Positions 1-64,000 of a stretch of 64,000 nucleotides of DNA are shown here, piece by piece. Numbering within the stretch: the stretch's first letter is position 1; every line of letters starts with the position of its first letter. Source of the DNA: Sandaracinobacter neustonicus (lineage in GTDB: Bacteria > Pseudomonadota > Alphaproteobacteria > Sphingomonadales > Sphingomonadaceae); the NCBI RefSeq assembly GCF_006385875.1, contig NZ_VFSU01000011.1, positions 186,001 to 250,000 of the forward strand. Reading direction: 5' to 3'. Below the pieces are notes generated by a model, which had not been told where the DNA came from, ran no database searches, and was given only the letters and a program-made list of their open reading frames with translations. A program made the position numbers and the translations under genes.

Positions 1-1
1 C

Positions 2-73
2 GCCAGCGGCGAGCCGGACCAGATGCAGCATATGCTGGAACATCACAGTCCGGTGAGCGCCGACCCGGCCTGA
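2..73 (+). CDS. C-terminal fragment of an unidentified protein
   Basis: An open frame enters from the left edge and stops with TGA at 71-73, giving 23 residues that end in HHSPVSADPA. Nothing in this tail identifies a family. It lies upstream of dgcN on the same strand, separated by about 200 bp that carry promoter-like sequence, so it probably belongs to a separate transcription unit. It could also be a chance open frame, because only 72 bases are visible. Confidence 0.3.
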   Translation, partial: ASGEPDQMQHMLEHHSPVSADPA

Positions 74-185
74 GGACGGCCGAACAGGCGCATTCGTCAG
101 CCTGATCAGAGAACTGACATTCACTTCGGTTTTTTCACCGCCGAGTCTCCGGCAGTGAAATCACACCATTTTCACCACGCTTGGC

Positions 186-214
186 TTGACATGCGGCTTA
201 TGAAATACGATTTC
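186..214 (+). promoter_or_regulatory. Candidate promoter of dgcN with GATCAGAGAA sites
   Basis: A perfect TTGACA hexamer lies at 186-191. The region 17 bases downstream (209-214) is a poor -10, so only the -35 is convincing. Two copies of GATCAGAGAA flank it, at 104-113 and 216-225. A close relative, GATCAGAAAATTG, sits inside the promoter of the hydrolase-dgcA operon at 8520-8532. That suggests a common regulator, which is inference. Confidence 0.3.
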
Positions 215-271
215 CGATCAGAGAATTTTGAGCCACTTTCGGTTCATCTCAGAACGATCTCGGGGGATTGC

Positions 272-1270
272 ATGGTTCGGAAGCCCTATCTCATCTTCGT
301 CGGCGACGCCTCGCGTTCGGCTGTCACCAAGACGGCCGAGGGCGTCCGCGACTGGGCGCGCGAAGATTGCACCGGGCAGTGGCGGCAGTCGCCGGGCGCG
401 ACGGACCTCGGCCTGCCGGATATGGCCCCGGCCGAAGCCTATGCGGCGGGTGCGCGATCCCTGCTGATCGGCATCGCCGCGATCGGCGGGCGCATTCCAG
501 ACGAATGGGTGCCGTTGCTGCTGGAGGCGCTGGAGGCGGGGCTGGACATTGTCAGCGGCATGCACGGCCGCCTGTCGGCCATTCCCGAAGTGGCCGAAGC
601 CGCCGCGCGCCTCGGCCGCAGCCTGCACGACGTTCGCCACAGTAGCCGCAGCTTCCCGGTGGCCTCCGGCCGCAAGCGCAGCGGCAAGCGGCTGCTGACG
701 GTGGGCACCGATTGCGCGCTGGGCAAGAAATACACCGCGCTGGCGCTGGCCGCCGCGATGAAAGAGCGCGGGGTCGATGCCGATTTCCGCGCCACGGGGC
801 AGACGGGGATCATGATTTCCGGAGACGGCGTCGCCATTGATGCCGTGGTGGCGGATTTCATCGCCGGGGCGGCGGAAACGCTGTCTCCCGAGGCAGCACC
901 GGGCCATTGGGATGTCATCGAAGGGCAGGGGGCCATCTTCCACCCGGCCTATGCCGGGGTGACGCTGGGGCTGCTGCACGGCTCCCAGCCGGACGCGCTG
1001 GTGCTGTGCCACGATCCGCGCCGCACAGAGATCAGCATGTTCGAAGGCTTCCCGATCCGCCCGCTGGAGGAGACGATGGAGACCTATCTCAGCCTCGCCC
1101 GGGTGACGAATCCGGATGCGCGCTTCGTGGGCATCAGCCTCAACACGTCAGGCCTGTCCGAGGTGGAAGCGAACGCGCTCGCCGCCAGCCTTGAGGCGCA
1201 ACACGGCTTGCCGGTGATGGACCCGCTGCGCTTCGGCACGGAGCGGGTGGTGGAGCAGGCGCTGGCCTGA
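272..1270 (+). CDS. dgcN: D-glutamate N-acetyltransferase DgcN (DUF1611 family)
   Basis: The 332-residue product is a DUF1611 protein. The P-loop GTDCALGKKYT lies at about residues 145-155, preceded by the usual N-terminal domain beginning VRKPYLIFVGDA. Members paired with DgcA acetylate D-glutamate, the first step of D-Glu conversion to L-Glu through N-acetyl intermediates in the cytoplasm. I chose the ATG at 272 because it follows a purine-rich GGGGGAT; the frame stays open upstream to 155 but that extension is not conserved-looking. It converges with the M19 gene, with 17 bp between the stops. The racemase partner dgcA lies about 5 kb away on the other strand. Family assignment is firm; substrate is by family knowledge plus the presence of dgcA. 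Confidence 0.85.
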   Translation: MVRKPYLIFVGDASRSAVTKTAEGVRDWAREDCTGQWRQSPGATDLGLPDMAPAEAYAAGARSLLIGIAAIGGRIPDEWVPLLLEALEAGLDIVSGMHGRLSAIPEVAEAAARLGRSLHDVRHSSRSFPVASGRKRSGKRLLTVGTDCALGKKYTALALAAAMKERGVDADFRATGQTGIMISGDGVAIDAVVADFIAGAAETLSPEAAPGHWDVIEGQGAIFHPAYAGVTLGLLHGSQPDALVLCHDPRRTEISMFEGFPIRPLEETMETYLSLARVTNPDARFVGISLNTSGLSEVEANALAASLEAQHGLPVMDPLRFGTERVVEQALA

Positions 1271-1287
1271 CCGCCCTGCGGGTTCCG

Positions 1288-2433
1288 TCAGGCCTTTTGC
1301 GGAACCCAGGCGTCGCCCAGCAGGCGGCGGAAATTGCCGCCCAGCACGAGCCGGATGTTGGCATCCGAATAGCCGCGACGGATCAGCTCTTCGGCCAGAT
1401 CGAACATCTTCAGCGGGTGATCGAAGCCGTCGGTGTCGATCTTGTCGCGGAAGGCGTAGCTGTCTTTATACCCCGCCTTCAGCATCTTGTATTGATCTGC
1501 TGGCATATCGTCATAACCGTTCAGGTCGGCGTCGCTGCCGATGCCGACATGCTCGATGCCGGACAGTTTCACCACATGATCGATATGATCCACCATATGG
1601 GCGATGGTGGTCGGCTCCTTGTCGCGCACGAACATGCGCACGCCGGTGATCCCCATCACGCCGCCCTTGGCCGTCAGCGCCTTGATCGCCTCGTCCGTCT
1701 TGGTGCGCGGGTGGTTCACCAGCGCCCGGCAATTGCTGTGGGTGATGGCGATGGGGCGCGGCGACACCGCGATGGCGTCCAGCGTGGTCCTGTCCCCGCA
1801 ATGCGACACGTCCACCAGCATGCCCTGCTTGTTCATCGCAGCGATAATTCCGGCCCCGAAATCGCTGACGCCGCCATCCACCCGGTCCGTCCCGCCTGCG
1901 CCGAGAAGATTCTGGCTGTTGTAGGTGAGTTGCGAGCAACGCTGCCCCAACAGCCAGAACTTCTCGACGTCGGCGGTGGTCTGGAAATGATCGGCATTCT
2001 GCAGGCCCATGATCACGGCGCATTTGCCGTCGCGCTTGGCCCGGTCGAGGTCGTCTGCCGTGTCCACCAGCGTGAACAGATCGCTGTTGCGCCCCACGAA
2101 GCCCGTCCATTGCGCGAACCAGCCCAGTGTCTGCTGCACGGCATTCGGTCCGCCGATCCCCACCGCATTGTGGAAGCCGGTGATCTGGCTGTCGCGGAAC
2201 TGTTGGGCCAGCTCCGGCGTCAGCCGGTGGGCGGGGAAGGTGGGTCGGAAATCCAGCGCGAGCGGCGCAAGCATGTCGATGATGAGCGAGCTTTTCACCA
2301 CCTCGACAGCGCGCTTCGAATAGCGTTTGGGCGAAGCGGCATGGGCGCGATACAGGCCGAAGTTCAGCATCGGGGCGGAAACGGCAGCGGCCGCCATCAA
2401 AGTCCTGCGCGAAATGCCCCTTGCCTGCGTCAT
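1288..2433 (-). CDS. Exported M19-type dipeptidase with altered metal site
   Basis: This 381-residue protein starts with a Tat-type signal (SRRTLMAAAAVSAP). It carries recognisable peptidase M19 (renal dipeptidase) blocks: LTYNSQNLLGAG (169-180), VDVSHCGDRT (207-216, His211), ITHSNCRALV (230-239, His232), HVGIGSDAD and GGNFRRLL. M19 enzymes cleave dipeptides, often with a D residue at the C-terminal side. The first metal site is unusual: the expected DxHxD near the N terminus reads IIDMLAPL (51-58), and the bridging Glu position reads GLQN (Q145). It is the last gene of an operon with two serine hydrolases; the gap to the one before it is 19 bp. Family is clear, but activity as a binuclear-zinc dipeptidase is doubtful. 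Confidence 0.85.
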   Translation of the reverse strand: MTQARGISRRTLMAAAAVSAPMLNFGLYRAHAASPKRYSKRAVEVVKSSLIIDMLAPLALDFRPTFPAHRLTPELAQQFRDSQITGFHNAVGIGGPNAVQQTLGWFAQWTGFVGRNSDLFTLVDTADDLDRAKRDGKCAVIMGLQNADHFQTTADVEKFWLLGQRCSQLTYNSQNLLGAGGTDRVDGGVSDFGAGIIAAMNKQGMLVDVSHCGDRTTLDAIAVSPRPIAITHSNCRALVNHPRTKTDEAIKALTAKGGVMGITGVRMFVRDKEPTTIAHMVDHIDHVVKLSGIEHVGIGSDADLNGYDDMPADQYKMLKAGYKDSYAFRDKIDTDGFDHPLKMFDLAEELIRRGYSDANIRLVLGGNFRRLLGDAWVPQKA

Positions 2434-2452
2434 GCTTGTCTCCTCGTCCGGC

Positions 2453-4027
2453 TCAGCGCACGGGCCTGATATCCAGATTGTGATAATCGAAACTGAAATC
2501 CGCGATGGGAGACAGCGCCTTCATCGAAGCGGACTCCACCTTGCCGCCGACATCGACATTGAAGCGGATGATGGCGGGTTCTATCGCCGGATCGGCCCAG
2601 CGCGCCACGAAACTGTCGCCCGTCAGATGCTCCAGCGTAGAGACCATGCCTGTCGTTTTCGGAAACTCCAGTTCAATCGCCTCGCCCTTCGCACGCACGG
2701 TGATGGGGCCATACCAGGCGTCGCGATAGGCCCCCGCATAGCCGGCGGCGGGCAGCGATTGCGGCACCGGATTGGCCGGCTTGGAAATGCTGGCGAGCGC
2801 GGCCTTCGCGGCCTCCAGCCGCTTTGCCTTCTGCGCCTGTGTCAGGGTGAACCAATCCGTTTTCGGCTGGCCGGTGTAATGATCCAGCAAATTGTAGATC
2901 AGCGCCTGAAAGACCTCGCCATCCTCGCTGTTCAGGAAGAAGACGAAGCCGACATTGCGATCCGGCAGCAGCAGCACATGGGTGAGGAAGCCCAGCGTGC
3001 CGCCGGAATGGGAAATCACCCGCTCGCCGTGCCAATCCCGCACCGACCAGCCCAGCGCATAGCCGGAGAATTTCGGCGCGGCTGCCGCCATCGGCCCTTC
3101 GGTGGGCGCGATCGGCGTTGGTGTCGCCACCTGCCACATCTCGCGCGCCTGCGCGGCGGACCAGAGCGGTTTTGTGCTGCCCGCCGCCTTGCCCTGCGCC
3201 AGTTGAAGCGCGATCCAGCGCGCCATGTCGTCGGCGCTGCTAGCGATGCCGCCGGCCGGGCCAGTGTTCGGCCCCAGCCCGCGCTTTTCGTCCAGCACGG
3301 AAATCGGCCCCGCGCCGCGCATCGGCGGCCCCAGCCGGGCATGCGGCTGCGCCCGGTTGGCGGTGCCGAACCTCTGTGTCCCGTCGGCGAAGCTGCCCGC
3401 CATGCCCGCCGGTTTCAGAATGCGGGCGGTGACGAAATCCTCCCAGCGCTGGCCGCTCACCTTCTCGATCAGCTGGCCGGCGGCGACATAATTCAGGTTC
3501 GAATAGGAGAATGTGGTGCGGAAGCTGGTTTCCGGCTTCAGCCAGCGCAGCGCGCCCATGATTTCCGCGCGGCTGTGGGTGGTGCGTGGCACGAACGTCA
3601 GGTCCCCTGCGCCCAGCCCCAGCCCGCTGCGGTGCACCAGAAGGTCCTTCACCCGATATTCCCGCGTAACCCACGGATCATACATCTGGAATTCGGGCAT
3701 ATGATCGACGACGCGATCATCCCATTTCAGCTTGCCCTCGTCCACCAGCATGGCGAGCGCGGCGGCGGTGAAGGCCTTGCTGGTGGAGCCGATTTCGAAC
3801 AGCGTCTTGCCATCGGGCCGGTCGGCGGTGCCCGCGCGCTTGCTGCCATAGCCTTTGGAGAGAACCGTTTTGCCATCTTCCACGATGGCGATGGCAAGGC
3901 CCGGCGTCGCATTGGCGGCCAGCATCGCCTCTATATCGGCATCCAGCGTTGCGGGCGGGGCCGCGAGCGCTGCGGCATGCAGCGCCCACACCGCGACCGC
4001 CGCCAGCAGGGCAGGGGCGCGCCGCAT
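2453..4027 (-). CDS. Exported serine hydrolase, class C beta-lactamase/DD-peptidase fold
   Basis: The 524-residue product has an N-terminal signal peptide ending near ALAAPP. A penicillin-recognising hydrolase domain follows, with the nucleophile motif STSK (S81-K84), the YSN tyrosine motif in YSNLNY, and the SHSGGTLG box in the HxG position. A C-terminal extension of about 130 residues follows the catalytic domain. Family members include D-aminopeptidases, DD-carboxypeptidases, esterases and EstB-like enzymes, so the substrate cannot be read from sequence. It starts 2 bp after the stop of the preceding hydrolase gene and is followed by the M19 gene, so all three are probably co-transcribed. 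Context next to dgcN/dgcA favours a peptide substrate. Confidence 0.85.
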   Translation of the reverse strand: MRRAPALLAAVAVWALHAAALAAPPATLDADIEAMLAANATPGLAIAIVEDGKTVLSKGYGSKRAGTADRPDGKTLFEIGSTSKAFTAAALAMLVDEGKLKWDDRVVDHMPEFQMYDPWVTREYRVKDLLVHRSGLGLGAGDLTFVPRTTHSRAEIMGALRWLKPETSFRTTFSYSNLNYVAAGQLIEKVSGQRWEDFVTARILKPAGMAGSFADGTQRFGTANRAQPHARLGPPMRGAGPISVLDEKRGLGPNTGPAGGIASSADDMARWIALQLAQGKAAGSTKPLWSAAQAREMWQVATPTPIAPTEGPMAAAAPKFSGYALGWSVRDWHGERVISHSGGTLGFLTHVLLLPDRNVGFVFFLNSEDGEVFQALIYNLLDHYTGQPKTDWFTLTQAQKAKRLEAAKAALASISKPANPVPQSLPAAGYAGAYRDAWYGPITVRAKGEAIELEFPKTTGMVSTLEHLTGDSFVARWADPAIEPAIIRFNVDVGGKVESASMKALSPIADFSFDYHNLDIRPVR

Positions 4028-4029
4028 TG

Positions 4030-5220
4030 TCAGAGCAGCCCCACCGCCGCCCGGTTTGCGGTGTCCACCAGCGCCTTGTGCGCGGCGGCATAGCCCTCGC
4101 GTTCCTGCGCGTTGCTGTTGGTGAGCACCGCGATCGAAATCCGCTCGGCCGGGAAGGTGCCCATCGCAGAGATGAAGCCGAAGATGCCGCCGCCATGTTC
4201 GATGAACTTGCGGCCTTCGATCTCCTGCGTGAACAGGCCAAGGCTGTAGCTCATCGGCTTCTTCTCATCCGGCTTGGCGCGATCAGCGGGCACCATCGGC
4301 AGCTTGCCGTTGTTCAGAACGCCCGGCTGCAGCATCCGCTTCAGCGCGGCGGGCGGCAGGATCTTGCCGCCGAACAGCGCGCTGTGCCAGCGGCAGAGAT
4401 CTTCCGTGGTGGAGCGAATGTTGCCGGCCGCGCCGGGCACCGTCATCGAAATGAAGTCCGCGTTCACAAAGGCCTTCGGGTCGCCCTTCTTCGCCGAATA
4501 GCCGGAGGCGCGGTTGGGCACGACATCGGCTTCATTGTCCACCGCAGTCGCGATCAGCCCGGCGGGGGCGAACAGGCGCTTGGCGAAATAGTCGGCATAG
4601 GGCGCGCCCGTCACTCGCTCGATCACCCGGCCCAGCAGCACATAGGCGGTATTGGAATAGCGCCAGTCCGTTCCCGGCGAGAAAACGAACATCGGGTTCG
4701 TCTGCTCGCGCATCATATCTTCCAGCGCCTGCGGATCATGATTGAGGCGACCGAAGCTGTGGAAATCGGCCGGGTTCTTCTGGTTGGTGTAATTGCCATA
4801 GCCGGACGTGTGATGCAGCATCTGCAACAGCGTCACCTCGGCGGCACCGGGGAAGGCGGGCAGGAATTTCGCCAGCCTGTCATTCAGGGAGAGCTTGCCC
4901 TCCGCCTCCAGCAGCGCGAGCGCCGCGCCGGTGAACTGCTTGGTGACAGAGCCGATGCGGAACACGCTGGCAGGCGTAACCGCCGCGCCGGTTTCCAGAT
5001 TGGCCATGCCGAACCCCTTGGAATAGAAGGGCTGTCCGTCGCGGGCGGCAGTGATCGCGACGCCGGGGCTGAACCCCTTCGCGAGGAAGTCAGCCGCCAG
5101 CGCTTCCACCTTGGTCCAGCCCGCGCCTTGCGCCCAGCCCCGCGTGGCCCCCATCAGCATCGCCGCGCCAGCCAGCCCCAAGGCCGTGCGCCGCTCCATA
5201 ACCAGCTGTTGCCCCTTCAT
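4030..5220 (-). CDS. Exported serine hydrolase, class C beta-lactamase/DD-peptidase fold (second)
   Basis: The 396-residue product begins MKGQQLVMERRTALGLAGAA, a twin-Arg-like signal (ERRTALG) followed by a hydrophobic stretch. Catalytic motifs are SVTK (S91-K94), YSN in YSNTAY, and EHGGGIFG. The frame is open back to 5340, but that part is the tail of a barrel-gene remnant read in another frame and its terminator. I therefore take the ATG at 5220, preceded by GGGGGAT. It is the first gene of the operon that continues with the 524-residue hydrolase and the M19 protein. Function is likely hydrolysis of peptides or esters in the periplasm, with the specific substrate unknown. Confidence 0.85.
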   Translation of the reverse strand: MKGQQLVMERRTALGLAGAAMLMGATRGWAQGAGWTKVEALAADFLAKGFSPGVAITAARDGQPFYSKGFGMANLETGAAVTPASVFRIGSVTKQFTGAALALLEAEGKLSLNDRLAKFLPAFPGAAEVTLLQMLHHTSGYGNYTNQKNPADFHSFGRLNHDPQALEDMMREQTNPMFVFSPGTDWRYSNTAYVLLGRVIERVTGAPYADYFAKRLFAPAGLIATAVDNEADVVPNRASGYSAKKGDPKAFVNADFISMTVPGAAGNIRSTTEDLCRWHSALFGGKILPPAALKRMLQPGVLNNGKLPMVPADRAKPDEKKPMSYSLGLFTQEIEGRKFIEHGGGIFGFISAMGTFPAERISIAVLTNSNAQEREGYAAAHKALVDTANRAAVGLL

Positions 5221-5252
5221 TGGTGAATCCCCCATTCTAGATCTGGAAAAAT

Positions 5253-5274
5253 GGGCACCCCCGAAGGGGTGCCC
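5253..5274 (-). terminator. Rho-independent terminator after the barrel-gene remnant
   Basis: A perfect 9-bp stem (GGGCACCCC with GGGGTGCCC) closes a four-base loop; read on the minus strand the loop is TTCG and the stem is followed by ATTTTT. It lies 14 bp after the stop of the OMP tail at 5288, as expected for that gene's own terminator. Today it would end transcription coming from dgcA. Confidence 0.7.
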
Positions 5275-5287
5275 AAGCGGACTGAAC

Positions 5288-5341
5288 TCAATAGGTGAAG
5301 CCAAGCTTGATCCCGGTGACAGCAGCGCCGCTTTTCCCAAC
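5288..5341 (-). pseudogene. Remnant C-terminus of an outer-membrane beta-barrel gene
   Basis: On the minus strand the frame ends GAAVTGIKLGFTY and then TGA at 5290-5288, directly before a terminator. A final beta-strand ending in an aromatic residue is the hallmark of TonB-dependent receptors and other outer-membrane barrels. No barrel sequence precedes it: dgcA ends at 5447, only about 100 bp upstream. The rest of the gene seems to have been deleted, leaving the last strand and its terminator. The match is short, so chance resemblance cannot be excluded. Confidence 0.45.
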
Positions 5342-5446
5342 GATTGGACATCCCCTCATCCTTCCGTTCCGAGTGGCAGTCGCCATGTCCTGAGCGTTCG
5401 GATATCATCCCCGAACCGTCGGCCGTCCCCCGCTATCGCTTCGCAA

Positions 5447-6454
5447 TCAGGCCCTGTTTTCCAGCATTGCGTCCGGCCCCCACACGTCGGGCGGGCACCA
5501 GATATCGCCGCCTGAATAGTCCACGGTGGGTTCCGGATCGCGGGCGATGAACACCGGCCCATCCAGATCGACCACATCGCACAGCTGCCCAAGCACGAAG
5601 GCGGGGGCCATGGCGAGGCTGGTGCCCACCATATTGCCCACCATCAGCTTCAGGCCCAGTTCCTGCGCGCGCCGCGCCATCAGCAGGCCCTCCGTCAACC
5701 CGCCGCACTTATCCAGCTTGATGTTCACCACCTGAAAGCGGCCCGGCAGCGTTTCCAGTTCGTTGAGATCGAGGCAGCTTTCATCCGCCGCCACCGGCAG
5801 CGGCAGCTTCAGCCCGTCCAGCGCGGCTTCGCCGCCACGCTTGAACGGCTGCTCCAGCAATTGCACCCCGCAATCGACCAGCACCGGCACCAGCGGCGCG
5901 AGCGCGTCGGCACTGGCATAGCCCTGATTGGCGTCCACGCCGATCCATACCTCTGGCCGCGCCGCGCGCACGGCGCGGACCCGCTCGATATCCACATCGA
6001 CATCGCCGCTGAGCTTCAGCTTCAACGCCCGTGCACCCGCATAGCCGATCGCGCCCGCCGCCATCGTTGCGGGATCGTCCGCGCCCAGCGTCATCGTCGT
6101 CAGCAGCGGCCGCGCGGCGGAGAAGCCCGCCAGCTTCCACACGGGTAGCCCGGCCTCCGCCGCTTCCAGTTCCCACAGCGCGCAATCCAGCGCGTTGCGG
6201 GCGGCTCCGGCGGGCAGCAGGCGGCGCAGCTCCTCGCGGCTGATGCTCTCGTCCAGCTGCAACCCGTCCAGCAGTTGTTTCGCTGCCGCCGGCGTGTCGC
6301 CGGTGTAGTAGATGCCGGATGCCTCGCCGCGCCCGACATGGCCGCCGCGCGTCACCCGGGCTTCCACCACCGGCTGGCTTTCGAACACATGCCCCGAAAT
6401 CCGGAACGGCGACTTCAGCGGCAGATCGCGAAGGATGGTGGAGATCGCCAGCAT
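5447..6454 (-). CDS. dgcA: N-acetyl-D-glutamate racemase DgcA (enolase superfamily)
   Basis: This 335-residue enolase-superfamily protein belongs to the muconate-lactonising/dipeptide-epimerase group. Catalytic residues are in place: the KxK pair K145/K147 in ALKLKL, metal ligands D174 (IGVDANQ), E201 (LLEQPF) and D224 (VAADES), and the opposite-face lysine K246 in NIKLDK. The start is the ATG at 6454, which overlaps the stop of the upstream hydrolase gene (TGATG); a longer frame upstream lies inside that gene. DgcA racemises N-acetyl-D-Glu made by DgcN. An L-Ala-D/L-Glu epimerase is the alternative, since the two groups are close, but dgcN nearby favours DgcA. Confidence 0.85.
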   Translation of the reverse strand: MLAISTILRDLPLKSPFRISGHVFESQPVVEARVTRGGHVGRGEASGIYYTGDTPAAAKQLLDGLQLDESISREELRRLLPAGAARNALDCALWELEAAEAGLPVWKLAGFSAARPLLTTMTLGADDPATMAAGAIGYAGARALKLKLSGDVDVDIERVRAVRAARPEVWIGVDANQGYASADALAPLVPVLVDCGVQLLEQPFKRGGEAALDGLKLPLPVAADESCLDLNELETLPGRFQVVNIKLDKCGGLTEGLLMARRAQELGLKLMVGNMVGTSLAMAPAFVLGQLCDVVDLDGPVFIARDPEPTVDYSGGDIWCPPDVWGPDAMLENRA

Positions 6455-8472
6455 CAGAAGTTCGTCCCGATAGCGAGCAGCTTGCCGTTCCAGGCGAACC
6501 ACAGCAGCACCGCGAAGGCGAGCACAAGCACCACGCTCCACAGCTTGCCGAACCAGCCCGACGGGCCTTTGAACACCGCCCACAGGTGCCACAGCGCCAC
6601 GCCAAGGCCGCCGACGAAGGCGATGTTGGTGAGGACCTGCGTGGTGATCAGCAGCCAGTCCATCGCCATCATTTTTTCCATGCCGCCGGGGCCGAACAGC
6701 GTCGTCATCAGGAAGGTCCACAGTCCGGCCACCGCCAGCAGCAGGATCGCGCTGATGCGGACGGCGCGATAGGATTTCAGCCGCTGCCCGGTGAAGCCGT
6801 GCGGCTTGCCGAAGCGGCGGCGTACGATGGCTGCAACCGGCCACAGCAGCACGGTGCCGAGCAGGGCGGCAACCGCAGCCCCGGCAGCAGGCGTCAGCCA
6901 GCCGGCGTTGATGCCCGGCCGCACCGGCTCCAGCACGATGATCGCGGACAGCGCGTCTGTGGAGACGAAGCGAACCTTGCCGTCCACCAGCTTCGCGCCA
7001 AGCCGGTCATGCCCGCCGACTTCGCGCCACAGAAACGGGCCGATGGCGGCATAGCGCTTCGGGAAGCCCGCGCCATCTTTCATCATGTTCAGCGAAACGG
7101 TGCCGTCGGCATTGGCGGTGATCTTCGGCTGGCCCAGCAGCGAACCGACGGCGGCCCAATTCGAAAAGGCCCCGCGCGCCGTCACATAGGTGCCCGCGAT
7201 CTGCTTCGCCTGTGCGGCCGCCAGCTTCGGATCATAGGGCGTATCGGTGTTGGGGGCCGGGAAATAGCGATCCGCGAATGCTTCGAACAGCGCCTGACGG
7301 AAATTGCCGTTCGGCACGCCGGTGGTGTTCACAGACTGGAACAGGCCGACATTCTGATCGAGGAACAGCGTCAGCAGCGAATGGAAGGCCATGGTGTCGC
7401 CGCCATGGGTGATCACCCGCTGGCCGTTGATATCCTGCTGGTAAAAGCCCAGCCGCATGTTGTTCAAGGGCGCCATCACGCTGCGCGCGGTTTCGTGCAT
7501 CTGGATGGCGGTTTCCGGCTTCATGATCTGGCCGTCGCCGAACTTGCCGTTCTGCAGATGCGCGATCATGAAATTGCCCATGTCGGTGCCTGTGGCCGCA
7601 AGGCTTCCGGCGGGCGGCAGGGAGACGATCTCGTACGGAACCGGCGGTTTGGTTGCATCCAGATAGCCGGTGGACATCATCGGCTTCAGCCTGTCCGGCA
7701 GGGGCTGGCGGAAGCTGCTGTTGTGCATCTGCAGCGGGCCGAGGATCTTCTGATCGATATAATCGTCGAACTTCAGGCCTGAAACCCGCTCCACGATGTA
7801 GCCGGCAAGGCCGGTGGCATAGTTGGAATAGGCAGGCGTCGTCCCGGCGTCGAACACGCGCTTGGGCGTCCAGCGTTTCAGGTTCGCCTCGTTGTTGCCC
7901 AGCGCGGGATTGGCGGTGATCAGGCCACGGATGGCTTCCTCGAAGCCGGGCGTATGGGTCATCACGTCGCGCATGGTGATCGGCTTGCCGTTGCGGGGCG
8001 GGATTTTGAAATCGAGATAGGTGTTCACATCGGCATCAAGGTCGATCTTGCCCGCTTCCACCTGCTGCATCACCGCAGTCCATGTGAACAGCTTGGACAC
8101 GGAACCGGGGCGGAACAGCGTGGCGTCCGGATCGACGGGCTTGCGCGTTTTCAGATCGGAAAGGCCATAGCCCTTCTTCACCAGCACCTTGCCGTCTTTC
8201 ACCACGACCACCACGGTGCCGATAATGCCCCCGCGCGACATGGCGATGGGCACGAAGCCGTCCAGAAATGTCTCGACATCTTCCGCCGTCAGCGGGTGGG
8301 CGCCATTGGCCGGGGCCGCAGTGGCCGCTGCCACAACCGGCTGTGGCGGAATCGCAGGGGCCTTGGCCGGAGCGGCCGGCCCCTGCGCAAAGGCCGCCGA
8401 TGCCGTCAGCATCGAAACAGCCAAACCGAACGCCGTTCGCATCGCGCCCATCGCCATCTCCCTGAACTTCAA
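6454..8472 (-). CDS. Exported serine hydrolase with C-terminal membrane domain
   Basis: The 672-residue product has a signal peptide ending AAFAQ at about residue 30, then a proline/alanine linker. The class C beta-lactamase-type domain has SVSK (S124-K127), YSNYATG, and THGGDTMAF. The last 170 residues or so contain about four hydrophobic helices ending in VLVLAFAVLLWFAW, so the enzyme is probably anchored in the inner membrane with the catalytic domain outside. It is translationally coupled to dgcA by a TGATG overlap, the strongest link between these hydrolases and D-Glu metabolism. Substrate is unknown; D-amino-acid peptides are a reasonable guess from context. Confidence 0.85.
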   Translation of the reverse strand: MKFREMAMGAMRTAFGLAVSMLTASAAFAQGPAAPAKAPAIPPQPVVAAATAAPANGAHPLTAEDVETFLDGFVPIAMSRGGIIGTVVVVVKDGKVLVKKGYGLSDLKTRKPVDPDATLFRPGSVSKLFTWTAVMQQVEAGKIDLDADVNTYLDFKIPPRNGKPITMRDVMTHTPGFEEAIRGLITANPALGNNEANLKRWTPKRVFDAGTTPAYSNYATGLAGYIVERVSGLKFDDYIDQKILGPLQMHNSSFRQPLPDRLKPMMSTGYLDATKPPVPYEIVSLPPAGSLAATGTDMGNFMIAHLQNGKFGDGQIMKPETAIQMHETARSVMAPLNNMRLGFYQQDINGQRVITHGGDTMAFHSLLTLFLDQNVGLFQSVNTTGVPNGNFRQALFEAFADRYFPAPNTDTPYDPKLAAAQAKQIAGTYVTARGAFSNWAAVGSLLGQPKITANADGTVSLNMMKDGAGFPKRYAAIGPFLWREVGGHDRLGAKLVDGKVRFVSTDALSAIIVLEPVRPGINAGWLTPAAGAAVAALLGTVLLWPVAAIVRRRFGKPHGFTGQRLKSYRAVRISAILLLAVAGLWTFLMTTLFGPGGMEKMMAMDWLLITTQVLTNIAFVGGLGVALWHLWAVFKGPSGWFGKLWSVVLVLAFAVLLWFAWNGKLLAIGTNF

Positions 8473-8508
8473 CAGGGCTGGTTCACGCCCCGCCTTTTCC
8501 GTTTGGCA

Positions 8509-8536
8509 CTAACAGTCCTGATCAGAAAATTGTCAA
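8509..8536 (-). promoter_or_regulatory. Candidate promoter of the hydrolase-dgcA operon
   Basis: Read on the minus strand, TTGACA (8536-8531) and TGTTAG (8514-8509) are 16 bp apart, about 40 bp upstream of the ATG at 8472. The GATCAGAAAATTG motif (8520-8532, plus strand) lies in the spacer, where a bound protein would block RNA polymerase. The same core occurs twice upstream of dgcN. Confidence 0.45.
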
Positions 8537-8588
8537 GCGTCCGGGGTTGGTTCGTTGCGATTTTATGTCTTCTGTGTGCCGTTCCGGT

Positions 8589-9737
8589 TTAAAGCTGCCC
8601 GGCGTCCGGGGCCATGCCGCCCGGCAGGCGCCGCCATTGCCACAGCCGCCACACGCCCAGCGTGAGCATCGGCACCACGAACACCGCCAGAACGGCGTAG
8701 GAAATGTAGCGGTAGCCAGAGGCGATCAGCGCCACCAGCCCGAAGGATTGCGCCACGAAACCGGTGAAAATCAGCGCCGCGATGGCGACACCAAGCCGGG
8801 GCCGAACGCCGAAGCTGCGGCCGCTGCGTTCCACCACATGGCCGATCCGTTCATTGATGGAGTGAACCGCCCCGGCACCGCTTTCCAGCAAGGCGAGGAA
8901 AATCATGAACTGATAGAAATAGGGGAAGAAAGGCACGTTCAGCCGTTCCAGCAGATAGTCCGACGGCAGTTCCGCCTGCATCGCGGCGGGCACGGCGGCC
9001 AGCGCGAGGAAGAACAGCATGGCGGGCAGCATCGCCAGCGGCCCGCACAGGATTCCGCCCAGAACGGCATCGCGCGGGGTGGAGAAATGGCGCACCACAT
9101 ACAGGATCACCACCGCGCCGATCACATTGTAACCGGCATAGGAAAGCCCATCGCCGATCCAGCCAACCCCTTGGGCAGGCACGGACAATTCCGCGACGAT
9201 CTGATCGCCGAAACGCCAGATCGAAAGCGCCAGAAACACGGCATAAGTGGCATAGAGAACGAAGCTGACCCATTTGAACAGCCGCTCCACCGATTCGCTG
9301 CCGAAGGCGACGAACCCGGCGATCGAGATCATCAACGCCAGCTGTCCCGCGATCGGCGGCGCACCGAACAGCGCCGCGCCGATTGCGCCCGCCGCCGCGC
9401 TGAACACGGCCAGCACCAGCACGAACAGAGAGAGCAGGACGATCTCGAACAGCGGCCAGAATGGCCCCAGCAAATGGCGGAAAAAGCTGCGATAATCGCG
9501 GGTGCCGGTTGAACGGGCATAGAGGAAGGTGAGGGCGCAAATGACGCTCCACACCGCCATGGCCACCAGCATGCCGTAAAGCCCGCCCCGCGCGCCGGAA
9601 GGGCCGAAGAATTCGGCGAGTTCGCGGCCCGTGGCATAGCCGCCGCCAATGATCACCGCCTTGAAGGCGAAACCCGGCAGAAGCCGCCGTTCAAACCAAC
9701 TGGACGAATGCCGTTCCGGCGCAGACCCTGTTTCCAT
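8589..9737 (-). CDS. YkvI-like multi-pass membrane carrier
   Basis: The 382-residue product has about ten hydrophobic segments and starts with GFAFKAVIIGGGYATGRELAEFF. The glycine-rich, broken first helix is typical of YkvI-type members of the APC (LeuT-fold) transporter superfamily. No YkvI substrate is firmly established. The gene lies upstream of the hydrolase-dgcA operon on the same strand, 116 bp away with a separate promoter. An amino acid or short peptide product of the hydrolases is a plausible cargo; that is inference. A palindrome at 9780-9797 may be its operator. Confidence 0.75.
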   Translation of the reverse strand: METGSAPERHSSSWFERRLLPGFAFKAVIIGGGYATGRELAEFFGPSGARGGLYGMLVAMAVWSVICALTFLYARSTGTRDYRSFFRHLLGPFWPLFEIVLLSLFVLVLAVFSAAAGAIGAALFGAPPIAGQLALMISIAGFVAFGSESVERLFKWVSFVLYATYAVFLALSIWRFGDQIVAELSVPAQGVGWIGDGLSYAGYNVIGAVVILYVVRHFSTPRDAVLGGILCGPLAMLPAMLFFLALAAVPAAMQAELPSDYLLERLNVPFFPYFYQFMIFLALLESGAGAVHSINERIGHVVERSGRSFGVRPRLGVAIAALIFTGFVAQSFGLVALIASGYRYISYAVLAVFVVPMLTLGVWRLWQWRRLPGGMAPDAGQL

Positions 9738-9779
9738 GAAACGGATTTGAGGCGACCTTCACTTTCACGTCAAGCAAGA

Positions 9780-9797
9780 ATTTTCCGAATGGAAAAT
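9780..9797. promoter_or_regulatory. Palindrome upstream of the YkvI-like gene
   Basis: ATTTTCC-GAAT-GGAAAAT is a perfect 7-bp inverted repeat with a 4-bp centre, 43-60 bp upstream of the carrier start codon. Its size and position suit a dimeric regulator site. The regulator is not visible in the window. Confidence 0.35.
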
Positions 9798-9916
9798 ATG
9801 GCGGCCCGAACCGGCGTTTCCGGCTGCGGCGCGCGCTGGCGGGCGACGATGCGCCTAGCAGTCTGCCGACGTCCTCAATTCTGTCTGTGTTGCAACATGA
9901 TAGCATCAGTTGTGCA

Positions 9917-9944
9917 TTGCGGCACAGGACCTGTGCGGTATATT
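9917..9944 (+). promoter_or_regulatory. Candidate cytochrome c promoter with operator in the spacer
   Basis: TTGCGG (9917-9922) and TATATT (9939-9944) are 16 bp apart, about 70 bp upstream of the cytochrome start. The palindrome GCACAGG-A-CCTGTGC (9922-9936) fills the spacer almost exactly, which is the geometry of a repressor site or a MerR-type activator site. Confidence 0.4.
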
Positions 9945-10012
9945 GGGGTGCTCGGGGCCGGACCATGACGTCCGTGGTTAAAATCTGCTCTCAAGGAATC
10001 GGGGGAATCGGG

Positions 10013-10507
10013 ATGACCATCTGTAATCAAGCCTTGCTGGGATCCGCTGCTGCGCTGCTGCTGCTTGCCGGATGCGGCGGCTCCAAGACGCAGGAGGCCC
10101 CGGCCAACGACACATCCGCCACGGCAGAAGCCCCCCCGGCTGCGCCGGAGGCTGCGCCCGAACCGGTCGCGGCGCAGGCCTTCGCGGATTTCACCGGCGA
10201 TGCGGCGGCGGGCAAGACGGTGTTCATCCAGTGCCAGGCCTGCCACTCGCTGAAGCCGGGTGAAAACCGCGTCGGACCCTCGCTGCATGGGGTGATCGGG
10301 GCGACTGCGGGGCATGTCGTCGATTTCCGCTATTCTGATGCGAACAAGGGCAGCGGCATCGTCTGGACCGAGGACAAGCTGTTCGATTATCTGAAGAACC
10401 CGCGCGCCATGGTGCCGGGCACCACCATGGCGTTCGCTGGGATTCAGGATCCGCAAAAGCGGGCGAATCTGATTGCCTATCTGAAGGCCAACGGCGGAGC
10501 CGGCTGA
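10013..10507 (+). CDS. Lipoprotein c-type cytochrome, class I
   Basis: This 164-residue protein has a lipobox LLLAGC (Cys21 would be lipidated). A low-complexity Ala/Pro/Glu linker of about 30 residues follows, then a mono-haem cytochrome c domain with CQACH (74-78). The likely axial methionine is M139 in PGTTMAFAG. The domain resembles mitochondrial-type cytochrome c (VGPSLHGVIGATAG, FDYLKNPRAMVPGT). It should carry electrons at the outer face of the inner membrane, for example to a terminal oxidase. The ATG at 10013 was chosen because the signal starts there; an open frame continues upstream without signal character. Confidence 0.88.
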   Translation: MTICNQALLGSAAALLLLAGCGGSKTQEAPANDTSATAEAPPAAPEAAPEPVAAQAFADFTGDAAAGKTVFIQCQACHSLKPGENRVGPSLHGVIGATAGHVVDFRYSDANKGSGIVWTEDKLFDYLKNPRAMVPGTTMAFAGIQDPQKRANLIAYLKANGGAG

Positions 10508-10575
10508 ACCCGCCCCGCAACTTCCGCACCGCCCGGCCGTAACCGTTCGGGGCACAGGCTCGGGCGGGGCTGGCG

Positions 10576-10857
10576 ATGGATCTGGGTGCACATTCCACAT
10601 TCCGGCAGGGCGGCCGTACACAGGCCGGGCCTTCGCAGATCGGCCTTTCGCTGCTGGCGACGGGATGGTCGGCGCTCGCCTCCGGCCGGGTGGAGACGCT
10701 GTGCATCCAGCTCCGTTCCGGCTGCCTGATTGAGGGCGTGCTGGCCCTCCGCATGGACGGCCTGATCGCCGAAGCCTCCACCCGCAGCGGCCATTTCACC
10801 CATGCCTTCGCCGTGGACGAAGTGGTGATGGTGCGGCAGATTCCGCGCGGCGGTTAG
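10576..10857 (+). CDS. Small hypothetical protein, 93 residues
   Basis: I do not recognise this family. The frame has strong G/C bias at third positions, like its neighbours, and a predicted beta-rich sequence (VETLCIQLRSGCLIEGVLALRMDGLIAEAS). No signal peptide or membrane helix is visible. Its stop codon overlaps the stop of the convergent monooxygenase gene by 4 bp. It follows the cytochrome c gene by 68 bp and might be co-transcribed with it. Confidence 0.5.
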   Translation: MDLGAHSTFRQGGRTQAGPSQIGLSLLATGWSALASGRVETLCIQLRSGCLIEGVLALRMDGLIAEASTRSGHFTHAFAVDEVVMVRQIPRGG

Positions 10858-11831
10858 CCAGCCATCAGCCGGTAGCTGTTCATCCTGTCCGCATGGCCGT
10901 GCAGGATATTCACCAGCATCAGCTCGTCCGCGCCATAGAGCGCGGCCTTCGCCTCCAGCGCGGATCGGCATTCGGCGGGCGTGCCGACGATGGGGCGGCG
11001 GTTCGCTGGAGTCGGCACGGGGTTGCGGGCCAGCCAGTCCGCCGCGACATCGGGCGGCGGAACGGCGATCAGCTGCCCCTGTTGCAGATGCGCGAACATC
11101 ATCCGCGATGGCCCGGCCAGCCATTGCGCGTCGGCACTGCTGTCAGCCGCGACCAGCCAGCAGCAGACGATCAGCTGCGGCGCGGGCGCGCGGGGGGAGG
11201 GCCGGAAGGCGGCGCGGTAACGATCCGCCAGCAACGGAGCCTCTCCAGCGATGAAATCGGCGATGCAATAGGGCAGGCCCAGCGCGCCAGCGAGTTCGGC
11301 GCTGTCAGGGCTGGAGCCGAGAATCCAGATGTCCGGCTGCGCCTCGGCGCAGGGCAGGGTCTGCGCGAGGTGGCGGAAGGGGTGCTGATCCGGCAGGGCG
11401 CGGTCATAATAGCCCAGAAGTTCCTGAACCTGTTGCGGGAACTCCATCTGCACCCGCTGCCGCCGGTCTTGCTGCAAGGCATAGGCGGTCAGTTGATCGG
11501 AACCCGGCGCGCGGCCCAGCCCCAGATCAACCCGGCCGGGGAACAGTCCCGCCAGCATGGAGAAGCTTTCCGCCACCTTGAACGGCGAATAATGCGGCAG
11601 CATCACCCCGCCGGTGCCGATGCGGATCCGGCTGGTTTCCCGGCCCAGCGCCGCCAGCATCAGTTCGGGCGAGGCGGAGGCCAGCGCGGGCGTGGCGTGA
11701 TGCTCCGCCATCCAGAATCGGTGATAGCCGAGGTCGTCCGCCAGCGCCGCCAGTTCCAGCGAATTGCGCAGCGCCTGCCCGCCGGAGCCGCCCTCTGCGA
11801 TAGGCGATTGATCCAGAACCGAAAGCCGCAT
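10854..11831 (-). CDS. LLM-class flavin-dependent oxidoreductase (MsnO8-like)
   Basis: The 325-residue product has the bacterial-luciferase-like TIM-barrel pattern of the MsnO8 subgroup. It opens LSVLDQSPIAEG and contains the conserved FWMAEHHATP, IGTGGVMLPHYSPFKVAE, and RVDLGLGRAPGSD. Such proteins use reduced flavin for oxygenation or F420/FMN-linked reactions; the substrate is unknown. The start overlaps the cca stop (TGATG), so it is the last gene of the DUF1285-Nudix-cca-oxidoreductase operon. Confidence 0.85.
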   Translation of the reverse strand: MRLSVLDQSPIAEGGSGGQALRNSLELAALADDLGYHRFWMAEHHATPALASASPELMLAALGRETSRIRIGTGGVMLPHYSPFKVAESFSMLAGLFPGRVDLGLGRAPGSDQLTAYALQQDRRQRVQMEFPQQVQELLGYYDRALPDQHPFRHLAQTLPCAEAQPDIWILGSSPDSAELAGALGLPYCIADFIAGEAPLLADRYRAAFRPSPRAPAPQLIVCCWLVAADSSADAQWLAGPSRMMFAHLQQGQLIAVPPPDVAADWLARNPVPTPANRRPIVGTPAECRSALEAKAALYGADELMLVNILHGHADRMNSYRLMAG

Positions 11832-13027
11832 CAGCGTATCCCCAGCACGTCGCGCGCCAGCGCCATCACCCGGTTGCGATCCGCCGGGAACCCCGCCTCG
11901 ATCCAGCGCGTTTCAACCTCCGCCAGCCTGCGCGAGACGACAGGCCCCGGCGGCAGGCCCATGGCGATCAGGTCTTTCCCGGACACGGGCAGGCGCGGGC
12001 GGCTGTAGGCAGACAGCGGCCCGGCCCAGTGCGCCGCGCGGCTGTCGCCCGTCAGCAGCAGCCGATCCAGCGTGGTGGCGGGGCCGAGCGAATAGGCCAG
12101 CGCGCGCGGATCGGCGGGCACCGCTTCCCGAGAGGCGGCATGCACCAGTCGGCCCTTGTCCATGTTGGAAAGCTTCAGGCGCGCGGCGATGTCCGTTGCC
12201 AGTTTCGGCTCTTGTGGCAGCAGGCTGGCAAGCCGTCTCAGCCCGTCCGGGGCCACGCGCGCGGCTGTTTCCGCTGCGATCAGCGCCTCCAGATCGGCCA
12301 CGCGCGCGGCGTCGATCTCGGGCAGCACCGGCTTCAAGATACCATGCGCCAGCATCGCCGAAACCGTGGGCGCGGGAGCGGGCAGGGCGAGCAGCTTCAG
12401 CAGCTCGTCGCGGATACGCTCGCGCGACAGCGCCATCAGATCGTTGGCGCGCGCGGCGCAGGCCGCCAGCCCTTGCGCATCCGGCTCGGGCGAAAAACGT
12501 GCTGAGAAACGGAAGAAGCGCAGGATGCGCAGATGATCCTCGGCGATGCGCTGCAACGGCTCGCCGATGAAGCGGACTCGGCGCGCCGCCAGATCGTCCA
12601 GCCCGCCGAACCAGTCGAAAATCTCCCCCGTCAGCGGGTCCGCGTACAGCGCGTTGATGGTGAAATCGCGCCGCGCCGCATCCTCCTGCCAATCGGACGT
12701 GAAGGCGACTTCGGCGTGCCGCCCGAAGCTGGCCACATCGCGGCGCAGCGTCGTCACTTCATAGGGCGCGCCGCCCGCCACCGCCGTGACTGTGCCATGC
12801 TGCAAGCCGGTGGGCACGGCGCGAATCTCCGCGCCTTCCAGCGCCGCGATCACCTGCGGCGGCGTCAGCCGGGTGGCGAGATCGACATCCGCCACCGGAT
12901 GCGCCAGCAGCCAGTCCCGCACCGCGCCGCCCACCAGACGCGTTTCGCCGTCAGCCGATTTCAGCACCTCCAGCAGCCGGGAAACGCCGGGGCGGTCGCG
13001 CCACAGCGTCGGGTCCAGCCGCCTCAT
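11831..13027 (-). CDS. cca: CCA tRNA nucleotidyltransferase
   Basis: This 398-residue protein has the class II nucleotidyltransferase head with LVGGAVRD (31-38) and the catalytic DVD (47-49). The RRDFTINALYADP motif, the DDLAARRVRFIGEP motif and an RxxRFFRFSARF block follow. It adds or repairs the 3' CCA of tRNAs. The ATG at 13027 overlaps the Nudix stop as ATGA; the frame is open further upstream but that part lies inside the Nudix gene. The pairing of a CoA Nudix hydrolase and cca is common in alphaproteobacteria. Confidence 0.92.
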   Translation of the reverse strand: MRRLDPTLWRDRPGVSRLLEVLKSADGETRLVGGAVRDWLLAHPVADVDLATRLTPPQVIAALEGAEIRAVPTGLQHGTVTAVAGGAPYEVTTLRRDVASFGRHAEVAFTSDWQEDAARRDFTINALYADPLTGEIFDWFGGLDDLAARRVRFIGEPLQRIAEDHLRILRFFRFSARFSPEPDAQGLAACAARANDLMALSRERIRDELLKLLALPAPAPTVSAMLAHGILKPVLPEIDAARVADLEALIAAETAARVAPDGLRRLASLLPQEPKLATDIAARLKLSNMDKGRLVHAASREAVPADPRALAYSLGPATTLDRLLLTGDSRAAHWAGPLSAYSRPRLPVSGKDLIAMGLPPGPVVSRRLAEVETRWIEAGFPADRNRVMALARDVLGIR

Positions 13028-13617
13028 CTGAGCCGCGCCGACAGGTTCACCAGCATCCCCGCCGTCGCCCCCCAGATCGTTCGGCCTTCCCATTCGATCA
13101 CATAATAACGCCGCATCCGCCCCTTCCACATCGCCTCGCGCAGAACATGGTTCTTCGGGTCCAGCGCATAGTCCAGCGGCACTTCGAACAGGTCTGCCAC
13201 CTCTTGCGGATTGGGCACGAAGGGCAGGTCCGGCTCGATGCTGCCCACCACCGGCTGCACCCGATAGCCGGTGCCCGTCTGATAGGGTTCGTCGATACCG
13301 ATCACCTCCACGGCGGCCGGGTCCAGCCCGATTTCCTCCTGCGCTTCCCTGAGCGCCGCTTCCACCGGGCCGACATCGCCGGGGTCGATCCGGCCGCCGG
13401 GGAAGGCGACTTGCCCGGCATGGTTGCGCAAATGGGCGGTGCGTGTCGTCAGCAGCAGCCGGGGTTCGGGCGCGCGCACGATGGGCACCAGCACGGCGGC
13501 GGGCACCAGAAGCCCGCCGGGCGTGGTGCCGAAGCTGCCGAAATCCTGATCCCCCGCCAGCACCGGGCCAGCAGGGTTCAGCAGCCCGGAGCGGACGCGA
13601 TCAATCAGCGAAGGCAA
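13024..13617 (-). CDS. CoA pyrophosphatase, Nudix family
   Basis: The 197-residue product carries the CoA-Nudix signature LLLTTR...HAGQVAFPGG (about 54-75). It then has a Nudix box from G74 to G97 ending ALREAQEEIGL. Family members cleave CoA or its derivatives to 4'-phosphopantetheine and 3',5'-ADP. The gene overlaps the DUF1285 gene upstream by 17 bp and cca downstream by 4 bp, so translation is probably coupled. Confidence 0.9.
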   Translation of the reverse strand: MPSLIDRVRSGLLNPAGPVLAGDQDFGSFGTTPGGLLVPAAVLVPIVRAPEPRLLLTTRTAHLRNHAGQVAFPGGRIDPGDVGPVEAALREAQEEIGLDPAAVEVIGIDEPYQTGTGYRVQPVVGSIEPDLPFVPNPQEVADLFEVPLDYALDPKNHVLREAMWKGRMRRYYVIEWEGRTIWGATAGMLVNLSARLR

Positions 13618-14203
13618 AGAATGCGCCTCCGCTCCACAGCCCCAGCGGCCCGCCGAGCTTGTCCTGCTCCGCCAGCGCCATGTCGGCCAGCTGGTAGAAC
13701 ACCGGCCGGTTCAGCAGCGCTTCCAGCGGCCGTTCCGTCGGCCCGCGCACGTGCAGATAGGGGCGGGGGGTGCCATCCTCGGCGGTTTCCAGTCGCAGCG
13801 GGTTTGCTGGCCCCGCCACCACGATATCATCCGTCAGCAAGCGGAAGGCGAGGGTGCGGCCCGGCCCTTCGCCCTCGCTCGTCGCCTCCACGGCGAGGAA
13901 CGGCGCGTCGTCCACCTCAATGTCCAGCTTCTCCACCGGGGTGACGAGTACGAACCGCCCATCCGCCTCGCGGCGAAGGATGGTGGAGAACAGCCTCACC
14001 AGCGCCGCCCGGCCGATGGGCGTGCCGCCATGCCACCAGCTGCCGTCTGCGCGGATGCGCATATCGCTGTGGCCGCAATGGGTGGGGTTCCATTGCTCGA
14101 CAGGGGGCAGCCGCTTTTCCGCCACGGCACTGGCGATATCAGCCAGGCTGGCGCGGGAAAGATCCAGCGCGGGAGGTCTGATCGGTTCCGCTGTCGAGAC
14201 CAT
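13601..14203 (-). CDS. DUF1285 domain protein
   Basis: This 200-residue protein spans one DUF1285 domain: PPVEQWNPTHCGHSDMRI, RADGSWWHGGTPIGR, LVRLFSTILRREADG and LVTPVEKLDIEVDDAPF. The biochemical role is unknown. It heads the conserved alphaproteobacterial block DUF1285-Nudix-cca and overlaps the Nudix gene. No signal peptide or membrane segment is visible, so it is probably cytoplasmic. Confidence 0.9.
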   Translation of the reverse strand: MVSTAEPIRPPALDLSRASLADIASAVAEKRLPPVEQWNPTHCGHSDMRIRADGSWWHGGTPIGRAALVRLFSTILRREADGRFVLVTPVEKLDIEVDDAPFLAVEATSEGEGPGRTLAFRLLTDDIVVAGPANPLRLETAEDGTPRPYLHVRGPTERPLEALLNRPVFYQLADMALAEQDKLGGPLGLWSGGAFFAFAD

Positions 14204-14230
14204 GGGGCTGGCATGGCCGCCATGCCCACC

Positions 14231-14272
14231 AAGGTCAAGCTGGCAAGGTCAAGCTGGCAAGGTCAAGCTGGC
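14231..14272. repeat. Three exact tandem copies of a 14-bp unit
   Basis: AAGGTCAAGCTGGC occurs three times head to tail (14231-14244, 14245-14258, 14259-14272). It lies between the GNAT stop and the DUF1285 start, both on the minus strand. The number of copies is likely to vary between strains by slippage. On the minus strand it forms the leader of the DUF1285 operon. Confidence 0.95.
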
Positions 14273-14276
14273 AGGA

Positions 14277-14825
14277 TCAGGCGGCGGCGCTGCTGCTGTT
14301 GGCAGCCGCGCAAATCTGCGCCGGGCCGCGCAGCCGGTGCCCGGCGCGCGTGCGCAGCAGCAGCCGGTCGCGGTCCACCGGGCCGGGCAGCAGCCATTCG
14401 CCGGTGTGCCGGGCAGAAAAGCCCCAGCGGCCATAATAGGGTTCGTCGCCGATCAGCATCACCGGCAGATGCTGCGCGTCCAGCTCGGCCAGCGCCAGGT
14501 CCATCAGCCGCACGCCGATACGCTCGCCACGCCGACCGGGGTGGGAGACCAGCGGCCCCAGCAGCGCGATCCGCCGCACGCCCATCGGGTGCCGCCATTC
14601 CAGTTCCCAGCATTCCACGCTGCCGACCAGCTCGTCGCCATCCACCGCAACGAAGCTCGCCCGCTCGATCCGCGGCGCGTCGGCGCGCAGCAGGCTCGCC
14701 GTGCGCTTCTGCCGGGCGGGGCCAAAGCAGAGGTCCAGCAATTCGGCGACCCGTTCGGGCGCCACGCTATCATGAGACAGATAATCCACAGCCACGTCCA
14801 TGCATTTGAATTGTTTCGAGGTCAT
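14277..14825 (-). CDS. GNAT-family N-acetyltransferase
   Basis: The 182-residue product has the GNAT core: the acetyl-CoA binding stretch IALLGPLVSHPGRRGERIG, followed by LMDLALAELDAQHLPVMLIGDEPYYGRWGF. This is the YhbS-like subgroup that ends in a Tyr/Phe-rich motif. The substrate is unknown. The start could be the ATG at 14825 or the one at 14801 (MDVAVDYLS). The first sits next to a perfect 16-bp palindrome that overlaps the ribosome-binding site. The frame open further upstream runs through GC-rich sequence without family similarity. Confidence 0.8.
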   Translation of the reverse strand: MTSKQFKCMDVAVDYLSHDSVAPERVAELLDLCFGPARQKRTASLLRADAPRIERASFVAVDGDELVGSVECWELEWRHPMGVRRIALLGPLVSHPGRRGERIGVRLMDLALAELDAQHLPVMLIGDEPYYGRWGFSARHTGEWLLPGPVDRDRLLLRTRAGHRLRGPAQICAAANSSSAAA

Positions 14826-14828
14826 GAT

Positions 14829-14844
14829 GGAAGTTTGAACTTCC
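14829..14844 (-). promoter_or_regulatory. Palindrome over the GNAT ribosome-binding site
   Basis: GGAAGTT-TG-AACTTCC is a 7-bp inverted repeat that ends 3 bp before the ATG at 14825. On the minus strand it contains the only Shine-Dalgarno-like sequence (GGAAG). It may act as an operator or as a hairpin hiding the ribosome-binding site. Confidence 0.35.
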
Positions 14845-15048
14845 GGAGGCGTTCCTCGCCCCGTTTGTGCTGGGGCCTCTGCCCCGCCGGATGGCCGCCA
14901 GCCACCCGCCCGCCGCGCTGCGCCCAAAGGCGGGCGCGCGGCGGTCAGCCGCGTCGCGTCAGCGGTTTGGACAGCATTAGCTGTTTAGAGACGTGACCTT
15001 GCATGGTGCCGCCGCCTATACCGCAGGCGGGGAGGATTGAAAAGACCC

Positions 15049-15681
15049 ATGAAACTCTATGACATGGTGAAGGCGCCGAACCCGCGCCGCGTGCGCATCT
15101 TTCTGGCGGAGAAGGGCGTCGAAGTGCCCCGGCAGGAGGTCGATATCCCGGGCGGCGAGAATCTCTCGCCTGCCTATCTGGCGATCAACCCGCGCGGCCT
15201 TGTGCCCACTTTGCTGCTGGAGGACGGCCGCACGCTGGATGAAAGCATGGCGATCTGCCGCTATTTCGACGTGCTGCACCCCGAACCCAATTTGTTCGGC
15301 CGCACCGCGTGGGAACAGGCGGAGGTGGAGCAGCTGCAGCGGCAGATGGAGTTCGAAGGCCTGTTCAGCATCGCCGCCGCCTTCCGCAATTCGGCCGAAG
15401 CCTATGCGACGCGCGGCGCTGCCGGCACCATGCCCGCCACCCCCAGCATCCCCGGCCTGACGGAGCGCGGGCTGCTGCTGGCCCGCCACTGGCTGGACAG
15501 GCTGGAGCAGCGGCTGGAAGGGCGCGAGTTCGTCGCGATCGATCGCTTCACAGTGGCCGACATCACCGCCTATGTCTGTCTCGATTTCGCGAAATGGGTG
15601 AATTTGCGCACGGGACCGGAGCATCCGAACATCAATGCCTTCCACGCCCGGATGAAGGCGCGGCCGTCGTCGTCAGCCTGA
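15049..15681 (+). CDS. Glutathione S-transferase
   Basis: The 210-residue protein has an N-terminal thioredoxin-like GST domain: MKLYDMVKAPNPRRVRIFL, then NPRGLVPTLLLEDGRTLDES with the conserved cis-Pro and the Glu-Ser pair that binds glutathione. An all-alpha C-terminal domain ends with FTVADITAYV. The substrate is unknown. The ATG at 15049 follows GGAGGA with a rather long 12-bp spacing. The end overlaps the convergent PH-like protein gene by 9 bp. Confidence 0.88.
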   Translation: MKLYDMVKAPNPRRVRIFLAEKGVEVPRQEVDIPGGENLSPAYLAINPRGLVPTLLLEDGRTLDESMAICRYFDVLHPEPNLFGRTAWEQAEVEQLQRQMEFEGLFSIAAAFRNSAEAYATRGAAGTMPATPSIPGLTERGLLLARHWLDRLEQRLEGREFVAIDRFTVADITAYVCLDFAKWVNLRTGPEHPNINAFHARMKARPSSSA

Positions 15682-16292
15682 GGCGCTGTCGGGCGCGGCT
15701 GGAGGATCTTCCGGCCGGTTCAGCCAGCGCGCGCCATGTTCTTCTGCCAGCGCCGCGACGGCGGGCGCGTCCGCGATCTGCTCGAAGCGCAGCCTGTCCG
15801 CGCCTTCGTCCTTCAGCCGCCAGCTGAGCAGCATGTGCGGCGCGTCGAAGCGCACTTCGCTGGCGTCCGCCTCCATCTCCGCCCCGAACAATTGCGCTTC
15901 GGCGATCACGTTGCCGCCCAGCCACACCAGCGCCCGCCGGTTGGTGAGCATGTAATGCGCCCGCGCCCGCGCGCTGGAGCGCAGCCAGACGGGGAGCGCG
16001 ATGATCATCACCATTCCCGCCACCATGCTCAGGATCAGCGGCAGGGACGGGTTCACCGGCTGCCCCGCGAATTGCGACCCGGCGAGGTGCGGGCGGATCA
16101 GTTCCACCGCCGCCCATGTCAGCAGGCTCAGCAGCAGCAGGAACCCGGCAAGTTCCCACAGCTTGCGCGCCAGCATGCGCGGGCGGCCCTGCCACAGGAT
16201 CGCCTCGCCCTCGCCCGGCGGCGAGGGCTTGCGGTTCAGCCGCGCCGGGGCCAGCGCCCCGGCTTCGCCACCCACAGCTTCACCTGCCGCCA

Positions 16293-16293
<1 letters not shown>
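15673..16293 (-). CDS. Membrane protein with a PH-like domain
   Basis: The 206-residue product has two hydrophobic helices (ELAGFLLLLSLLTWAAVEL and LILSMVAGMVMIIALPVWL). The segment between RARAHYMLTNRRALV and the C terminus looks like a bacterial PH domain (the YTNRRAL-type signature). No specific function is known. The ATG at 16293 overlaps the thiolase stop (TGATG), so it is co-transcribed with phaA. A longer frame upstream lies within phaA. Confidence 0.7.
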
Positions 16294-17465
<1,172 letters not shown>

Positions 17466-17507
17466 GGCTGGTCTCCTGATCTCGCGGATTTATTCTTCGC
17501 TGTTGAT

Positions 17508-18569
17508 CTAGCGATGGCGAAGCCAGTTTGAAAGCGGCTCCCACAGGGTTTCGCGCGCGGCGGAGCCGACGACCATGCCGACATGGCCGGAATGAACGTC
17601 GCGCCGGTCGACCCCGCTTCGGCGAATCCGGGCGGCCGGGGGAACGATCCGGTCTTTCGTGGCGCCGAAATCGAGGATGGGCGCGCTGATCCGCTCCGGC
17701 GAAATGATCTGCCCCGCCACCTTCCAGCGGCCGGTGCCGGTATGATCCGCGCCGAAGCCTTTCAGGAACAGGTCTCGCGCGGCGGGGATGGGCAGCGGCG
17801 CGCCGCTGTTCGCCCAATCCTCCACGGCGGCGAACCAGCCGATCTGCGGATCGCCCGGCGGGCGGCGGGAGAGCGCCTCGAACTTCGCCAGAACCGCCTC
17901 TTCATCGAGGCTCCAGAACAGCGGGTTCAGCAAGGTGACGGGAACCGCGCCCAGCTGCGCGGACAGCGGGCGGATCGAGGCCCATGTCTCCAGCGCGCCG
18001 CGCCGGGCCTGCGCGGAAAAGCCATCGAAATGCCATGGCGCGGCGATCAGCCCCAGCCGCCCCAGCCTTGGCCCCAGCAGTTGTGCCGCCGCAATCGCCA
18101 GCGTGCCGCCAAGGCAATAGCCCAGCAGCGAAACCGGCCCCGGCAATTGCGCCAGCAGCTGCATCAGCCGGGCAGACACCAGCCCCGCCAGCCCCAGCCG
18201 CCGTTCGCTGCGCCCCATCTGCCCCCAATCCACCAGCAGCACGCGATGCCCTTCATCCGCCAGATAGCGCACCAGCGATTTGTCCGGTGCCAGATCCAGC
18301 ACGGCAGGCGCGTTGATGAGCGACGGGATCACCAGCAGGGGAGGGGCATCCGCCGGGCCGCCCACTTCCATGATTCGCACGCCGCCCCGGTGCAGCAATT
18401 CCGCCATTGCGGGCATCGGCGGCGAAACGGGGGCGGATTGATAGCGATTCAGCCCCTCCAGCACCGCTTTCAGCCGCTCGGGCTGTTCCGCAAGCGAACG
18501 GCTGGCGAGCGACAGGAACAGCGGCAGCGGATGCGGCCCGCGTCCGCGTGCGGAACGAGGCTCAGCCAT
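17508..18569 (-). CDS. phaC: Poly(3-hydroxyalkanoate) synthase-type alpha/beta hydrolase
   Basis: This product of about 353 residues has the PHA synthase lipase-like box LLGYCLGGTL with the catalytic Cys at about residue 152. Further catalytic residues sit near FGATKDRIVPP (Asp) and HSGHVGMVVG (His). Its length matches the short class III-type PhaC rather than the roughly 580-residue class I enzyme. No phaE partner is visible nearby. I take the ATG at 18569 (MAEPRS); 18593 is also in frame. It is divergent from phaR and upstream of phaA. Confidence 0.82.
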   Translation of the reverse strand: MAEPRSARGRGPHPLPLFLSLASRSLAEQPERLKAVLEGLNRYQSAPVSPPMPAMAELLHRGGVRIMEVGGPADAPPLLVIPSLINAPAVLDLAPDKSLVRYLADEGHRVLLVDWGQMGRSERRLGLAGLVSARLMQLLAQLPGPVSLLGYCLGGTLAIAAAQLLGPRLGRLGLIAAPWHFDGFSAQARRGALETWASIRPLSAQLGAVPVTLLNPLFWSLDEEAVLAKFEALSRRPPGDPQIGWFAAVEDWANSGAPLPIPAARDLFLKGFGADHTGTGRWKVAGQIISPERISAPILDFGATKDRIVPPAARIRRSGVDRRDVHSGHVGMVVGSAARETLWEPLSNWLRHR

Positions 18570-18667
18570 GCTGCGCAGCAGAAAAGCGCACAAGCTGCAT
18601 TTGCGGCCTCATGTTGCACATGCTAAGTCCCGTTTCATTCATCAGTCTTTCTTCCGGATCGGATCAG

Positions 18668-19258
18668 ATGGCTCAATCTCCCGAAGGCGATACCGCCCCC
18701 GTCATCATCAAGAAATACGCCAATCGGCGTCTGTATGACACTGAAAGCTCCAGCTATATCACGCTGGAACATCTTTCCGCGATGACGCGGCAGGGCCGTG
18801 AATTCAAGGTGGTGGACGCGAAATCGGGCGACGACATCACGCACAGCGTGCTCACCCAGATCATCGTCGAGGAGGAGAATCGCGGCACGACGCTGCTGCC
18901 CGTCAGCTTTTTGCGCCAGCTGATCGCCATGTATGGCGATCAGATGCAATCGATGGTGCCGCATTATCTGGAAGCCTCGATGGAGGCGTTCCGCCGCAAC
19001 CAGGAACAGGTGCGCAGCACGATGATGGGCATGATGGCGGGGGGCTCCAACCCGTTCGAAGCGCTGGCCCGGCAGAATATGGCGATGATGAAGGCCGCCA
19101 CGGATATCTGGGGTGCGGCAGGCGTTCCCGGCGTTCCGGGCGCGCCCAAGGCGGAAACCCCGGAAGCCGAACCGGCCGAATCCGAAGCCGATGTGAAGGC
19201 GCTCAAGGCCGAACTGAAGGCGCTTCAGGCCAAGATCGAAAAGCTGGTGAAAGACTGA
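18668..19258 (+). CDS. phaR: Polyhydroxyalkanoate synthesis repressor PhaR
   Basis: The 196-residue protein starts with the PHB/PHA accumulation regulator DNA-binding domain, including IIKKYANRRLYDTESSSYIT. A middle domain of the PHB_acc type and an Ala/Glu/Lys C-terminal coiled coil (VKALKAELKALQAKIEKLV) follow. PhaR represses PHA genes and is released by binding PHA granules. The ATG at 18668 was chosen from the domain start. The 98 bp shared with phaC are rich in TGC/GCA, including CTGCGCAG, which resembles known PhaR targets. Confidence 0.93.
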   Translation: MAQSPEGDTAPVIIKKYANRRLYDTESSSYITLEHLSAMTRQGREFKVVDAKSGDDITHSVLTQIIVEEENRGTTLLPVSFLRQLIAMYGDQMQSMVPHYLEASMEAFRRNQEQVRSTMMGMMAGGSNPFEALARQNMAMMKAATDIWGAAGVPGVPGAPKAETPEAEPAESEADVKALKAELKALQAKIEKLVKD

Positions 19259-19268
19259 AGCCGCATCC

Positions 19269-20663
19269 GTGTCCAGCCTGTCTCCGGCGCTTGCCGAACT
19301 TCCCGCTGACATCGTCCGCACCGCGCCCGATGATCTCGCCCCGCACCTGACGGACTGGCGCGGCCAGAAGACCGGCAGTGCCGATGCGCTTTTGCTGCCG
19401 CGCAGCACGGCCGAGGTGGTCGCCATCGTGGAATGGGCGGGCCGCCATGGCGTGGGGCTGGTGCCGCAGGGCGGCAACACCGGGCTTGTGGGCGGGGGGG
19501 TGCCGGAACCGGCCCCGCACGGCCCGGCGGTGATCCTGTCGCTGCGGCGCATGAACGCCATCGAATCGATCGATCCGGCGGGCCTTGTGCTGGTGGCAGG
19601 CGCGGGCGCAATTCTGGCCAATGTGCATGAGGCCGCCGAGCAGGCGGGGTGCCGCTTCCCGCTTTCGCTGGGGGCGAAGGGCAGCGCCACCATCGGCGGG
19701 CTGGTTTCCACCAATGCAGGCGGCGTGCAGGTGCTGCGCCACGGCACGATGCGGGCGCTGGTGCTGGGGCTGGAAGCGGTGCTGCCGGATGGATCGGTGC
19801 TGGATCAGCTGTCCGCGCTGCGGAAAGACAACAGCGGCTATGATCTGAAGCAGCTTCTGATCGGCGCGGAAGGCACGCTGGGCGTCGTCACCCGTGTGGC
19901 GCTGCGGCTGTCTCCGGCGCTGGTGGCGCGCAGCACCGGCTGGGTGGGGCTGGACAGCCCCGAGCAGGCGCTGGCGGTGCTGAAACGCCTTCGCGCCGAA
20001 GCCGGGGAGACGGTGGAGAGCTTCGAGCTGATCGCGGCTGAAGCGCTGGAGCTTACACTGCACCATATGCCCGCGCTGAAATCGCCGTTGCAGGGCAAGC
20101 ACCGCTATCATGTGCTGATCGAATTGGGCGGGCCTTCGGACATGCTCGAATCCGTGCTGATGGCGGCCATCGAAGCGGGGGAGGCGGAAGACGCCGCAAT
20201 CGCCGCGTCGGACGCACAGGCAGAGGCGATGTGGCTGATCCGCGAGACGATTCCGGAAGCCGAGAAGCGCGATGGCGGCTCCATCAAGAATGACATTTCC
20301 GTCGCCGTGGCCGATATTCCGGCCTTCCACGCAGAGGCCGTTCAGATGCTGGAAGCTGCCTATCCCGGCACCCGCCCGTTCGTGTTCGGACATCTGGGCG
20401 ACGGCAATCTGCACTGGAACATCCTGCCGCCGCCCGGCGCGCAGCCGCTGTGGCTGAAGCAGGAGGGCGAACAGGCGCGCCATCTGCTGCACGATCTGAT
20501 CGCGCAGCATCAGGGCTCCATTTCGGCGGAACATGGCATCGGCACGCTGAAGGCTGCCGAACTGGCCCGGCTGGGCAATCCGGCCAAGCTGGCGGCCATG
20601 CGGGCGATCAAATCCGCGCTGGACCCGCAGGGGATCATGAACCCGGCCAAGCTTTTTGCCTGA
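19269..20663 (+). CDS. FAD-linked oxidoreductase, D-2-hydroxyacid dehydrogenase type
   Basis: The 464-residue protein has the FAD-binding type 4 pattern (VPQGGNTGLVGGGVPE, LGAKGSATIGGLVSTNAGG, LKQLLIGAEGTLGVVTRVAL). The C-terminal domain has FGHLGDGNLHWN and AEHGIGTLK, whose His and Glu bind the metal and substrate. This places it with D-2-hydroxyglutarate/D-lactate dehydrogenases. It begins with GTG at 19269, 10 bp after phaR, so it may share phaR's transcript. The natural substrate is not determined by sequence. Confidence 0.87.
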   Translation: MSSLSPALAELPADIVRTAPDDLAPHLTDWRGQKTGSADALLLPRSTAEVVAIVEWAGRHGVGLVPQGGNTGLVGGGVPEPAPHGPAVILSLRRMNAIESIDPAGLVLVAGAGAILANVHEAAEQAGCRFPLSLGAKGSATIGGLVSTNAGGVQVLRHGTMRALVLGLEAVLPDGSVLDQLSALRKDNSGYDLKQLLIGAEGTLGVVTRVALRLSPALVARSTGWVGLDSPEQALAVLKRLRAEAGETVESFELIAAEALELTLHHMPALKSPLQGKHRYHVLIELGGPSDMLESVLMAAIEAGEAEDAAIAASDAQAEAMWLIRETIPEAEKRDGGSIKNDISVAVADIPAFHAEAVQMLEAAYPGTRPFVFGHLGDGNLHWNILPPPGAQPLWLKQEGEQARHLLHDLIAQHQGSISAEHGIGTLKAAELARLGNPAKLAAMRAIKSALDPQGIMNPAKLFA

Positions 20664-20788
20664 GGGCAGCGGGATGCGCTTGCTTGCGCAGGGCACCCGC
20701 CCACGCTAGAGCCGCCGCCAACAGTTGGCACCGCCCGCGCCAGAGGGGGCAGGGTGCCGTTCCGAAGCCAACCAAGCAGGATTTCCAG

Positions 20789-21538
20789 ATGGCCAGCCAA
20801 CCCGCCCAGCTTCCGCTTTTCTACAACAACCTGATTCCGCTGACGTCTGACCTGCATGCGGACTGGGGCCTTGGCGAGCGCACCGAACTGTCGTTCGCGC
20901 GTGGCACCCATGCCGTTCCGATCACCGTGGACGAGTTCGTGATGTGCCAGCGCAACTATCCGATCGTCTTCTCGGAAGGCACAGACGGCGTGCCGCTGGC
21001 GCTGGTGGGCCTGCGCGAAGGCGAGAATCTGTTCGTCGACGCCGAGGGCAACTGGACGCCGGGTGCCTATATCCCGGCCTATATCCGCCGCCACCCCTTC
21101 ATGCTGGCGCGCCTGACGCCGGACGCCAACGTGCTGAGCCTGGTGTTCGACGACACCACCGGCCTTGTCGGCCCCGAGTTTGAAAGCAAGATGTTCGACG
21201 CCGACAAGCAGCCGACCGATGTGACGAAGAACATCCTGCAATTCTGCGAGCAATTCGAACAGGCGATTGCCCGCACCAAGAGCTTCATGGAAGAGCTGAA
21301 CAAGCTGGGTCTGCTGATGGACGGTCAGGCGCAGATCCAGAATCCGGGGATGGAGCAGCCCGCGACCTTCGCCGGCTTCAAGATGGTGGACGAGCAGAAG
21401 CTGCAGAACCTGCGCGGCGATCAGGCCCGCAAGATGGTGCAGAACGGCATGCTCGGCCTTGTGTACGCGCACCTGTTCTCTCTGTCGCAGATGCGCAGCC
21501 TGTTCGCGATCGCCAACCCGGGCCTGCCTGCCGCCTGA
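20789..21538 (+). CDS. SapC family protein
   Basis: The 249-residue product matches the SapC family across its length: PLFYNNLIPLTSDLHADWG, FVMCQRNYPIVFS, GAYIPAYIRRHPFML and QLQNLRGDQ-like end. The name comes from a Campylobacter S-layer protein, but the function is not known. It is common in Sphingomonadales. No signal peptide is visible. The ATG at 20789 starts where family similarity starts; the frame open upstream lies in the previous gene. Confidence 0.88.
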   Translation: MASQPAQLPLFYNNLIPLTSDLHADWGLGERTELSFARGTHAVPITVDEFVMCQRNYPIVFSEGTDGVPLALVGLREGENLFVDAEGNWTPGAYIPAYIRRHPFMLARLTPDANVLSLVFDDTTGLVGPEFESKMFDADKQPTDVTKNILQFCEQFEQAIARTKSFMEELNKLGLLMDGQAQIQNPGMEQPATFAGFKMVDEQKLQNLRGDQARKMVQNGMLGLVYAHLFSLSQMRSLFAIANPGLPAA

Positions 21539-21674
21539 TCGCGGGGGCCGCCGAATTCCGGGCGTCTCAGGGCGGCCGTCAATTGCTTCGAACGTCGTGA
21601 CCCGACCGCACTTGCCGGTCGGGGCCATGGCGTTTACCATTCACACATATTTCGCAGGTGGGGAGCCTCTTTCG

Positions 21675-22292
21675 ATGAAGCAAATCCGTTCGATGCTGGT
21701 GGTCGCGGCCTTCGCCGCGCTTGCGCCCGTCACGCCCCTTCTGGCGCAGGCCGCGCCGCTCTCCGTGCCGGCGGGCGAGTATGTGCTTGAAAAGACGCAC
21801 GCCAGCCTGACATGGAAGATCAACCACCTCGGCCTGTCATACTACACCGCCCGCTTCACCGGTTTCGATGCGACCATCAACCTTGATCCCAAAGTGGTGA
21901 CGAATTCGTCGGTGTCTGTCACCATTGATCCGCGCTCGGTGAAAACGGACTTCCCCTTCCCCGAGAAGGAGGATTTCGACAAGGTGATCGCGGAAAAGGT
22001 GTTGATGGCGGGCGAGCATCCCACCATCACCTTCCAGTCCACCAGCCTGAAGGCCACCGGCAAGACGACGGGTAAGCTGACGGGCAACCTCACGCTGATG
22101 GGCGTGACGAAGCCCGTTACGCTGGACGTCACGCTGAACGGCGCGAAGGAACATCCGATGCGCAAGGTGCCGGTGCTGGGTGTCAGCGCCACGGGCAGCT
22201 TCAAACGCTCCGATTTCGGCTCCAACTTCCTGCTGGGGCCGGTGGGCGATGAAATCACCGTGCTGATCGAGCTTGAGTTCCTGAAGAAATGA
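21675..22292 (+). CDS. YceI family periplasmic protein
   Basis: The 205-residue product has a signal peptide (VVAAFAALAPVTPLLAQAA) and a YceI lipocalin-like barrel. Typical blocks are YVLEKTHASLTWKINHLG, YYTARFTGFDATI, and KTTGKLTGNLTLMGVTKPV. YceI proteins bind isoprenoid-quinone-like or other lipids. The stop overlaps the cytochrome b561 start (ATGA). With a second YceI gene after the cytochrome, it forms a quinone-linked periplasmic unit. Confidence 0.9.
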   Translation: MKQIRSMLVVAAFAALAPVTPLLAQAAPLSVPAGEYVLEKTHASLTWKINHLGLSYYTARFTGFDATINLDPKVVTNSSVSVTIDPRSVKTDFPFPEKEDFDKVIAEKVLMAGEHPTITFQSTSLKATGKTTGKLTGNLTLMGVTKPVTLDVTLNGAKEHPMRKVPVLGVSATGSFKRSDFGSNFLLGPVGDEITVLIELEFLKK

Positions 22293-22873
22293 CGGCCGCG
22301 CGCAGCAGCTACAGTGCCGCGGCGATCACGCTGCACTGGCTGATCGCGTTGATGATCATCGGCAATTTCGCGGGCGGCCTGCTGATGGACGATCTGCTGA
22401 AACCCGATGCCACGGCCGCGCAAAAGCAGCTGGGCTTTGCCATCGTGCAACTGCACAAGAGCTTCGGCCTGACGGTGCTGGTGCTCAGCCTGCTGCGCCT
22501 TGCCCTGCGGCTGTTCGCGGGCACGCCGCCGCTGCCCGCGCATATGACGTCTATAGAGCGGCTGCTGGCGAAGCTGACGCATTGGGGCTTCTACGCGGTG
22601 ATGATCCTGTTGCCGCTGTCCGGCTGGGTGATGGTGTCGGCAAGCCCGCTGGGCTTCCCGACGATGTGGTTCGGCCTGTTCGAATGGCCGCACCTGCCCA
22701 TCGGCACCAGCAAGGCGATCAGCGGCGGCGCATCGGAAGCACATGAACTGCTGGCATGGTTCGGCGTGGCCCTGTTCGTGCTGCATGTGGGCGGCGCGCT
22801 GAAGCATCATTTCCTCGATCGGGATGATGTGCTGGCGCGCATGCTGCCCTATCTGCGCCGGAAGCAGCCCTGA
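22289..22873 (+). CDS. Cytochrome b561
   Basis: This 194-residue integral membrane protein has four predicted helices and the haem-ligand histidines in ITLHWLIA, VQLHKSFG, EAHELLAWFG and VLHVGGALKHHF. It belongs to the bacterial CybB/YodB cytochrome b561 group, which exchanges electrons between quinone and periplasmic partners, including superoxide. It overlaps both flanking YceI genes by 4 bp and 1 bp, so the three are made together. Confidence 0.92.
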   Translation: MTAARSSYSAAAITLHWLIALMIIGNFAGGLLMDDLLKPDATAAQKQLGFAIVQLHKSFGLTVLVLSLLRLALRLFAGTPPLPAHMTSIERLLAKLTHWGFYAVMILLPLSGWVMVSASPLGFPTMWFGLFEWPHLPIGTSKAISGGASEAHELLAWFGVALFVLHVGGALKHHFLDRDDVLARMLPYLRRKQP

Positions 22874-23421
22874 TGCGCGCCCTGTTCGCAGCAGTGGTGC
22901 TGGCCGCCGCGCCTGCCGCCGCCAGCGATTGGGCGGTGGTGCCCGCGCAATCCAGCCTTGCGTTCGCGCCGACATGGAACGGAAAGGCGGTGGAGGGGAA
23001 ATTCCCCAAATTCACCGCGCAGATCCGCTTCGATCCCGCGAAGCTGGCCGACGCGCGGGTGGAGGCCGTGATCGATCTGTCCGCCGCCACCACAGCAGAC
23101 AAGACGGTGAACGGAAGCCTACCCGGCCCCGACTGGTTCGATGTGAAGAAGAACCCCACCGCGCGCTTCGTTTCCACCAGCATCACGCAGGTGAAGCCGG
23201 GCCAGTATCTTGCCAAAGGCACGTTGACGCTGCGCGGCGTCGCGGTGCCCGTTTCCCTGCCGTTCACGCTCGCCATCAACGGCAATACGGCCGTGATGAC
23301 GGGCCAGACGATGCTGGACCGCCGATCATTCAAGATCGGGATGGACAGCGACGCCGATGGAGCCTGGGTCGCCTTCCCGGTTCCGATCAAGGTGCGGATC
23401 ACAGCAACCCGAAAGCCCTGA
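22873..23421 (+). CDS. YceI family protein (second)
   Basis: The 182-residue protein has a signal peptide (MRALFAAVVLAAAPAAA) and a more divergent YceI domain: WAVVPAQSSLAFAPTWNGKAVEG, WFDVKKNPTARFVSTSI and GTLTLRGVAVPVSLPF. It starts on the A of the cytochrome b561 stop (TGATG). Duplicate YceI barrels around a b561 cytochrome suggest that one binds oxidised and one reduced quinone-like ligand; this is speculation. Confidence 0.88.
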   Translation: MRALFAAVVLAAAPAAASDWAVVPAQSSLAFAPTWNGKAVEGKFPKFTAQIRFDPAKLADARVEAVIDLSAATTADKTVNGSLPGPDWFDVKKNPTARFVSTSITQVKPGQYLAKGTLTLRGVAVPVSLPFTLAINGNTAVMTGQTMLDRRSFKIGMDSDADGAWVAFPVPIKVRITATRKP

Positions 23422-23428
23422 TTGTTCA

Positions 23429-25081
23429 ATGCCCAGATATGATCACCCGACACCGTTCGAGACGGTGTTCGAGCCGAGTTGGATGCCCGACCTGCTGTTC
23501 CGCACCGCCGCGCGCGTGCCGCAGGCACCCGCCATCGATTTCATGGGGCGCGTCACCAGCTATGCCGAACTGGCCTCTCAGGTGCGCCGCACGGCGGCCG
23601 GGTTCCGCGCGCGGGGCATCGGGCCGGGCTCCACCGTGGGGCTGTTCCTGCCGAACTGCCCGCATTATGTGATCGCCGCCTATGGCGCATGGACGGCGGG
23701 TGCCCGCCTCGCCAATTTCTCGCCGCTGTATACCGCAGACGAACTGCGCGTGCAGGTGGAAGACGCAGAGGCGGACCTGATGGTCACGCTGGACGTGAAA
23801 GCGCTGCTGCCCACCATCGAGACGGTGCTGCAGAACAGCCGGCTGAAGGGGCTGGTGATCGGCAATGTGGCCGAAGCGCTGCCCTTCCCGAAATCTTTGC
23901 TCTACCGGCTGTTCAAGGGCAGCGAGCGCACGCCGTTCCGGACGGACCTAAGCCACATTCCGTTCGCGGACCTGCTCGCCCACACGGAATATCAACCGCA
24001 CGGCCAGCCGGTGATGCCTGAGGAAGTGGCGCTGCTGCAATATACCGGTGGCACCACAGGCACACCCAAGGGGGCGATGCTGACGCACGCCAACCTGTCT
24101 GTGAACGCGCAGCAGGTGAACGCGATGGACGATCAGCCGGACGCGCCGGATCGCATTCTTGCGGCGCTGCCGTTGTTCCACATCTTCGCCCACACCTGCA
24201 TCATGAACCGCACCATCCTGAAGGGTGCGCAGATGGTGCTGCTGCCGAAATTCGAAGTGAAGGCTGCGCTGGAAGCGATCCAGCGCGCGAAGATCACCGC
24301 GCTGCCGGGCGTGCCGACCATGTATCGCGCGCTGCTCGATCACCCCGATCTTAAGACATATGATCTCTCGTCGATCCGCATCTGCATTTCCGGTGGCGCG
24401 CCATGCCCGGAGCCGGTGCAGACCGCGTTCGAGGCGGCGACCGGCGCGAAGCTGATCGAGGGCTATGGCCTGACGGAAAGCTCCGGGGTGGTGTGCGCCA
24501 ACCCCTATTCCGGCGGCAAGCCCGGCACCATCGGCCAGCCGCTGGCGGGCACGCTGATCCGCCTGCTGGACAAGGATGATCCCTCGAAAATGGCACCGCC
24601 CGGCGCGAACGGGGAGTTGGCGTTCCGTGGCCCGCAGATGATGAAGGGCTATTGGAAGCGCGACAATGCGGACGTGTTCGCGGATGGCTATCTGCGCACC
24701 GGCGATGTCGCGGAGGTGGACGAGGACGGCTATTACCGCATCGTCGACCGGCTGAAGGACATGATCATCGTCGGCGGCTTCAAGGTGTTCCCCAGCCAGG
24801 TAGAGGATGTGCTCTACACCAATGAGGCGATCAGCGAGGCCATCGTGCTGGGCGTGCCGGACGATTATCTGGGCGAGCGCCCCAAGGCCTTCGTGACGCT
24901 GAAGGCCGGTTCGGATGCCACCGCCGAGCAGTTGCTGAAATGGCTGAACGGCCATCTGGGCAAGCATGAACGGGTGGTCGCCGTGGAAATCCGCGACAGC
25001 CTGCCCAAGACGATGATCGGCAAGCTGAGCCGCAAGGAACTGGAAGCGGAAGAGCGGGCGAAGGCTGCCGCAGCAGCCTGA
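23429..25081 (+). CDS. fadD: Long-chain fatty-acid-CoA ligase
   Basis: The 550-residue AMP-forming acyl-CoA synthetase has the P-loop-like YTGGTTGTPKGAMLTHANL, the linker motif YGLTESSG, the DxR motif (YLRTGDVAEVDEDGYY, then IVDRLKDMI) and the catalytic lysine in PKTMIGKLSRKEL. It activates long-chain fatty acids for beta-oxidation or lipid synthesis. The ATG at 23429 is 8 bp after the second YceI gene, so the operon is YceI-b561-YceI-ligase. The substrate chain length is inferred from the family. Confidence 0.88.
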   Translation: MPRYDHPTPFETVFEPSWMPDLLFRTAARVPQAPAIDFMGRVTSYAELASQVRRTAAGFRARGIGPGSTVGLFLPNCPHYVIAAYGAWTAGARLANFSPLYTADELRVQVEDAEADLMVTLDVKALLPTIETVLQNSRLKGLVIGNVAEALPFPKSLLYRLFKGSERTPFRTDLSHIPFADLLAHTEYQPHGQPVMPEEVALLQYTGGTTGTPKGAMLTHANLSVNAQQVNAMDDQPDAPDRILAALPLFHIFAHTCIMNRTILKGAQMVLLPKFEVKAALEAIQRAKITALPGVPTMYRALLDHPDLKTYDLSSIRICISGGAPCPEPVQTAFEAATGAKLIEGYGLTESSGVVCANPYSGGKPGTIGQPLAGTLIRLLDKDDPSKMAPPGANGELAFRGPQMMKGYWKRDNADVFADGYLRTGDVAEVDEDGYYRIVDRLKDMIIVGGFKVFPSQVEDVLYTNEAISEAIVLGVPDDYLGERPKAFVTLKAGSDATAEQLLKWLNGHLGKHERVVAVEIRDSLPKTMIGKLSRKELEAEERAKAAAAA

Positions 25082-25122
25082 GAATTCTCAGCCAGTTCAT
25101 TGTTAATCACTGTTATATCATT

Positions 25123-25150
25123 GATTTAAATCGATTATTTGGAATCGATT
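25123..25150. promoter_or_regulatory. Palindrome cluster upstream of the PEP-CTERM gene
   Basis: The AT-rich 150-bp gap holds GATTTAAATC (25123-25132) and two AATCGATT palindromes (25129-25136 and 25143-25150) spaced 14 bp apart. The last is about 80 bp upstream of the start codon. They look like binding sites for a dimeric regulator. Confidence 0.3.
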
Positions 25151-25230
25151 TTGCGTCCCGATTGTTCCAATGTGCCGACAACAACGAGAACAAGCCACAT
25201 AACAAAAACAAGGCACAAGGGTCGCAAAAA

Positions 25231-25728
25231 ATGAAAATGACGTCTGCACGCGCGGTGATGGTTGGCATGGCGGTGGCGATGGCCACTCCGGCGATGTCCG
25301 CAACCTATTTGTTCAACTTCACCGCTCCGGGCTACACGGGTAGCGGGCAGTTCCACACGCTGGATGCTGCGCCCACCACTGTCGTGGGGATCGACGGCCT
25401 GCTGAACGGCAACGCGATCACCGGCCTCAGCAGCTATGCCGGCGCCAACCAGACCCTGCTTGCCGCAGCCCCCTATTTCACGCTCGGCGGCATTTCCTTC
25501 GACGCCGGCGGCGTGTCGTATAATCTTTATGATTATGGTGGCTCGGGCATCACCAACAGCATCGACAATCCCGGCGGTGGCGTCGTCGCACTCACCCAGC
25601 TGAGCACAATCAGCATCACCGAAATGACGGGCGGCGTGCCGGAAGCGGCCACCTGGGCGATGATGATTTTCGGTTTCGGCATGGTCGGCGCATCCGCGCG
25701 TCGCCGCCGTAACGTCGTCGCTGCCTGA
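25231..25728 (+). CDS. PEP-CTERM domain protein, sphingomonad type
   Basis: The 165-residue secreted protein has an N-terminal signal peptide (VMVGMAVAMATPAMSA) and ends with a PEP-CTERM sorting signal. The signal reads VPEAATWAMMIFGFGMVG followed by RRRR, the sphingomonad variant PExxTWAMMIxGFG-Arg. An exosortase (EpsH type) should remove the tail at the membrane; none is visible here. The body is Gly/Thr/Ser-rich with no enzymatic motif, consistent with a surface or matrix protein. The ATG at 25231 or 25237 would both serve. Confidence 0.9.
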   Translation: MKMTSARAVMVGMAVAMATPAMSATYLFNFTAPGYTGSGQFHTLDAAPTTVVGIDGLLNGNAITGLSSYAGANQTLLAAAPYFTLGGISFDAGGVSYNLYDYGGSGITNSIDNPGGGVVALTQLSTISITEMTGGVPEAATWAMMIFGFGMVGASARRRRNVVAA

Positions 25729-25798
25729 TCCGGGCAATCTGATCTGACTGACCTGATCGGGGCCGGAGCGGCGTTCAGCCGCTCTGGCCCTGACTCTG

Positions 25799-27112
25799 TC
25801 AGCTGGCAGGCCGTTCGCGCTTTGGCTGCTGCTCAAGGAAGCGAATGGCGCTCAGCACATGCGCCTTCACGCCGGTTTTCAGCGCCTTTTCGTTCACCGT
25901 GAAGAAGGGGCTGTGGTTCGGCGGTGTTTCGCCTGCCGCTACACCATCGGGGCTGATGCCAAGGAAATAATAGACCCCGCCCACCTTGTTCATGAACAGG
26001 CTGACGTCTTCCGAAACCGTCACCGGTGGTGCATCGGGGTGGATCTGGTCAACGCTGCCGGTCGCCTCGGCCAGCGGCCCGCTAAGCCAAGTGGCGAGCG
26101 CGGGTTCGTTGTAGGTCAGCGCACCGGCGCTGCTGATGTCCACGGTCGCCTCGGTGCCGTAGACGGCGGCGATTCCCTTCACCATTTTCTCCAGCTGCTC
26201 TTTCAACTGGTCGCGCCGGGCGAGGTCGAAGCTGCGCATGGTGCCGAAAATCTCGGCCTTGTCGGGGATGATGTTGTGCCGCAGCCCGGCGTTGATGGCT
26301 GACATCGTCAGGATGGTGGGTGTCTGTGTCGGATCGATGGTTCGCGTCACCAGCCGGTTCACCTCGTGCACGGTTGTTGCCACCTGCCCGATCAGATCGG
26401 TGCCGCGCCACGGCACCGCGCCATGCGTTTGCACGCCCTTCAGGGTGATGTGCACGGTGTCTGCCTCGGCCATCATCGCGCCCGGCCGCCATGACAGCGA
26501 GCCCGCCACGCCCGGCCACACATGCAGGCCGAAAATCGCCTGCGGCTTGGGAGCGTTGAAAACGCCCTCTTTCAGCATCAGTGAGGCACCGCCCGCTTCT
26601 CCGGCCGGGGGGCCTTCCTCGGCGGGCTGGAACACCAGCACCACGGTGCCCGGAATATCCGCCTTCAGCTTCGCCAGAACTTCCGCCGCGCCCATCAGCA
26701 TGGCGACATGCGCGTCATGCCCGCAGGCATGGGCCACCGGCACGGTCGCGCCATTGTAGGTGCCGGTCGCCTGCGAAGCGAAGGGCAGGCCGGTCGCTTC
26801 CTTCACCGGCAGGGCATCCATATCCGCCCTGAGCGCCACCACGCCGCCGGGCTTGCCGCCCTTCAGGATGCCGACGACGCCCGTCACGCCTACCTTCTCG
26901 CGCACCTCATACCCCAGCGCGCGCAGATGCTTGGCCACCAGCGCGGCGGTGCGCACCTCGCGGTTGCCCAGTTCGGGGTGCTGGTGGATATCCCGTCGCC
27001 AGTCGATCACCTTCGCTTCCACCGCATCGGCCTGCGTGTTGACGGCGGAAACGGGCACTGCGGCCGAAGCGGGCGCGGCGAGAAGCAGTGCGGCGAGAGT
27101 CAGTTGGCGCAA
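25799..27112 (-). CDS. Exported M20D amidohydrolase/carboxypeptidase
   Basis: This 437-residue product has a signal peptide (LTLAALLLAAPASAA). The M20D metallohydrolase domain has RRDIHQHPELGNRE, the metal residues in HACGHDAHVAML, FQPAEEGPPAGEAGG, and HVWPGVAG. These enzymes cleave N-acyl amino acids or peptides (hippurate hydrolase/IAA-amino acid hydrolase type). The signal places it in the periplasm, unlike most cytoplasmic M20D enzymes. It is divergent from xseB and probably single. Confidence 0.88.
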   Translation of the reverse strand: MRQLTLAALLLAAPASAAVPVSAVNTQADAVEAKVIDWRRDIHQHPELGNREVRTAALVAKHLRALGYEVREKVGVTGVVGILKGGKPGGVVALRADMDALPVKEATGLPFASQATGTYNGATVPVAHACGHDAHVAMLMGAAEVLAKLKADIPGTVVLVFQPAEEGPPAGEAGGASLMLKEGVFNAPKPQAIFGLHVWPGVAGSLSWRPGAMMAEADTVHITLKGVQTHGAVPWRGTDLIGQVATTVHEVNRLVTRTIDPTQTPTILTMSAINAGLRHNIIPDKAEIFGTMRSFDLARRDQLKEQLEKMVKGIAAVYGTEATVDISSAGALTYNEPALATWLSGPLAEATGSVDQIHPDAPPVTVSEDVSLFMNKVGGVYYFLGISPDGVAAGETPPNHSPFFTVNEKALKTGVKAHVLSAIRFLEQQPKRERPAS

Positions 27113-27220
27113 TCGAAGGCTCCTGTCTGTGGGGCGGCAACGCTAGGGCGGCGGGGGCAAGCGCGTCAATCGGCTTGACCGGCCAACCGCCGCCGTCCAA
27201 AGGCCCTGACTGGAGAGATC

Positions 27221-27463
27221 ATGGCATCAGCGACCGACATTTCCACGCTCAGTTTCGAAGCGGCGTTGCAGCGCCTGGAGTCCATCGTGAAGCAGCTGGA
27301 ATCCGGCGATGCTCCGCTGGAAGCCGCCATTGGCCTGTACGAGGAAGCGCAGGCGCTGAAAGCCCATTGCGAGGCCCGGCTGTCCGCCGCTGAAGCCCGC
27401 ATCGCCCAACTCCAGCTCGATGCAGAGGGCCGCCCGGTGGGCGAAGCTCCCTTTGCCAGCTAG
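27221..27463 (+). CDS. xseB: Exodeoxyribonuclease VII small subunit
   Basis: The 80-residue protein has the XseB helical hairpin: LSFEAALQRLESIVKQLESG, then LEAAIGLYEEAQALKAHCE. It binds XseA to form the single-strand exonuclease that makes oligonucleotides. It sits immediately before ispA (13 bp apart), the standard xseB-ispA arrangement in Proteobacteria. Confidence 0.95.
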   Translation: MASATDISTLSFEAALQRLESIVKQLESGDAPLEAAIGLYEEAQALKAHCEARLSAAEARIAQLQLDAEGRPVGEAPFAS

Positions 27464-27476
27464 GTTGGCCACGCCC

Positions 27477-28373
27477 ATGCAAGCAAGCCTGCACCTGAAA
27501 CCCGCGCTGGAAGCCATCAGCGAGGCCGTCGACGCCCGCTTTGACCGGCTGTTCCCGCTTCCTGAAGACCCGCGCCGTCGCCTGTACGAGGCGATGCGCT
27601 ATGCCGTGATCGGCGGCGGCAAGCGGATGCGGCCGCTGCTTGTGGTGGCGGCGTGCGACCTGTTCAACGTCGATCGCGAACGGGCGCTGCGCGTTGCGCT
27701 CGCCATCGAGCTGGTGCATGTCTACAGCCTCGTCCATGACGATCTGCCCTGCATGGACGATGACGACCTGCGCCGGGGCAAGCCCACCGTGCACAAGGTG
27801 TGGGACGAAGCCATCGCCGTTCTCACGGGCGACAGCCTGTTCGCCGTCGCCTTCGAAGTGCTGGCGGATGACGCCACCCATGAAGACCCGTTCGTGCGAT
27901 CCGAACTGGTGCTGGAACTGGCCCGCGCCTCCGGCCCGGCAGGCATGGCGGGCGGGCAGATGATGGATCTGGAGGCGGAGCATACCACCTTCGATCTGCC
28001 CACCACCACCCGTCTGCAACAGCTGAAAACCGGCGCGCTGATCGGCTTCGCGGTGGAATCCGGCGCGATCATGGGCAAGGTGGGTCCGCAGACCCGGCTG
28101 AAGCTGAAAGGCTATGCGCGCGATCTGGGGCTGGCGTTCCAGATTGCAGACGATCTGCTGGACGTGGAGGGCGACGCCGAAACTGCCGGCAAAGCGCTGC
28201 GCAAGGATGAAGGGCGCGGCAAATCCACCTTCGTCTCCCTGCTGGGGGTGGAGCGCGCCCGCAGGCAGGCGGCGATGCTGATCGATCAGGCCATAGACCA
28301 TTTGCAGGGCTTCGGGCCGGAAGCAGATCTGCTTCGCGCCATCGCCCGCTTTGCCATCGAAAGGGACCGCTGA
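27477..28373 (+). CDS. ispA: Farnesyl/geranyl diphosphate synthase
   Basis: The 298-residue trans-prenyltransferase has the first Asp-rich motif in YSLVHDDLPCMDDDDLRRG and the second in FQIADDLLDVEGD. Residues before the first motif and xseB linkage point to farnesyl diphosphate synthase (IspA). It adds isopentenyl diphosphate to make C15 for quinones, carotenoids and hopanoids. The ATG at 27477 is within the family's usual start range. The stop overlaps coaD (TGATG). Confidence 0.92.
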   Translation: MQASLHLKPALEAISEAVDARFDRLFPLPEDPRRRLYEAMRYAVIGGGKRMRPLLVVAACDLFNVDRERALRVALAIELVHVYSLVHDDLPCMDDDDLRRGKPTVHKVWDEAIAVLTGDSLFAVAFEVLADDATHEDPFVRSELVLELARASGPAGMAGGQMMDLEAEHTTFDLPTTTRLQQLKTGALIGFAVESGAIMGKVGPQTRLKLKGYARDLGLAFQIADDLLDVEGDAETAGKALRKDEGRGKSTFVSLLGVERARRQAAMLIDQAIDHLQGFGPEADLLRAIARFAIERDR

Positions 28374-28867
28374 TGCGGATCGGCGTTTATCCCGGCACCT
28401 TCGACCCCATCACGCTGGGGCATATGGATATCATCGCCCGCGGCGCGAAGCTGGTGGACAAGCTGATCATCGGCGTCGCCACCAACCCATCCAAATCGCC
28501 GCTGTTCACGCTGGACGAGCGGGTGGCGCATGTGCGCCGTGAAACCGCTGGGATCGGCAATGTGGATGTGGTCTCGTTCGATGCGCTGCTGATGCACTTC
28601 GCCGAAGCGCAGGGCGCCTCGATGATCGTGCGCGGGCTGCGCGCGGTCGCGGATTTCGAGTATGAATTCCAGATGGCGGGCATGAACCAGCAGCTGAACG
28701 CGGAGATCGAAACCGTGTTCCTGATGGCGGACGTGGCGTTGCAGCCCATCGCCTCCCGGCTGGTGAAGGAAATCGCCAGCTATGGCGGGACGATCGACAA
28801 GTTCGTCTCCCCGGCGATTGCCGCCGAAGTGACGGCGCGCATCGCCGCCAACAAGGGCAGGGGTTGA
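28373..28867 (+). CDS. coaD: Phosphopantetheine adenylyltransferase
   Basis: The 164-residue nucleotidyltransferase has the HIGH-like motif YPGTFDPITLGHMDII near the N terminus and the ATP-binding ISSRxVKE equivalent IASRLVKEIA near the end. It transfers AMP to 4'-phosphopantetheine, the fourth CoA step. The start overlaps ispA by one base. Confidence 0.95.
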   Translation: MRIGVYPGTFDPITLGHMDIIARGAKLVDKLIIGVATNPSKSPLFTLDERVAHVRRETAGIGNVDVVSFDALLMHFAEAQGASMIVRGLRAVADFEYEFQMAGMNQQLNAEIETVFLMADVALQPIASRLVKEIASYGGTIDKFVSPAIAAEVTARIAANKGRG

Positions 28868-28917
28868 GTGTTGTCGTTCAGCCTGCCGCAATCCTTTGCT
28901 CGCGAGAAGCGCAACCC

Positions 28918-29646
28918 ATGATCCGCCTGTTCCTTGCCGCCGCTGCGCTGGCCTTCGCATCCCCGGCCCTTGCCCAGTTGCCGCAGGAATCCGCGCCCAA
29001 GGCGGATAGCGGAGTAGCCCCCGCCACCATCGTGGCCACGTCGCAGCCGCCGCTGCTGGACCCGGAAAATATCCTCTATCTGGATCTCTCCACCGGCGGC
29101 CGGGTGGCGATCCTGCTGCGCCCGCAGGCTGCGCCAAACCATGTGGAGCGGATCAAGACGCTGGTGCGGCGCGGCTTTTACGACGGCATCGTCTTTCACC
29201 GCGTGATCGACGGCTTCATGGCGCAAACCGGTGACCCGAAGGGCACGGGGGAGGGCGGTTCCGACCTGCCGGACCTGAAGGCCGAGTTCAACGATCTGCC
29301 GCATGTGCGCGGCGCGGTTTCCATGGCGCGCACGCAGGATCCGAACAGCGCCAACAGCCAGTTCTTCATCATGTTCCAGCCGCTGCTGAGGCTGGACCGC
29401 ACCTACACCGTGTTCGGCCGGGTGTTTTCCGGCATGCAATGGGTGGACGCCATCGAACGCGGCGAGCCGCCCGCCAACCCGTCGCGCATCCTGCAAGCCT
29501 CCATAGCCGCAGACAATAAGGCCCCGCCCGCCTTCCCGGCCCCCAAGGCCGGCGCGGACCCGGTCGCGGAGGAAGCCGCCAAGCTGATGCAGCAGGCCCA
29601 GCCGGCGAATAATCAGCCACCTAAGAACCAGCCGCCGAAGAAGTAG
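28918..29646 (+). CDS. Exported cyclophilin-type peptidyl-prolyl isomerase
   Basis: The 242-residue protein has a signal peptide (LFLAAAALAFASPALAQ). The cyclophilin domain has FYDGIVFHRVIDGFMAQTGD, FMAQTGDPKGTGEGG, and QFFIMF. The C terminus is a Pro/Gln/Asn/Lys-rich tail (QPPKNQPPKK). It should act on proline bonds of periplasmic proteins. The start chosen is the ATG at 28918; a TTG at 28864 is in frame but precedes no signal. A queA gene follows after 9 bp. Confidence 0.9.
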   Translation: MIRLFLAAAALAFASPALAQLPQESAPKADSGVAPATIVATSQPPLLDPENILYLDLSTGGRVAILLRPQAAPNHVERIKTLVRRGFYDGIVFHRVIDGFMAQTGDPKGTGEGGSDLPDLKAEFNDLPHVRGAVSMARTQDPNSANSQFFIMFQPLLRLDRTYTVFGRVFSGMQWVDAIERGEPPANPSRILQASIAADNKAPPAFPAPKAGADPVAEEAAKLMQQAQPANNQPPKNQPPKK

Positions 29647-29655
29647 GCCGCGCCG

Positions 29656-33152
<3,497 letters not shown>

Positions 33153-33190
33153 AGTCTCTCCCCGAATTATGCGGAGAGACTATACGTATA
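33153..33190 (-). promoter_or_regulatory. P450 leader: hairpin and TATACGTATA operator
   Basis: Adjacent to the P450 ATG, AGTCTCTCC (33153-33161) and GGAGAGACT (33173-33181) form a 9-bp inverted repeat with an 11-base loop. On the minus strand the proximal arm contains the Shine-Dalgarno-like GGGGAGAG, so a hairpin would hide it. Directly upstream, TATACGTATA (33181-33190) is a perfect palindrome of the TetR-operator kind lying at the likely -10. No regulator gene is adjacent. Confidence 0.5.
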
Positions 33191-33205
33191 ACGCGCCCAA
33201 TACAA

Positions 33206-34579
33206 TCACGCCGCTTTTGGCAGGCCCTTGCGGTTTGCAGCCAGTTCCTCGGCGAGCAAAAAGGCCAGTTCCAGCGACTGCCCGGCGTTCAGGCGCGGAT
33301 CGCAATGGGTGTGATAGCGATCCGCGAGGCCTTCGTCCGTCACGGCAATGGCACCGCCGGTGCATTCCGTCACATTCTGGCCCGTCATCTCGATATGGAT
33401 GCCGCCCATATAGCTGCCCTCTGCCCGGTGCACGCCGAACACCTGCCGCACTTCAGCAAGGATGCGGTCGAACGGGCGGGTTTTATAGCCCGAAGCCGCC
33501 TTCACCGTGTTGCCGTGCATCGGGTCGCAGCTCCAGATCACATGGCGGCCTTCGCGCTTCACCGCGCGGATGAGCGCGGGCAGATGCGCCTCTGCCTTGT
33601 CCGCGCCGAAGCGGGAGATCAGTGTCAGCCGCCCGGCCTCGTTCGCGGGGTTCAACGTGTCGATCACCCGGATCAGCTCGTCCGGCTTCATCGAGGGGCC
33701 GACCTTCAGCCCCAGCGGATTGATGACGCCGCGCAGGAATTCGATGTGGGCAGAGCCTTCGAAGCGGGTGCGGTCACCGATCCACAGCATATGCGCGGAA
33801 GTGTCCACCCAATTGCCGGTCAGGCTGTCCTGCCGCGTCATGGCTTCCTCATAGCCCAGCAACAGCGCTTCGTGGCTGGTGTAGAATTCCGTGCCCTTCA
33901 GTTGCGGCACAGTATCCGGCGAAATGCCGCAAGCCTCCATGAAGGCCAGCGCCTCGCCGATGCGGCTGGCGACTTCGGAATAACGCTCCGCCCAGGGCGA
34001 ACGCGAGACGAAATCGAGGTTCCACTTATGCACCTGATGCAGGTTGGCATAGCCGCCGGTCGCGAACGCGCGCAGCAGGTTCAGCGTGGAAGCCGCCTGC
34101 ATATAGGCGCGCTTCTGCCGATCCGGATCGGGGATGCGCGAGGCTTCCTCGAACGCGATGTCATTCACGATGTCGCCCCGGTAAGAGGGCAGGGCGACAC
34201 CGCCGATTTCCTCGATGTCAGACGAGCGCGGCTTGGCGAACTGCCCGGCCATACGCCCCACCTTCACCACCGGCATATGGCTGGCGAACGTCAGCGTCAC
34301 GGCCATCTGCAGCAGCACCCGGAAGGTGTCGCGGATGTTGTTGGGGTGGAATTCGGCGAAGCTTTCGGCGCAGTCGCCGCCTTGCAGCAGGAAGGCGCGG
34401 CCATCCACCACATCGGCCAGCCGATCTTTCAGCAGCCGGGTTTCGCCCGCGAACACCAGCGGCGGATAGCTGCGCATTTCCGCTTCCACGGCGTTTGCCT
34501 TGGCGGCATCCGGCCACAGCGGCATCTGCTTGCCTTCGGCCTTGCGCCAGCTTTCCGGGGTCCACTTCGTCTTGCTCAT
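33206..34579 (-). CDS. Class II DAHP synthase
   Basis: The 457-residue protein is a type II (plant-like) 3-deoxy-7-phosphoheptulonate synthase: [46 protein letters not shown] and [13 protein letters not shown]. It condenses PEP and erythrose 4-phosphate to enter the shikimate pathway. The upstream gene gor ends on its start region with a 4-bp overlap, and the P450 start lies 53 bp downstream of its stop. The metal residues (Cys, His, Glu, Asp) sit in these blocks as in the family. Confidence 0.93.
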
Positions 34580-35916
34580 CGCATCAACACCAGTTCTTCA
34601 GCCATGGAAGGATGCAGCGCGACCGTCTGATCGAGCTGGGCCTTCGTCAGCCCCGCCTTTACCGCAATGGCCAGCGCCTGCAAAATCTCGGGCGAATCCG
34701 GCCCGATCATGTGCGCGCCCACCAGCTTATCTGTGGTTTCATCCACCACCAGCTTGTACAGGCAGCGCTCATTCCGTTCTGCAAGAACGCTCTTCATCGG
34801 TCTGAAATCACTTGTGAAGATTTTCACCGATCCCAGCTTGTTGCGGGCCTGGCTTTCCGTCAGCCCCACGCTGGCCAGCGGCGGGTGGCTGAACACGGCG
34901 GAGGGCACGCAGTCATGGTCCACCGTCCAATTCTTCCCGCCGAACAGCCCGTCGGCCAGCGCATGGCCTTCGCGGATGGCAATCGGCGTCAGTTGCAGCC
35001 GGTCGGTCACATCGCCCACGGCGTGCAGCCATGGCAGGCTGGTGTGGCTGTTTGCGTCCACCGGAATCGCGCCATTGGGCTTCAGCTCGATGCCCAGCTG
35101 CTCCAGCCCCAGCCCCTCGCTGTTCGGCACCCGGCCGATGGCCCAGATCAGCAGGTCCGTTTCCAGCACCCGGCCATTCTCGCAGGAAATGGCGAGCGCG
35201 CCGCTCTCCAGCTTCTCCACTTTCGCTGGCACGCTGTTGAAACGGAAATCGATTCCCTTCTGGGTGGAAATGGTCAGCAGCCGGTCAGACAGGCTTTCGT
35301 CCCAGCCGCGCAGCAGCTTGCCGGAGCGCACCACCAGCGTCACGTCCACGCCCAGTTCGTGCAGGATTCCGGCGAATTCATTGGCGATATAGCCGCCGCC
35401 CACGATCACCGCCCGCTTGGGCAGGCTGTCCAGATGAAACACCTCGTTGGAGGTGATGCCCAGCTCCGCACCGGGGATGTCGGGAAGCTGCGGCCGCGCG
35501 CCGGTGGCGATCAGCACATGCTTCGCAGTCACCTCGCGGCCATCCACCGCCACGCGGTTCGGGCCGATCAGGGTGGCGCGGCTGTGGAAGGTCTCGACCT
35601 TGTGCGTATCCAGCGTGGATTGATAGGCGCGGTTCAGCCGGTCCACATCGGCCAGCACATTGTCGCGGAGCGTCGGCCAGTCGAAGCGCTTGCCCTCGAT
35701 CTCCCAGCCGTAGCGGCGGGCGTCTTCCAGATCTTCCGCGAAATGCGCGCCGATCACCAGCAGCTTCTTGGGCACGCAGCCGCGGATCACGCAGGTGCCG
35801 CCCACGCGATATTCCTCGGCGATGGCCACCTTCGCGCCATGGCCGGAGGCGATGCGGGAGGACCGCACGCCGCCGGAGCCGGCACCGATCACGAAATAAT
35901 CATAGTCGAAGCTCAT
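34576..35916 (-). CDS. gor: Glutathione-disulfide reductase
   Basis: The 446-residue flavoprotein has the FAD motif [13 protein letters not shown], the redox disulfide in [13 protein letters not shown], the NADPH-binding [12 protein letters not shown], a central FAD block ([17 protein letters not shown]) and the catalytic C-terminal HP dyad in [11 protein letters not shown]. It keeps glutathione reduced with NADPH. It overlaps the DAHP synthase gene, so the two are co-transcribed. Its sequence up to GKRFDWPTL agrees with the alphaproteobacterial glutathione reductase group. Confidence 0.93.
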
Positions 35917-35979
35917 GCCGCCCCCTTAAGCCCGTTCGGGGCAGAGCGCCAACAAGCTGAATTGCTCAGTGTGAAAGAG

Positions 35980-37803
35980 TTACTCAACCGTCACGGATTT
36001 GGCGAGGTTGCGCGGCTGATCGACGTCCGTGCCCTTCAGCACCGCCACATGATAGGCGAGCAGCTGAATGGGGATGGCATAGACCAGCGGCGCGATCAGC
36101 GGGTGCACCACCGGCAGCTCCAACGTGGCGAGGCAGCCGTCGCCTGCGGCGGCGACGCCCGCGGCGTCGGAAATCAGAATCACCTTGCCGCCGCGCGCCA
36201 TCACCTCCTGCATGTTGGAGACGGTCTTTTCGAAATAGGGGCCGGAAGGGGCCAGCACGATCACCGGCACATGCTCGTCGATGAGCGCGATGGGGCCATG
36301 CTTCATTTCACCCGCTGCATAACCTTCGGCGTGGATGTAGCTGATTTCCTTCAGCTTCAGCGCGCCTTCCAGCGCCATGGCGAAATCTGGCCCGCGCCCC
36401 AAATACAGCACGTCCCGCGCTTTCGCGACGAGCGGGGCGATGGCCTGCACGGCTTCGTCATGGTTCAGCGCGGCGTTCATCGCGGCGGGCGCTTCGGCCA
36501 GATGGCTCACGATCTCGCGCTCGGCTTCCGCGCTTAGCTTGCCGCGCACCCGCGCCAGATTGGCGGCGAGCGCCGCCAGCACCGCCAGCTGGCAGGTGAA
36601 GGCTTTGGTGGAGGCGACGCCGATCTCAGTGCCCGCGTGGGTGGGCAGCAGCAGGTCCGCTTCGCGCGCCATGGAACTGGTGGGCACGTTCACCACGGCG
36701 GCGATCTTCTGCCCTTCAGCGCGCGCGTGGCGCAGCGCCGCCAGCGTGTCCGCCGTTTCGCCGGACTGGCTGATAAACAGCGCCAGCCCGCCGTCCTCCA
36801 GAACCGGTTCGCGATAACGGAATTCGGAGGCAAAATCGATTTCAACCGGAATCCGCGCGAACTGCTCCAGCCAATAGCTGGCGACCATCCCGGCGTAATA
36901 GCTGGTGCCGCAGGCGACGATCTGCACGCGCTTCACGCCGGAGAAATCGAAATCCGGAATGGGCAGCGCCACTTCGCCCGCCAGCGGCTTCAGATAGGAT
37001 TGCAGCGTCTGCGCGACCACCAGCGGCTGCTCGTGAATCTCTTTCTGCATGAAGTGGCGGTAATTGCCGCGCTCGGTGATCGTCGCGGAGACACCGGATT
37101 GCACCACCGGGCGCGTCACCGGCCGATTCAGCCGATCGAAGATGTCGACGCTGGCGCGCCGCACCATGACCCAATCGCCTTCTTCCAGATAGGCGATGCG
37201 CTGGGTCAGCCCGGCCAGCGCCAGCGCGTCTGAGCCGAGGTAATTCTCGCCCTCGCCATAGCCCACCGTCAGCGGCGCGCCGAGGCGCGCGCCGATTAGC
37301 AGATCGGGATCGTGGCGGAACAGCAGCGCCAGCGCGAAAGCCCCGTGCAGGCGCGGCAGCACGGCGGCCACGGCCTCTTGCGGGGATTTGCCCGATTCCA
37401 GTTCCCGCGCGACCAGATGGCCGACGACTTCGGTGTCCGTCTGGGAGAGGAACTTGCGACCTTCCGCTTGAAGTTCGTCTCGCAACGGTTTGAAATTCTC
37501 GATGATTCCGTTGTGAACCACCGCCACGTCGCCCACGATATGCGGGTGCGCATTGTCTTCCGTTGGCGCACCATGCGTGGCCCAGCGGGTGTGGGCGATG
37601 CCGGATGTGCCGGGCAAGGGATCTTCCGCCAGCCGCGCCGCGAGGTTCTTCAGCTTGCCTTCAGCCCGGCGGCGGTGGAACTGGCCATCCACCACGGTGC
37701 AGATGCCGGCCGAATCATAGCCGCGATATTCCAGCCGCTTCAGCCCGTCGAGCAGTTCGCCTGCAACCGGCGCGGCCCCGAGAATCCCGACAATCCCGCA
37801 CAT
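35980..37803 (-). CDS. glmS: Glutamine-fructose-6-phosphate aminotransferase
   Basis: The 607-residue GlmS has the N-terminal glutaminase with Cys2 as nucleophile (MCGIVGILG), HTRWATHGAP, then two SIS sugar-isomerase domains (GTSYYAGM, SQSGETADTLAAL, STKAFTCQ) and the C-terminal DVDQPRNLAKSVTVE. It makes glucosamine 6-phosphate for peptidoglycan and lipid A. It lies 4 bp after glmU. The longer open frame upstream lies inside glmU, so the ATG at 37803 is the start. Confidence 0.96.
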   Translation of the reverse strand: MCGIVGILGAAPVAGELLDGLKRLEYRGYDSAGICTVVDGQFHRRRAEGKLKNLAARLAEDPLPGTSGIAHTRWATHGAPTEDNAHPHIVGDVAVVHNGIIENFKPLRDELQAEGRKFLSQTDTEVVGHLVARELESGKSPQEAVAAVLPRLHGAFALALLFRHDPDLLIGARLGAPLTVGYGEGENYLGSDALALAGLTQRIAYLEEGDWVMVRRASVDIFDRLNRPVTRPVVQSGVSATITERGNYRHFMQKEIHEQPLVVAQTLQSYLKPLAGEVALPIPDFDFSGVKRVQIVACGTSYYAGMVASYWLEQFARIPVEIDFASEFRYREPVLEDGGLALFISQSGETADTLAALRHARAEGQKIAAVVNVPTSSMAREADLLLPTHAGTEIGVASTKAFTCQLAVLAALAANLARVRGKLSAEAEREIVSHLAEAPAAMNAALNHDEAVQAIAPLVAKARDVLYLGRGPDFAMALEGALKLKEISYIHAEGYAAGEMKHGPIALIDEHVPVIVLAPSGPYFEKTVSNMQEVMARGGKVILISDAAGVAAAGDGCLATLELPVVHPLIAPLVYAIPIQLLAYHVAVLKGTDVDQPRNLAKSVTVE

Positions 37804-37807
37804 TCGC

Positions 37808-39163
37808 TTACTTGCCCTTCCGTGCCAGCGCCGCCGCGCGGAAGCGCGCAGCCCAGCCAGCCTTTGAAACCTGCGGTGGCCGCACCAGCGCCAGCGCATC
37901 CGCCGCGACATCCTGCGTGAGCGTGCTGCCCGCGCCGACGATTGCGCCGTCGCCGATCGTCACCGGCGCGACCAGTGCCGAATTGGAGCCGATGAACGCA
38001 CCTTCGCCGATCACCGTCTGATATTTGCCGAAGCCGTCATAATTGCAGGTGATGGTGCCCGCGCCGATGTTCGCCTTCGCGCCGACGGTCGCGTCGCCCA
38101 GATAGCTGAGGTGGTTGGCCTTGGCCCCCGGACCCAGCACGGCTTTTTTCGTCTCCACGAAATTGCCCACCTTCGCGCCCGTTTCCAGCACGGTGCCGGG
38201 CCGCAGCCGGGCATAGGGGCCGACTTCGCAGCCAGTCGCCACGCGCGCGCCTTCCAGATGGCTGAAGGCGCGGATGGTTGCGCCCGCCGCCACCTCCACG
38301 CCGGGGGCGAACACCACGTTCGGCTCCACCAGCGTATCGCGGCCGATCAGCGTGTCGAAGCTGAGGAACACGGTTTCCGGCGCGGTCAGCGTCACGCCAG
38401 CGGCCATCAGGTCTGCGCGGCGGCGCTGCTGGAACAGCGCTTCGGCCTCCGCCAGTTCACCCCGGCTGTTCACGCCCAGCACTTCGCCCGGAGGCGCTTC
38501 CAGCACCCGGCAGTCCCCGCCTGCCGCAGTCGCCAGCATCACGATGTCCGGCAGATAATATTCGCCCGCCGCATTGGCGTTGCCCACCTGCTTCAGCAGG
38601 CCGAACAGGCGGGCGGAGTCGACCGCCATCAGCCCGGCGTTGCACAGCGGCACGGCCAGTTCCTCCGGCGTCGCGTCTTTCGCCTCCACCATTTTCCGGA
38701 TGCGACCGTCTGCATCGGCGATCACCCGGCCATAAGCGCCCGGCACGGCGGGGCGGAACCCCAGCACGGCGATCTCCGCGCCATCTGCCACGGCCTGCAC
38801 CAGCCGCGCCATGGTCGCGCCCGACACCAGCGGCACATCGCCGAACAGGATCAGCGCCACGCCATCGAAGCCCGCCAGCGCGGCTTCGGCCTGCAGAACG
38901 GCATGGCCGGTGCCCAGCTGCGGCTCCTGCACGGCCAGTTGGACGTCAGAGCCTGTCAGTGCGGCGCGCAGCTGTTCGGCCTTGTCGCCCACCACGACCA
39001 CCTGCCGCTCCGGCGCGAGCGCGGTCAGGCTGGCCAGCAGATGCATCAGCATCGGCCGCCCGCCCAGCGGGTGCAGCACCTTGTGCAGATCGGATTTCAT
39101 GCGCGTGCCCTTGCCGGCGGCAAGGATGATGGCGGCGACGGGCCGGGCGGGAACAGGTGCCAT
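37808..39163 (-). CDS. glmU: Bifunctional UDP-GlcNAc pyrophosphorylase/GlcN-1-P acetyltransferase
   Basis: The 451-residue GlmU has the pyrophosphorylase signature AAGKGTRMKSDLHKVL near residue 15. The left-handed beta-helix of hexapeptide repeats includes LRPGTVLETGAKVGNFVETK and NYDGFGKYQT. It supplies UDP-GlcNAc. It is divergent from gph, 86 bp apart, and feeds directly from glmS's product pathway. Confidence 0.96.
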   Translation of the reverse strand: MAPVPARPVAAIILAAGKGTRMKSDLHKVLHPLGGRPMLMHLLASLTALAPERQVVVVGDKAEQLRAALTGSDVQLAVQEPQLGTGHAVLQAEAALAGFDGVALILFGDVPLVSGATMARLVQAVADGAEIAVLGFRPAVPGAYGRVIADADGRIRKMVEAKDATPEELAVPLCNAGLMAVDSARLFGLLKQVGNANAAGEYYLPDIVMLATAAGGDCRVLEAPPGEVLGVNSRGELAEAEALFQQRRRADLMAAGVTLTAPETVFLSFDTLIGRDTLVEPNVVFAPGVEVAAGATIRAFSHLEGARVATGCEVGPYARLRPGTVLETGAKVGNFVETKKAVLGPGAKANHLSYLGDATVGAKANIGAGTITCNYDGFGKYQTVIGEGAFIGSNSALVAPVTIGDGAIVGAGSTLTQDVAADALALVRPPQVSKAGWAARFRAAALARKGK

Positions 39164-39249
39164 GGCGAGCGCCCTGCCACAGCGCGGCTTACAAGAAAAG
39201 CATCCAGCCCGGCTTTGCCATTGCGGCGTGCGCCGCTAGGGCAGGGCGT

Positions 39250-39942
39250 ATGCAGGCCGATACCATCGTCTTCGATCTCGACGGCACCCTTGTGGACAGC
39301 GCCGACGACCTGACCGCCAGCCTGAACCATGCGCTGGGCGTGCTGGGCCGCCGCGCCATCGATCCGGCGGGCGTGCGCGCCATGGTGGGCCATGGTGCGC
39401 GCAAGTTGCTGGAGCGCGGGCTGGCCGCCACCGGGGAGGTTTCCCCGGACCTGGTGGAGGCGGGCGTTCAGCCCTTCCTCGACTATTATGGCGCGAATAT
39501 CGCGGTGCACAGCCGCCCGTTCGATGGGGTGGAGCAGGCGCTGAGCGGGCTGGAGGCGCAGGGGCTGCGCCTCGCCATCTGCACCAACAAGCCGGTCGCG
39601 CTGGCGGAGCAACTGGTGGAGGCGCTGGGTTGGCAAGGGCGTTTCCGCGCCCTGCTGGGGGCCGATTCGCGGCCCTATCGCAAGCCGGACCCACGCCATT
39701 TGACGGACACGCTGGCCGCCGCCGGGGGGCAGCGGGCGATTTTCGTGGGGGACAGCCGGACAGACGCGGACACGGCTTTGGCCGCGCTGGTGCCGCTGGT
39801 GCTGGTGTCATTCGGCTATTCCACGGAACCCGTCGCCACGCTGGGGGCGGATCAACTTATCCACCATTTCAACGAGCTGGAGCCTGCAATCAGCGCCATT
39901 CAAGGGCAGTTCACGGCCCGGCAGGCAGCTGACCGCGCATGA
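39250..39942 (+). CDS. gph: Phosphoglycolate phosphatase-type HAD hydrolase
   Basis: The 230-residue HAD protein has motif I DLDGTLVDSADDL (nucleophile Asp), motif II ICTNKP, and motifs III/IV in YRKPDP and FVGDSRTDADTA. This is the Gph group that removes phosphate from 2-phosphoglycolate. The start at 39250 was chosen since motif I lies within the first 10 residues; the frame is open further upstream but overlaps glmU. The stop overlaps lolA (ATGA). Confidence 0.88.
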   Translation: MQADTIVFDLDGTLVDSADDLTASLNHALGVLGRRAIDPAGVRAMVGHGARKLLERGLAATGEVSPDLVEAGVQPFLDYYGANIAVHSRPFDGVEQALSGLEAQGLRLAICTNKPVALAEQLVEALGWQGRFRALLGADSRPYRKPDPRHLTDTLAAAGGQRAIFVGDSRTDADTALAALVPLVLVSFGYSTEPVATLGADQLIHHFNELEPAISAIQGQFTARQAADRA

Positions 39943-40562
39943 GATATGTTGCTCCACTTGCGGTGATCGCGCTGATCGCCGCCCCGGCGGCGGGCGCGCC
40001 GTCGCTTGCCGACGTGCAAAAGGCACTGGCCGCGACGCAGACCGTGTCGGCCGATTTCGTGCAGACGGCGACCGATGGCCGTCAGGCGCGCGGCACCATG
40101 TTGCTGAAGCGGCCGGGGCGCGTGCGCTTCGACTATGGGCCGGAGGCCAGCTATCTGGTGGTGGCGGATGGTTCGCGGCTGAGCTTCGTGGATTATAAGG
40201 TGCGGCAGGTCTCGCAATGGCCGGTGCGGCAGACACCGCTGGGCGTGTTGCTGGATCCGAACGCCGATCTGGCGAAGGTGGCGAAGATCGTGCCCGCGGC
40301 GGACAATCCCATGCCGGGCACAGTGGGCGTGCTGGCGCAGGATGCGAAGCGGCCGGATATCGGCCGCATCCTGTTCTTCCTCGCGCCCGATTCGGCCGCG
40401 CCGGGGGGCTTGCGCCTGACAGGCTGGCGCGTGACGGACGCGCAGGGGAATCTGACCACGGTGGAGCTTCGCAACATGCGCTTCAACGCCCCCATCGCTG
40501 ATTCGAACTTCAGCTTCCGCGATCCGCGCCCGGTGACGAAACCGCCGGGGCGTGCGGGCTGA
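39939..40562 (+). CDS. lolA: Outer-membrane lipoprotein carrier protein LolA
   Basis: This 207-residue protein has a signal peptide (VAPLAVIALIAAPAAGAP) and the LolA barrel. Typical blocks are SADFVQTATDGRQARGTMLLKRPGRVRFDYGP and a lipid-binding C terminus ending NFSFRDPRP. It ferries lipoproteins across the periplasm. Lon-type gene order (ftsK-lolA-xth) is common in alphaproteobacteria; here xthA follows after a 578-bp gap holding repeats. Confidence 0.9.
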   Translation: MRYVAPLAVIALIAAPAAGAPSLADVQKALAATQTVSADFVQTATDGRQARGTMLLKRPGRVRFDYGPEASYLVVADGSRLSFVDYKVRQVSQWPVRQTPLGVLLDPNADLAKVAKIVPAADNPMPGTVGVLAQDAKRPDIGRILFFLAPDSAAPGGLRLTGWRVTDAQGNLTTVELRNMRFNAPIADSNFSFRDPRPVTKPPGRAG

Positions 40563-40773
40563 TACAGTATTTAGGGTAAAACAGCGCCCATTTTGGCCTG
40601 GATTGCGTGAATCCTGTTTGACAAAGTGATGGTCTGGGCAGAAAAGAGTTCTGTTCAGGCTGAGGCAAGAAACCCTCTGCTAAATGTCTGGATGTCAGCG
40701 AGACGCGAAGCCGGGATTTGCCCCCTGTTGCCCGGCCTTGAAAGTCCGCTGATTGCGTGACGAACGCATAAAC

Positions 40774-40814
40774 GGCCCTCGCTCCATGCCCCCGGAGCGG
40801 GGGCCAATTTATTT
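40774..40814 (+). terminator. Terminator-like hairpin after lolA
   Basis: GGCCCTCGCTCC (40774-40785) pairs with GGAGCGGGGGCC (40794-40805): 12 bp with one G-U pair and an 8-base loop. AATTTATTT follows. It lies about 210 bp after the lolA stop. Confidence 0.5.
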
Positions 40815-40885
40815 GCGATTGCATCCTTTGCGAACAGGCGTCGCTTGCTTGGCACTTTGCCTCACCCGGCCAACCTGTCCTGCCC

Positions 40886-41000
40886 CCTCTCCACCCGCTC
40901 AGGCTGAGCCTGTCGAAGCCCCGGACGTGGAAGCGCAACGGTTGGGCCGGTGGGCCTGTTCCACGGGCTTCGACAGGCTCAGCCTGAGCGGGTGGAGAGG
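40886..41000. repeat. 36-bp inverted repeat pair, sphingomonad REP-like
   Basis: The arms at 40886-40921 and 40965-41000 are perfect reverse complements of 36 bp, separated by 43 bp. The core contains GGCTTCGACAGGCTCAGCC, which I recall as a dispersed element of Sphingomonas-group genomes. The inner AGGCTGAGCCT is itself a palindrome. The pair can form a long hairpin between two genes on the same strand. Confidence 0.9.
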
Positions 41001-41140
41001 AGTGGGAGGAAGGAGCGCGTTGGCACCTGCCTGGGGGGGCCTCAGCCGCTCCGGCCTCCGCCGAGTTTCACACAAGCGATTCGCGCGCCCTCGCGCTTTT
41101 CTGGCGTGACGTCGCCGCCCGGCCTATCTATGCGCGCATC

Positions 41141-41929
41141 ATGTCTCTTCGCATCGCCTCGTGGAACATCAACAGCATCCGCGCCCGCCCGCACCTGATC
41201 CAGCAGTTGGTGGCGGATCATGATATCGACATCCTGTGCCTTCAGGAAACCAAGTGCGAAGACAACGCCTTCCCGCGCGCGGCGATGGAGGCCTTGGGCT
41301 TCCGCCATTTCAACCTCGCGGGGCAGCGGATGCACCATGGCGTCGCCATCCTGTCGAAGCTGCCGCTGGAACCTGTGTATCGCTATGACTGGCAGGCCAA
41401 TGGCGAAGCTCGGCACATCGCCGTGCGGCTGCCGTCTGGCGTGGTGCTGCACAATGTCTATGTGCCGGCGGGGGGCGATATCCCGGATCGTGCCCTGAAT
41501 CCGAAGTTCGGGCAGAAGCTGGATTTCCTTTCCCGCATGACGGACTGGTCCGGGGCGCTGGGCGAATCGTCCATCATTCTGGGCGATTTCAACATCGCCC
41601 CGCACCCGGAAGATGTCTGGAATCACAAGGCGTTGCTGGATGTTGTCAGCCACACGCCGGTGGAGGTTGAGGCGCTGACGAACCTGCGCGAAAGCCACAA
41701 TTGGGTCGATCTGGGCCGCCGCTTCGTGCCGGTGCCCGAACGGCTTTATACATGGTGGAGCTATCGCGCGTCTGACTGGCAGGCCTCGAACAGGGGCCGC
41801 AGGCTGGATCATGTGTGGGCGTCGCCGGATATCGCCAGCACTGCGACGGCGCTGCACACGCTGGTGCCCGCGCGCAGCTGGGAGCGTCCGTCTGACCATG
41901 TGCCGCTGGTGGCCGAGTTCGATCTTTGA
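41141..41929 (+). CDS. xthA: Exodeoxyribonuclease III
   Basis: The 262-residue AP endonuclease has the metal Glu in LCLQETKC, the GDFNIAPHPEDVWN block and SDHVPLVAEF with the catalytic His at the end. It repairs abasic sites and resects 3' ends. Its TGA overlaps the TTG start of ribA. Confidence 0.94.
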   Translation: MSLRIASWNINSIRARPHLIQQLVADHDIDILCLQETKCEDNAFPRAAMEALGFRHFNLAGQRMHHGVAILSKLPLEPVYRYDWQANGEARHIAVRLPSGVVLHNVYVPAGGDIPDRALNPKFGQKLDFLSRMTDWSGALGESSIILGDFNIAPHPEDVWNHKALLDVVSHTPVEVEALTNLRESHNWVDLGRRFVPVPERLYTWWSYRASDWQASNRGRRLDHVWASPDIASTATALHTLVPARSWERPSDHVPLVAEFDL

Positions 41930-42999
41930 TCGATCCCGCCTCTGATCTGGCGCTGGCGCGCGCCGTGGACGACCTCAGGCGCGGTGAGATTATCCGGGTG
42001 ACAGACGGCGAACAGGGGTTGGACCTGCTGGCAGCCGAACTGGCGACAGCCGAACGGCTGGGCGAGCTGGAGCAGGGCGGCCCGGCCGACCTGCTGATCA
42101 CGCCCGAGCGCGCCGCGACCCTGAACATGCTGAACCAGCGCACGGCGGCAGGAGCTGATGTGATCGCGATCACGCGCCGCTCATGGCATGATCTTGTCAC
42201 CAGCCTTGCGACGGCGGACCCGGTCGATGACCTGTCCAAGCCGTTCAAGGGGCCGTTCCCCACCCGGCCGCTGGGTGCGTTGCACCGCGCGGGTGCGGCG
42301 GGAATCGCGCTGGCGAAGCGCGCCGCGTTGCTGCCCGCGCTGTTCGCCACGCCTGCCGAATCCAGCGCTCCGAACCGGGCACAGGCAGATGCCGCTGCCG
42401 CGCTGAACTGGCGGCGCGCACCGCGCCTGAAGATCATCAGCCGCGCCCGTCTGCCGCTGGACGGCGCGGAGGACACACAGGTTGTCGCCTTCCGCCCGAC
42501 AGACGGCGGGCCAGAGCATCTGGCGTTGCTGATCGGGCAAGCAGAGGGCACGCCGCTCGTCCGCCTGCACTCCGCCTGCCTGACGGGGGATGTTCTGGGC
42601 AGCCTGAAATGCGATTGCGGCCCGCAGCTTCGCGCCGCCGTCTCCCGCATCGCAGAAACCGGAGGCATCCTGTTGTATTTGCAGCAAGAGGGCAGGGGGA
42701 TCGGCCTGCTGAACAAGTTGCGCGCCTATCAATTGCAGGATCAGGGCTTCGACACGGTGGACGCCAACCTGCGGCTGGGTTTCGGTGAAGACGAACGCGA
42801 TTTCGACCTCGCCGCCGCTATGCTGTACATGCTGGACGTGCAGCAAATCCGCCTGCTGTCGAACAACCCGGCCAAGGCGCAGGCGCTTGCCGAACAGGGC
42901 ATCACGGTCGAGCAACTGGTGCCGCACAGCTTCGGCGAAAACCCGCACAACAGCCGTTATCTCGAAACCAAGCGCGACCGGCAGGGGCACCGGCTCTAG
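41926..42999 (+). CDS. ribA: GTP cyclohydrolase II with N-terminal extension
   Basis: The 357-residue protein has the RibA core in the second half: the zinc cysteines in HSACLTGDVLGSLKCDCG, QQEGRGIGLLNKLRAYQLQ and RLLSNNPAKAQAL. Residues 1-160 form the extension seen in alphaproteobacterial RibA, which resembles a degenerate RibB domain. It opens the GTP ring for riboflavin. I take the TTG at 41926 because it overlaps the xthA stop (TTGA); no ATG is near. The end converges with the patatin gene, overlapping by 4 bp. Confidence 0.9.
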   Translation: MIDPASDLALARAVDDLRRGEIIRVTDGEQGLDLLAAELATAERLGELEQGGPADLLITPERAATLNMLNQRTAAGADVIAITRRSWHDLVTSLATADPVDDLSKPFKGPFPTRPLGALHRAGAAGIALAKRAALLPALFATPAESSAPNRAQADAAAALNWRRAPRLKIISRARLPLDGAEDTQVVAFRPTDGGPEHLALLIGQAEGTPLVRLHSACLTGDVLGSLKCDCGPQLRAAVSRIAETGGILLYLQQEGRGIGLLNKLRAYQLQDQGFDTVDANLRLGFGEDERDFDLAAAMLYMLDVQQIRLLSNNPAKAQALAEQGITVEQLVPHSFGENPHNSRYLETKRDRQGHRL

Positions 43000-45050
43000 G
43001 CGTAGGGATCGAACAACCCATGCGCCTTCAGCGCCTCGCGCAAGCCGTTCGCAGAGGGCGCACCCAGCCGGTTGGCGACCCAGCGGCGGGCGAGCAGCCG
43101 CAGCAATTTCGGCAGCTTGGGTGCGAAGCTTTTCACCGCCACATCCGCCAGCGCTTCGGCCCGGCCCTCAATCAGATGCACCAGCGAATCCGGGTTGAAA
43201 CGCGGCTGCGCTTCGCCGGGCCACAGCGGGGATAGCTCCAGCAGCGCTTCGCGCACAAAGGCCTTGCGCTGATCTTCATTTTCCAGCGTGCGGCGGCGAT
43301 CCGTGGCCACCATCGGCCGCACCTCCATCGCCCGCAGCGGTGGCACGATCAGCCGCTCGCCCGGCGAGCCGGCCTCTGCCGTCAGCGTCAGATGCTGCGC
43401 CTTTGCGGCATCGGTTTGCGCATCCCACCAGCCCTGATGGAACAGGCTGTTCTCCTCGGGCAAGGCGAAGTAATTGCGCAGGAAATTTTCCGCATTGCGC
43501 CGCCCCAGCAGGAAATCATGGTGGCGATAGCCGCGCGAGAGGAAGCCGGAAAACCCCCCCATCGCTCCGCTGGCAATCGCCGCCTGCCCCAATGCCGTGG
43601 TGCCGCGCCCGCCATCCGGCGTGCGCCGTCCGCGCAGCGGAGAGAGCATGAATCGGCTGTAAGTATCGCCATCGGCGGCGAGCGCCAGATCATTGGCGTC
43701 GTAACGCGCCTGATTGATCCATGCCCGCAGCAGCTTGGCAGCGGCCCCCACCACGCCCAGCGGCGCACGCGGCGGAATGTCCATCCCGGCGGGCTGCTCT
43801 TTCTCGTCGGCGGGGAAGGGATCGATGATCACCATCGCCTTGCGCGCGGTGGGGCCATTGCCATCCAGTTCGCCCAGCGGCCCGGTCAGGATGCTGCGGG
43901 CATATTGGAAGGGCTGGTTGTTCATGGTGCCGCCGTCGGCGGTGTCGAACTGGTGGTCGATGCTGCCGTCCACGGTAGAGAACCCCGCGCACAGTGTCGC
44001 CGGTTGCGCCCATTTCGAGCCATCCGCCACCTCCGTGTCGCCCCGGATGCGCAGGTCGAAACGGTAATCATCCGCCGATTTGCGCAACTCGATGGGCGCG
44101 AAGGCCACGGGGAAGGCTCCGCTTGCCAGCGCGGCATTGGCCAGCGCCACCCATTGCAGGGCGTTGGGATTCTGCGCGGGATCGCTGGTGGGCACACCCT
44201 CCACGATGCGGAATCCGCCGGGCCGCTCCGCCTCGGGCTGTGGCTTGGTATCGGCATGCACCAGAAAGCGCATCACGTCGGCATGGCGGATGGTGGCGAA
44301 ACGCGCGCCCTCCAGCCCTTCGAAGCGATAGCGAAACGGCACCCCGTTCAGATTCGCCACGCTCAAGGCCACGGGCAGCGGATCGGCCACATAACGGCGC
44401 AGCTTCGGGAACGCCCGGCCATCCGGCGTGCCGGGCGCGGCGGCCAGCACCGAATCCGCCGCCGCCCGCACCACGCCGCTGTTCAACAAGGAGCGCAGCG
44501 TCATGAAGCTGGTATCCGCGCCGATGTCGCCGGTTTCCAGCATCCCCCGGATATCCAGCCGGTTCACCCACAAATCGTAGAAGGGGTTGTCGGCCCGGTT
44601 CGCATCCGGGCCGCCGACGTTCGCCTCTGTCGCCCGCACCGGCAGGAACCGCCGCTGCGCCGCCACTGCGATCAGCGCGGAACAGACACTGCCCGCAGAC
44701 GCCCCCGCCACTACGCGGATGCGCAGCGCGTGGGGCGGCACGCGCCACTTCTCGAACGCGTCGCCATGTTCCCACGCGTCGGCCTCTTTCGCGGCCTCCC
44801 AATCGTCCAGCGCTTCCCATAGGTAATCGAGCACGCCTGCGGAATAAGCGCCCGCCGAAACGGCACCTGCCAGCACCAGCCCGATCTCGAAACAGGGCAG
44901 TTCCACCGTTCCGCCATCCTTCACGGGATAGCGCACGGGATCGGGGACGCTGCCCGCCACCGGCCCTCCAAAGCGGCCGATGTCGGTGGGATACCCCTCT
45001 GCCGATGGATCGGACAGGTTGACGAAACGGCTCAGATGCTCGGCGGCCAT
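42996..45050 (-). CDS. Patatin-like phospholipase with long C-terminal region
   Basis: The 684-residue protein has a patatin domain: the oxyanion-type loop LVLAGAVSAGAYSAGV (G-rich), the nucleophile GASAGS in VVAGASAGSVCS, and the acid DGG-like DTADGGTMNNQP. The last 200 residues do not match the patatin core and correspond to the DUF3376 type region of bacterial patatin-like proteins. It probably cleaves phospholipid acyl chains. No signal peptide is visible. The start at 45050 replaces a longer open frame at 45134 whose extra residues are not conserved-looking. Confidence 0.85.
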   Translation of the reverse strand: MAAEHLSRFVNLSDPSAEGYPTDIGRFGGPVAGSVPDPVRYPVKDGGTVELPCFEIGLVLAGAVSAGAYSAGVLDYLWEALDDWEAAKEADAWEHGDAFEKWRVPPHALRIRVVAGASAGSVCSALIAVAAQRRFLPVRATEANVGGPDANRADNPFYDLWVNRLDIRGMLETGDIGADTSFMTLRSLLNSGVVRAAADSVLAAAPGTPDGRAFPKLRRYVADPLPVALSVANLNGVPFRYRFEGLEGARFATIRHADVMRFLVHADTKPQPEAERPGGFRIVEGVPTSDPAQNPNALQWVALANAALASGAFPVAFAPIELRKSADDYRFDLRIRGDTEVADGSKWAQPATLCAGFSTVDGSIDHQFDTADGGTMNNQPFQYARSILTGPLGELDGNGPTARKAMVIIDPFPADEKEQPAGMDIPPRAPLGVVGAAAKLLRAWINQARYDANDLALAADGDTYSRFMLSPLRGRRTPDGGRGTTALGQAAIASGAMGGFSGFLSRGYRHHDFLLGRRNAENFLRNYFALPEENSLFHQGWWDAQTDAAKAQHLTLTAEAGSPGERLIVPPLRAMEVRPMVATDRRRTLENEDQRKAFVREALLELSPLWPGEAQPRFNPDSLVHLIEGRAEALADVAVKSFAPKLPKLLRLLARRWVANRLGAPSANGLREALKAHGLFDPYA

Positions 45051-45121
45051 GCCGAATTCCCCCTCTGCTTCGGCCCCGGCGCACCTGTTGCAGCAAGCGC
45101 CGAAGCCGCGCAAGGGAGGGT

Positions 45122-45640
45122 ATGCAAAGCGCAATCAAAACCGTGGAAGTCGACACCTCCGCCCGAACGCTGCGCGCTGGCTGGCGGGAATTCAGAATCG
45201 CCATCGGCAAGGGCGGGGCAAAGCCCGCCGCAGAGAAGCGGGAAGGCGATGGCGCAACCCCGCTGGGCCGCTGGCAGGTGGAAGGGTTGCTGGTGCGGCC
45301 AGACCGGATGCCCGCACCGCAGACAACCCTGCCATGGCGCTGGCTGCGCCCATGGGACGGCTGGTGCGATGATTCCGCAGACCCGGCCTATAACAGCCCC
45401 GTCAGCCACCCCTATCCGGCCTCTGCCGAACGGCTCTGGCGCGACGATCATGCCTATGACCTGATCGTCATCCTGTCGCACAATCGACACCCGGTGATTG
45501 CAGGCGCGGGCAGCGCGGTCTTCTGGCACGTCGCCCAGCCGGACTGGCGGCCAACAGAGGGGTGCATCGCGATGGAGGCGGGCGAGCTTCAGTCATTGCT
45601 GCCATTATTGTCGCCGCAGACTGCGTTGGACATCGGTTGA
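45122..45640 (+). CDS. L,D-transpeptidase family protein (YkuD domain)
   Basis: The 172-residue protein has the YkuD catalytic cysteine block PTEGCIAM preceded by conserved histidines (ILSHN and VFWHV). The N-terminal GKGGAKPAAEKREGDGATPLG motif is shared with ErfK-type enzymes. It crosslinks peptidoglycan at D-amino-acid bonds or attaches proteins to it. No signal peptide is evident, so location is unclear. It is the last intact chromosomal gene before the tRNA-Arg fragment. Confidence 0.85.
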   Translation: MQSAIKTVEVDTSARTLRAGWREFRIAIGKGGAKPAAEKREGDGATPLGRWQVEGLLVRPDRMPAPQTTLPWRWLRPWDGWCDDSADPAYNSPVSHPYPASAERLWRDDHAYDLIVILSHNRHPVIAGAGSAVFWHVAQPDWRPTEGCIAMEAGELQSLLPLLSPQTALDIG

Positions 45641-45686
45641 ACCTTGACTTTGCAGCCCGCCCGCCGCATCAGCCCCGTCCGCGCAA

Positions 45687-45732
45687 GCACCCGTAGCTCA
45701 GCTGGATAGAGCGTTGCCCTCCGAAGGCAAAG
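45687..45732 (+). pseudogene. Truncated tRNA-Arg(CCG), 5' half only
   Basis: The sequence folds as acceptor 5' strand GCACCCG, D-arm (GTAGCTCAGCTGGATAGAGC) and anticodon arm TTGCC-CTCCGAA-GGCAA with anticodon CCG. After AG at 45731-45732 the variable loop, T-arm and acceptor 3' strand are missing. The following 246 bp carry no TTCGAAT or CGGGTGC match, so the gene cannot make a tRNA. This is the probable attachment site of the element to the right. Confidence 0.85.
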
Positions 45733-45801
45733 CTAAGTCAAGCGCGCTGTGGGTGAAGGCAAAGAAAATCGAGGGAAACCAAGCGATTGGCGGAACTCGA
45801 A

Positions 45802-45848
45802 GGAAGCAGGAAAACTGCTTCCGTGGTCGCGGAAGCACTGCGGAAGCA
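45802..45848. repeat. Four GGAAGCA repeats near the att end
   Basis: GGAAGCA occurs at 45802-45808, 45831-45837 and 45842-45848, and inverted as TGCTTCC at 45816-45822. The cluster lies 70-116 bp inside the element end, where arm-type sites for a tyrosine recombinase would be expected. This is inference from position. Confidence 0.4.
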
Positions 45849-45978
45849 AATTGAAGGAGGATATGGAGTACGAACGGCGACAATCGGCAGCGGATTTTTG
45901 GCCACCCCGTTTGCATTCGTTCGATTGCTGGATTCTCGATTGACCCTGATCGGTCACGAGCCCTATCTGAATACCGAT

Positions 45979-46055
45979 GCACCCATAGCTCAGCTGGATA
46001 GAGCGCACCCCTCCGAAGGGTGAGGTCTCAGGTTCGAATCCTGATGGGTGCGCCA
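45979..46055 (+). tRNA. tRNA-Arg(CCG), complete
   Basis: The 77-nt sequence folds as a full cloverleaf: acceptor GCACCCA with TGGGTGC, D-arm, anticodon stem CACCC/GGGTG around CTCCGAA (anticodon CCG), T-arm TCAGG-TTCGAAT-CCTGA, and encoded CCA (46053-46055). It differs from the truncated copy at 45687 in the acceptor, anticodon-stem and T-arm. So it is a second gene and not a displaced half. It lies inside the element and can replace the broken gene. CGG codons need this species. Confidence 0.95.
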
Positions 46056-46083
46056 TTTCGGTACAGACAATTTACTACGGCGC

Positions 46084-46473
46084 TTAGAGAGCGACCCTTC
46101 CAGCGAGGAAGCGGACCAGCCTGAGCCCGGCGAATAATGCTCCGGTAGATAGCGCAACCGACGCCGCCACATAGATAGCAGCGTAGATCGGCTGCCCCCG
46201 CTCCCATAGCAGCGCTGTTTCCAGAGAGAACGTCGAGAAGGTTGTGAATCCACCGATGACGCCTGTTGTCAGGAACAGGCGCGCAGGCTGCGGAAGCCCA
46301 GTCTTGATGGCCCAATACTCGACGACCATTCCTACTAGGAAAGATCCGGTAATATTGATGGCAAGCGTGCCAAAGGGAAAGCTCGTGCCGAAACATTTGA
46401 GCGCCAGTAGGCTGACGCCGTGACGAGCCATGCCCCCGATACCAGATCCTATGAAGACGAGAAGAAAACCCAC
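46084..46473 (-). CDS. fluC: Fluoride channel FluC (CrcB)
   Basis: This 129-residue, four-helix membrane protein has the FluC hallmarks GGMARHG, FPFGTLAINITGSFLVG (with the conserved Asn) and GGFTTFSTFSLE. It exports F- as a dual-topology dimer. It starts with GTG at 46473, preceded by AGGGAGG at good distance; the nearby ATG is out of frame. A fluoride riboswitch lies directly upstream. It is element-borne cargo for fluoride resistance. Confidence 0.93.
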   Translation of the reverse strand: MGFLLVFIGSGIGGMARHGVSLLALKCFGTSFPFGTLAINITGSFLVGMVVEYWAIKTGLPQPARLFLTTGVIGGFTTFSTFSLETALLWERGQPIYAAIYVAASVALSTGALFAGLRLVRFLAGRVAL

Positions 46474-46479
46474 GCATGC

Positions 46480-46555
46480 CTCCCTTAGCGCCCAACGGCG
46501 CGAAAGCAGGCGTCATCAGCACCAGCGCGGTTATAAGGGAGACACCATTCCCTTT
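46480..46555 (-). promoter_or_regulatory. Fluoride (crcB) riboswitch
   Basis: On the minus strand the leader reads GGGAATGGTGTCTCCC, TTATAACCGC and GCTGATGACGCCTGCT in order. This is the conserved pattern of the crcB/fluoride aptamer (AUGG...CC, pseudoknot partners, CUGAUGACGCCU). The aptamer spans 46505-46555. A GCGCC-GTTG-GGCGC hairpin and the ribosome-binding site of fluC follow, so control is probably at translation. Confidence 0.9.
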
Positions 46556-46718
46556 GAGAAAATATCAGTGCGAGAGGCAGGCGACAACAGGTGGCACCAC
46601 TCACGCCGCGTTGTGCGCCAGTTTCACTTCGAGGATGCGGACTCCAGCCGGGGTGGTCATAAACTCAATCCGCCAAACCCCAAGGCGCGATGCTGTTGGA
46701 AATCGTCTTGGCGATTTT

Positions 46719-47576
46719 CTAATACGCCTTGTGGCGTGGCGAAGCCGTCCGCCAGACCATGGTCAACTCCCTGACCGGCGCGCCGATTGAGAGCGGTCGC
46801 GATACCACCTGCGTCTCCCGCTGGACGTCTGACCGCACATAGAGAGCCGGCAGAAGAGATATTCCCATACCGCAAGTCACCATGAGCCTGAGCGTGTCCA
46901 GCGTCGTGCCCGCGTAGTCCGTAGCATGGGCTGCGCCGACCTTATCGCAAAGCCGGGCGATCTGATCGTGAATTCGGTGCCCCCGTTCCATACTCAGAAT
47001 CGTTTCGCCTGCCAGATTCTTCGGATCAACGGTGTCGAATGCGGCCAGGCGATGATCGGCCTGAACGACAAGGTGCAGGGGCTCACACAGCAAGACGACG
47101 CTGGTGAACTCGGGATCGTCCAGTCTTTCGGGAAGCAGCAGCACATCGTGAGCACCATCGGATAATTTGCCCGGCAGATTTTCGAGCCGATCCTCCCTGA
47201 CCATGATGCGTAAATCGGGGTAAGACTCCCGAAGCTGTGGCACAGCGAGCGAAAGCACATAGCCTCCTACGGTCTGGACCACACCTAATCGCAACGGGCC
47301 ACGCGGCACGTCCGCTTCATCGTGGCGGGCGATTTCCCGAATGTCCTCGACTTCGGCAACAACGCTTCTCGCGCGTCGCGCGATCTCCGAACCGACGGGT
47401 GTCATTAACACTTTGGTCCGCGTGCGCTCTACAAGCTGGACCCCTAGCCGGTTCTCCATCTCCTTGAGCTGCATGCTCAACGTGGGCTGCGTCACGTTGC
47501 ACGCGTCCGCTGCGCGGCTGAAATTTCCATGGTCGGCTACGGCGATGAGGTATCGCAATTGTTGAACGCTTGGCAT
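46719..47576 (-). CDS. OxyR-like LysR regulator without the peroxidatic cysteine, prematurely ended
   Basis: The 285-residue product starts with the LysR winged helix (MPSVQQLRYLIAVADHGNFS, LTQPTLSMQLKEME-type recognition helix) and continues as an OxyR-like sensor domain. Where OxyR has the peroxidatic Cys in GHCLRDQ, this protein has GHRIHDQ (R201); the second Cys is kept (C210 in IARLC). It ends at TAG (46719-46721) after SPRHKAY, and the same frame continues KIAKTISNSIAPWGLAD to a TGA at 46675, as if the stop arose recently. It lies on one side of an IS1380 element with a catalase gene on the other, the classic oxyR-kat neighbourhood. Confidence 0.8.
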   Translation of the reverse strand: MPSVQQLRYLIAVADHGNFSRAADACNVTQPTLSMQLKEMENRLGVQLVERTRTKVLMTPVGSEIARRARSVVAEVEDIREIARHDEADVPRGPLRLGVVQTVGGYVLSLAVPQLRESYPDLRIMVREDRLENLPGKLSDGAHDVLLLPERLDDPEFTSVVLLCEPLHLVVQADHRLAAFDTVDPKNLAGETILSMERGHRIHDQIARLCDKVGAAHATDYAGTTLDTLRLMVTCGMGISLLPALYVRSDVQRETQVVSRPLSIGAPVRELTMVWRTASPRHKAY

Positions 47577-47591
47577 GAGACATACTTATAG

Positions 47592-49262
47592 CCCACATTC
47601 TCCAAGTAAGTCGCTGATTTCGCTGTCGTAATCGTGATATTTCGCATATAAATCATGGCGTTGACGGCTGCGAGGGGCGCGTTTCATGGATCACCTGGAG
47701 GGTGCGGGCTTGGCGCGGGGAGATCGGGTTGATTTCGACCGCCGTGTGCGTCTGGAGTTCCGTGGTGCGCAGATCAGTTCAGACGGTGGCCTGCTGGTGA
47801 TGCGCGAGCTTGATGACGTGCTCGGCCTGTCCAATCTGGCGTCGGAGGCGCTGCGAGACAGCCGCACCGGGAAGAACACGCTCCATCGGCTTGACGGATT
47901 GTTCCGGCAATCGGTGTTCGGACGACTGGCCGGATACGAGGATGTGAACGATGCCGACCGCTTGGCCCTCGATCCCGTGATGCGTCAGGTCGTTGGCGGC
48001 AGGGCCGTCGAGGCGCAAGCTGCTTCGGCATCGCAGATGGGACGGTTCGAGACCGAGACGCTGGCTCTGGCCGCGAACCGGGCGGCGCTGGCCGATCTGA
48101 ACGGCCAATGGATCGACCGGTTTCATGACCGCAACGGGTTGAAATACATCGTGCTGGACATGGACAGCTCGGTCAGCCCCACCCACGGCGATCAGGAAGG
48201 TACTGCCTGGAACGGGCATTTCGACTGCACCTGCTATCACCCCATCTTCTTGTTCAACCAGTTTGGCATGCTGGAGCGCTGCGCCCTGCGTAACGGCAAT
48301 GTCCACAGCGCCGATGGCTGGCGGGATGTCCTTGATCCCGTCATTGCCCGATATGCTGGCCGCGACCTTGGTGGACGCTTCTTCCGGGCCGACGCTGCCT
48401 ACGCGATCCCCGCGATCTATATGCGGCTGGAAGAAGCCAGGTTCTTCTACGCCATCCGTCTGCCCGCCAACGCCGTCTTGCGCGAGAAGATCGCGCATCG
48501 GCTGACACGGCCCGTGGGACGGCCTTCGCTGACCAAGGTCAAACGGTTCTTCGAGGACTTCGAGTATCAGGCGGCGTCCTGGGACAAGCCGCGCCGCGTC
48601 ATCGCCAAGATCGAATGGCATCCGGGCGAGCTGTTCCCCAAAGTCGGCTTCATCGTCACCAACCTGCCGATGGAGCCAGACTGGGTGGTGAGGTTCTACA
48701 ACCAGCGCGGCACCGCAGAGCAGCACATCAAGGAAGGCAAATATGCCTTTCGCTGGACGCGGCTGTCATGCCGGAAGTTCCGGCACAACGAGGTGCGGCT
48801 GCAACTGCACGCGCTGGCCTACAACCTGGCAACCTTCCTGCGCTGCATCGAACTGCCCGAGGCCATGGCGGACTGGTCGTTGACCAGCCTGCAACTCAAG
48901 CTGATCAAGATCGGCGCCCGCGTCGTCCGCCACGCCCGCGCCATTACCTTCCAGTTGGCCGAGGTCGCCGTCACCGGCCCGATGGTGCGGGCCGTCCTTG
49001 CCGCCATCCGCCGTCTTCGAACGCCTCCGTCATGCGCATGACCACGATCCATGCCCAAGCTGAACGAAAGCGGCAGGACAGGTCCGTCTGCCGCGCGGAA
49101 AAGCGGCTCTGCCGGGCCAGAATGCTGCGGGTTCGAGGCTTGATCCACCCGACTTCGGCCGTTTGCGCGACGACAGACACCGCTCGGGGCGAAAAACGCT
49201 TGCCCAGCGAGCAAAATCAGGCGATCTTGAAGTCAAGCGGCGGGCCACTTGGGGAATGTCGG
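47592..49262 (+). mobile_element. IS1380-family insertion sequence
   Basis: Imperfect terminal inverted repeats bound a 1,671-bp unit: CCCACATTCTCCAAGT at 47592-47607, and the reverse complement of CCGACATTCCCCAAGT at 49247-49262 (14 of 16 bases match). A single IS1380-type transposase fills it. Flanking bases TATAG (left) and ATTGG (right) are not a target duplication. It lies 16 bp from the OxyR-like start and about 90 bp from the catalase start. Confidence 0.8.
47686..49041 (+). CDS. IS1380-family transposase
   Basis: The 451-residue DDE transposase has the IS1380 blocks: [38 protein letters not shown], the first catalytic Asp in [31 protein letters not shown], and the C-terminal [19 protein letters not shown] with the catalytic Glu. 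The whole frame is intact, so the element could be mobile. The catalase frame extends into its tail in another frame, but that extension is not coding. Confidence 0.92.
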
Positions 49263-49352
49263 ATTGGACATCATCGTCATATTGGCGTGTTAGTTCCTCC
49301 AATTCGAATCTGGGTTCCGTCGCTGCGGAGCCGCATGCAGTGGAGGACGAGC

Positions 49353-50858
49353 ATGACCAAGAACCCGACCATGACGACGAGCGCGGGCGCGCCGGTTCCC
49401 GACAACCAGAATTCGATCACCGCCGGCGAGCGCGGCCCGGTCCTGCTGCAGGATTATCAGCTGCTCGAGAAGCTCGCCCACCAGAACCGCGAGCGCATTC
49501 CCGAGCGTGTCGTCCATGCCAAGGGGTGGGGCGCGCATGGCACGCTGAAGATCACCGGCGACATCTCGAAATACACCAAGGCCAAGGCGCTGCAGCCGGG
49601 CGCGGAGACGCCGCTGATCCTGCGTTTCTCGACCGTGGCTGGCGAGATGGGCGCGGCCGATGCCGAGCGCGACGTGCGCGGCTTCGCGATCAAGTTCTAT
49701 ACGCCTGAAGGCAACTGGGATCTCGTCGGCAACAACACGCCGGTGTTCTTCGTGCGCGATCCGGTGAAATTCCCCGACTTCATCCACACCCAGAAGCGCC
49801 ATCCGAAGACCAACATGCGCTCGCCGACGGCGATGTGGGACTTCTGGTCTCTCTCGCCGGAGAGCCTGCATCAGGTCACGATCCTGATGTCGGATCGCGG
49901 CCTGCCGGTCGCCCCGATGTTCATGAACGGCTACGGTTCGCACACCTATTCGTTCTGGAACGACCAGGGCGAGCGCTACTGGGTGAAATTCCACTTCAAG
50001 ACCGTGCAGGGTCACAAGCACTACACCAACGAGCAGGCAGAGCAGGTCATCGGCCGGACGCGCGAGAGCTATCAGGAAGAGCTCTACGGCACGATCGATC
50101 GCGGCGAGTTCCCGAAATGGAAGGTCCAGGTCCAGATCATGCCGGAGCTGGATGCGGAGAAGACCTCCTACAATCCCTTCGACCTGACCAAGGTCTGGCC
50201 GCATGCGGACTATCCGCCGATCGACATCGGCGTGATGGAGCTCAACCGCAATCCGGACAATTACTTCGCCGAGATCGAGAACGCCGCGTTCTCGCCGTCG
50301 AACATCGTGCCCGGCATCGGGTTCTCGCCCGACAAGATGCTGCAGGCCCGCATCTTCTCCTATGCGGATGCCCATCGCCACCGGCTCGGCACGCATTACG
50401 AGACCATTCCGGTCAACCAGCCGAAATGCCCGGTGCACCACTATCACCGTGACGGGCAGATGAACACGTATGGCGGCATCAAGACCGGCAGCCCGGACGC
50501 CTATTACGAGCCGAACTCCTTCGGCGGACCGGTCGAGCAGCCTTCCGCCAAGGAGCCGCCGCTGAAGATTTCGGGCGATGCGGATCGCTACAACCATCGC
50601 ATCGGCAATGACGACTACTCGCAGCCGCGCGCGCTGTTCAACCTGTTCGACCCCGCCCAGAAGGAGCGCCTGTTCTCCAACATCGCCGCTGCGATGGGCG
50701 GCATCCCGCAGGCGATCGAGGAGCGCCAGCTCGCCCATTTCGACAAGATCCATTCCGAATACGGCAATGGCGTGCGCCGCGCGCTCGCCAAGTCGGATGG
50801 GCGCGAGCGTCCCGCGATCTCGGTGACCGAGAACACGCCGCAGCACGCGGCGGAGTAA
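49353..50858 (+). CDS. katA: Catalase, small-subunit clade 3
   Basis: The 501-residue haem catalase has the active-site His55 in [13 protein letters not shown], the catalytic Asn in [12 protein letters not shown] (about 127-128) and the proximal Tyr region [14 protein letters not shown]. At about 500 residues it lacks the extra domain of large clade 2 enzymes and is therefore clade 3 in size. The ATG at 49353 follows TGGAGGA. The codon bias and downstream repeat suggest a Rhizobiales origin. It would usually be under OxyR; here an IS element separates them. Confidence 0.93.
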
Positions 50859-50883
50859 CGTCGCGACCATGATTGGAATGGAG

Positions 50884-50914
50884 AGGGCCGTGGCTGACGC
50901 CGCGGCCCTTTTTT
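50884..50914 (+). terminator. Rho-independent terminator after katA
   Basis: AGGGCCGTGG (50884-50893) pairs with CCGCGGCCCT (50900-50909), with one G-U pair and a 6-base loop. A run of T follows (50909-50914). It lies 25 bp after the katA stop. Confidence 0.85.
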
Positions 50915-50935
50915 ATGGGCCGGCCATGAGGCGCG

Positions 50936-51013
50936 CGTCATGCCCGGACTTGACCCGAGCATCGCCCACGAGAGATTTTCGGGTCCGCGCCTCGCTCTGC
51001 CCGAGAATGACGG
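50936..51013. repeat. REP-like element of Rhizobiales type
   Basis: CGTCATGCCCGGACTTGACC at 50936 and GCCCGAGAATGACGGG at 51000 form imperfect inverted ends (CGTCAT with ATGACG). This is the pattern of dispersed repeats I know from Bradyrhizobium, Rhodopseudomonas and Bosea genomes, not from sphingomonads. Confidence 0.6.
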
Positions 51014-51086
51014 GGCTCGCTCCGATCGCCCGACCGACGATATGCACTGGCACCCTCGCCAATCTGCCACCACGAAAGCCTGCCTC

Positions 51087-52053
51087 ATGACCGACCTGAC
51101 GCAAGACGAAGCCCGCATCATCGCCTGGCTGGGCGAGCGGAAGGACGAGATGATCGACCTGCTGCGCGAGCTGGTCGATACGGATTCGGGCTCCTACGAC
51201 AAGGCGGGCGTCGACAGGGCAGGGCAGGTTCTCGCGCGCTTCCACGAGGCGAACGGGCTCTCCGTCGAGATCATTCCCGATGCGCGCTATGGCGACGCGG
51301 TGAAGGCGCGCCTCGCCAACCCCGCCGCGAACGACCAGCGCCCGGTCCTGCTGCTCGGCCATCGCGATACCGTCTTCCCCGAAGGCGAGCCGACGCGCCG
51401 GCCGTTCAGGATCGAGGGTGCGCGTGCCTACGGGCCGGGCGTCGCGGACATGAAGGCGGGGCTCGTCATCGAGGCTTTCGTCGCTGCTGCCTTCGCTGCG
51501 AATGACGGGCTCGCCGCGCCGTTGACCATGCTGACGACGAGCGACGAGGAGATCGCCTCGCCATCCTCGCGTCCGGTGATCGAGGAGGCCGCGCGCGAAT
51601 CCCGCTGCGTCTTCAACGCCGAGCCTAGCCGCCTGCCGGCGGGCACGGATTTCACCGCCGACCGGCGCCAGTCGATCACCAGCGGGCGCAAGGGCGGCGT
51701 GTTCCTGCGCGCCGACTTCGCCGGCAAGGCGGCCCATTCCGGCGCGAATTACGAGAAGGGCATCTCGGCCATCGTCGAACTCGGCCAGAAGATCGCCCGC
51801 CTGCAGGGGCTGACCGACCTCGATGCCGGCATCACGGTGAATGTCGGGCTGGTGGGTGGTGGCCAGACGGTGAACACCATCGCGCCCTCGGCCTGGTGCG
51901 AGATCGATCTGCGCTATCGGACCGCCTCGCAGCGCGACGACACCGTCGAGGCGATCCGCGCCATCGTCGAGACGCCGGACATCCCGGGGGCGTCGGGCAC
52001 GCTCACGATCAAGGGCGAGTTCGTGCCGCTGGAGCAGACGGCGGATTCGCTTT
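51087..52053 (+). pseudogene. Truncated M20 carboxypeptidase (glutamate carboxypeptidase type)
   Basis: From MTDLTQDEARIIAWLGERKD the sequence matches M20 carboxypeptidase G2-like enzymes: LLLGHRDTVFPEG, GVADMKAGLV, TTSDEEIASPSSRPV, and the dimer domain AAHSGANYEKGISAI. Homology stops at about 52053 after FVPLEQTADS. The frame runs on to 52241 in unrelated sequence, and the C-terminal region with the last zinc histidine (about 70 residues) is missing. Thus it cannot be active as such. The break is the junction between the catalase segment and the mrp operon. Confidence 0.75.
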
Positions 52054-52231
52054 ATAGACGATCTCTATTAGATGCCAAGGAGCTTTCGATTTTCCTTTGG
52101 TCGCAATTTGTGGTTCTTGGGGCTCGCTCGCAGGTTCTGCCCGATGAGCGCCAGCCCATGCGTGTTGAGCAGGCAACCCGCCTCGGCAACGAGGCGCTGC
52201 CAAACGCGTCACCAAAACGAAACGAGTCTGC

Positions 52232-54544
52232 GTGTCCCTGATCTCCATTCTTCTACTATCAGCTTTGGGTTCCGTTGCTGCATGGCGGGTGGGGCGGCAC
52301 GTTTCATCCGGTCTGAAGCACGTCGCTGCACTTCTACCTATCGCCCTTTTTGCCTGCTTCATCTTTCACATTGAGCCGGTGGCCTCCGGCGGGGTCGTCA
52401 CCGATACGGCCGCATGGGTGCCCTCTTTGGGAATCGACCTGGCTTTCAGGCTGGACGGATTTTCGCTTCTGTTCGCTCTCCTGATTACCGGCATCGGCTC
52501 GCTCGTGACGATCTATGCCACGAGCTATTTTTCTGAGGCCGATGCACGCGAGCGCGCCCGCTTCGTCTTCCTGATCCATCTGTTTATGACAGCGATGCTC
52601 GGGACGGTGCTGTCGGACAACCTCATTGTCATGTTCGTGTTCTGGGAAGCGACAAGCCTGACCTCCTTCATGCTGATCGGCTTCGAGACCGCGAAGACGG
52701 AGGCCCGCCGCGCCGCGTTGCAGTCGCTGCTCATTACCTGTGGCGGCGGGCTGGCGCTGCTCGGCGCGATCCTGCTCATCGGCATGGAGCTTGGCTCATT
52801 TTCGTTGGCCGCCATCACCGCCCGGGCGCCGGAACTTGTCGCAAGCCCGTTGCTGCCGGCCGTGATCGTCCTGCTTCTGATCGGGACATTCACCAAGTCG
52901 GCGCAGTTTCCCTTTCACTTCTGGCTCCCGAAGGCCATGGCCGCACCGACGCCGGCCTCGGCCTATCTGCACTCTGCGACCATGGTGAAGCTGGGCGTCT
53001 ATCTGCTTGCCCGCTTCGACGGCATCTTTGCCGGCGTCCCGGCCTACGGGGTGATCCTCGTCACCTTCGGCCTGCTCACCATGTCGATAGCGGCCTTCAA
53101 CGCGATCCGCGCGACTGGCTATAAGGCCATTCTGGCGCAATCGACCGTGGCCTCGCTCGGTATTCTGGTGATGCTGATCGGCCTCGATGGTCCTGTGTCG
53201 TCCGTAGCGGTCATCGGCTTCATTCTATCCCACGCCCTCTACAAGGCGGCGCTGTTCTTCTGCGCGGGCACAGCTATCCACGCCACTCACATCACCGAGT
53301 TGCGCAAGCTCGGCGGTCTCGCCAAGCATCTGCCGTTCACGGCGGCAGCGGCGGTTCTGGCAAGTCTGTCCATGGCCGGACTGCCGCCCTTTGTGGGCTT
53401 CATCGCCAAGGAATACCTGTTTGAAGCGCAGCTCCAGAGCAGTTGGAGCGCGATCGCCGTGATCGTCGCCGTGCTGGTCAACGGCGTCATGGTTGCCGTC
53501 GCCGGTGCGGTGTCGCTTCGCCCCTTCTTCCGGGGGCGCGGCAAGATCGAGCATGTGCATCATGGGGAGACGCCCGGCCTTCTGATCGGGCCGATGCTGC
53601 TGGCTATCCTCGGCGTCGTATTCGGCATCGCACCGCACCTGATCGTGGACAACCTGATCGCTCCTGCGGCCGGTGCCCTGCGCGGTTCACCTGTCCAGGT
53701 TTCATTTTCGCTATGGCACGGCCTGACCCCGATGCTGGGTCTGAGCGCTGCCGTGGTGATCCTCGGTATCGCGCTGATGTGGAAGTGGAATGAGTTTCAT
53801 CGCGCCATTGGTCAGATGAGGCTCGTCCAGAAAATCGATGCCGACCGGGCCTATTATCGGGTTGTAGATAGGGTGCTGGGGACAGCACGCGCCACAACCC
53901 GATGGCTCCAGAACGGGGATCAACGGCGATACACCCTAACCGTGGCATCGTCGCTGCTGATCGTGGCCGGTTATGCCCTTGTGACAGGGGGACCGCTGAA
54001 CCTGACGTGGAGCGGCGGGGAAATCCTCCCGTTTCCGGCCATCATCCTGATTCTGGCGATAGTAGGATGTGTCGTAGCCATTAGATCGACCTCTCTGGTC
54101 ACGGGGCTCGTCGGCATCGGCATTGTCGGCTACGGCTCGGCGCTGCTCTTTCTCGCCAACGGAGCACCCGATCTGGCGCTCACCCAATTCGCGGTCGAGA
54201 CCCTTGTGCTGGTCGTGCTGATGGCCGTTCTCGTGCGCTTGCCGACCGATGCGCCCAAAACGCGATCGCCAAGGGAAAGCCGGATCGATGCGGGCATTGC
54301 AACTATCTTTGGCTTCCTCGTCTTCGGCGGCCTTGCAACCATGACGGCCCAGCCGTTCGACACCCGCCTGTCCGATTTCTATGGCGCGACCAGCTATCTC
54401 GAAGCGCGGGGGCACAACGTCGTCAACGTCATCATCGTTGATTACCGCGCCTTCGATACCGTCGGGGAGGTTGCCGTTGTGGCCTTCGCCACCCTTGCGG
54501 TTTGGGCGCTGCTCAAGCGCCGCCGTGCCGGAAAGGGGAGCTGA
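52232..54544 (+). CDS. mrpA: Mrp Na+/H+ antiporter subunit A
   Basis: The 770-residue polytopic protein is MrpA: a NuoL-like N-terminal part with FVFWEATSLTSFMLIGFE, KSAQFPFHFWLPKAMAAPTPASAYLHSATMVK-type signature and the later IVDYRAFDTVGEV motif near the C terminus. It forms the proton-channel-like part of the Mrp complex in the inner membrane. It starts with GTG at 52232, which overlaps the end of the M20 frame, and mrpB follows after 2 bp. The operon order is A-B-C-D-E-F-G, the standard group 1 layout with separate A and B. Confidence 0.92.
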   Translation: MSLISILLLSALGSVAAWRVGRHVSSGLKHVAALLPIALFACFIFHIEPVASGGVVTDTAAWVPSLGIDLAFRLDGFSLLFALLITGIGSLVTIYATSYFSEADARERARFVFLIHLFMTAMLGTVLSDNLIVMFVFWEATSLTSFMLIGFETAKTEARRAALQSLLITCGGGLALLGAILLIGMELGSFSLAAITARAPELVASPLLPAVIVLLLIGTFTKSAQFPFHFWLPKAMAAPTPASAYLHSATMVKLGVYLLARFDGIFAGVPAYGVILVTFGLLTMSIAAFNAIRATGYKAILAQSTVASLGILVMLIGLDGPVSSVAVIGFILSHALYKAALFFCAGTAIHATHITELRKLGGLAKHLPFTAAAAVLASLSMAGLPPFVGFIAKEYLFEAQLQSSWSAIAVIVAVLVNGVMVAVAGAVSLRPFFRGRGKIEHVHHGETPGLLIGPMLLAILGVVFGIAPHLIVDNLIAPAAGALRGSPVQVSFSLWHGLTPMLGLSAAVVILGIALMWKWNEFHRAIGQMRLVQKIDADRAYYRVVDRVLGTARATTRWLQNGDQRRYTLTVASSLLIVAGYALVTGGPLNLTWSGGEILPFPAIILILAIVGCVVAIRSTSLVTGLVGIGIVGYGSALLFLANGAPDLALTQFAVETLVLVVLMAVLVRLPTDAPKTRSPRESRIDAGIATIFGFLVFGGLATMTAQPFDTRLSDFYGATSYLEARGHNVVNVIIVDYRAFDTVGEVAVVAFATLAVWALLKRRRAGKGS

Positions 54545-54546
54545 CC

Positions 54547-54954
54547 ATGCGCTCGGTGATCTTCTCCGCCATGGCCAGGGCGTTCTTCTGGATCATGCTG
54601 GCCGTCTCGGTGCTGATCCTTCTGCGAGGCCACGACCAGCCCGGAGGCGGCTTCGTCGGCGGCCTGGTCGCCGCCATGGCGATCGGTGTCGTGGCGCTTG
54701 CCGATGGCGTCGCCGCCGCCCGCCGTCGTCTCGTCGCACAACCTGTCGTCCTGCTCGGTCTTGGAGGGCTGCTGACCATCGTCAGCGGCATCCCGGGCTT
54801 TGTCGCGGGCGGGGGGTTTCTCGCGCATCAATGGCTCATCTTCGACAACGGATTCAAGCTCGGCACGACCATGGTGTTCGACCTCGGCGTCTATCTCGTC
54901 GTGTTGGGCGGGATGCTGTCCCTTGTCTTCCGCCTCTACGAGGATGCGCCATGA
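54547..54954 (+). CDS. mrpB: Mrp antiporter subunit B
   Basis: This 135-residue product has four helices and the MrpB signature LRGHDQPGGGFVGGLVAAMAI near its start. It is an essential small subunit of the Mrp complex. The ATG at 54547 follows the mrpA stop by 2 bp; its stop overlaps mrpC (ATGA). Confidence 0.93.
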   Translation: MRSVIFSAMARAFFWIMLAVSVLILLRGHDQPGGGFVGGLVAAMAIGVVALADGVAAARRRLVAQPVVLLGLGGLLTIVSGIPGFVAGGGFLAHQWLIFDNGFKLGTTMVFDLGVYLVVLGGMLSLVFRLYEDAP

Positions 54955-55331
54955 ACCTGATCTATTCCGCCGGCTTCGCCGCCATCATGGCTTGCGGTGT
55001 TTACCTCCTGCTGTCCCGGCACGTCATGCGCATCGTGTATGGCGTGATCCTGATCTCGGCCTCGGTCAACCTCGTCCTCTTCCTCTCGGGCAGGATCGGC
55101 CCTAATCCGCCCCCCGTGATCCCGTCCGGAGAGACGGTCCTTTCTGCCGGGGCCGCCAATCCGCTGCCCCAAGCGCTGGTGCTGACGGCCATCGTCATCG
55201 GCTTTTCGCTGGTCGCCTTTGCTGTGGCGCTGGCGCTCCAGACCTTTCGAACCATTGGAACGCTGGACAGTCGGAAGCTGAACCAGGCGGAAGCGCTGGG
55301 CTCGCCCTATGAGGAGGGCAAGAGCCAATGA
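54951..55331 (+). CDS. mrpC: Mrp antiporter subunit C
   Basis: The 126-residue NuoK-like subunit has three helices, including YGVILISASVNLVLFLSGR and VLTAIVIGFSLVAFAVALAL (ALVLTAIVIG is the NuoK-type motif). It connects MrpA and MrpD in the complex. It overlaps mrpB and mrpD by 4 bp each. Confidence 0.93.
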   Translation: MNLIYSAGFAAIMACGVYLLLSRHVMRIVYGVILISASVNLVLFLSGRIGPNPPPVIPSGETVLSAGAANPLPQALVLTAIVIGFSLVAFAVALALQTFRTIGTLDSRKLNQAEALGSPYEEGKSQ

Positions 55332-56838
55332 TCGGGTTCATCACGTCAAATGTCATCCTCTGGCCGATTGTCGTGCCGCTCACCGGCGCGATGCTTGCGA
55401 TGCTGTTTTGGTCATCGCCGGCCGCACAGCGTATCGTCACGGCCGCCGCATTGGCGGCGATGCTGGCGGCCGCTCTGCTCCTGCTCAACCGCGTCCTCTC
55501 CGATGGGCAGATCGCGTTGACCTTCGGGGGCTGGGCTCCCCCCTTCGGCATCAGCTTCGTCGCCGATCGACTTGGAACGGCCATGGTGATGGTGACGGCG
55601 TTGCTCGCCGCTGCGGTCATGCTGTTCGGTCGCGCCGATATTCGGGGCCGTCAGGAGCGCTCGGGGTTCCATCCCCTCATGCTCGGCATGCTCGCCTCGA
55701 TCAACGGCGCATTCCTCACCGGAGATCTCTTCAATCTCTATGTCTGGTTCGAGATCATGCTCATCACGGCGATGGCCTGCTGGTCATCGACCGGACCCGC
55801 GCGCAACTGGATGGCACGATCAAATATGCGGTGCTGAACCTCTTCAGCACATTGCTGTTCCTGCTGGCCATCGCCATCGTTTACGGGGTTACGGGAACGC
55901 TCAACATGGCGGACCTGTCCGTTGTCCTTGGTCAGACGCAGGACAATAACGCGCTAGCCCTGGCCGCCGCCCTGTTCCTCGTCGGCTTCGGCATCAAGGC
56001 GGGCTACTTCCCGCTCTTCTTCTGGCTTCCCGGCTCCTATCACACGGCCTCGATGACGGTAGCCGCGATCTTCGCGGGCCTGCTGACCAAGGTGGGCGTT
56101 TACGCGACCTTCCGCATTTTCTCGCTGTTCTTCGAAGGCGGCGAGGCCATGCGGGACGTGATGGCGATCATGGCGGCCGGCACCATGCTGTTCGGGGTGT
56201 TCGGTGCCGCCGTGCAGTGGGACGTTCGCCGCATCCTCTCATTCCACATCATCAGCCAGATTGGCTACATGCTGCTCGGCCTTGCGCTTGGAACCCCGGC
56301 CGCGCTGGGCGGTGCGGCCTTCTACATCGTCCATCACATCATCGTTAAGGCCAATCTGTTCCTGATCGCCGGAGCCATCTATCGCGCCAGCGGAACCTTC
56401 GACCTGCGCAAGTCGGGCGGCCTGATGGCGAGCCATCCGATGCTGGCCCTGCTGTTCTCAATTCCTGCCTTGTCCCTCGCCGGCATCCCGCCCCTGTCGG
56501 GATTTTGGGCCAAGGTCATGGTCATCGACGCCTCCTTTCAGGCTGGCGCCGGCTGGCTGGCGGCCGTTGGGCTGTTCGTCGGCCTGCTGACGATCTTCTC
56601 CATGAGCAAAATCTGGATCGAAGCGTTCTGGAAGCCCGCACCGTTGGGCCGCACCAGGCCCCGACCGGTGCCTGCCGTCATGCTGGTGTCCATCGCGACC
56701 CTTGGCGCGATCACTGTCTGGATCGGCCTGCAACCCGAGCCTTTGGTGAACTATGCCCTTGCGACAGGAGAAAGCCTTCTGGATCGGAGCGCGTATGTCC
56801 GGGCCACCTTTGCCGGCACCACGGGAGAACTGCCATGA
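55328..56838 (+). pseudogene. mrpD: mrpD with a frameshift at about 55,774
   Basis: MrpD is NuoN/NuoM-like. The first 149 codons or so read normally (MIGFITSNVILWPIVVPLTG, GDLFNLYVWFEIMLITAM). At 55772-55776 ATGGCC stands where ATGGGCC is expected, and the frame moves. The original frame then stops at 55837. The remaining part (GLLVIDRTRAQLDGTIKYAVLNLFSTLL to the end) is in the next frame and intact to 56838, including GIKAGYFPLFFWLPGSYH. One G appears to be missing. The other six subunits are whole, so a recent mutation, a sequencing error or recoding are all possible. Confidence 0.8.
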
Positions 56839-57176
56839 TAGGGCGCATCATCAGGCGGTGGTGGCTCGTCGCACTTCTGGCGCTCGTCTTTCTACGCGAG
56901 CTGGCCAAGTCGTCTTGGGCCGTGGCGAGAGCGGCCTTCGCCGTCGAGCAGCGGAACACACCCGCAATCATCGCTGTCCCGATCGGCCTTAGAACCGATT
57001 TCGGTATCGCGATGCTTGCCAATCTCGTGTCGCTGACGCCGGGCACGACCTCCCTTCATGTCAGCGATGATCGCAAGATTCTCTACGTCCATTGCCTCGA
57101 CGCGCCAGTGGTCGACGAGATCGTGGCCGATATCAAGGACACGTTCGAGCGGCGCATAGCGGAGATTGAAGCATGA
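56835..57176 (+). CDS. mrpE: Mrp antiporter subunit E
   Basis: The 113-residue MrpE has one or two N-terminal helices (WWLVALLALVFLRELAKSSW) and the conserved LVSLTPGTTSLHVSDDRKILYVHCLD. It overlaps mrpD and mrpF by 4 bp. It is needed for assembly or activity of the Mrp complex. Confidence 0.92.
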   Translation: MIGRIIRRWWLVALLALVFLRELAKSSWAVARAAFAVEQRNTPAIIAVPIGLRTDFGIAMLANLVSLTPGTTSLHVSDDRKILYVHCLDAPVVDEIVADIKDTFERRIAEIEA

Positions 57177-57466
57177 TCGCGAATCTCGACCTTCTTCTTT
57201 CTCAAATCGCGGCGGGCCTGCTCGTCGTCCTGCTCGTCCCTTTGACGATGACCTTGCTGCGGATGCTGCGAGGGCCGAGCTATGCCGACCGCTTTGTCGC
57301 GCTTGATATGCTTACGGGCCTCGCTGTTGCCATGGGCGCATTGACCATGGCCGCCACCGGGCGTCGCGAGTTTCTCGACGTGGCGCTTGGTTTGGCGATC
57401 TTCGGGTTTGTAGGCACCTGCGCTCTTGCGGCGTTTTTGGAGCACAAGGGAGGCGGCAAATCATGA
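57173..57466 (+). CDS. mrpF: Mrp antiporter subunit F
   Basis: The 97-residue MrpF has three helices and the motif MLRGPSYADRFVALDML with an essential Asp. It begins with ATGA overlapping the mrpE stop and overlaps mrpG. Confidence 0.92.
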   Translation: MIANLDLLLSQIAAGLLVVLLVPLTMTLLRMLRGPSYADRFVALDMLTGLAVAMGALTMAATGRREFLDVALGLAIFGFVGTCALAAFLEHKGGGKS

Positions 57467-57858
57467 CTCTTATCCTCGCCATGGTCGGGATCGTGCTGAA
57501 GCTCGCAGGCGTCGTTTTCCTGTTCGCCGCTGCTTTGGGTGTGCTGCGCTTCAAGGATGTTTTGCAGCGTATGCACGCCGCCACCAAAGCAGGCACGATA
57601 GGCGCGGGCCTGGTGATCCTGGGTTCGCTTGCCAATGCGTCGGACATGGAAACCATCGTCATCGGCCTGCTGGCAATCGCGTTTCTGCTGTTTACCGCAC
57701 CCGTTGCTGGGCATTTACTCGGTCGAGCTGCGTACACTTCGGGGGCACCACTTCAGGGCCTCGCCTCAGAACATGCCTTAACTGGGGTTCTTCAGCGCAT
57801 AGCGAAGCGGCGGGGCGATGAGGCACAATCGACCCACTTGGCGCAGCCCGATTCATGA
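57463..57858 (+). CDS. mrpG: Mrp antiporter subunit G
   Basis: The 131-residue MrpG has three helices and the signature LGVLRFKDVLQRMHAATKAGTIGAG, followed by TAPVAGHLLGRAAY. The C-terminal 40 residues are hydrophilic. It is the last subunit; the LysR gene starts 27 bp on, on the same strand. Confidence 0.92.
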   Translation: MTLILAMVGIVLKLAGVVFLFAAALGVLRFKDVLQRMHAATKAGTIGAGLVILGSLANASDMETIVIGLLAIAFLLFTAPVAGHLLGRAAYTSGAPLQGLASEHALTGVLQRIAKRRGDEAQSTHLAQPDS

Positions 57859-57885
57859 TGATCAGGTTTACGGTGTGACTTAGCC

Positions 57886-58869
57886 ATGGCGAAGGTGTCA
57901 ATCCACGCCATCGAGCTTCGCCATCTCCGCTACTTCGTGGCTGCCGCCGAGTATGGCAGCTTTCGAAAAGCTGGTGCGAGCATAGGCATTCAGCAATCTG
58001 CTCTCAGCCGTCGTATTCGCGATCTGGAATATCATCTCGGAGCGGCGCTATTCCACCGTCATAGCGGTGGGGTTACCCTCACGTTCGCCGGTCAGCAATT
58101 TCTTCGCCGTGCCCGGCAGATTTTGCGGAATGTCGGTGAGGGGTTGCACGATATCGCCTCTATCGGTCGCTCAGAGCATGGCCGTGTCAAGATCGGCATC
58201 TACTCCTCGATTGCCTCGGGCTTTCTAGCGGAGTTACTGCAGCGATATGCCGACGGTCATCCGAAGGTCCAGCTCGATCTGATTGATGACAATCCAGCCG
58301 AGCATGTTGCAGCCATTCGCCAGCTTCGCATCGACGTCGCGTTCGTCACCGGCGAGCGGACTTGGTCAGGTTGTCAATCAGCGCGGCTGTGGTCAGAGCG
58401 AGTTTTCGCAGTTCTCCCGACGAGTCATTTCCTGGCCGAAGAGGCGGAGGTCCGATGGGAGCAGCTCGCTGAGGAAATGTTTATCATCAACGACATGGCA
58501 CCCGGCCAGGAAATCCATGACTATCTGATCCAAAGCCTCGCGGCATTCGGTCATCACCCGTCAATCAGGACACAGCGCGTCGGCAGGGAAAACCTGTTGT
58601 CGTTGGTCGCGCTAAACTGCGGCATCACCATAGTCAGTGAGGCCATGACCGCTGCGGCTTTTCCAAACATCTTGTATCGCCCCATCGCCGGAGAGATTCT
58701 GCCCTTTGGCGCCGTTTGGTCGGACAAGAACGAAAATCCCGCCCTACGTCGACTGCTGGATCTTGCTATGTCTATGGCAAGATTGCACGGAGCAAACTCG
58801 CTCACTCTGCCGAGCGAGACGATTGAACCGAGCGCCGCAGCCTCGCGAATCCCCGATCGGTTGCAATGA
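57886..58869 (+). CDS. LysR-family transcriptional regulator
   Basis: The 327-residue product has the LysR winged helix (LRHLRYFVAAAEYGSFRKAG, IQQSALSRRIRDLEYHLGAALFHR) and a type 2 periplasmic-fold sensor domain (GRVKIGIYSSIASGF). It follows mrpG by 27 bp and could control that operon or be read through from it. Its inducer is not known. Its last 68 bp overlap the convergent DUF2274 gene, an unusual depth. Confidence 0.88.
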   Translation: MAKVSIHAIELRHLRYFVAAAEYGSFRKAGASIGIQQSALSRRIRDLEYHLGAALFHRHSGGVTLTFAGQQFLRRARQILRNVGEGLHDIASIGRSEHGRVKIGIYSSIASGFLAELLQRYADGHPKVQLDLIDDNPAEHVAAIRQLRIDVAFVTGERTWSGCQSARLWSERVFAVLPTSHFLAEEAEVRWEQLAEEMFIINDMAPGQEIHDYLIQSLAAFGHHPSIRTQRVGRENLLSLVALNCGITIVSEAMTAAAFPNILYRPIAGEILPFGAVWSDKNENPALRRLLDLAMSMARLHGANSLTLPSETIEPSAAASRIPDRLQ

Positions 58870-59041
58870 AACGCTCCAGCATGGGCACGATTAACTTCAT
58901 GGGATCGCTGATATTCCGGCCAGTCTCCTGCCCGAGAGCGTCAGCATAGGCAAGAAGATCGCGGTGAAGAGTGGCCGGGAGTTCCACGGTCGTCTTTACG
59001 GGCTTTTCTTCGACAATCGCTCCCAATTTCAACTTCGCCAT
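58802..59041 (-). CDS. DUF2274 protein, last gene of the trb operon
   Basis: This 79-residue protein starts AKLKLGAIVEEKPVKTTVELPATLHRDLLAYADAL and has a ribbon-helix-helix look, with a basic C terminus. DUF2274 genes sit right after trbI in alphaproteobacterial ICEs, and this one starts 1 bp after trbI ends. It may be a small DNA-binding regulator of transfer genes; that is inference. Confidence 0.88.
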   Translation of the reverse strand: MAKLKLGAIVEEKPVKTTVELPATLHRDLLAYADALGQETGRNISDPMKLIVPMLERFIATDRGFARLRRSVQSSRSAE

Positions 59042-59042
59042 A

Positions 59043-60215
59043 TCAGCCTCTGTAAGGTTCGAGTACTAAGTCGCGTGTGACGATGACCCGGACGGGATAA
59101 CCGGGGCGGATCGTCAACGTGGGCGCGATCTGCAGTTGACGCCGAATAATTTGCTGGCCTGCATCATTGATCGTGTCTTGCGCCCCATCGCGGATCGCGC
59201 GGATCAGGCGGTCTTCATCGCTAACGGCACGTTGCGAGCCGACGGCCAGCAAGGTCGAGAGGCCTACGGCTTTCGCTAGATCCCACCAGTGATAGTCGAC
59301 GCCATCCTGGAGGCCGGCATACCCTTGGGTATCGGCGCCCGGTTGCCTCTCCAAAACGATCGAACGGCCGTTCGGAAGGATCAGCCTGTTCCAGACGAGA
59401 AGAACACGGCGTTGCCCAAAGCCGACGTCGTTGCTGTATTCCCCGATAATTCGTGTCCCCTGGGGCACGATGAGCACGCGACCGGTAGGGCTATCGTAGA
59501 TATTTTCCGTCACCTGCGCGGTAATCTGTCCGGGCAGATCGGAGCGTATGCCCGTGATCAGTGCGGCGGGGATGACGGCACCGGCCTGAAGAACGTAGGG
59601 AGAGGCGGGAGCCACTACACGATCGGCCGATACGGTGCGGCGATCGACCGGACCATTCAGGAATGCGAGCTGACGTTCCTGAGCCGTTCGTGCTGCGCCA
59701 GGCATTTCGAGACTAGGCATACCAAGCGTCGCCGTTTCCGCAGGCGCGGTGGTAGCTCCAGGCCCGGTTTGAAAAAAGACTCGGCTGATGCGCGCCGCTT
59801 CCATTTCCGCCAGTCGACGTTGTTCCTCCGGATCGGGTTGGGGCGACGCCACGGGCGGGGGAACGACGGGTTGACCACGATTTTGCGCATCGAGGATCGG
59901 GCGGCCGAGATCGCCAGGGAGCGGCGGACCGAGAACAGGGCCAGAATAATCCCGCGGAAGGCCTGCGAGGCCGTCGGCAGTCGGACGGTTCTCGGTCGAG
60001 TAAAGTTCCCGATCGCTGTCGCCAGCGTCGCGCGTCTGCAACGCATAGATCAGGGCACCGCCGATGCCGACGCTGACGATAAGTCCGGCGGTCGCGAGCA
60101 CCTTGCGGGAGAGACGAGTTATGCGTGGCGGTTCAGCGCGTAGGCGCATGGGTTCAGCCGATTCAGCGGTCGCTCCTGTCAGCGCTTCGTCCCTATTCGT
60201 TTCATTGTTGCTCAC
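59043..60215 (-). CDS. trbI: Conjugal transfer protein TrbI (VirB10 family)
   Basis: The 390-residue VirB10 homologue has a short cytoplasmic N terminus, one transmembrane helix (VLATAGLIVSVGIGGALIYAL, about 40-60), a Pro-rich linker (VVPPPVASPQPDPEEQRR), and the C-terminal domain with YVLQAGAVIPAALITGIRSD, GRVLIVPQGTRIIGEYSNDV and NRLILPNGRSIVLE. It spans both membranes of the T4SS and links to TrbG. It overlaps trbG by 4 bp. Confidence 0.93.
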   Translation of the reverse strand: MSNNETNRDEALTGATAESAEPMRLRAEPPRITRLSRKVLATAGLIVSVGIGGALIYALQTRDAGDSDRELYSTENRPTADGLAGLPRDYSGPVLGPPLPGDLGRPILDAQNRGQPVVPPPVASPQPDPEEQRRLAEMEAARISRVFFQTGPGATTAPAETATLGMPSLEMPGAARTAQERQLAFLNGPVDRRTVSADRVVAPASPYVLQAGAVIPAALITGIRSDLPGQITAQVTENIYDSPTGRVLIVPQGTRIIGEYSNDVGFGQRRVLLVWNRLILPNGRSIVLERQPGADTQGYAGLQDGVDYHWWDLAKAVGLSTLLAVGSQRAVSDEDRLIRAIRDGAQDTINDAGQQIIRRQLQIAPTLTIRPGYPVRVIVTRDLVLEPYRG

Positions 60216-61192
60216 GATGCGGGCCTCCCGTCGGTGCGGACGATCCTGACGGTTTGCTGGCGATCGCCGCCTCCGAGGCGCAGCTCGGCGGCGGCGAAGA
60301 TCCGGTCTACGATCAGGATGTTCTGGTAAATTCGACTGTTGACGATCTGAGGTTCGCCGTCCGAGCCAAGGACGAAGATGGGCGGCATTTCGCCTTGGGC
60401 GATGCCGCGTGGAAACTCCACATAGACCCGCCGGCCATCGTCATAGACGGAGACCGGCCGCCAGGGCGGCGTGTCGCCGGTCAACCCATAGCGATACCGC
60501 CGCTGCGATGCCGCAGGAATGACGGGCGTTGCCGGAATATTCAGACGCTGGGAGGCCGGCAGCTTGGGATAGGCCCAAGCTATCGCCGGCATGTAAGGTG
60601 TTTCGGCGGCGCGCAGCTCGATCATGTATATGCGCCGGTCGGTCGTAATCACCAGATTGGTCGAGATGCCGGTCCTTGTGGGCTTCACCAGCACATGGAC
60701 ACGCCGGGTAATGCCCGATCCGCTTTCGGTGTCGCCGATGATCCAACGCGCTGTATCGCCAGCAGCGATCGGACCGGCGCCGGTGAGGCGTTCGCCTGGC
60801 TCGAGCGCGATGTTCGTGATCTGGCCCGGCGAGGCATACACCTGATAGAGGGCACCTTCGCTCCATGGATAAATCTGAATGGAGTTGTAGTAGCCTTCGC
60901 GTCGGGGCTCGATCCGCGCCGCGGCATTGGCGTTTCCGACGCGTCCAGTGGGTGAATTCGCGGCGGTCCCACCGCGCGCCGGCACCCAGGCCGGCGGTAT
61001 GTGCAATGGACGCGGTCGTTCTTCAACGACAGGCGCTGGCGCAGCCGGTAGAGGCGGCACGCTTTCGTCGTAGCTGATCTGCGACGGCTTGGTGGTCGCG
61101 CATCCCGCCAGCGTGGTGGCGGAAAGAAGCGCAAGCACCAAGGCGGATTTACGGAAAGCCGGAGTGCCGGCTTTGCTGAGAGCCGGACTCAT
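60212..61192 (-). CDS. trbG: Conjugal transfer protein TrbG (VirB9 family)
   Basis: The 326-residue TrbG has a lipoprotein signal with LAGC at about residues 27-30. The VirB9 domain follows with YQVYASPGQITNIALEPGE, RVHVLVKPTRTGISTNLVI and RYRYGLTGDTPPW. It forms the outer-membrane core with TrbI and a lipoprotein. It overlaps trbF and trbI by 4 bp. Confidence 0.93.
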   Translation of the reverse strand: MSPALSKAGTPAFRKSALVLALLSATTLAGCATTKPSQISYDESVPPLPAAPAPVVEERPRPLHIPPAWVPARGGTAANSPTGRVGNANAAARIEPRREGYYNSIQIYPWSEGALYQVYASPGQITNIALEPGERLTGAGPIAAGDTARWIIGDTESGSGITRRVHVLVKPTRTGISTNLVITTDRRIYMIELRAAETPYMPAIAWAYPKLPASQRLNIPATPVIPAASQRRYRYGLTGDTPPWRPVSVYDDGRRVYVEFPRGIAQGEMPPIFVLGSDGEPQIVNSRIYQNILIVDRIFAAAELRLGGGDRQQTVRIVRTDGRPAS

Positions 61193-61878
61193 TGCGACAT
61201 CTCCCGCGACCAGTTGATGGCGTTGACGTAGATTCCTAACGGATTGGCGCGCAGCCGTTCGGCGTCGCGCGGGGGCTGGATCACGATGGTGAGGATCGCG
61301 GTCCAGCGCTCGGTCGTGGCGAGCTGGCCGTTCTCGTAGCGCCTCTCTGTCCAGGCCACGCGGAAAGAGTCCGGCGAAGCGCGAATGACGCTCGACACTT
61401 CCACCGCGATCTGCTGCCGCCCGACTTTGGTGAACGGGTCATTGGCGCGGGCGTAGTCGTTGAGGGCGGCTGCGCCACGGTCTGTCGTCCATTCGTAGGC
61501 GCGAAGCCAATTCTGACGGACAATGATCGCGTCGGCCGGGATGGCGCGAACCTGCTCAATGAAGCGGCCGAGATGGAAGGCAATCTGCGGATCGGTCGGC
61601 CGATAATCGGCCACGGCGGGGGCGACGCTCTGGGCCTGGCCGAAACGATCGACCTGAACGACCCAGGGCACCACAGTGCCGCGCGCCGATTGCAAGACCA
61701 GTGCCGTGGCGAAACCCGCGGACAGGATCAGCGAGCCAAAGGCCATAGCGCGCCAGTTCCTGGCCTGCACACGGGCGGAGCCGATGCGGTCGTCCCAGAC
61801 TTGTGCAGCCTTCTGATAGGGCGTCACCGGCTCGGGCGACTTGCCGTAGTGGGTTGTGGGGCGTTTGAACAAGCTCAT
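61189..61878 (-). CDS. trbF: Conjugal transfer protein TrbF (VirB8 family)
   Basis: The 229-residue VirB8-like protein has a cytoplasmic N terminus, one transmembrane helix (MAFGSLILSAGFATALVLQS, about 45-65), and a periplasmic NTF2-like domain (IAFHLGRFIEQVRAIPADAIIVRQNWLRAYE). It bridges the inner-membrane and core complexes. It overlaps trbG by 4 bp and touches trbL. Confidence 0.93.
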   Translation of the reverse strand: MSLFKRPTTHYGKSPEPVTPYQKAAQVWDDRIGSARVQARNWRAMAFGSLILSAGFATALVLQSARGTVVPWVVQVDRFGQAQSVAPAVADYRPTDPQIAFHLGRFIEQVRAIPADAIIVRQNWLRAYEWTTDRGAAALNDYARANDPFTKVGRQQIAVEVSSVIRASPDSFRVAWTERRYENGQLATTERWTAILTIVIQPPRDAERLRANPLGIYVNAINWSREMSQ

Positions 61879-63230
61879 TAGCGGTCACTTTCGGAGAGGT
61901 TGACGGAAGAGCCGCCGCCGTGGCTGTCGCCGGCGCGAACGGCATGAGCGGCGACTGTTGCGCCGTGCCCGATTGAACGGCTGCGCTGCATGCGCCTGGC
62001 CCAGGCGGGAGGACCTTCGCGGGAGCCGGCCGAACTGTCGGCAGCAGGTTCCCCGCCGATGGTCCCTTTGGTTGAGGAACCGCCCGTGGCCCCGAAGCCG
62101 GCCTTGGCGCCGTCGGAGAAGCTGGATTTCATGCTGTCGGCGGCGCGCGAGGTGGCGCGCTTCAGCGGGGAGACGGTCGCCGCGCTCGCAGCGCGGGCGA
62201 CGCCGCCGAGACCGGATGCGACGCCCGCCGCGCCGGACTGGCCCAGGGAACCGAGGCTGTACGCGGCGCTCGCACCACCCGCGGCTGCGGCGCCTCCGCG
62301 GGCGACAGCAGCGCCGCCAGAGAGCGCCGCCGCGCTTCCCTTTACGGCCAGGCCGGCGGCGCCACCTGCGGCAAGCGCCGCCCCGCCGACCGCAAGGCCG
62401 GTACCAACGGCGGCGCCGGCGCTGAGCTGCGGCCCGCCCTGAACCAAGCCGGCGGCGATGCCGGGACCGAAGATGCCGAGACCCAGCAGGGAAAGCGCAG
62501 CCAGCACGACAGCCATGGCGTCGTCGATCGTCGGCGTCTGGCCTCCGAATCCGGTCGTGAACTGTGAAAACAGTGTCGAGCCGATGCCGATGATAACGGC
62601 GAGAACCAACACCTTGATGCCGGAGGAGACGACGTTGCCCAGCACGCGCTCGGCCATGAACGCGGTCTTTCCGAAGAGCCCAAAGGGGATCAGAACAAAG
62701 CCGGCAAGCGTCGTCAGCTTGAACTCGATCAACGTGACGAAGAGCTGGATGGCGAGAATGAAGAAGGCGAGGATGACCAGCGCCCAGGCGAAGAGCAGAC
62801 ACGCGATCTGGATGAAATTCTCGAAAAAGCTGATCCATCCCATCAGATCGGAGATGGACTCCAGCAGCGGCCGTGCCGCATCCAGCCCGGTTTGAGCGAC
62901 CTTTCCGGGCCGCATCAGATCCTGAGCCGTGAAGCTCGTGCCCGATCCCTTCAGGCCGAGGCCGGCGAAGGATTCGAAAATGATTCTGGCGAGGTTGTTC
63001 CAGTTGCCGATGATGTAGGCGAAGGCGCCGACGAAGAGGGTCTTCTTGACGAGCCGCGCGATGATGTCGTCGTCAGCGCCCCAGCTCCAGAACAACGCGG
63101 CGAGCGTCACATCGATCACTATGAGCGTGGTCGCAATGAAGGCGACCTCGCCACCAAGCAATCCGAAGCCGCTGTCGATATAGGAGGTGAAGACCCCCAG
63201 GAAATTGTCGATGACGCCTGAGCCGCCCAT
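61878..63230 (-). CDS. trbL: Conjugal transfer protein TrbL (VirB6 family)
   Basis: The 450-residue polytopic protein has about six helices in the first 250 residues (VIDNFLGVFTSYIDSGFGLLGG, FIQIACLLFAWALVILAFF, VLGNVVSSGIKVLVLAVIIG). A glycine/alanine/serine-rich tail of about 200 residues follows, as is typical of TrbL. It forms the inner-membrane channel. The stop touches trbF (TGATG). Confidence 0.92.
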   Translation of the reverse strand: MGGSGVIDNFLGVFTSYIDSGFGLLGGEVAFIATTLIVIDVTLAALFWSWGADDDIIARLVKKTLFVGAFAYIIGNWNNLARIIFESFAGLGLKGSGTSFTAQDLMRPGKVAQTGLDAARPLLESISDLMGWISFFENFIQIACLLFAWALVILAFFILAIQLFVTLIEFKLTTLAGFVLIPFGLFGKTAFMAERVLGNVVSSGIKVLVLAVIIGIGSTLFSQFTTGFGGQTPTIDDAMAVVLAALSLLGLGIFGPGIAAGLVQGGPQLSAGAAVGTGLAVGGAALAAGGAAGLAVKGSAAALSGGAAVARGGAAAAGGASAAYSLGSLGQSGAAGVASGLGGVARAASAATVSPLKRATSRAADSMKSSFSDGAKAGFGATGGSSTKGTIGGEPAADSSAGSREGPPAWARRMQRSRSIGHGATVAAHAVRAGDSHGGGSSVNLSESDR

Positions 63231-63233
63231 GAT

Positions 63234-63518
63234 TCAGCGCCCTTCCTGAGGCTGGGGCGCCGGGGGCGTCGCACGCCCGAGGAAGCGGTCGCGGGTTTCC
63301 GCCCAGACGCGCATGCAGGCCGGATCGCTGGCAGCCTCTTGGCCAAGCTGCTGGCACCGGCGCTGCGCATCCCGAAGCGGATCTCGCATCGCCTGAACCG
63401 GCCTGACCGGCTGCTGCGACGGAAGTGGTTCCTTTCGGGTCATCTCGATCGCTGTCGCCGTGATGGCGATGGCGACGAAGACGACTGCGCCCAGCCGGGC
63501 CAGCATCTTGCCGTCCAT
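63234..63518 (-). CDS. trbK: Entry-exclusion protein TrbK (TrbK-alt type)
   Basis: The 94-residue protein starts MDGKMLARLGAVVFVAIAIT, one membrane helix, and has the conserved Cys-containing RDAQRRCQQLGQEAASDPACMRVWAETRDRF. Its place between trbJ and trbL is that of TrbK, which blocks re-entry of the same element. The ATG at 63518 was taken; a longer frame to 63578 lacks a signal. Confidence 0.85.
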   Translation of the reverse strand: MDGKMLARLGAVVFVAIAITATAIEMTRKEPLPSQQPVRPVQAMRDPLRDAQRRCQQLGQEAASDPACMRVWAETRDRFLGRATPPAPQPQEGR

Positions 63519-63528
63519 GGCTACGCCC

Positions 63529-64000
63529 TCAGTTGCCGTTGCCGTACATCCGGGCATTGCCCGGCTGATAGCCGGCACCGGGCGTCAGGAAGCGACGGCG
63601 CTGTTCGCGTCCCTGCTCGGCAGCGGCCGCACGCTCGGCCTCGGTCAACGCACCCGACCGGCCGTTGGCCGAGATCAGCGCGATCAGATCCGAGAGCTGT
63701 TGCGACTGGAGTGCGAGGAGCTGGTTGCCGGCCTGCGTCGCCTGCAGCGCTCCCGTCGCGCCCTGACTCTGGCCGACAAGGGAGGACATCTCGGCGCGGT
63801 TGGTGTCGATATTGGTGACGACGCCGGCCTGCACGCGCATGGCGTCCTGGAGACCGCCGACCGTATTCTGCCAGCGCGTGCGGGCGCCGGAGATCAGTTC
63901 GGCATCCGTAGCCGAGAGCGAAGCCCGGCCATATTGCTGCTGAAACATCCGGTCGACATTCTGGACGTCGAAGGCGATGTTCTGCGCCTGCTGCAAGAGC
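63529..64000 (-). CDS. trbJ: Conjugal transfer protein TrbJ, N-terminus beyond window
   Basis: This partial frame, about 157 codons, runs off the right edge. It shows the TrbJ (VirB5-like) pattern: helical QAQNIAFDVQNVDRMFQQQYG, then GNQLLALQSQQLSDLIALISANGR and a short C-terminal tail. TrbJ is a periplasmic pilus-associated protein. It starts the visible trbJ-K-L-F-G-I row; trbB-E should lie to the right. Confidence 0.9.
   Translation of the reverse strand, partial: LLQQAQNIAFDVQNVDRMFQQQYGRASLSATDAELISGARTRWQNTVGGLQDAMRVQAGVVTNIDTNRAEMSSLVGQSQGATGALQATQAGNQLLALQSQQLSDLIALISANGRSGALTEAERAAAAEQGREQRRRFLTPGAGYQPGNARMYGNGN

Follow-up and report, generated by a model that had tools for sequence, protein, structure and literature searches.

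How does a bacterium read CGG codons when its native tRNA-Arg(CCG) gene stops halfway? The question arises from a 64,000-nucleotide stretch of the Sandaracinobacter neustonicus genome (hereafter the window; positions on its contig, C11, are window positions plus 186,000). The 5′ half of a native tRNA-Arg(CCG) gene lies at 45687–45732 on the plus strand and comprises the 5′ acceptor strand, the D-arm, and the anticodon arm with two further nucleotides. At 45,732, two bases past the anticodon stem, the gene is broken and foreign sequence follows. With the native gene as reference, the T-arm and the 3′ acceptor strand are absent directly after this point, and neither ARAGORN nor Rfam RF00005 calls a tRNA at 45687. 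The first-pass annotation had described the break in the same way, and the sequence agrees with the native gene exactly as far as 45732. A gene for a YkuD L,D-transpeptidase (45122–45640, plus strand, Pfam PF03734) forms the host flank on the left.

Where is the rest of the gene? A whole-genome search with the locus found the missing 3′ half on the same strand and contig at C11:379993–380042. Counted from C11:379,995, it lies 148,276 bp downstream of the break, beside a tyrosine integrase gene, and it spans the anticodon loop to CGGGTGC-GCCA. This end had been predicted correctly; where the prediction had GGTC, the sequence reads GGCC. The same search gave a complete tRNA-Arg(CCG) at C11:293460 and four other, weaker matches. 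When joined by script, the halves make a gene of 77 nucleotides with no difference from the whole native gene of another genome of the family (G012) and one difference from that of a genome of the same genus (G003); 45687–45732 continued from C11:379995 is identical to the gene at locus L083. Thus, the split of the native tRNA-Arg(CCG) is confirmed as real, and the 5′ fragment is no chance match, because its partner lies on the same strand. In G003, the whole native tRNA stands behind the same left-hand YkuD gene (67% identity by tblastn), as had been anticipated for a related genome. On the right-hand side, the G003 contig stops 2.8 kb past its tRNA and thus gives no synteny support, and none of the ORFs of the G012 stretch matches C11:186001–431000. 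Partial McrBC-like and zeta-toxin-like genes are found to the right of the native 3′ half (C11:380188–381619; L059:9188–10619) and are perhaps the remains of a further island.

What lies between the two halves? The core sequence CTCCGAAGGC, which in the 5′ half covers the anticodon loop and three stem bases (45719–45728, plus strand), occurs at C11:231719, C11:293326, and C11:379995 and bounds two elements in tandem, E1 (61,607 bp) and E2 (86,669 bp). The att core common to all three sites is 10 bp long, while the two outer sites have 16 bp in common. Integrase genes (451 and 453 residues) adjoin the second and the third core on the left, with the start codon nearest the core. The two P4-like integrases, each at the right end of its element, are 76% identical and have the Pfam domains Arm-DNA-bind_3 and Phage_integrase. 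Both elements encode a DUF3363 relaxase-like protein, VirD4/TraG, a VirB11-like ATPase, CagX/VirB9, RepA, a ParB-like protein, and ArdC; the scan for VirB8, TrbI, and TrbL covered E1 and that for a VirB4-like protein covered E2, each with a match. The E2 relaxase is assigned by DUF3363, as its score for Pfam Relaxase (24.4) is just below the cut-off of 24.6. With an integrase, a relaxase, a coupling protein, and mating-pair genes between att repeats, E1 and E2 are putative integrative and conjugative elements (ICEs). Among the scanned genes, the relaxase, the coupling protein, and the type IV secretion genes speak against a temperate phage. In the collection searched, the integrase matches 126 phage records, all below 60% identity (among the matches listed, the best has 27.8%), and its best plasmid record is from Bradyrhizobium (80.3%).

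No whole tRNA was called at any of the three junctions, 45687, C11:293326 (L013), and C11:379995. The earlier claim that integration left the native gene unrestored is borne out by this and by the 3′ half 148 kb away. Neither tRNA half was found at the middle junction, which suggests that one element used an att junction of the other as its entry site rather than a tRNA gene. In classic tRNA integration, by contrast, the element restores the tRNA with a 3′ part of its own, and the fragment at 45687 would be a displaced att copy. This is the usual course for islands according to the accessible part of the Islander study (PMC4383910), and the left end of one array in another genome (G436, described below) has a whole tRNA. 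For the window locus it is very unlikely: the native partner half of the fragment lies far away, none of the three junctions has a whole tRNA, the complete tRNAs of the elements differ from the native gene at 11–13 positions, and the joined halves are identical to a whole native gene elsewhere.

The reading I favor, with a probability of about 0.9, is that E1 and E2 are tandem putative ICEs that have split the native tRNA-Arg(CCG), each supplying a complete substitute on which the host lives. The P4-like tyrosine integrases would recombine the short core CTCCGAAGGC, on which they presumably act, with the anticodon arm of the host tRNA-Arg(CCG). With no more than about 10 bp in common between the att sites, none of the junctions regains a functional tRNA. 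Each element brings a complete tRNA-Arg(CCG) just inside its left end, that of E1 behind a promoter-like sequence, and the host would live on these tRNAs. Castillo et al. reportedly found in 2018 that Acidithiobacillus ICEs recognize the anticodon stem/loop; that ICE integrase would be alike in its choice of target region, although the target there is said to be tRNA-Ala and here it is tRNA-Arg(CCG), and replacement of the tRNA is not known from those ICEs.

The left end of E1 shows how the substitute is placed. A left att arm (45729–45978, plus strand) contains paired GCGGAAGCA repeats at 45829–45850, which are probably integrase arm sites; a consensus drawn from 39 left ends retains CGgAAGCacc.CGgAAGCA. 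Across the left junction (45687–45763), the RNA is predicted to form a stable hairpin (z −3.2), perhaps by chance, in which the native acceptor strand pairs with element sequence. A promoter-like TTGACC-17 nt-CTATCT (45940–45968, plus strand) stands ahead of the E1 replacement tRNA and, judged by its sequence and position, may act as its promoter. TTGACC occurs within the last 62 nucleotides before the tRNA in 32 of the 39 left ends, many with a TATCT-like box about 17 nucleotides on. G412 and L066 have near variants, while E2, G443, L071, L080, and L091 lack it and have short spacers (124–137 nucleotides) with GTAAGCA repeats instead. The complete replacement tRNA-Arg(CCG) of E1 lies at 45979–46055 on the plus strand (ARAGORN; Rfam RF00005, 67.1 bits). 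Its anticodon stem is CACCC/GGGTG as against TTGCC/GGCAA in the native gene, and the two programs thereby support the earlier statement that a complete tRNA-Arg(CCG) with different stems lies inside the element. E2 likewise carries its complete replacement tRNA-Arg(CCG), the one at C11:293460, near its left end. The joined native gene has 13 differences from the E1 tRNA and 11 from the E2 tRNA.

The first cargo of E1 (46084–46561) is a crcB/fluC fluoride exporter gene (46084–46473, minus strand, Pfam PF02537) with a fluoride riboswitch (46500–46561, minus strand, Rfam RF01734, 46.7 bits). It is followed by a gene for a LysR-type regulator (46719–47576, minus strand, Pfam PF00126 and PF03466), which I would guess to be OxyR-like from the nearby catalase gene (49308–50858, plus strand, Pfam PF00199). 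Between them lies a DDE transposase gene (47686–49041, plus strand, Pfam PF13701 DDE_Tnp_1_4), which I take to be IS1380-like. Genes for Mrp-type antiporter subunits (52232–56838, plus strand, Pfam PF00361 and others, from two scanned reading frames) and the E1 conjugation genes trbI, virB9/cagX, virB8, and trbL/virB6 (59043–63230, minus strand, Pfam PF03743, PF03524, PF04335, and PF04610) lie further to the right in the window.

Does the host need the element tRNAs? In the genome, 44 tRNAs were found and typed. The arginine set consists of ACG, CCT, TCT, and the two element-borne CCG tRNAs; no other CCG and no TCG tRNA is among the 44 found in this assembly (99.42% complete, 34 contigs). The host tRNA is therefore non-redundant, both CCG tRNAs found in the genome being element-borne. 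In 30 ORFs from the host side of the window, CGG makes up 285 of the 953 arginine codons, and every one of the 30 has it. The ICG anticodon does not read CGG. Since CGG is common and is not read by ICG, and since no other CCG or TCG tRNA was found, the host should depend on at least one element tRNA for CGG decoding, and the replacement tRNAs would be expressed and essential. Two other tRNA calls were unusual. ARAGORN called a tRNA-Leu(GAG) at 38740–38811 on the minus strand of the window, which the covariance search did not list; a Leu(GAG) gene was found elsewhere, and the call is probably false. It also called an odd 77-nucleotide tRNA-Ser(ACT) (L039, C6:36345–36418), shorter than expected, since serine tRNAs have a long variable arm.

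The first-pass annotation went further, holding that the break would be lethal without the tRNA of E1, that the element could not be lost without restoration of the native gene, and that the case is an addiction by substitution, which a second intact CCG gene would contradict. A second complete copy does exist, but it is borne by the second element in the same split gene. Thus, an element tRNA should indeed be needed for CGG decoding, but the copy of E1 is not the sole one, and the loss of E1 alone would leave that of E2. That the element cannot be lost is not supported by the anatomy. If the first and the third core recombined, the native gene would be re-formed without a change, so that precise excision should be harmless and tolerated. 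Imprecise loss should not be tolerated, and lethality is expected only if the replacement tRNAs are deleted or decay. The term addiction is only partly apt.

Is the arrangement common? At least five of 30 genomes have a 5′ half with a complete tRNA-Arg(CCG) behind it (the S. neustonicus genome, G001, G002, G010, and G028). A search with both integrases gave 235 relatives, and the best 80 of the 235 loci were analyzed. Most of these 80 are titled Alphaproteobacteria, some have unspecific titles, and a few are odd, namely a Streptomyces record, a Burkholderiales MAG, and a Salinicola MAG. The core with a tRNA 3′ half lies 180–187 bp before the integrase start in 69 of the best 80. Five have the core without a tRNA half (L120, L134, L143, L155, and L174), and behind the first four of these stands a complete tRNA. 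In three loci the sequence is truncated or masked inside the 3′ half (L131, L146, and L151). The core is missing from another three (L153, L167, and L192), in the first two because the record starts at or just before the point. At E ≤ 1e-150 the integrase is present in 4 of 387 genomes of the class, S. neustonicus included; the integrase clade is scattered but rare.

From 38 of the 80 loci, a survey of 37 genomes was reached. A native 5′ half with a second CCG tRNA 166–301 bp downstream was found in 33 of the 37, the distance being 289–293 bp in 28. The second tRNA is complete in 32 of these 33 and cut by the contig end in G422. The search pattern, allowing up to three mismatches, matched exactly these two places in 25 of the 33, gave a third match in six, and gave one in G410 and G415, which were counted from fetched sequence beyond the pattern matches. 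The arrangement is absent from two MAGs, G425 (no match) and G435 (where a different contig has the native gene intact), while G436 and G437 have the junction and the substitute with no native 5′ half adjoining. The integrase and the 5′ half share a contig in 14 of the 33 genomes, all 14 in the right order and strand, and span 57.8–123.9 kb; some of these spans may be arrays, as in G433. In the other 19, separate contigs carry the integrase locus and the 5′ half, which are assumed to bound one element. That the window junction at 45732 is an assembly chimera, or that the fragment is a decayed tRNA pseudogene unconnected to a mobile element, might be suspected in an assembly of 34 contigs. Since the same left junction and the CCG tRNA behind it recur in 33 of 37 other genomes, and the contig of the junction also has the 3′ half, with an integrase gene adjoining, this is hardly credible. 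Both classic restoration and assembly error were rejected for the window locus, because the split halves were found and the junction recurs elsewhere.

Several of these records deserve description. A Methylocystis sp. H62 record (L195:9815–17807) packs both tRNA halves, a substitute, and the integrase into a complete unit no longer than 7,992 bp. The locus titled Streptomyces sp. AcH 505 (L120) has an integrase 98% identical to that of E1 and a tandem-type junction; it is likely to be contamination. The Burkholderiales MAG (G415) has a 5′ half with a D-arm unlike the others and a substitute of the common kind, and the last 62 bases upstream of this substitute are those of a Magnetospirillum MAG (G430); MAG binning calls for caution in G415, but the half and the substitute are on one contig. 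The Rhodopseudomonas rhenobacensis record (G436, the record of L154; L229 and L222) has a mixed array. At the left end of an 18.5-kb stretch is a whole tRNA-Arg(CCG), as in classic restoration, and next come an integrase about 49% identical to those of E1 and E2, a junction, and an element whose substitute is recoded.

If the two halves once formed one gene in each host, their acceptor strands should pair. The comparison covered 32 of the 33 genomes (G420 was left out), and the native 5′ and 3′ halves pair perfectly in all 32. When the halves were shuffled among hosts 2000 times, the mean was 24.7 and the maximum 28 perfect pairings; since the GCACCCG stem recurs in many hosts, the weight of the test is mainly on the few others (G439, G440, G417, and G415). 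The native 5′ strand pairs perfectly with the 3′ strand of the substitute in 14 of 32 genomes, the cut G422 being counted as no.

Why does the anticodon stem of the substitute differ from that of the native gene? I compared 39 substitutes, those of E1 and E2 in S. neustonicus, 32 from the survey genomes, and five from relatives. The three pairs beside the loop are ACC/GGT in 24, GGC/GCC in eight, CCC/GGG in one, and the native GCC/GGC in six. The stem is thus changed as compensated pairs in 33 of 39 (34 of 40 with G420, which has ACC/GGT). All 50 genes classed as native keep GCC/GGC. They comprise 49 whole genes with no core within 420 bp upstream and L106, which was reclassified as native after its sequence was read; an upstream core there, taken at first for another split gene, reads as a chance match and was rejected. 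Since both partners of a pair are changed together in every case, the stem of the tRNA is preserved, whereas the att core is lost in its final base or bases. The odds are about even that the recoded stem protects the substitute from the integrase of its own element.

The change may instead reflect neutral drift or donor origin, to which I give somewhat less than an even chance. The constancy of GCC/GGC in 50 of 50 native genes and the three kinds of compensated change, ACC/GGT, GGC/GCC, and CCC/GGG, speak against it, but the substitute rows are related, so that the independent events are far fewer than 33. Six of the 39 substitutes keep GCC/GGC (G001, G002, G010, G028, G433, and G443). Divergent integrases in most of these weaken the point: the best integrase is 37% identical to that of E1 in G001, 59% in G002, and 65% in G010, the first integrase of G433 is 59% identical (its array also has one of 82%), and G028 has none at E ≤ 1e-30. 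G443 is a counter-case, with GCC/GGC kept and an integrase of 80% identity, which is on another contig. A further point for drift or donor origin comes from G433, where an integrase adjoins a replacement-type 3′ half; a gene of this type can thus be a target. This Hephaestia caeni record (the record of L149; L276, L277, and L278) has an array of three integrases, and the tRNA-Arg(CCG) 3′ halves behind them all differ. That behind the first integrase (GGTGG...CGGGCGC) comes from a replacement-type, recoded tRNA, and the pattern search found no 5′ half matching it. A later element seems to have split the substitute of an earlier one in G433.

How does this compare with known systems, as far as the accessible parts of the cited papers describe them? 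The closest likeness is the tRNA-dependent lysogeny of actinobacteriophages reported in 2024 by Guerrero-Bustamante and Hatfull (PMC10865867). Common to both are a tyrosine integrase at a host tRNA gene (here judged from sequence), a short core of about 10 bp, junctions at which no functional tRNA is rebuilt, a non-redundant host tRNA, and an element-borne tRNA, which here is Arg(CCG) in both elements. However, the carriers there are temperate phages and here they are conjugative elements, so that the case is not lysogeny. The targets without reconstruction were Lys-TTT, Ile2-CAT, and Leu-CAA there, and here the target is tRNA-Arg(CCG); the hosts here are mostly Alphaproteobacteria, the elements are stacked in tandem, and the anticodon stem is recoded. 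In Sinorhizobium meliloti (PMC11476347), inactivated tRNAs are replaced by copies in integrated sequences, with tRNA-Leu(UAG) as an example. That is also an alphaproteobacterial case with replacement from prophage or island copies, although the tRNAs are fMet, Met, Thr, Leu, Val, and Ser and not Arg(CCG). The frequency of such tRNAs in prophages was four times that in islands, and the paper states that no evidence exists for replacement tRNAs serving as new integration sites, whereas G433 suggests that one did.

Islander islands (PMC4383910) share with E1 and E2 the tyrosine integrase, the crossover at the anticodon (site A), and tandem arrays with their own integrases, but they were found by the restoration of the disrupted tRNA gene, which is absent here. 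The prophage vB_PamS_Pami3 of Paracoccus aminophilus (PMC6536676), another member of the Alphaproteobacteria, also has a tyrosine recombinase and targets tRNA-Arg(CCG), but it is a prophage and not a conjugative element. As far as the available portions go, tRNA replacement is absent from another prophage group (PMC12429752), degradative ICEs integrate at the 5′ or 3′ ends of genes (PMC9960961), and the arrangement is not seen in one tycheposon paper. A split gene with an element-borne replacement tRNA is thus known from phages and from prophages and islands, and what is added here is the conjugative carrier, the Arg(CCG) target, the stacking, the stem recoding, and a split substitute. In the literature searched, which included few subscription papers and was partly seen as excerpts, neither a conjugative element carrying a replacement tRNA-Arg(CCG) nor a substitute with a recoded stem was met, and the same holds for an array containing a split replacement-type tRNA.

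Taken together, the observations may be read as a widespread conjugative clade that takes over essential decoding by way of the anticodon arm, a core of about 10 bp, a recoded tRNA invisible to the integrase, and serial replacement; this joint reading is tentative, a little short of even odds. The target would be the anticodon arm, which no host could easily mutate away. As the core need be only about 10 bp, the element would be independent of the rest of the host tRNA. Later elements would split earlier substitutes, and the CGG-reading tRNA of a lineage would be replaced serially. Where annotation seeks restored tRNA genes alone, loci of this kind could be mistaken for essential genes that are broken. 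The accessible text of PMC10865867 states that prevalence outside actinobacteriophages needs study and gives a Lactobacillus johnsonii prophage as an earlier case. The present finding bears on that question, since a strategy demonstrated in some actinobacteriophages is here met in putative conjugative elements of many Alphaproteobacteria and at least one Burkholderiales MAG. The idea offered here is that of a tRNA recoded to stay functional and yet be invisible to its own integrase, and the fact that the tRNA halves of the element and the host need not fit would give a simple reason for a wide host range.
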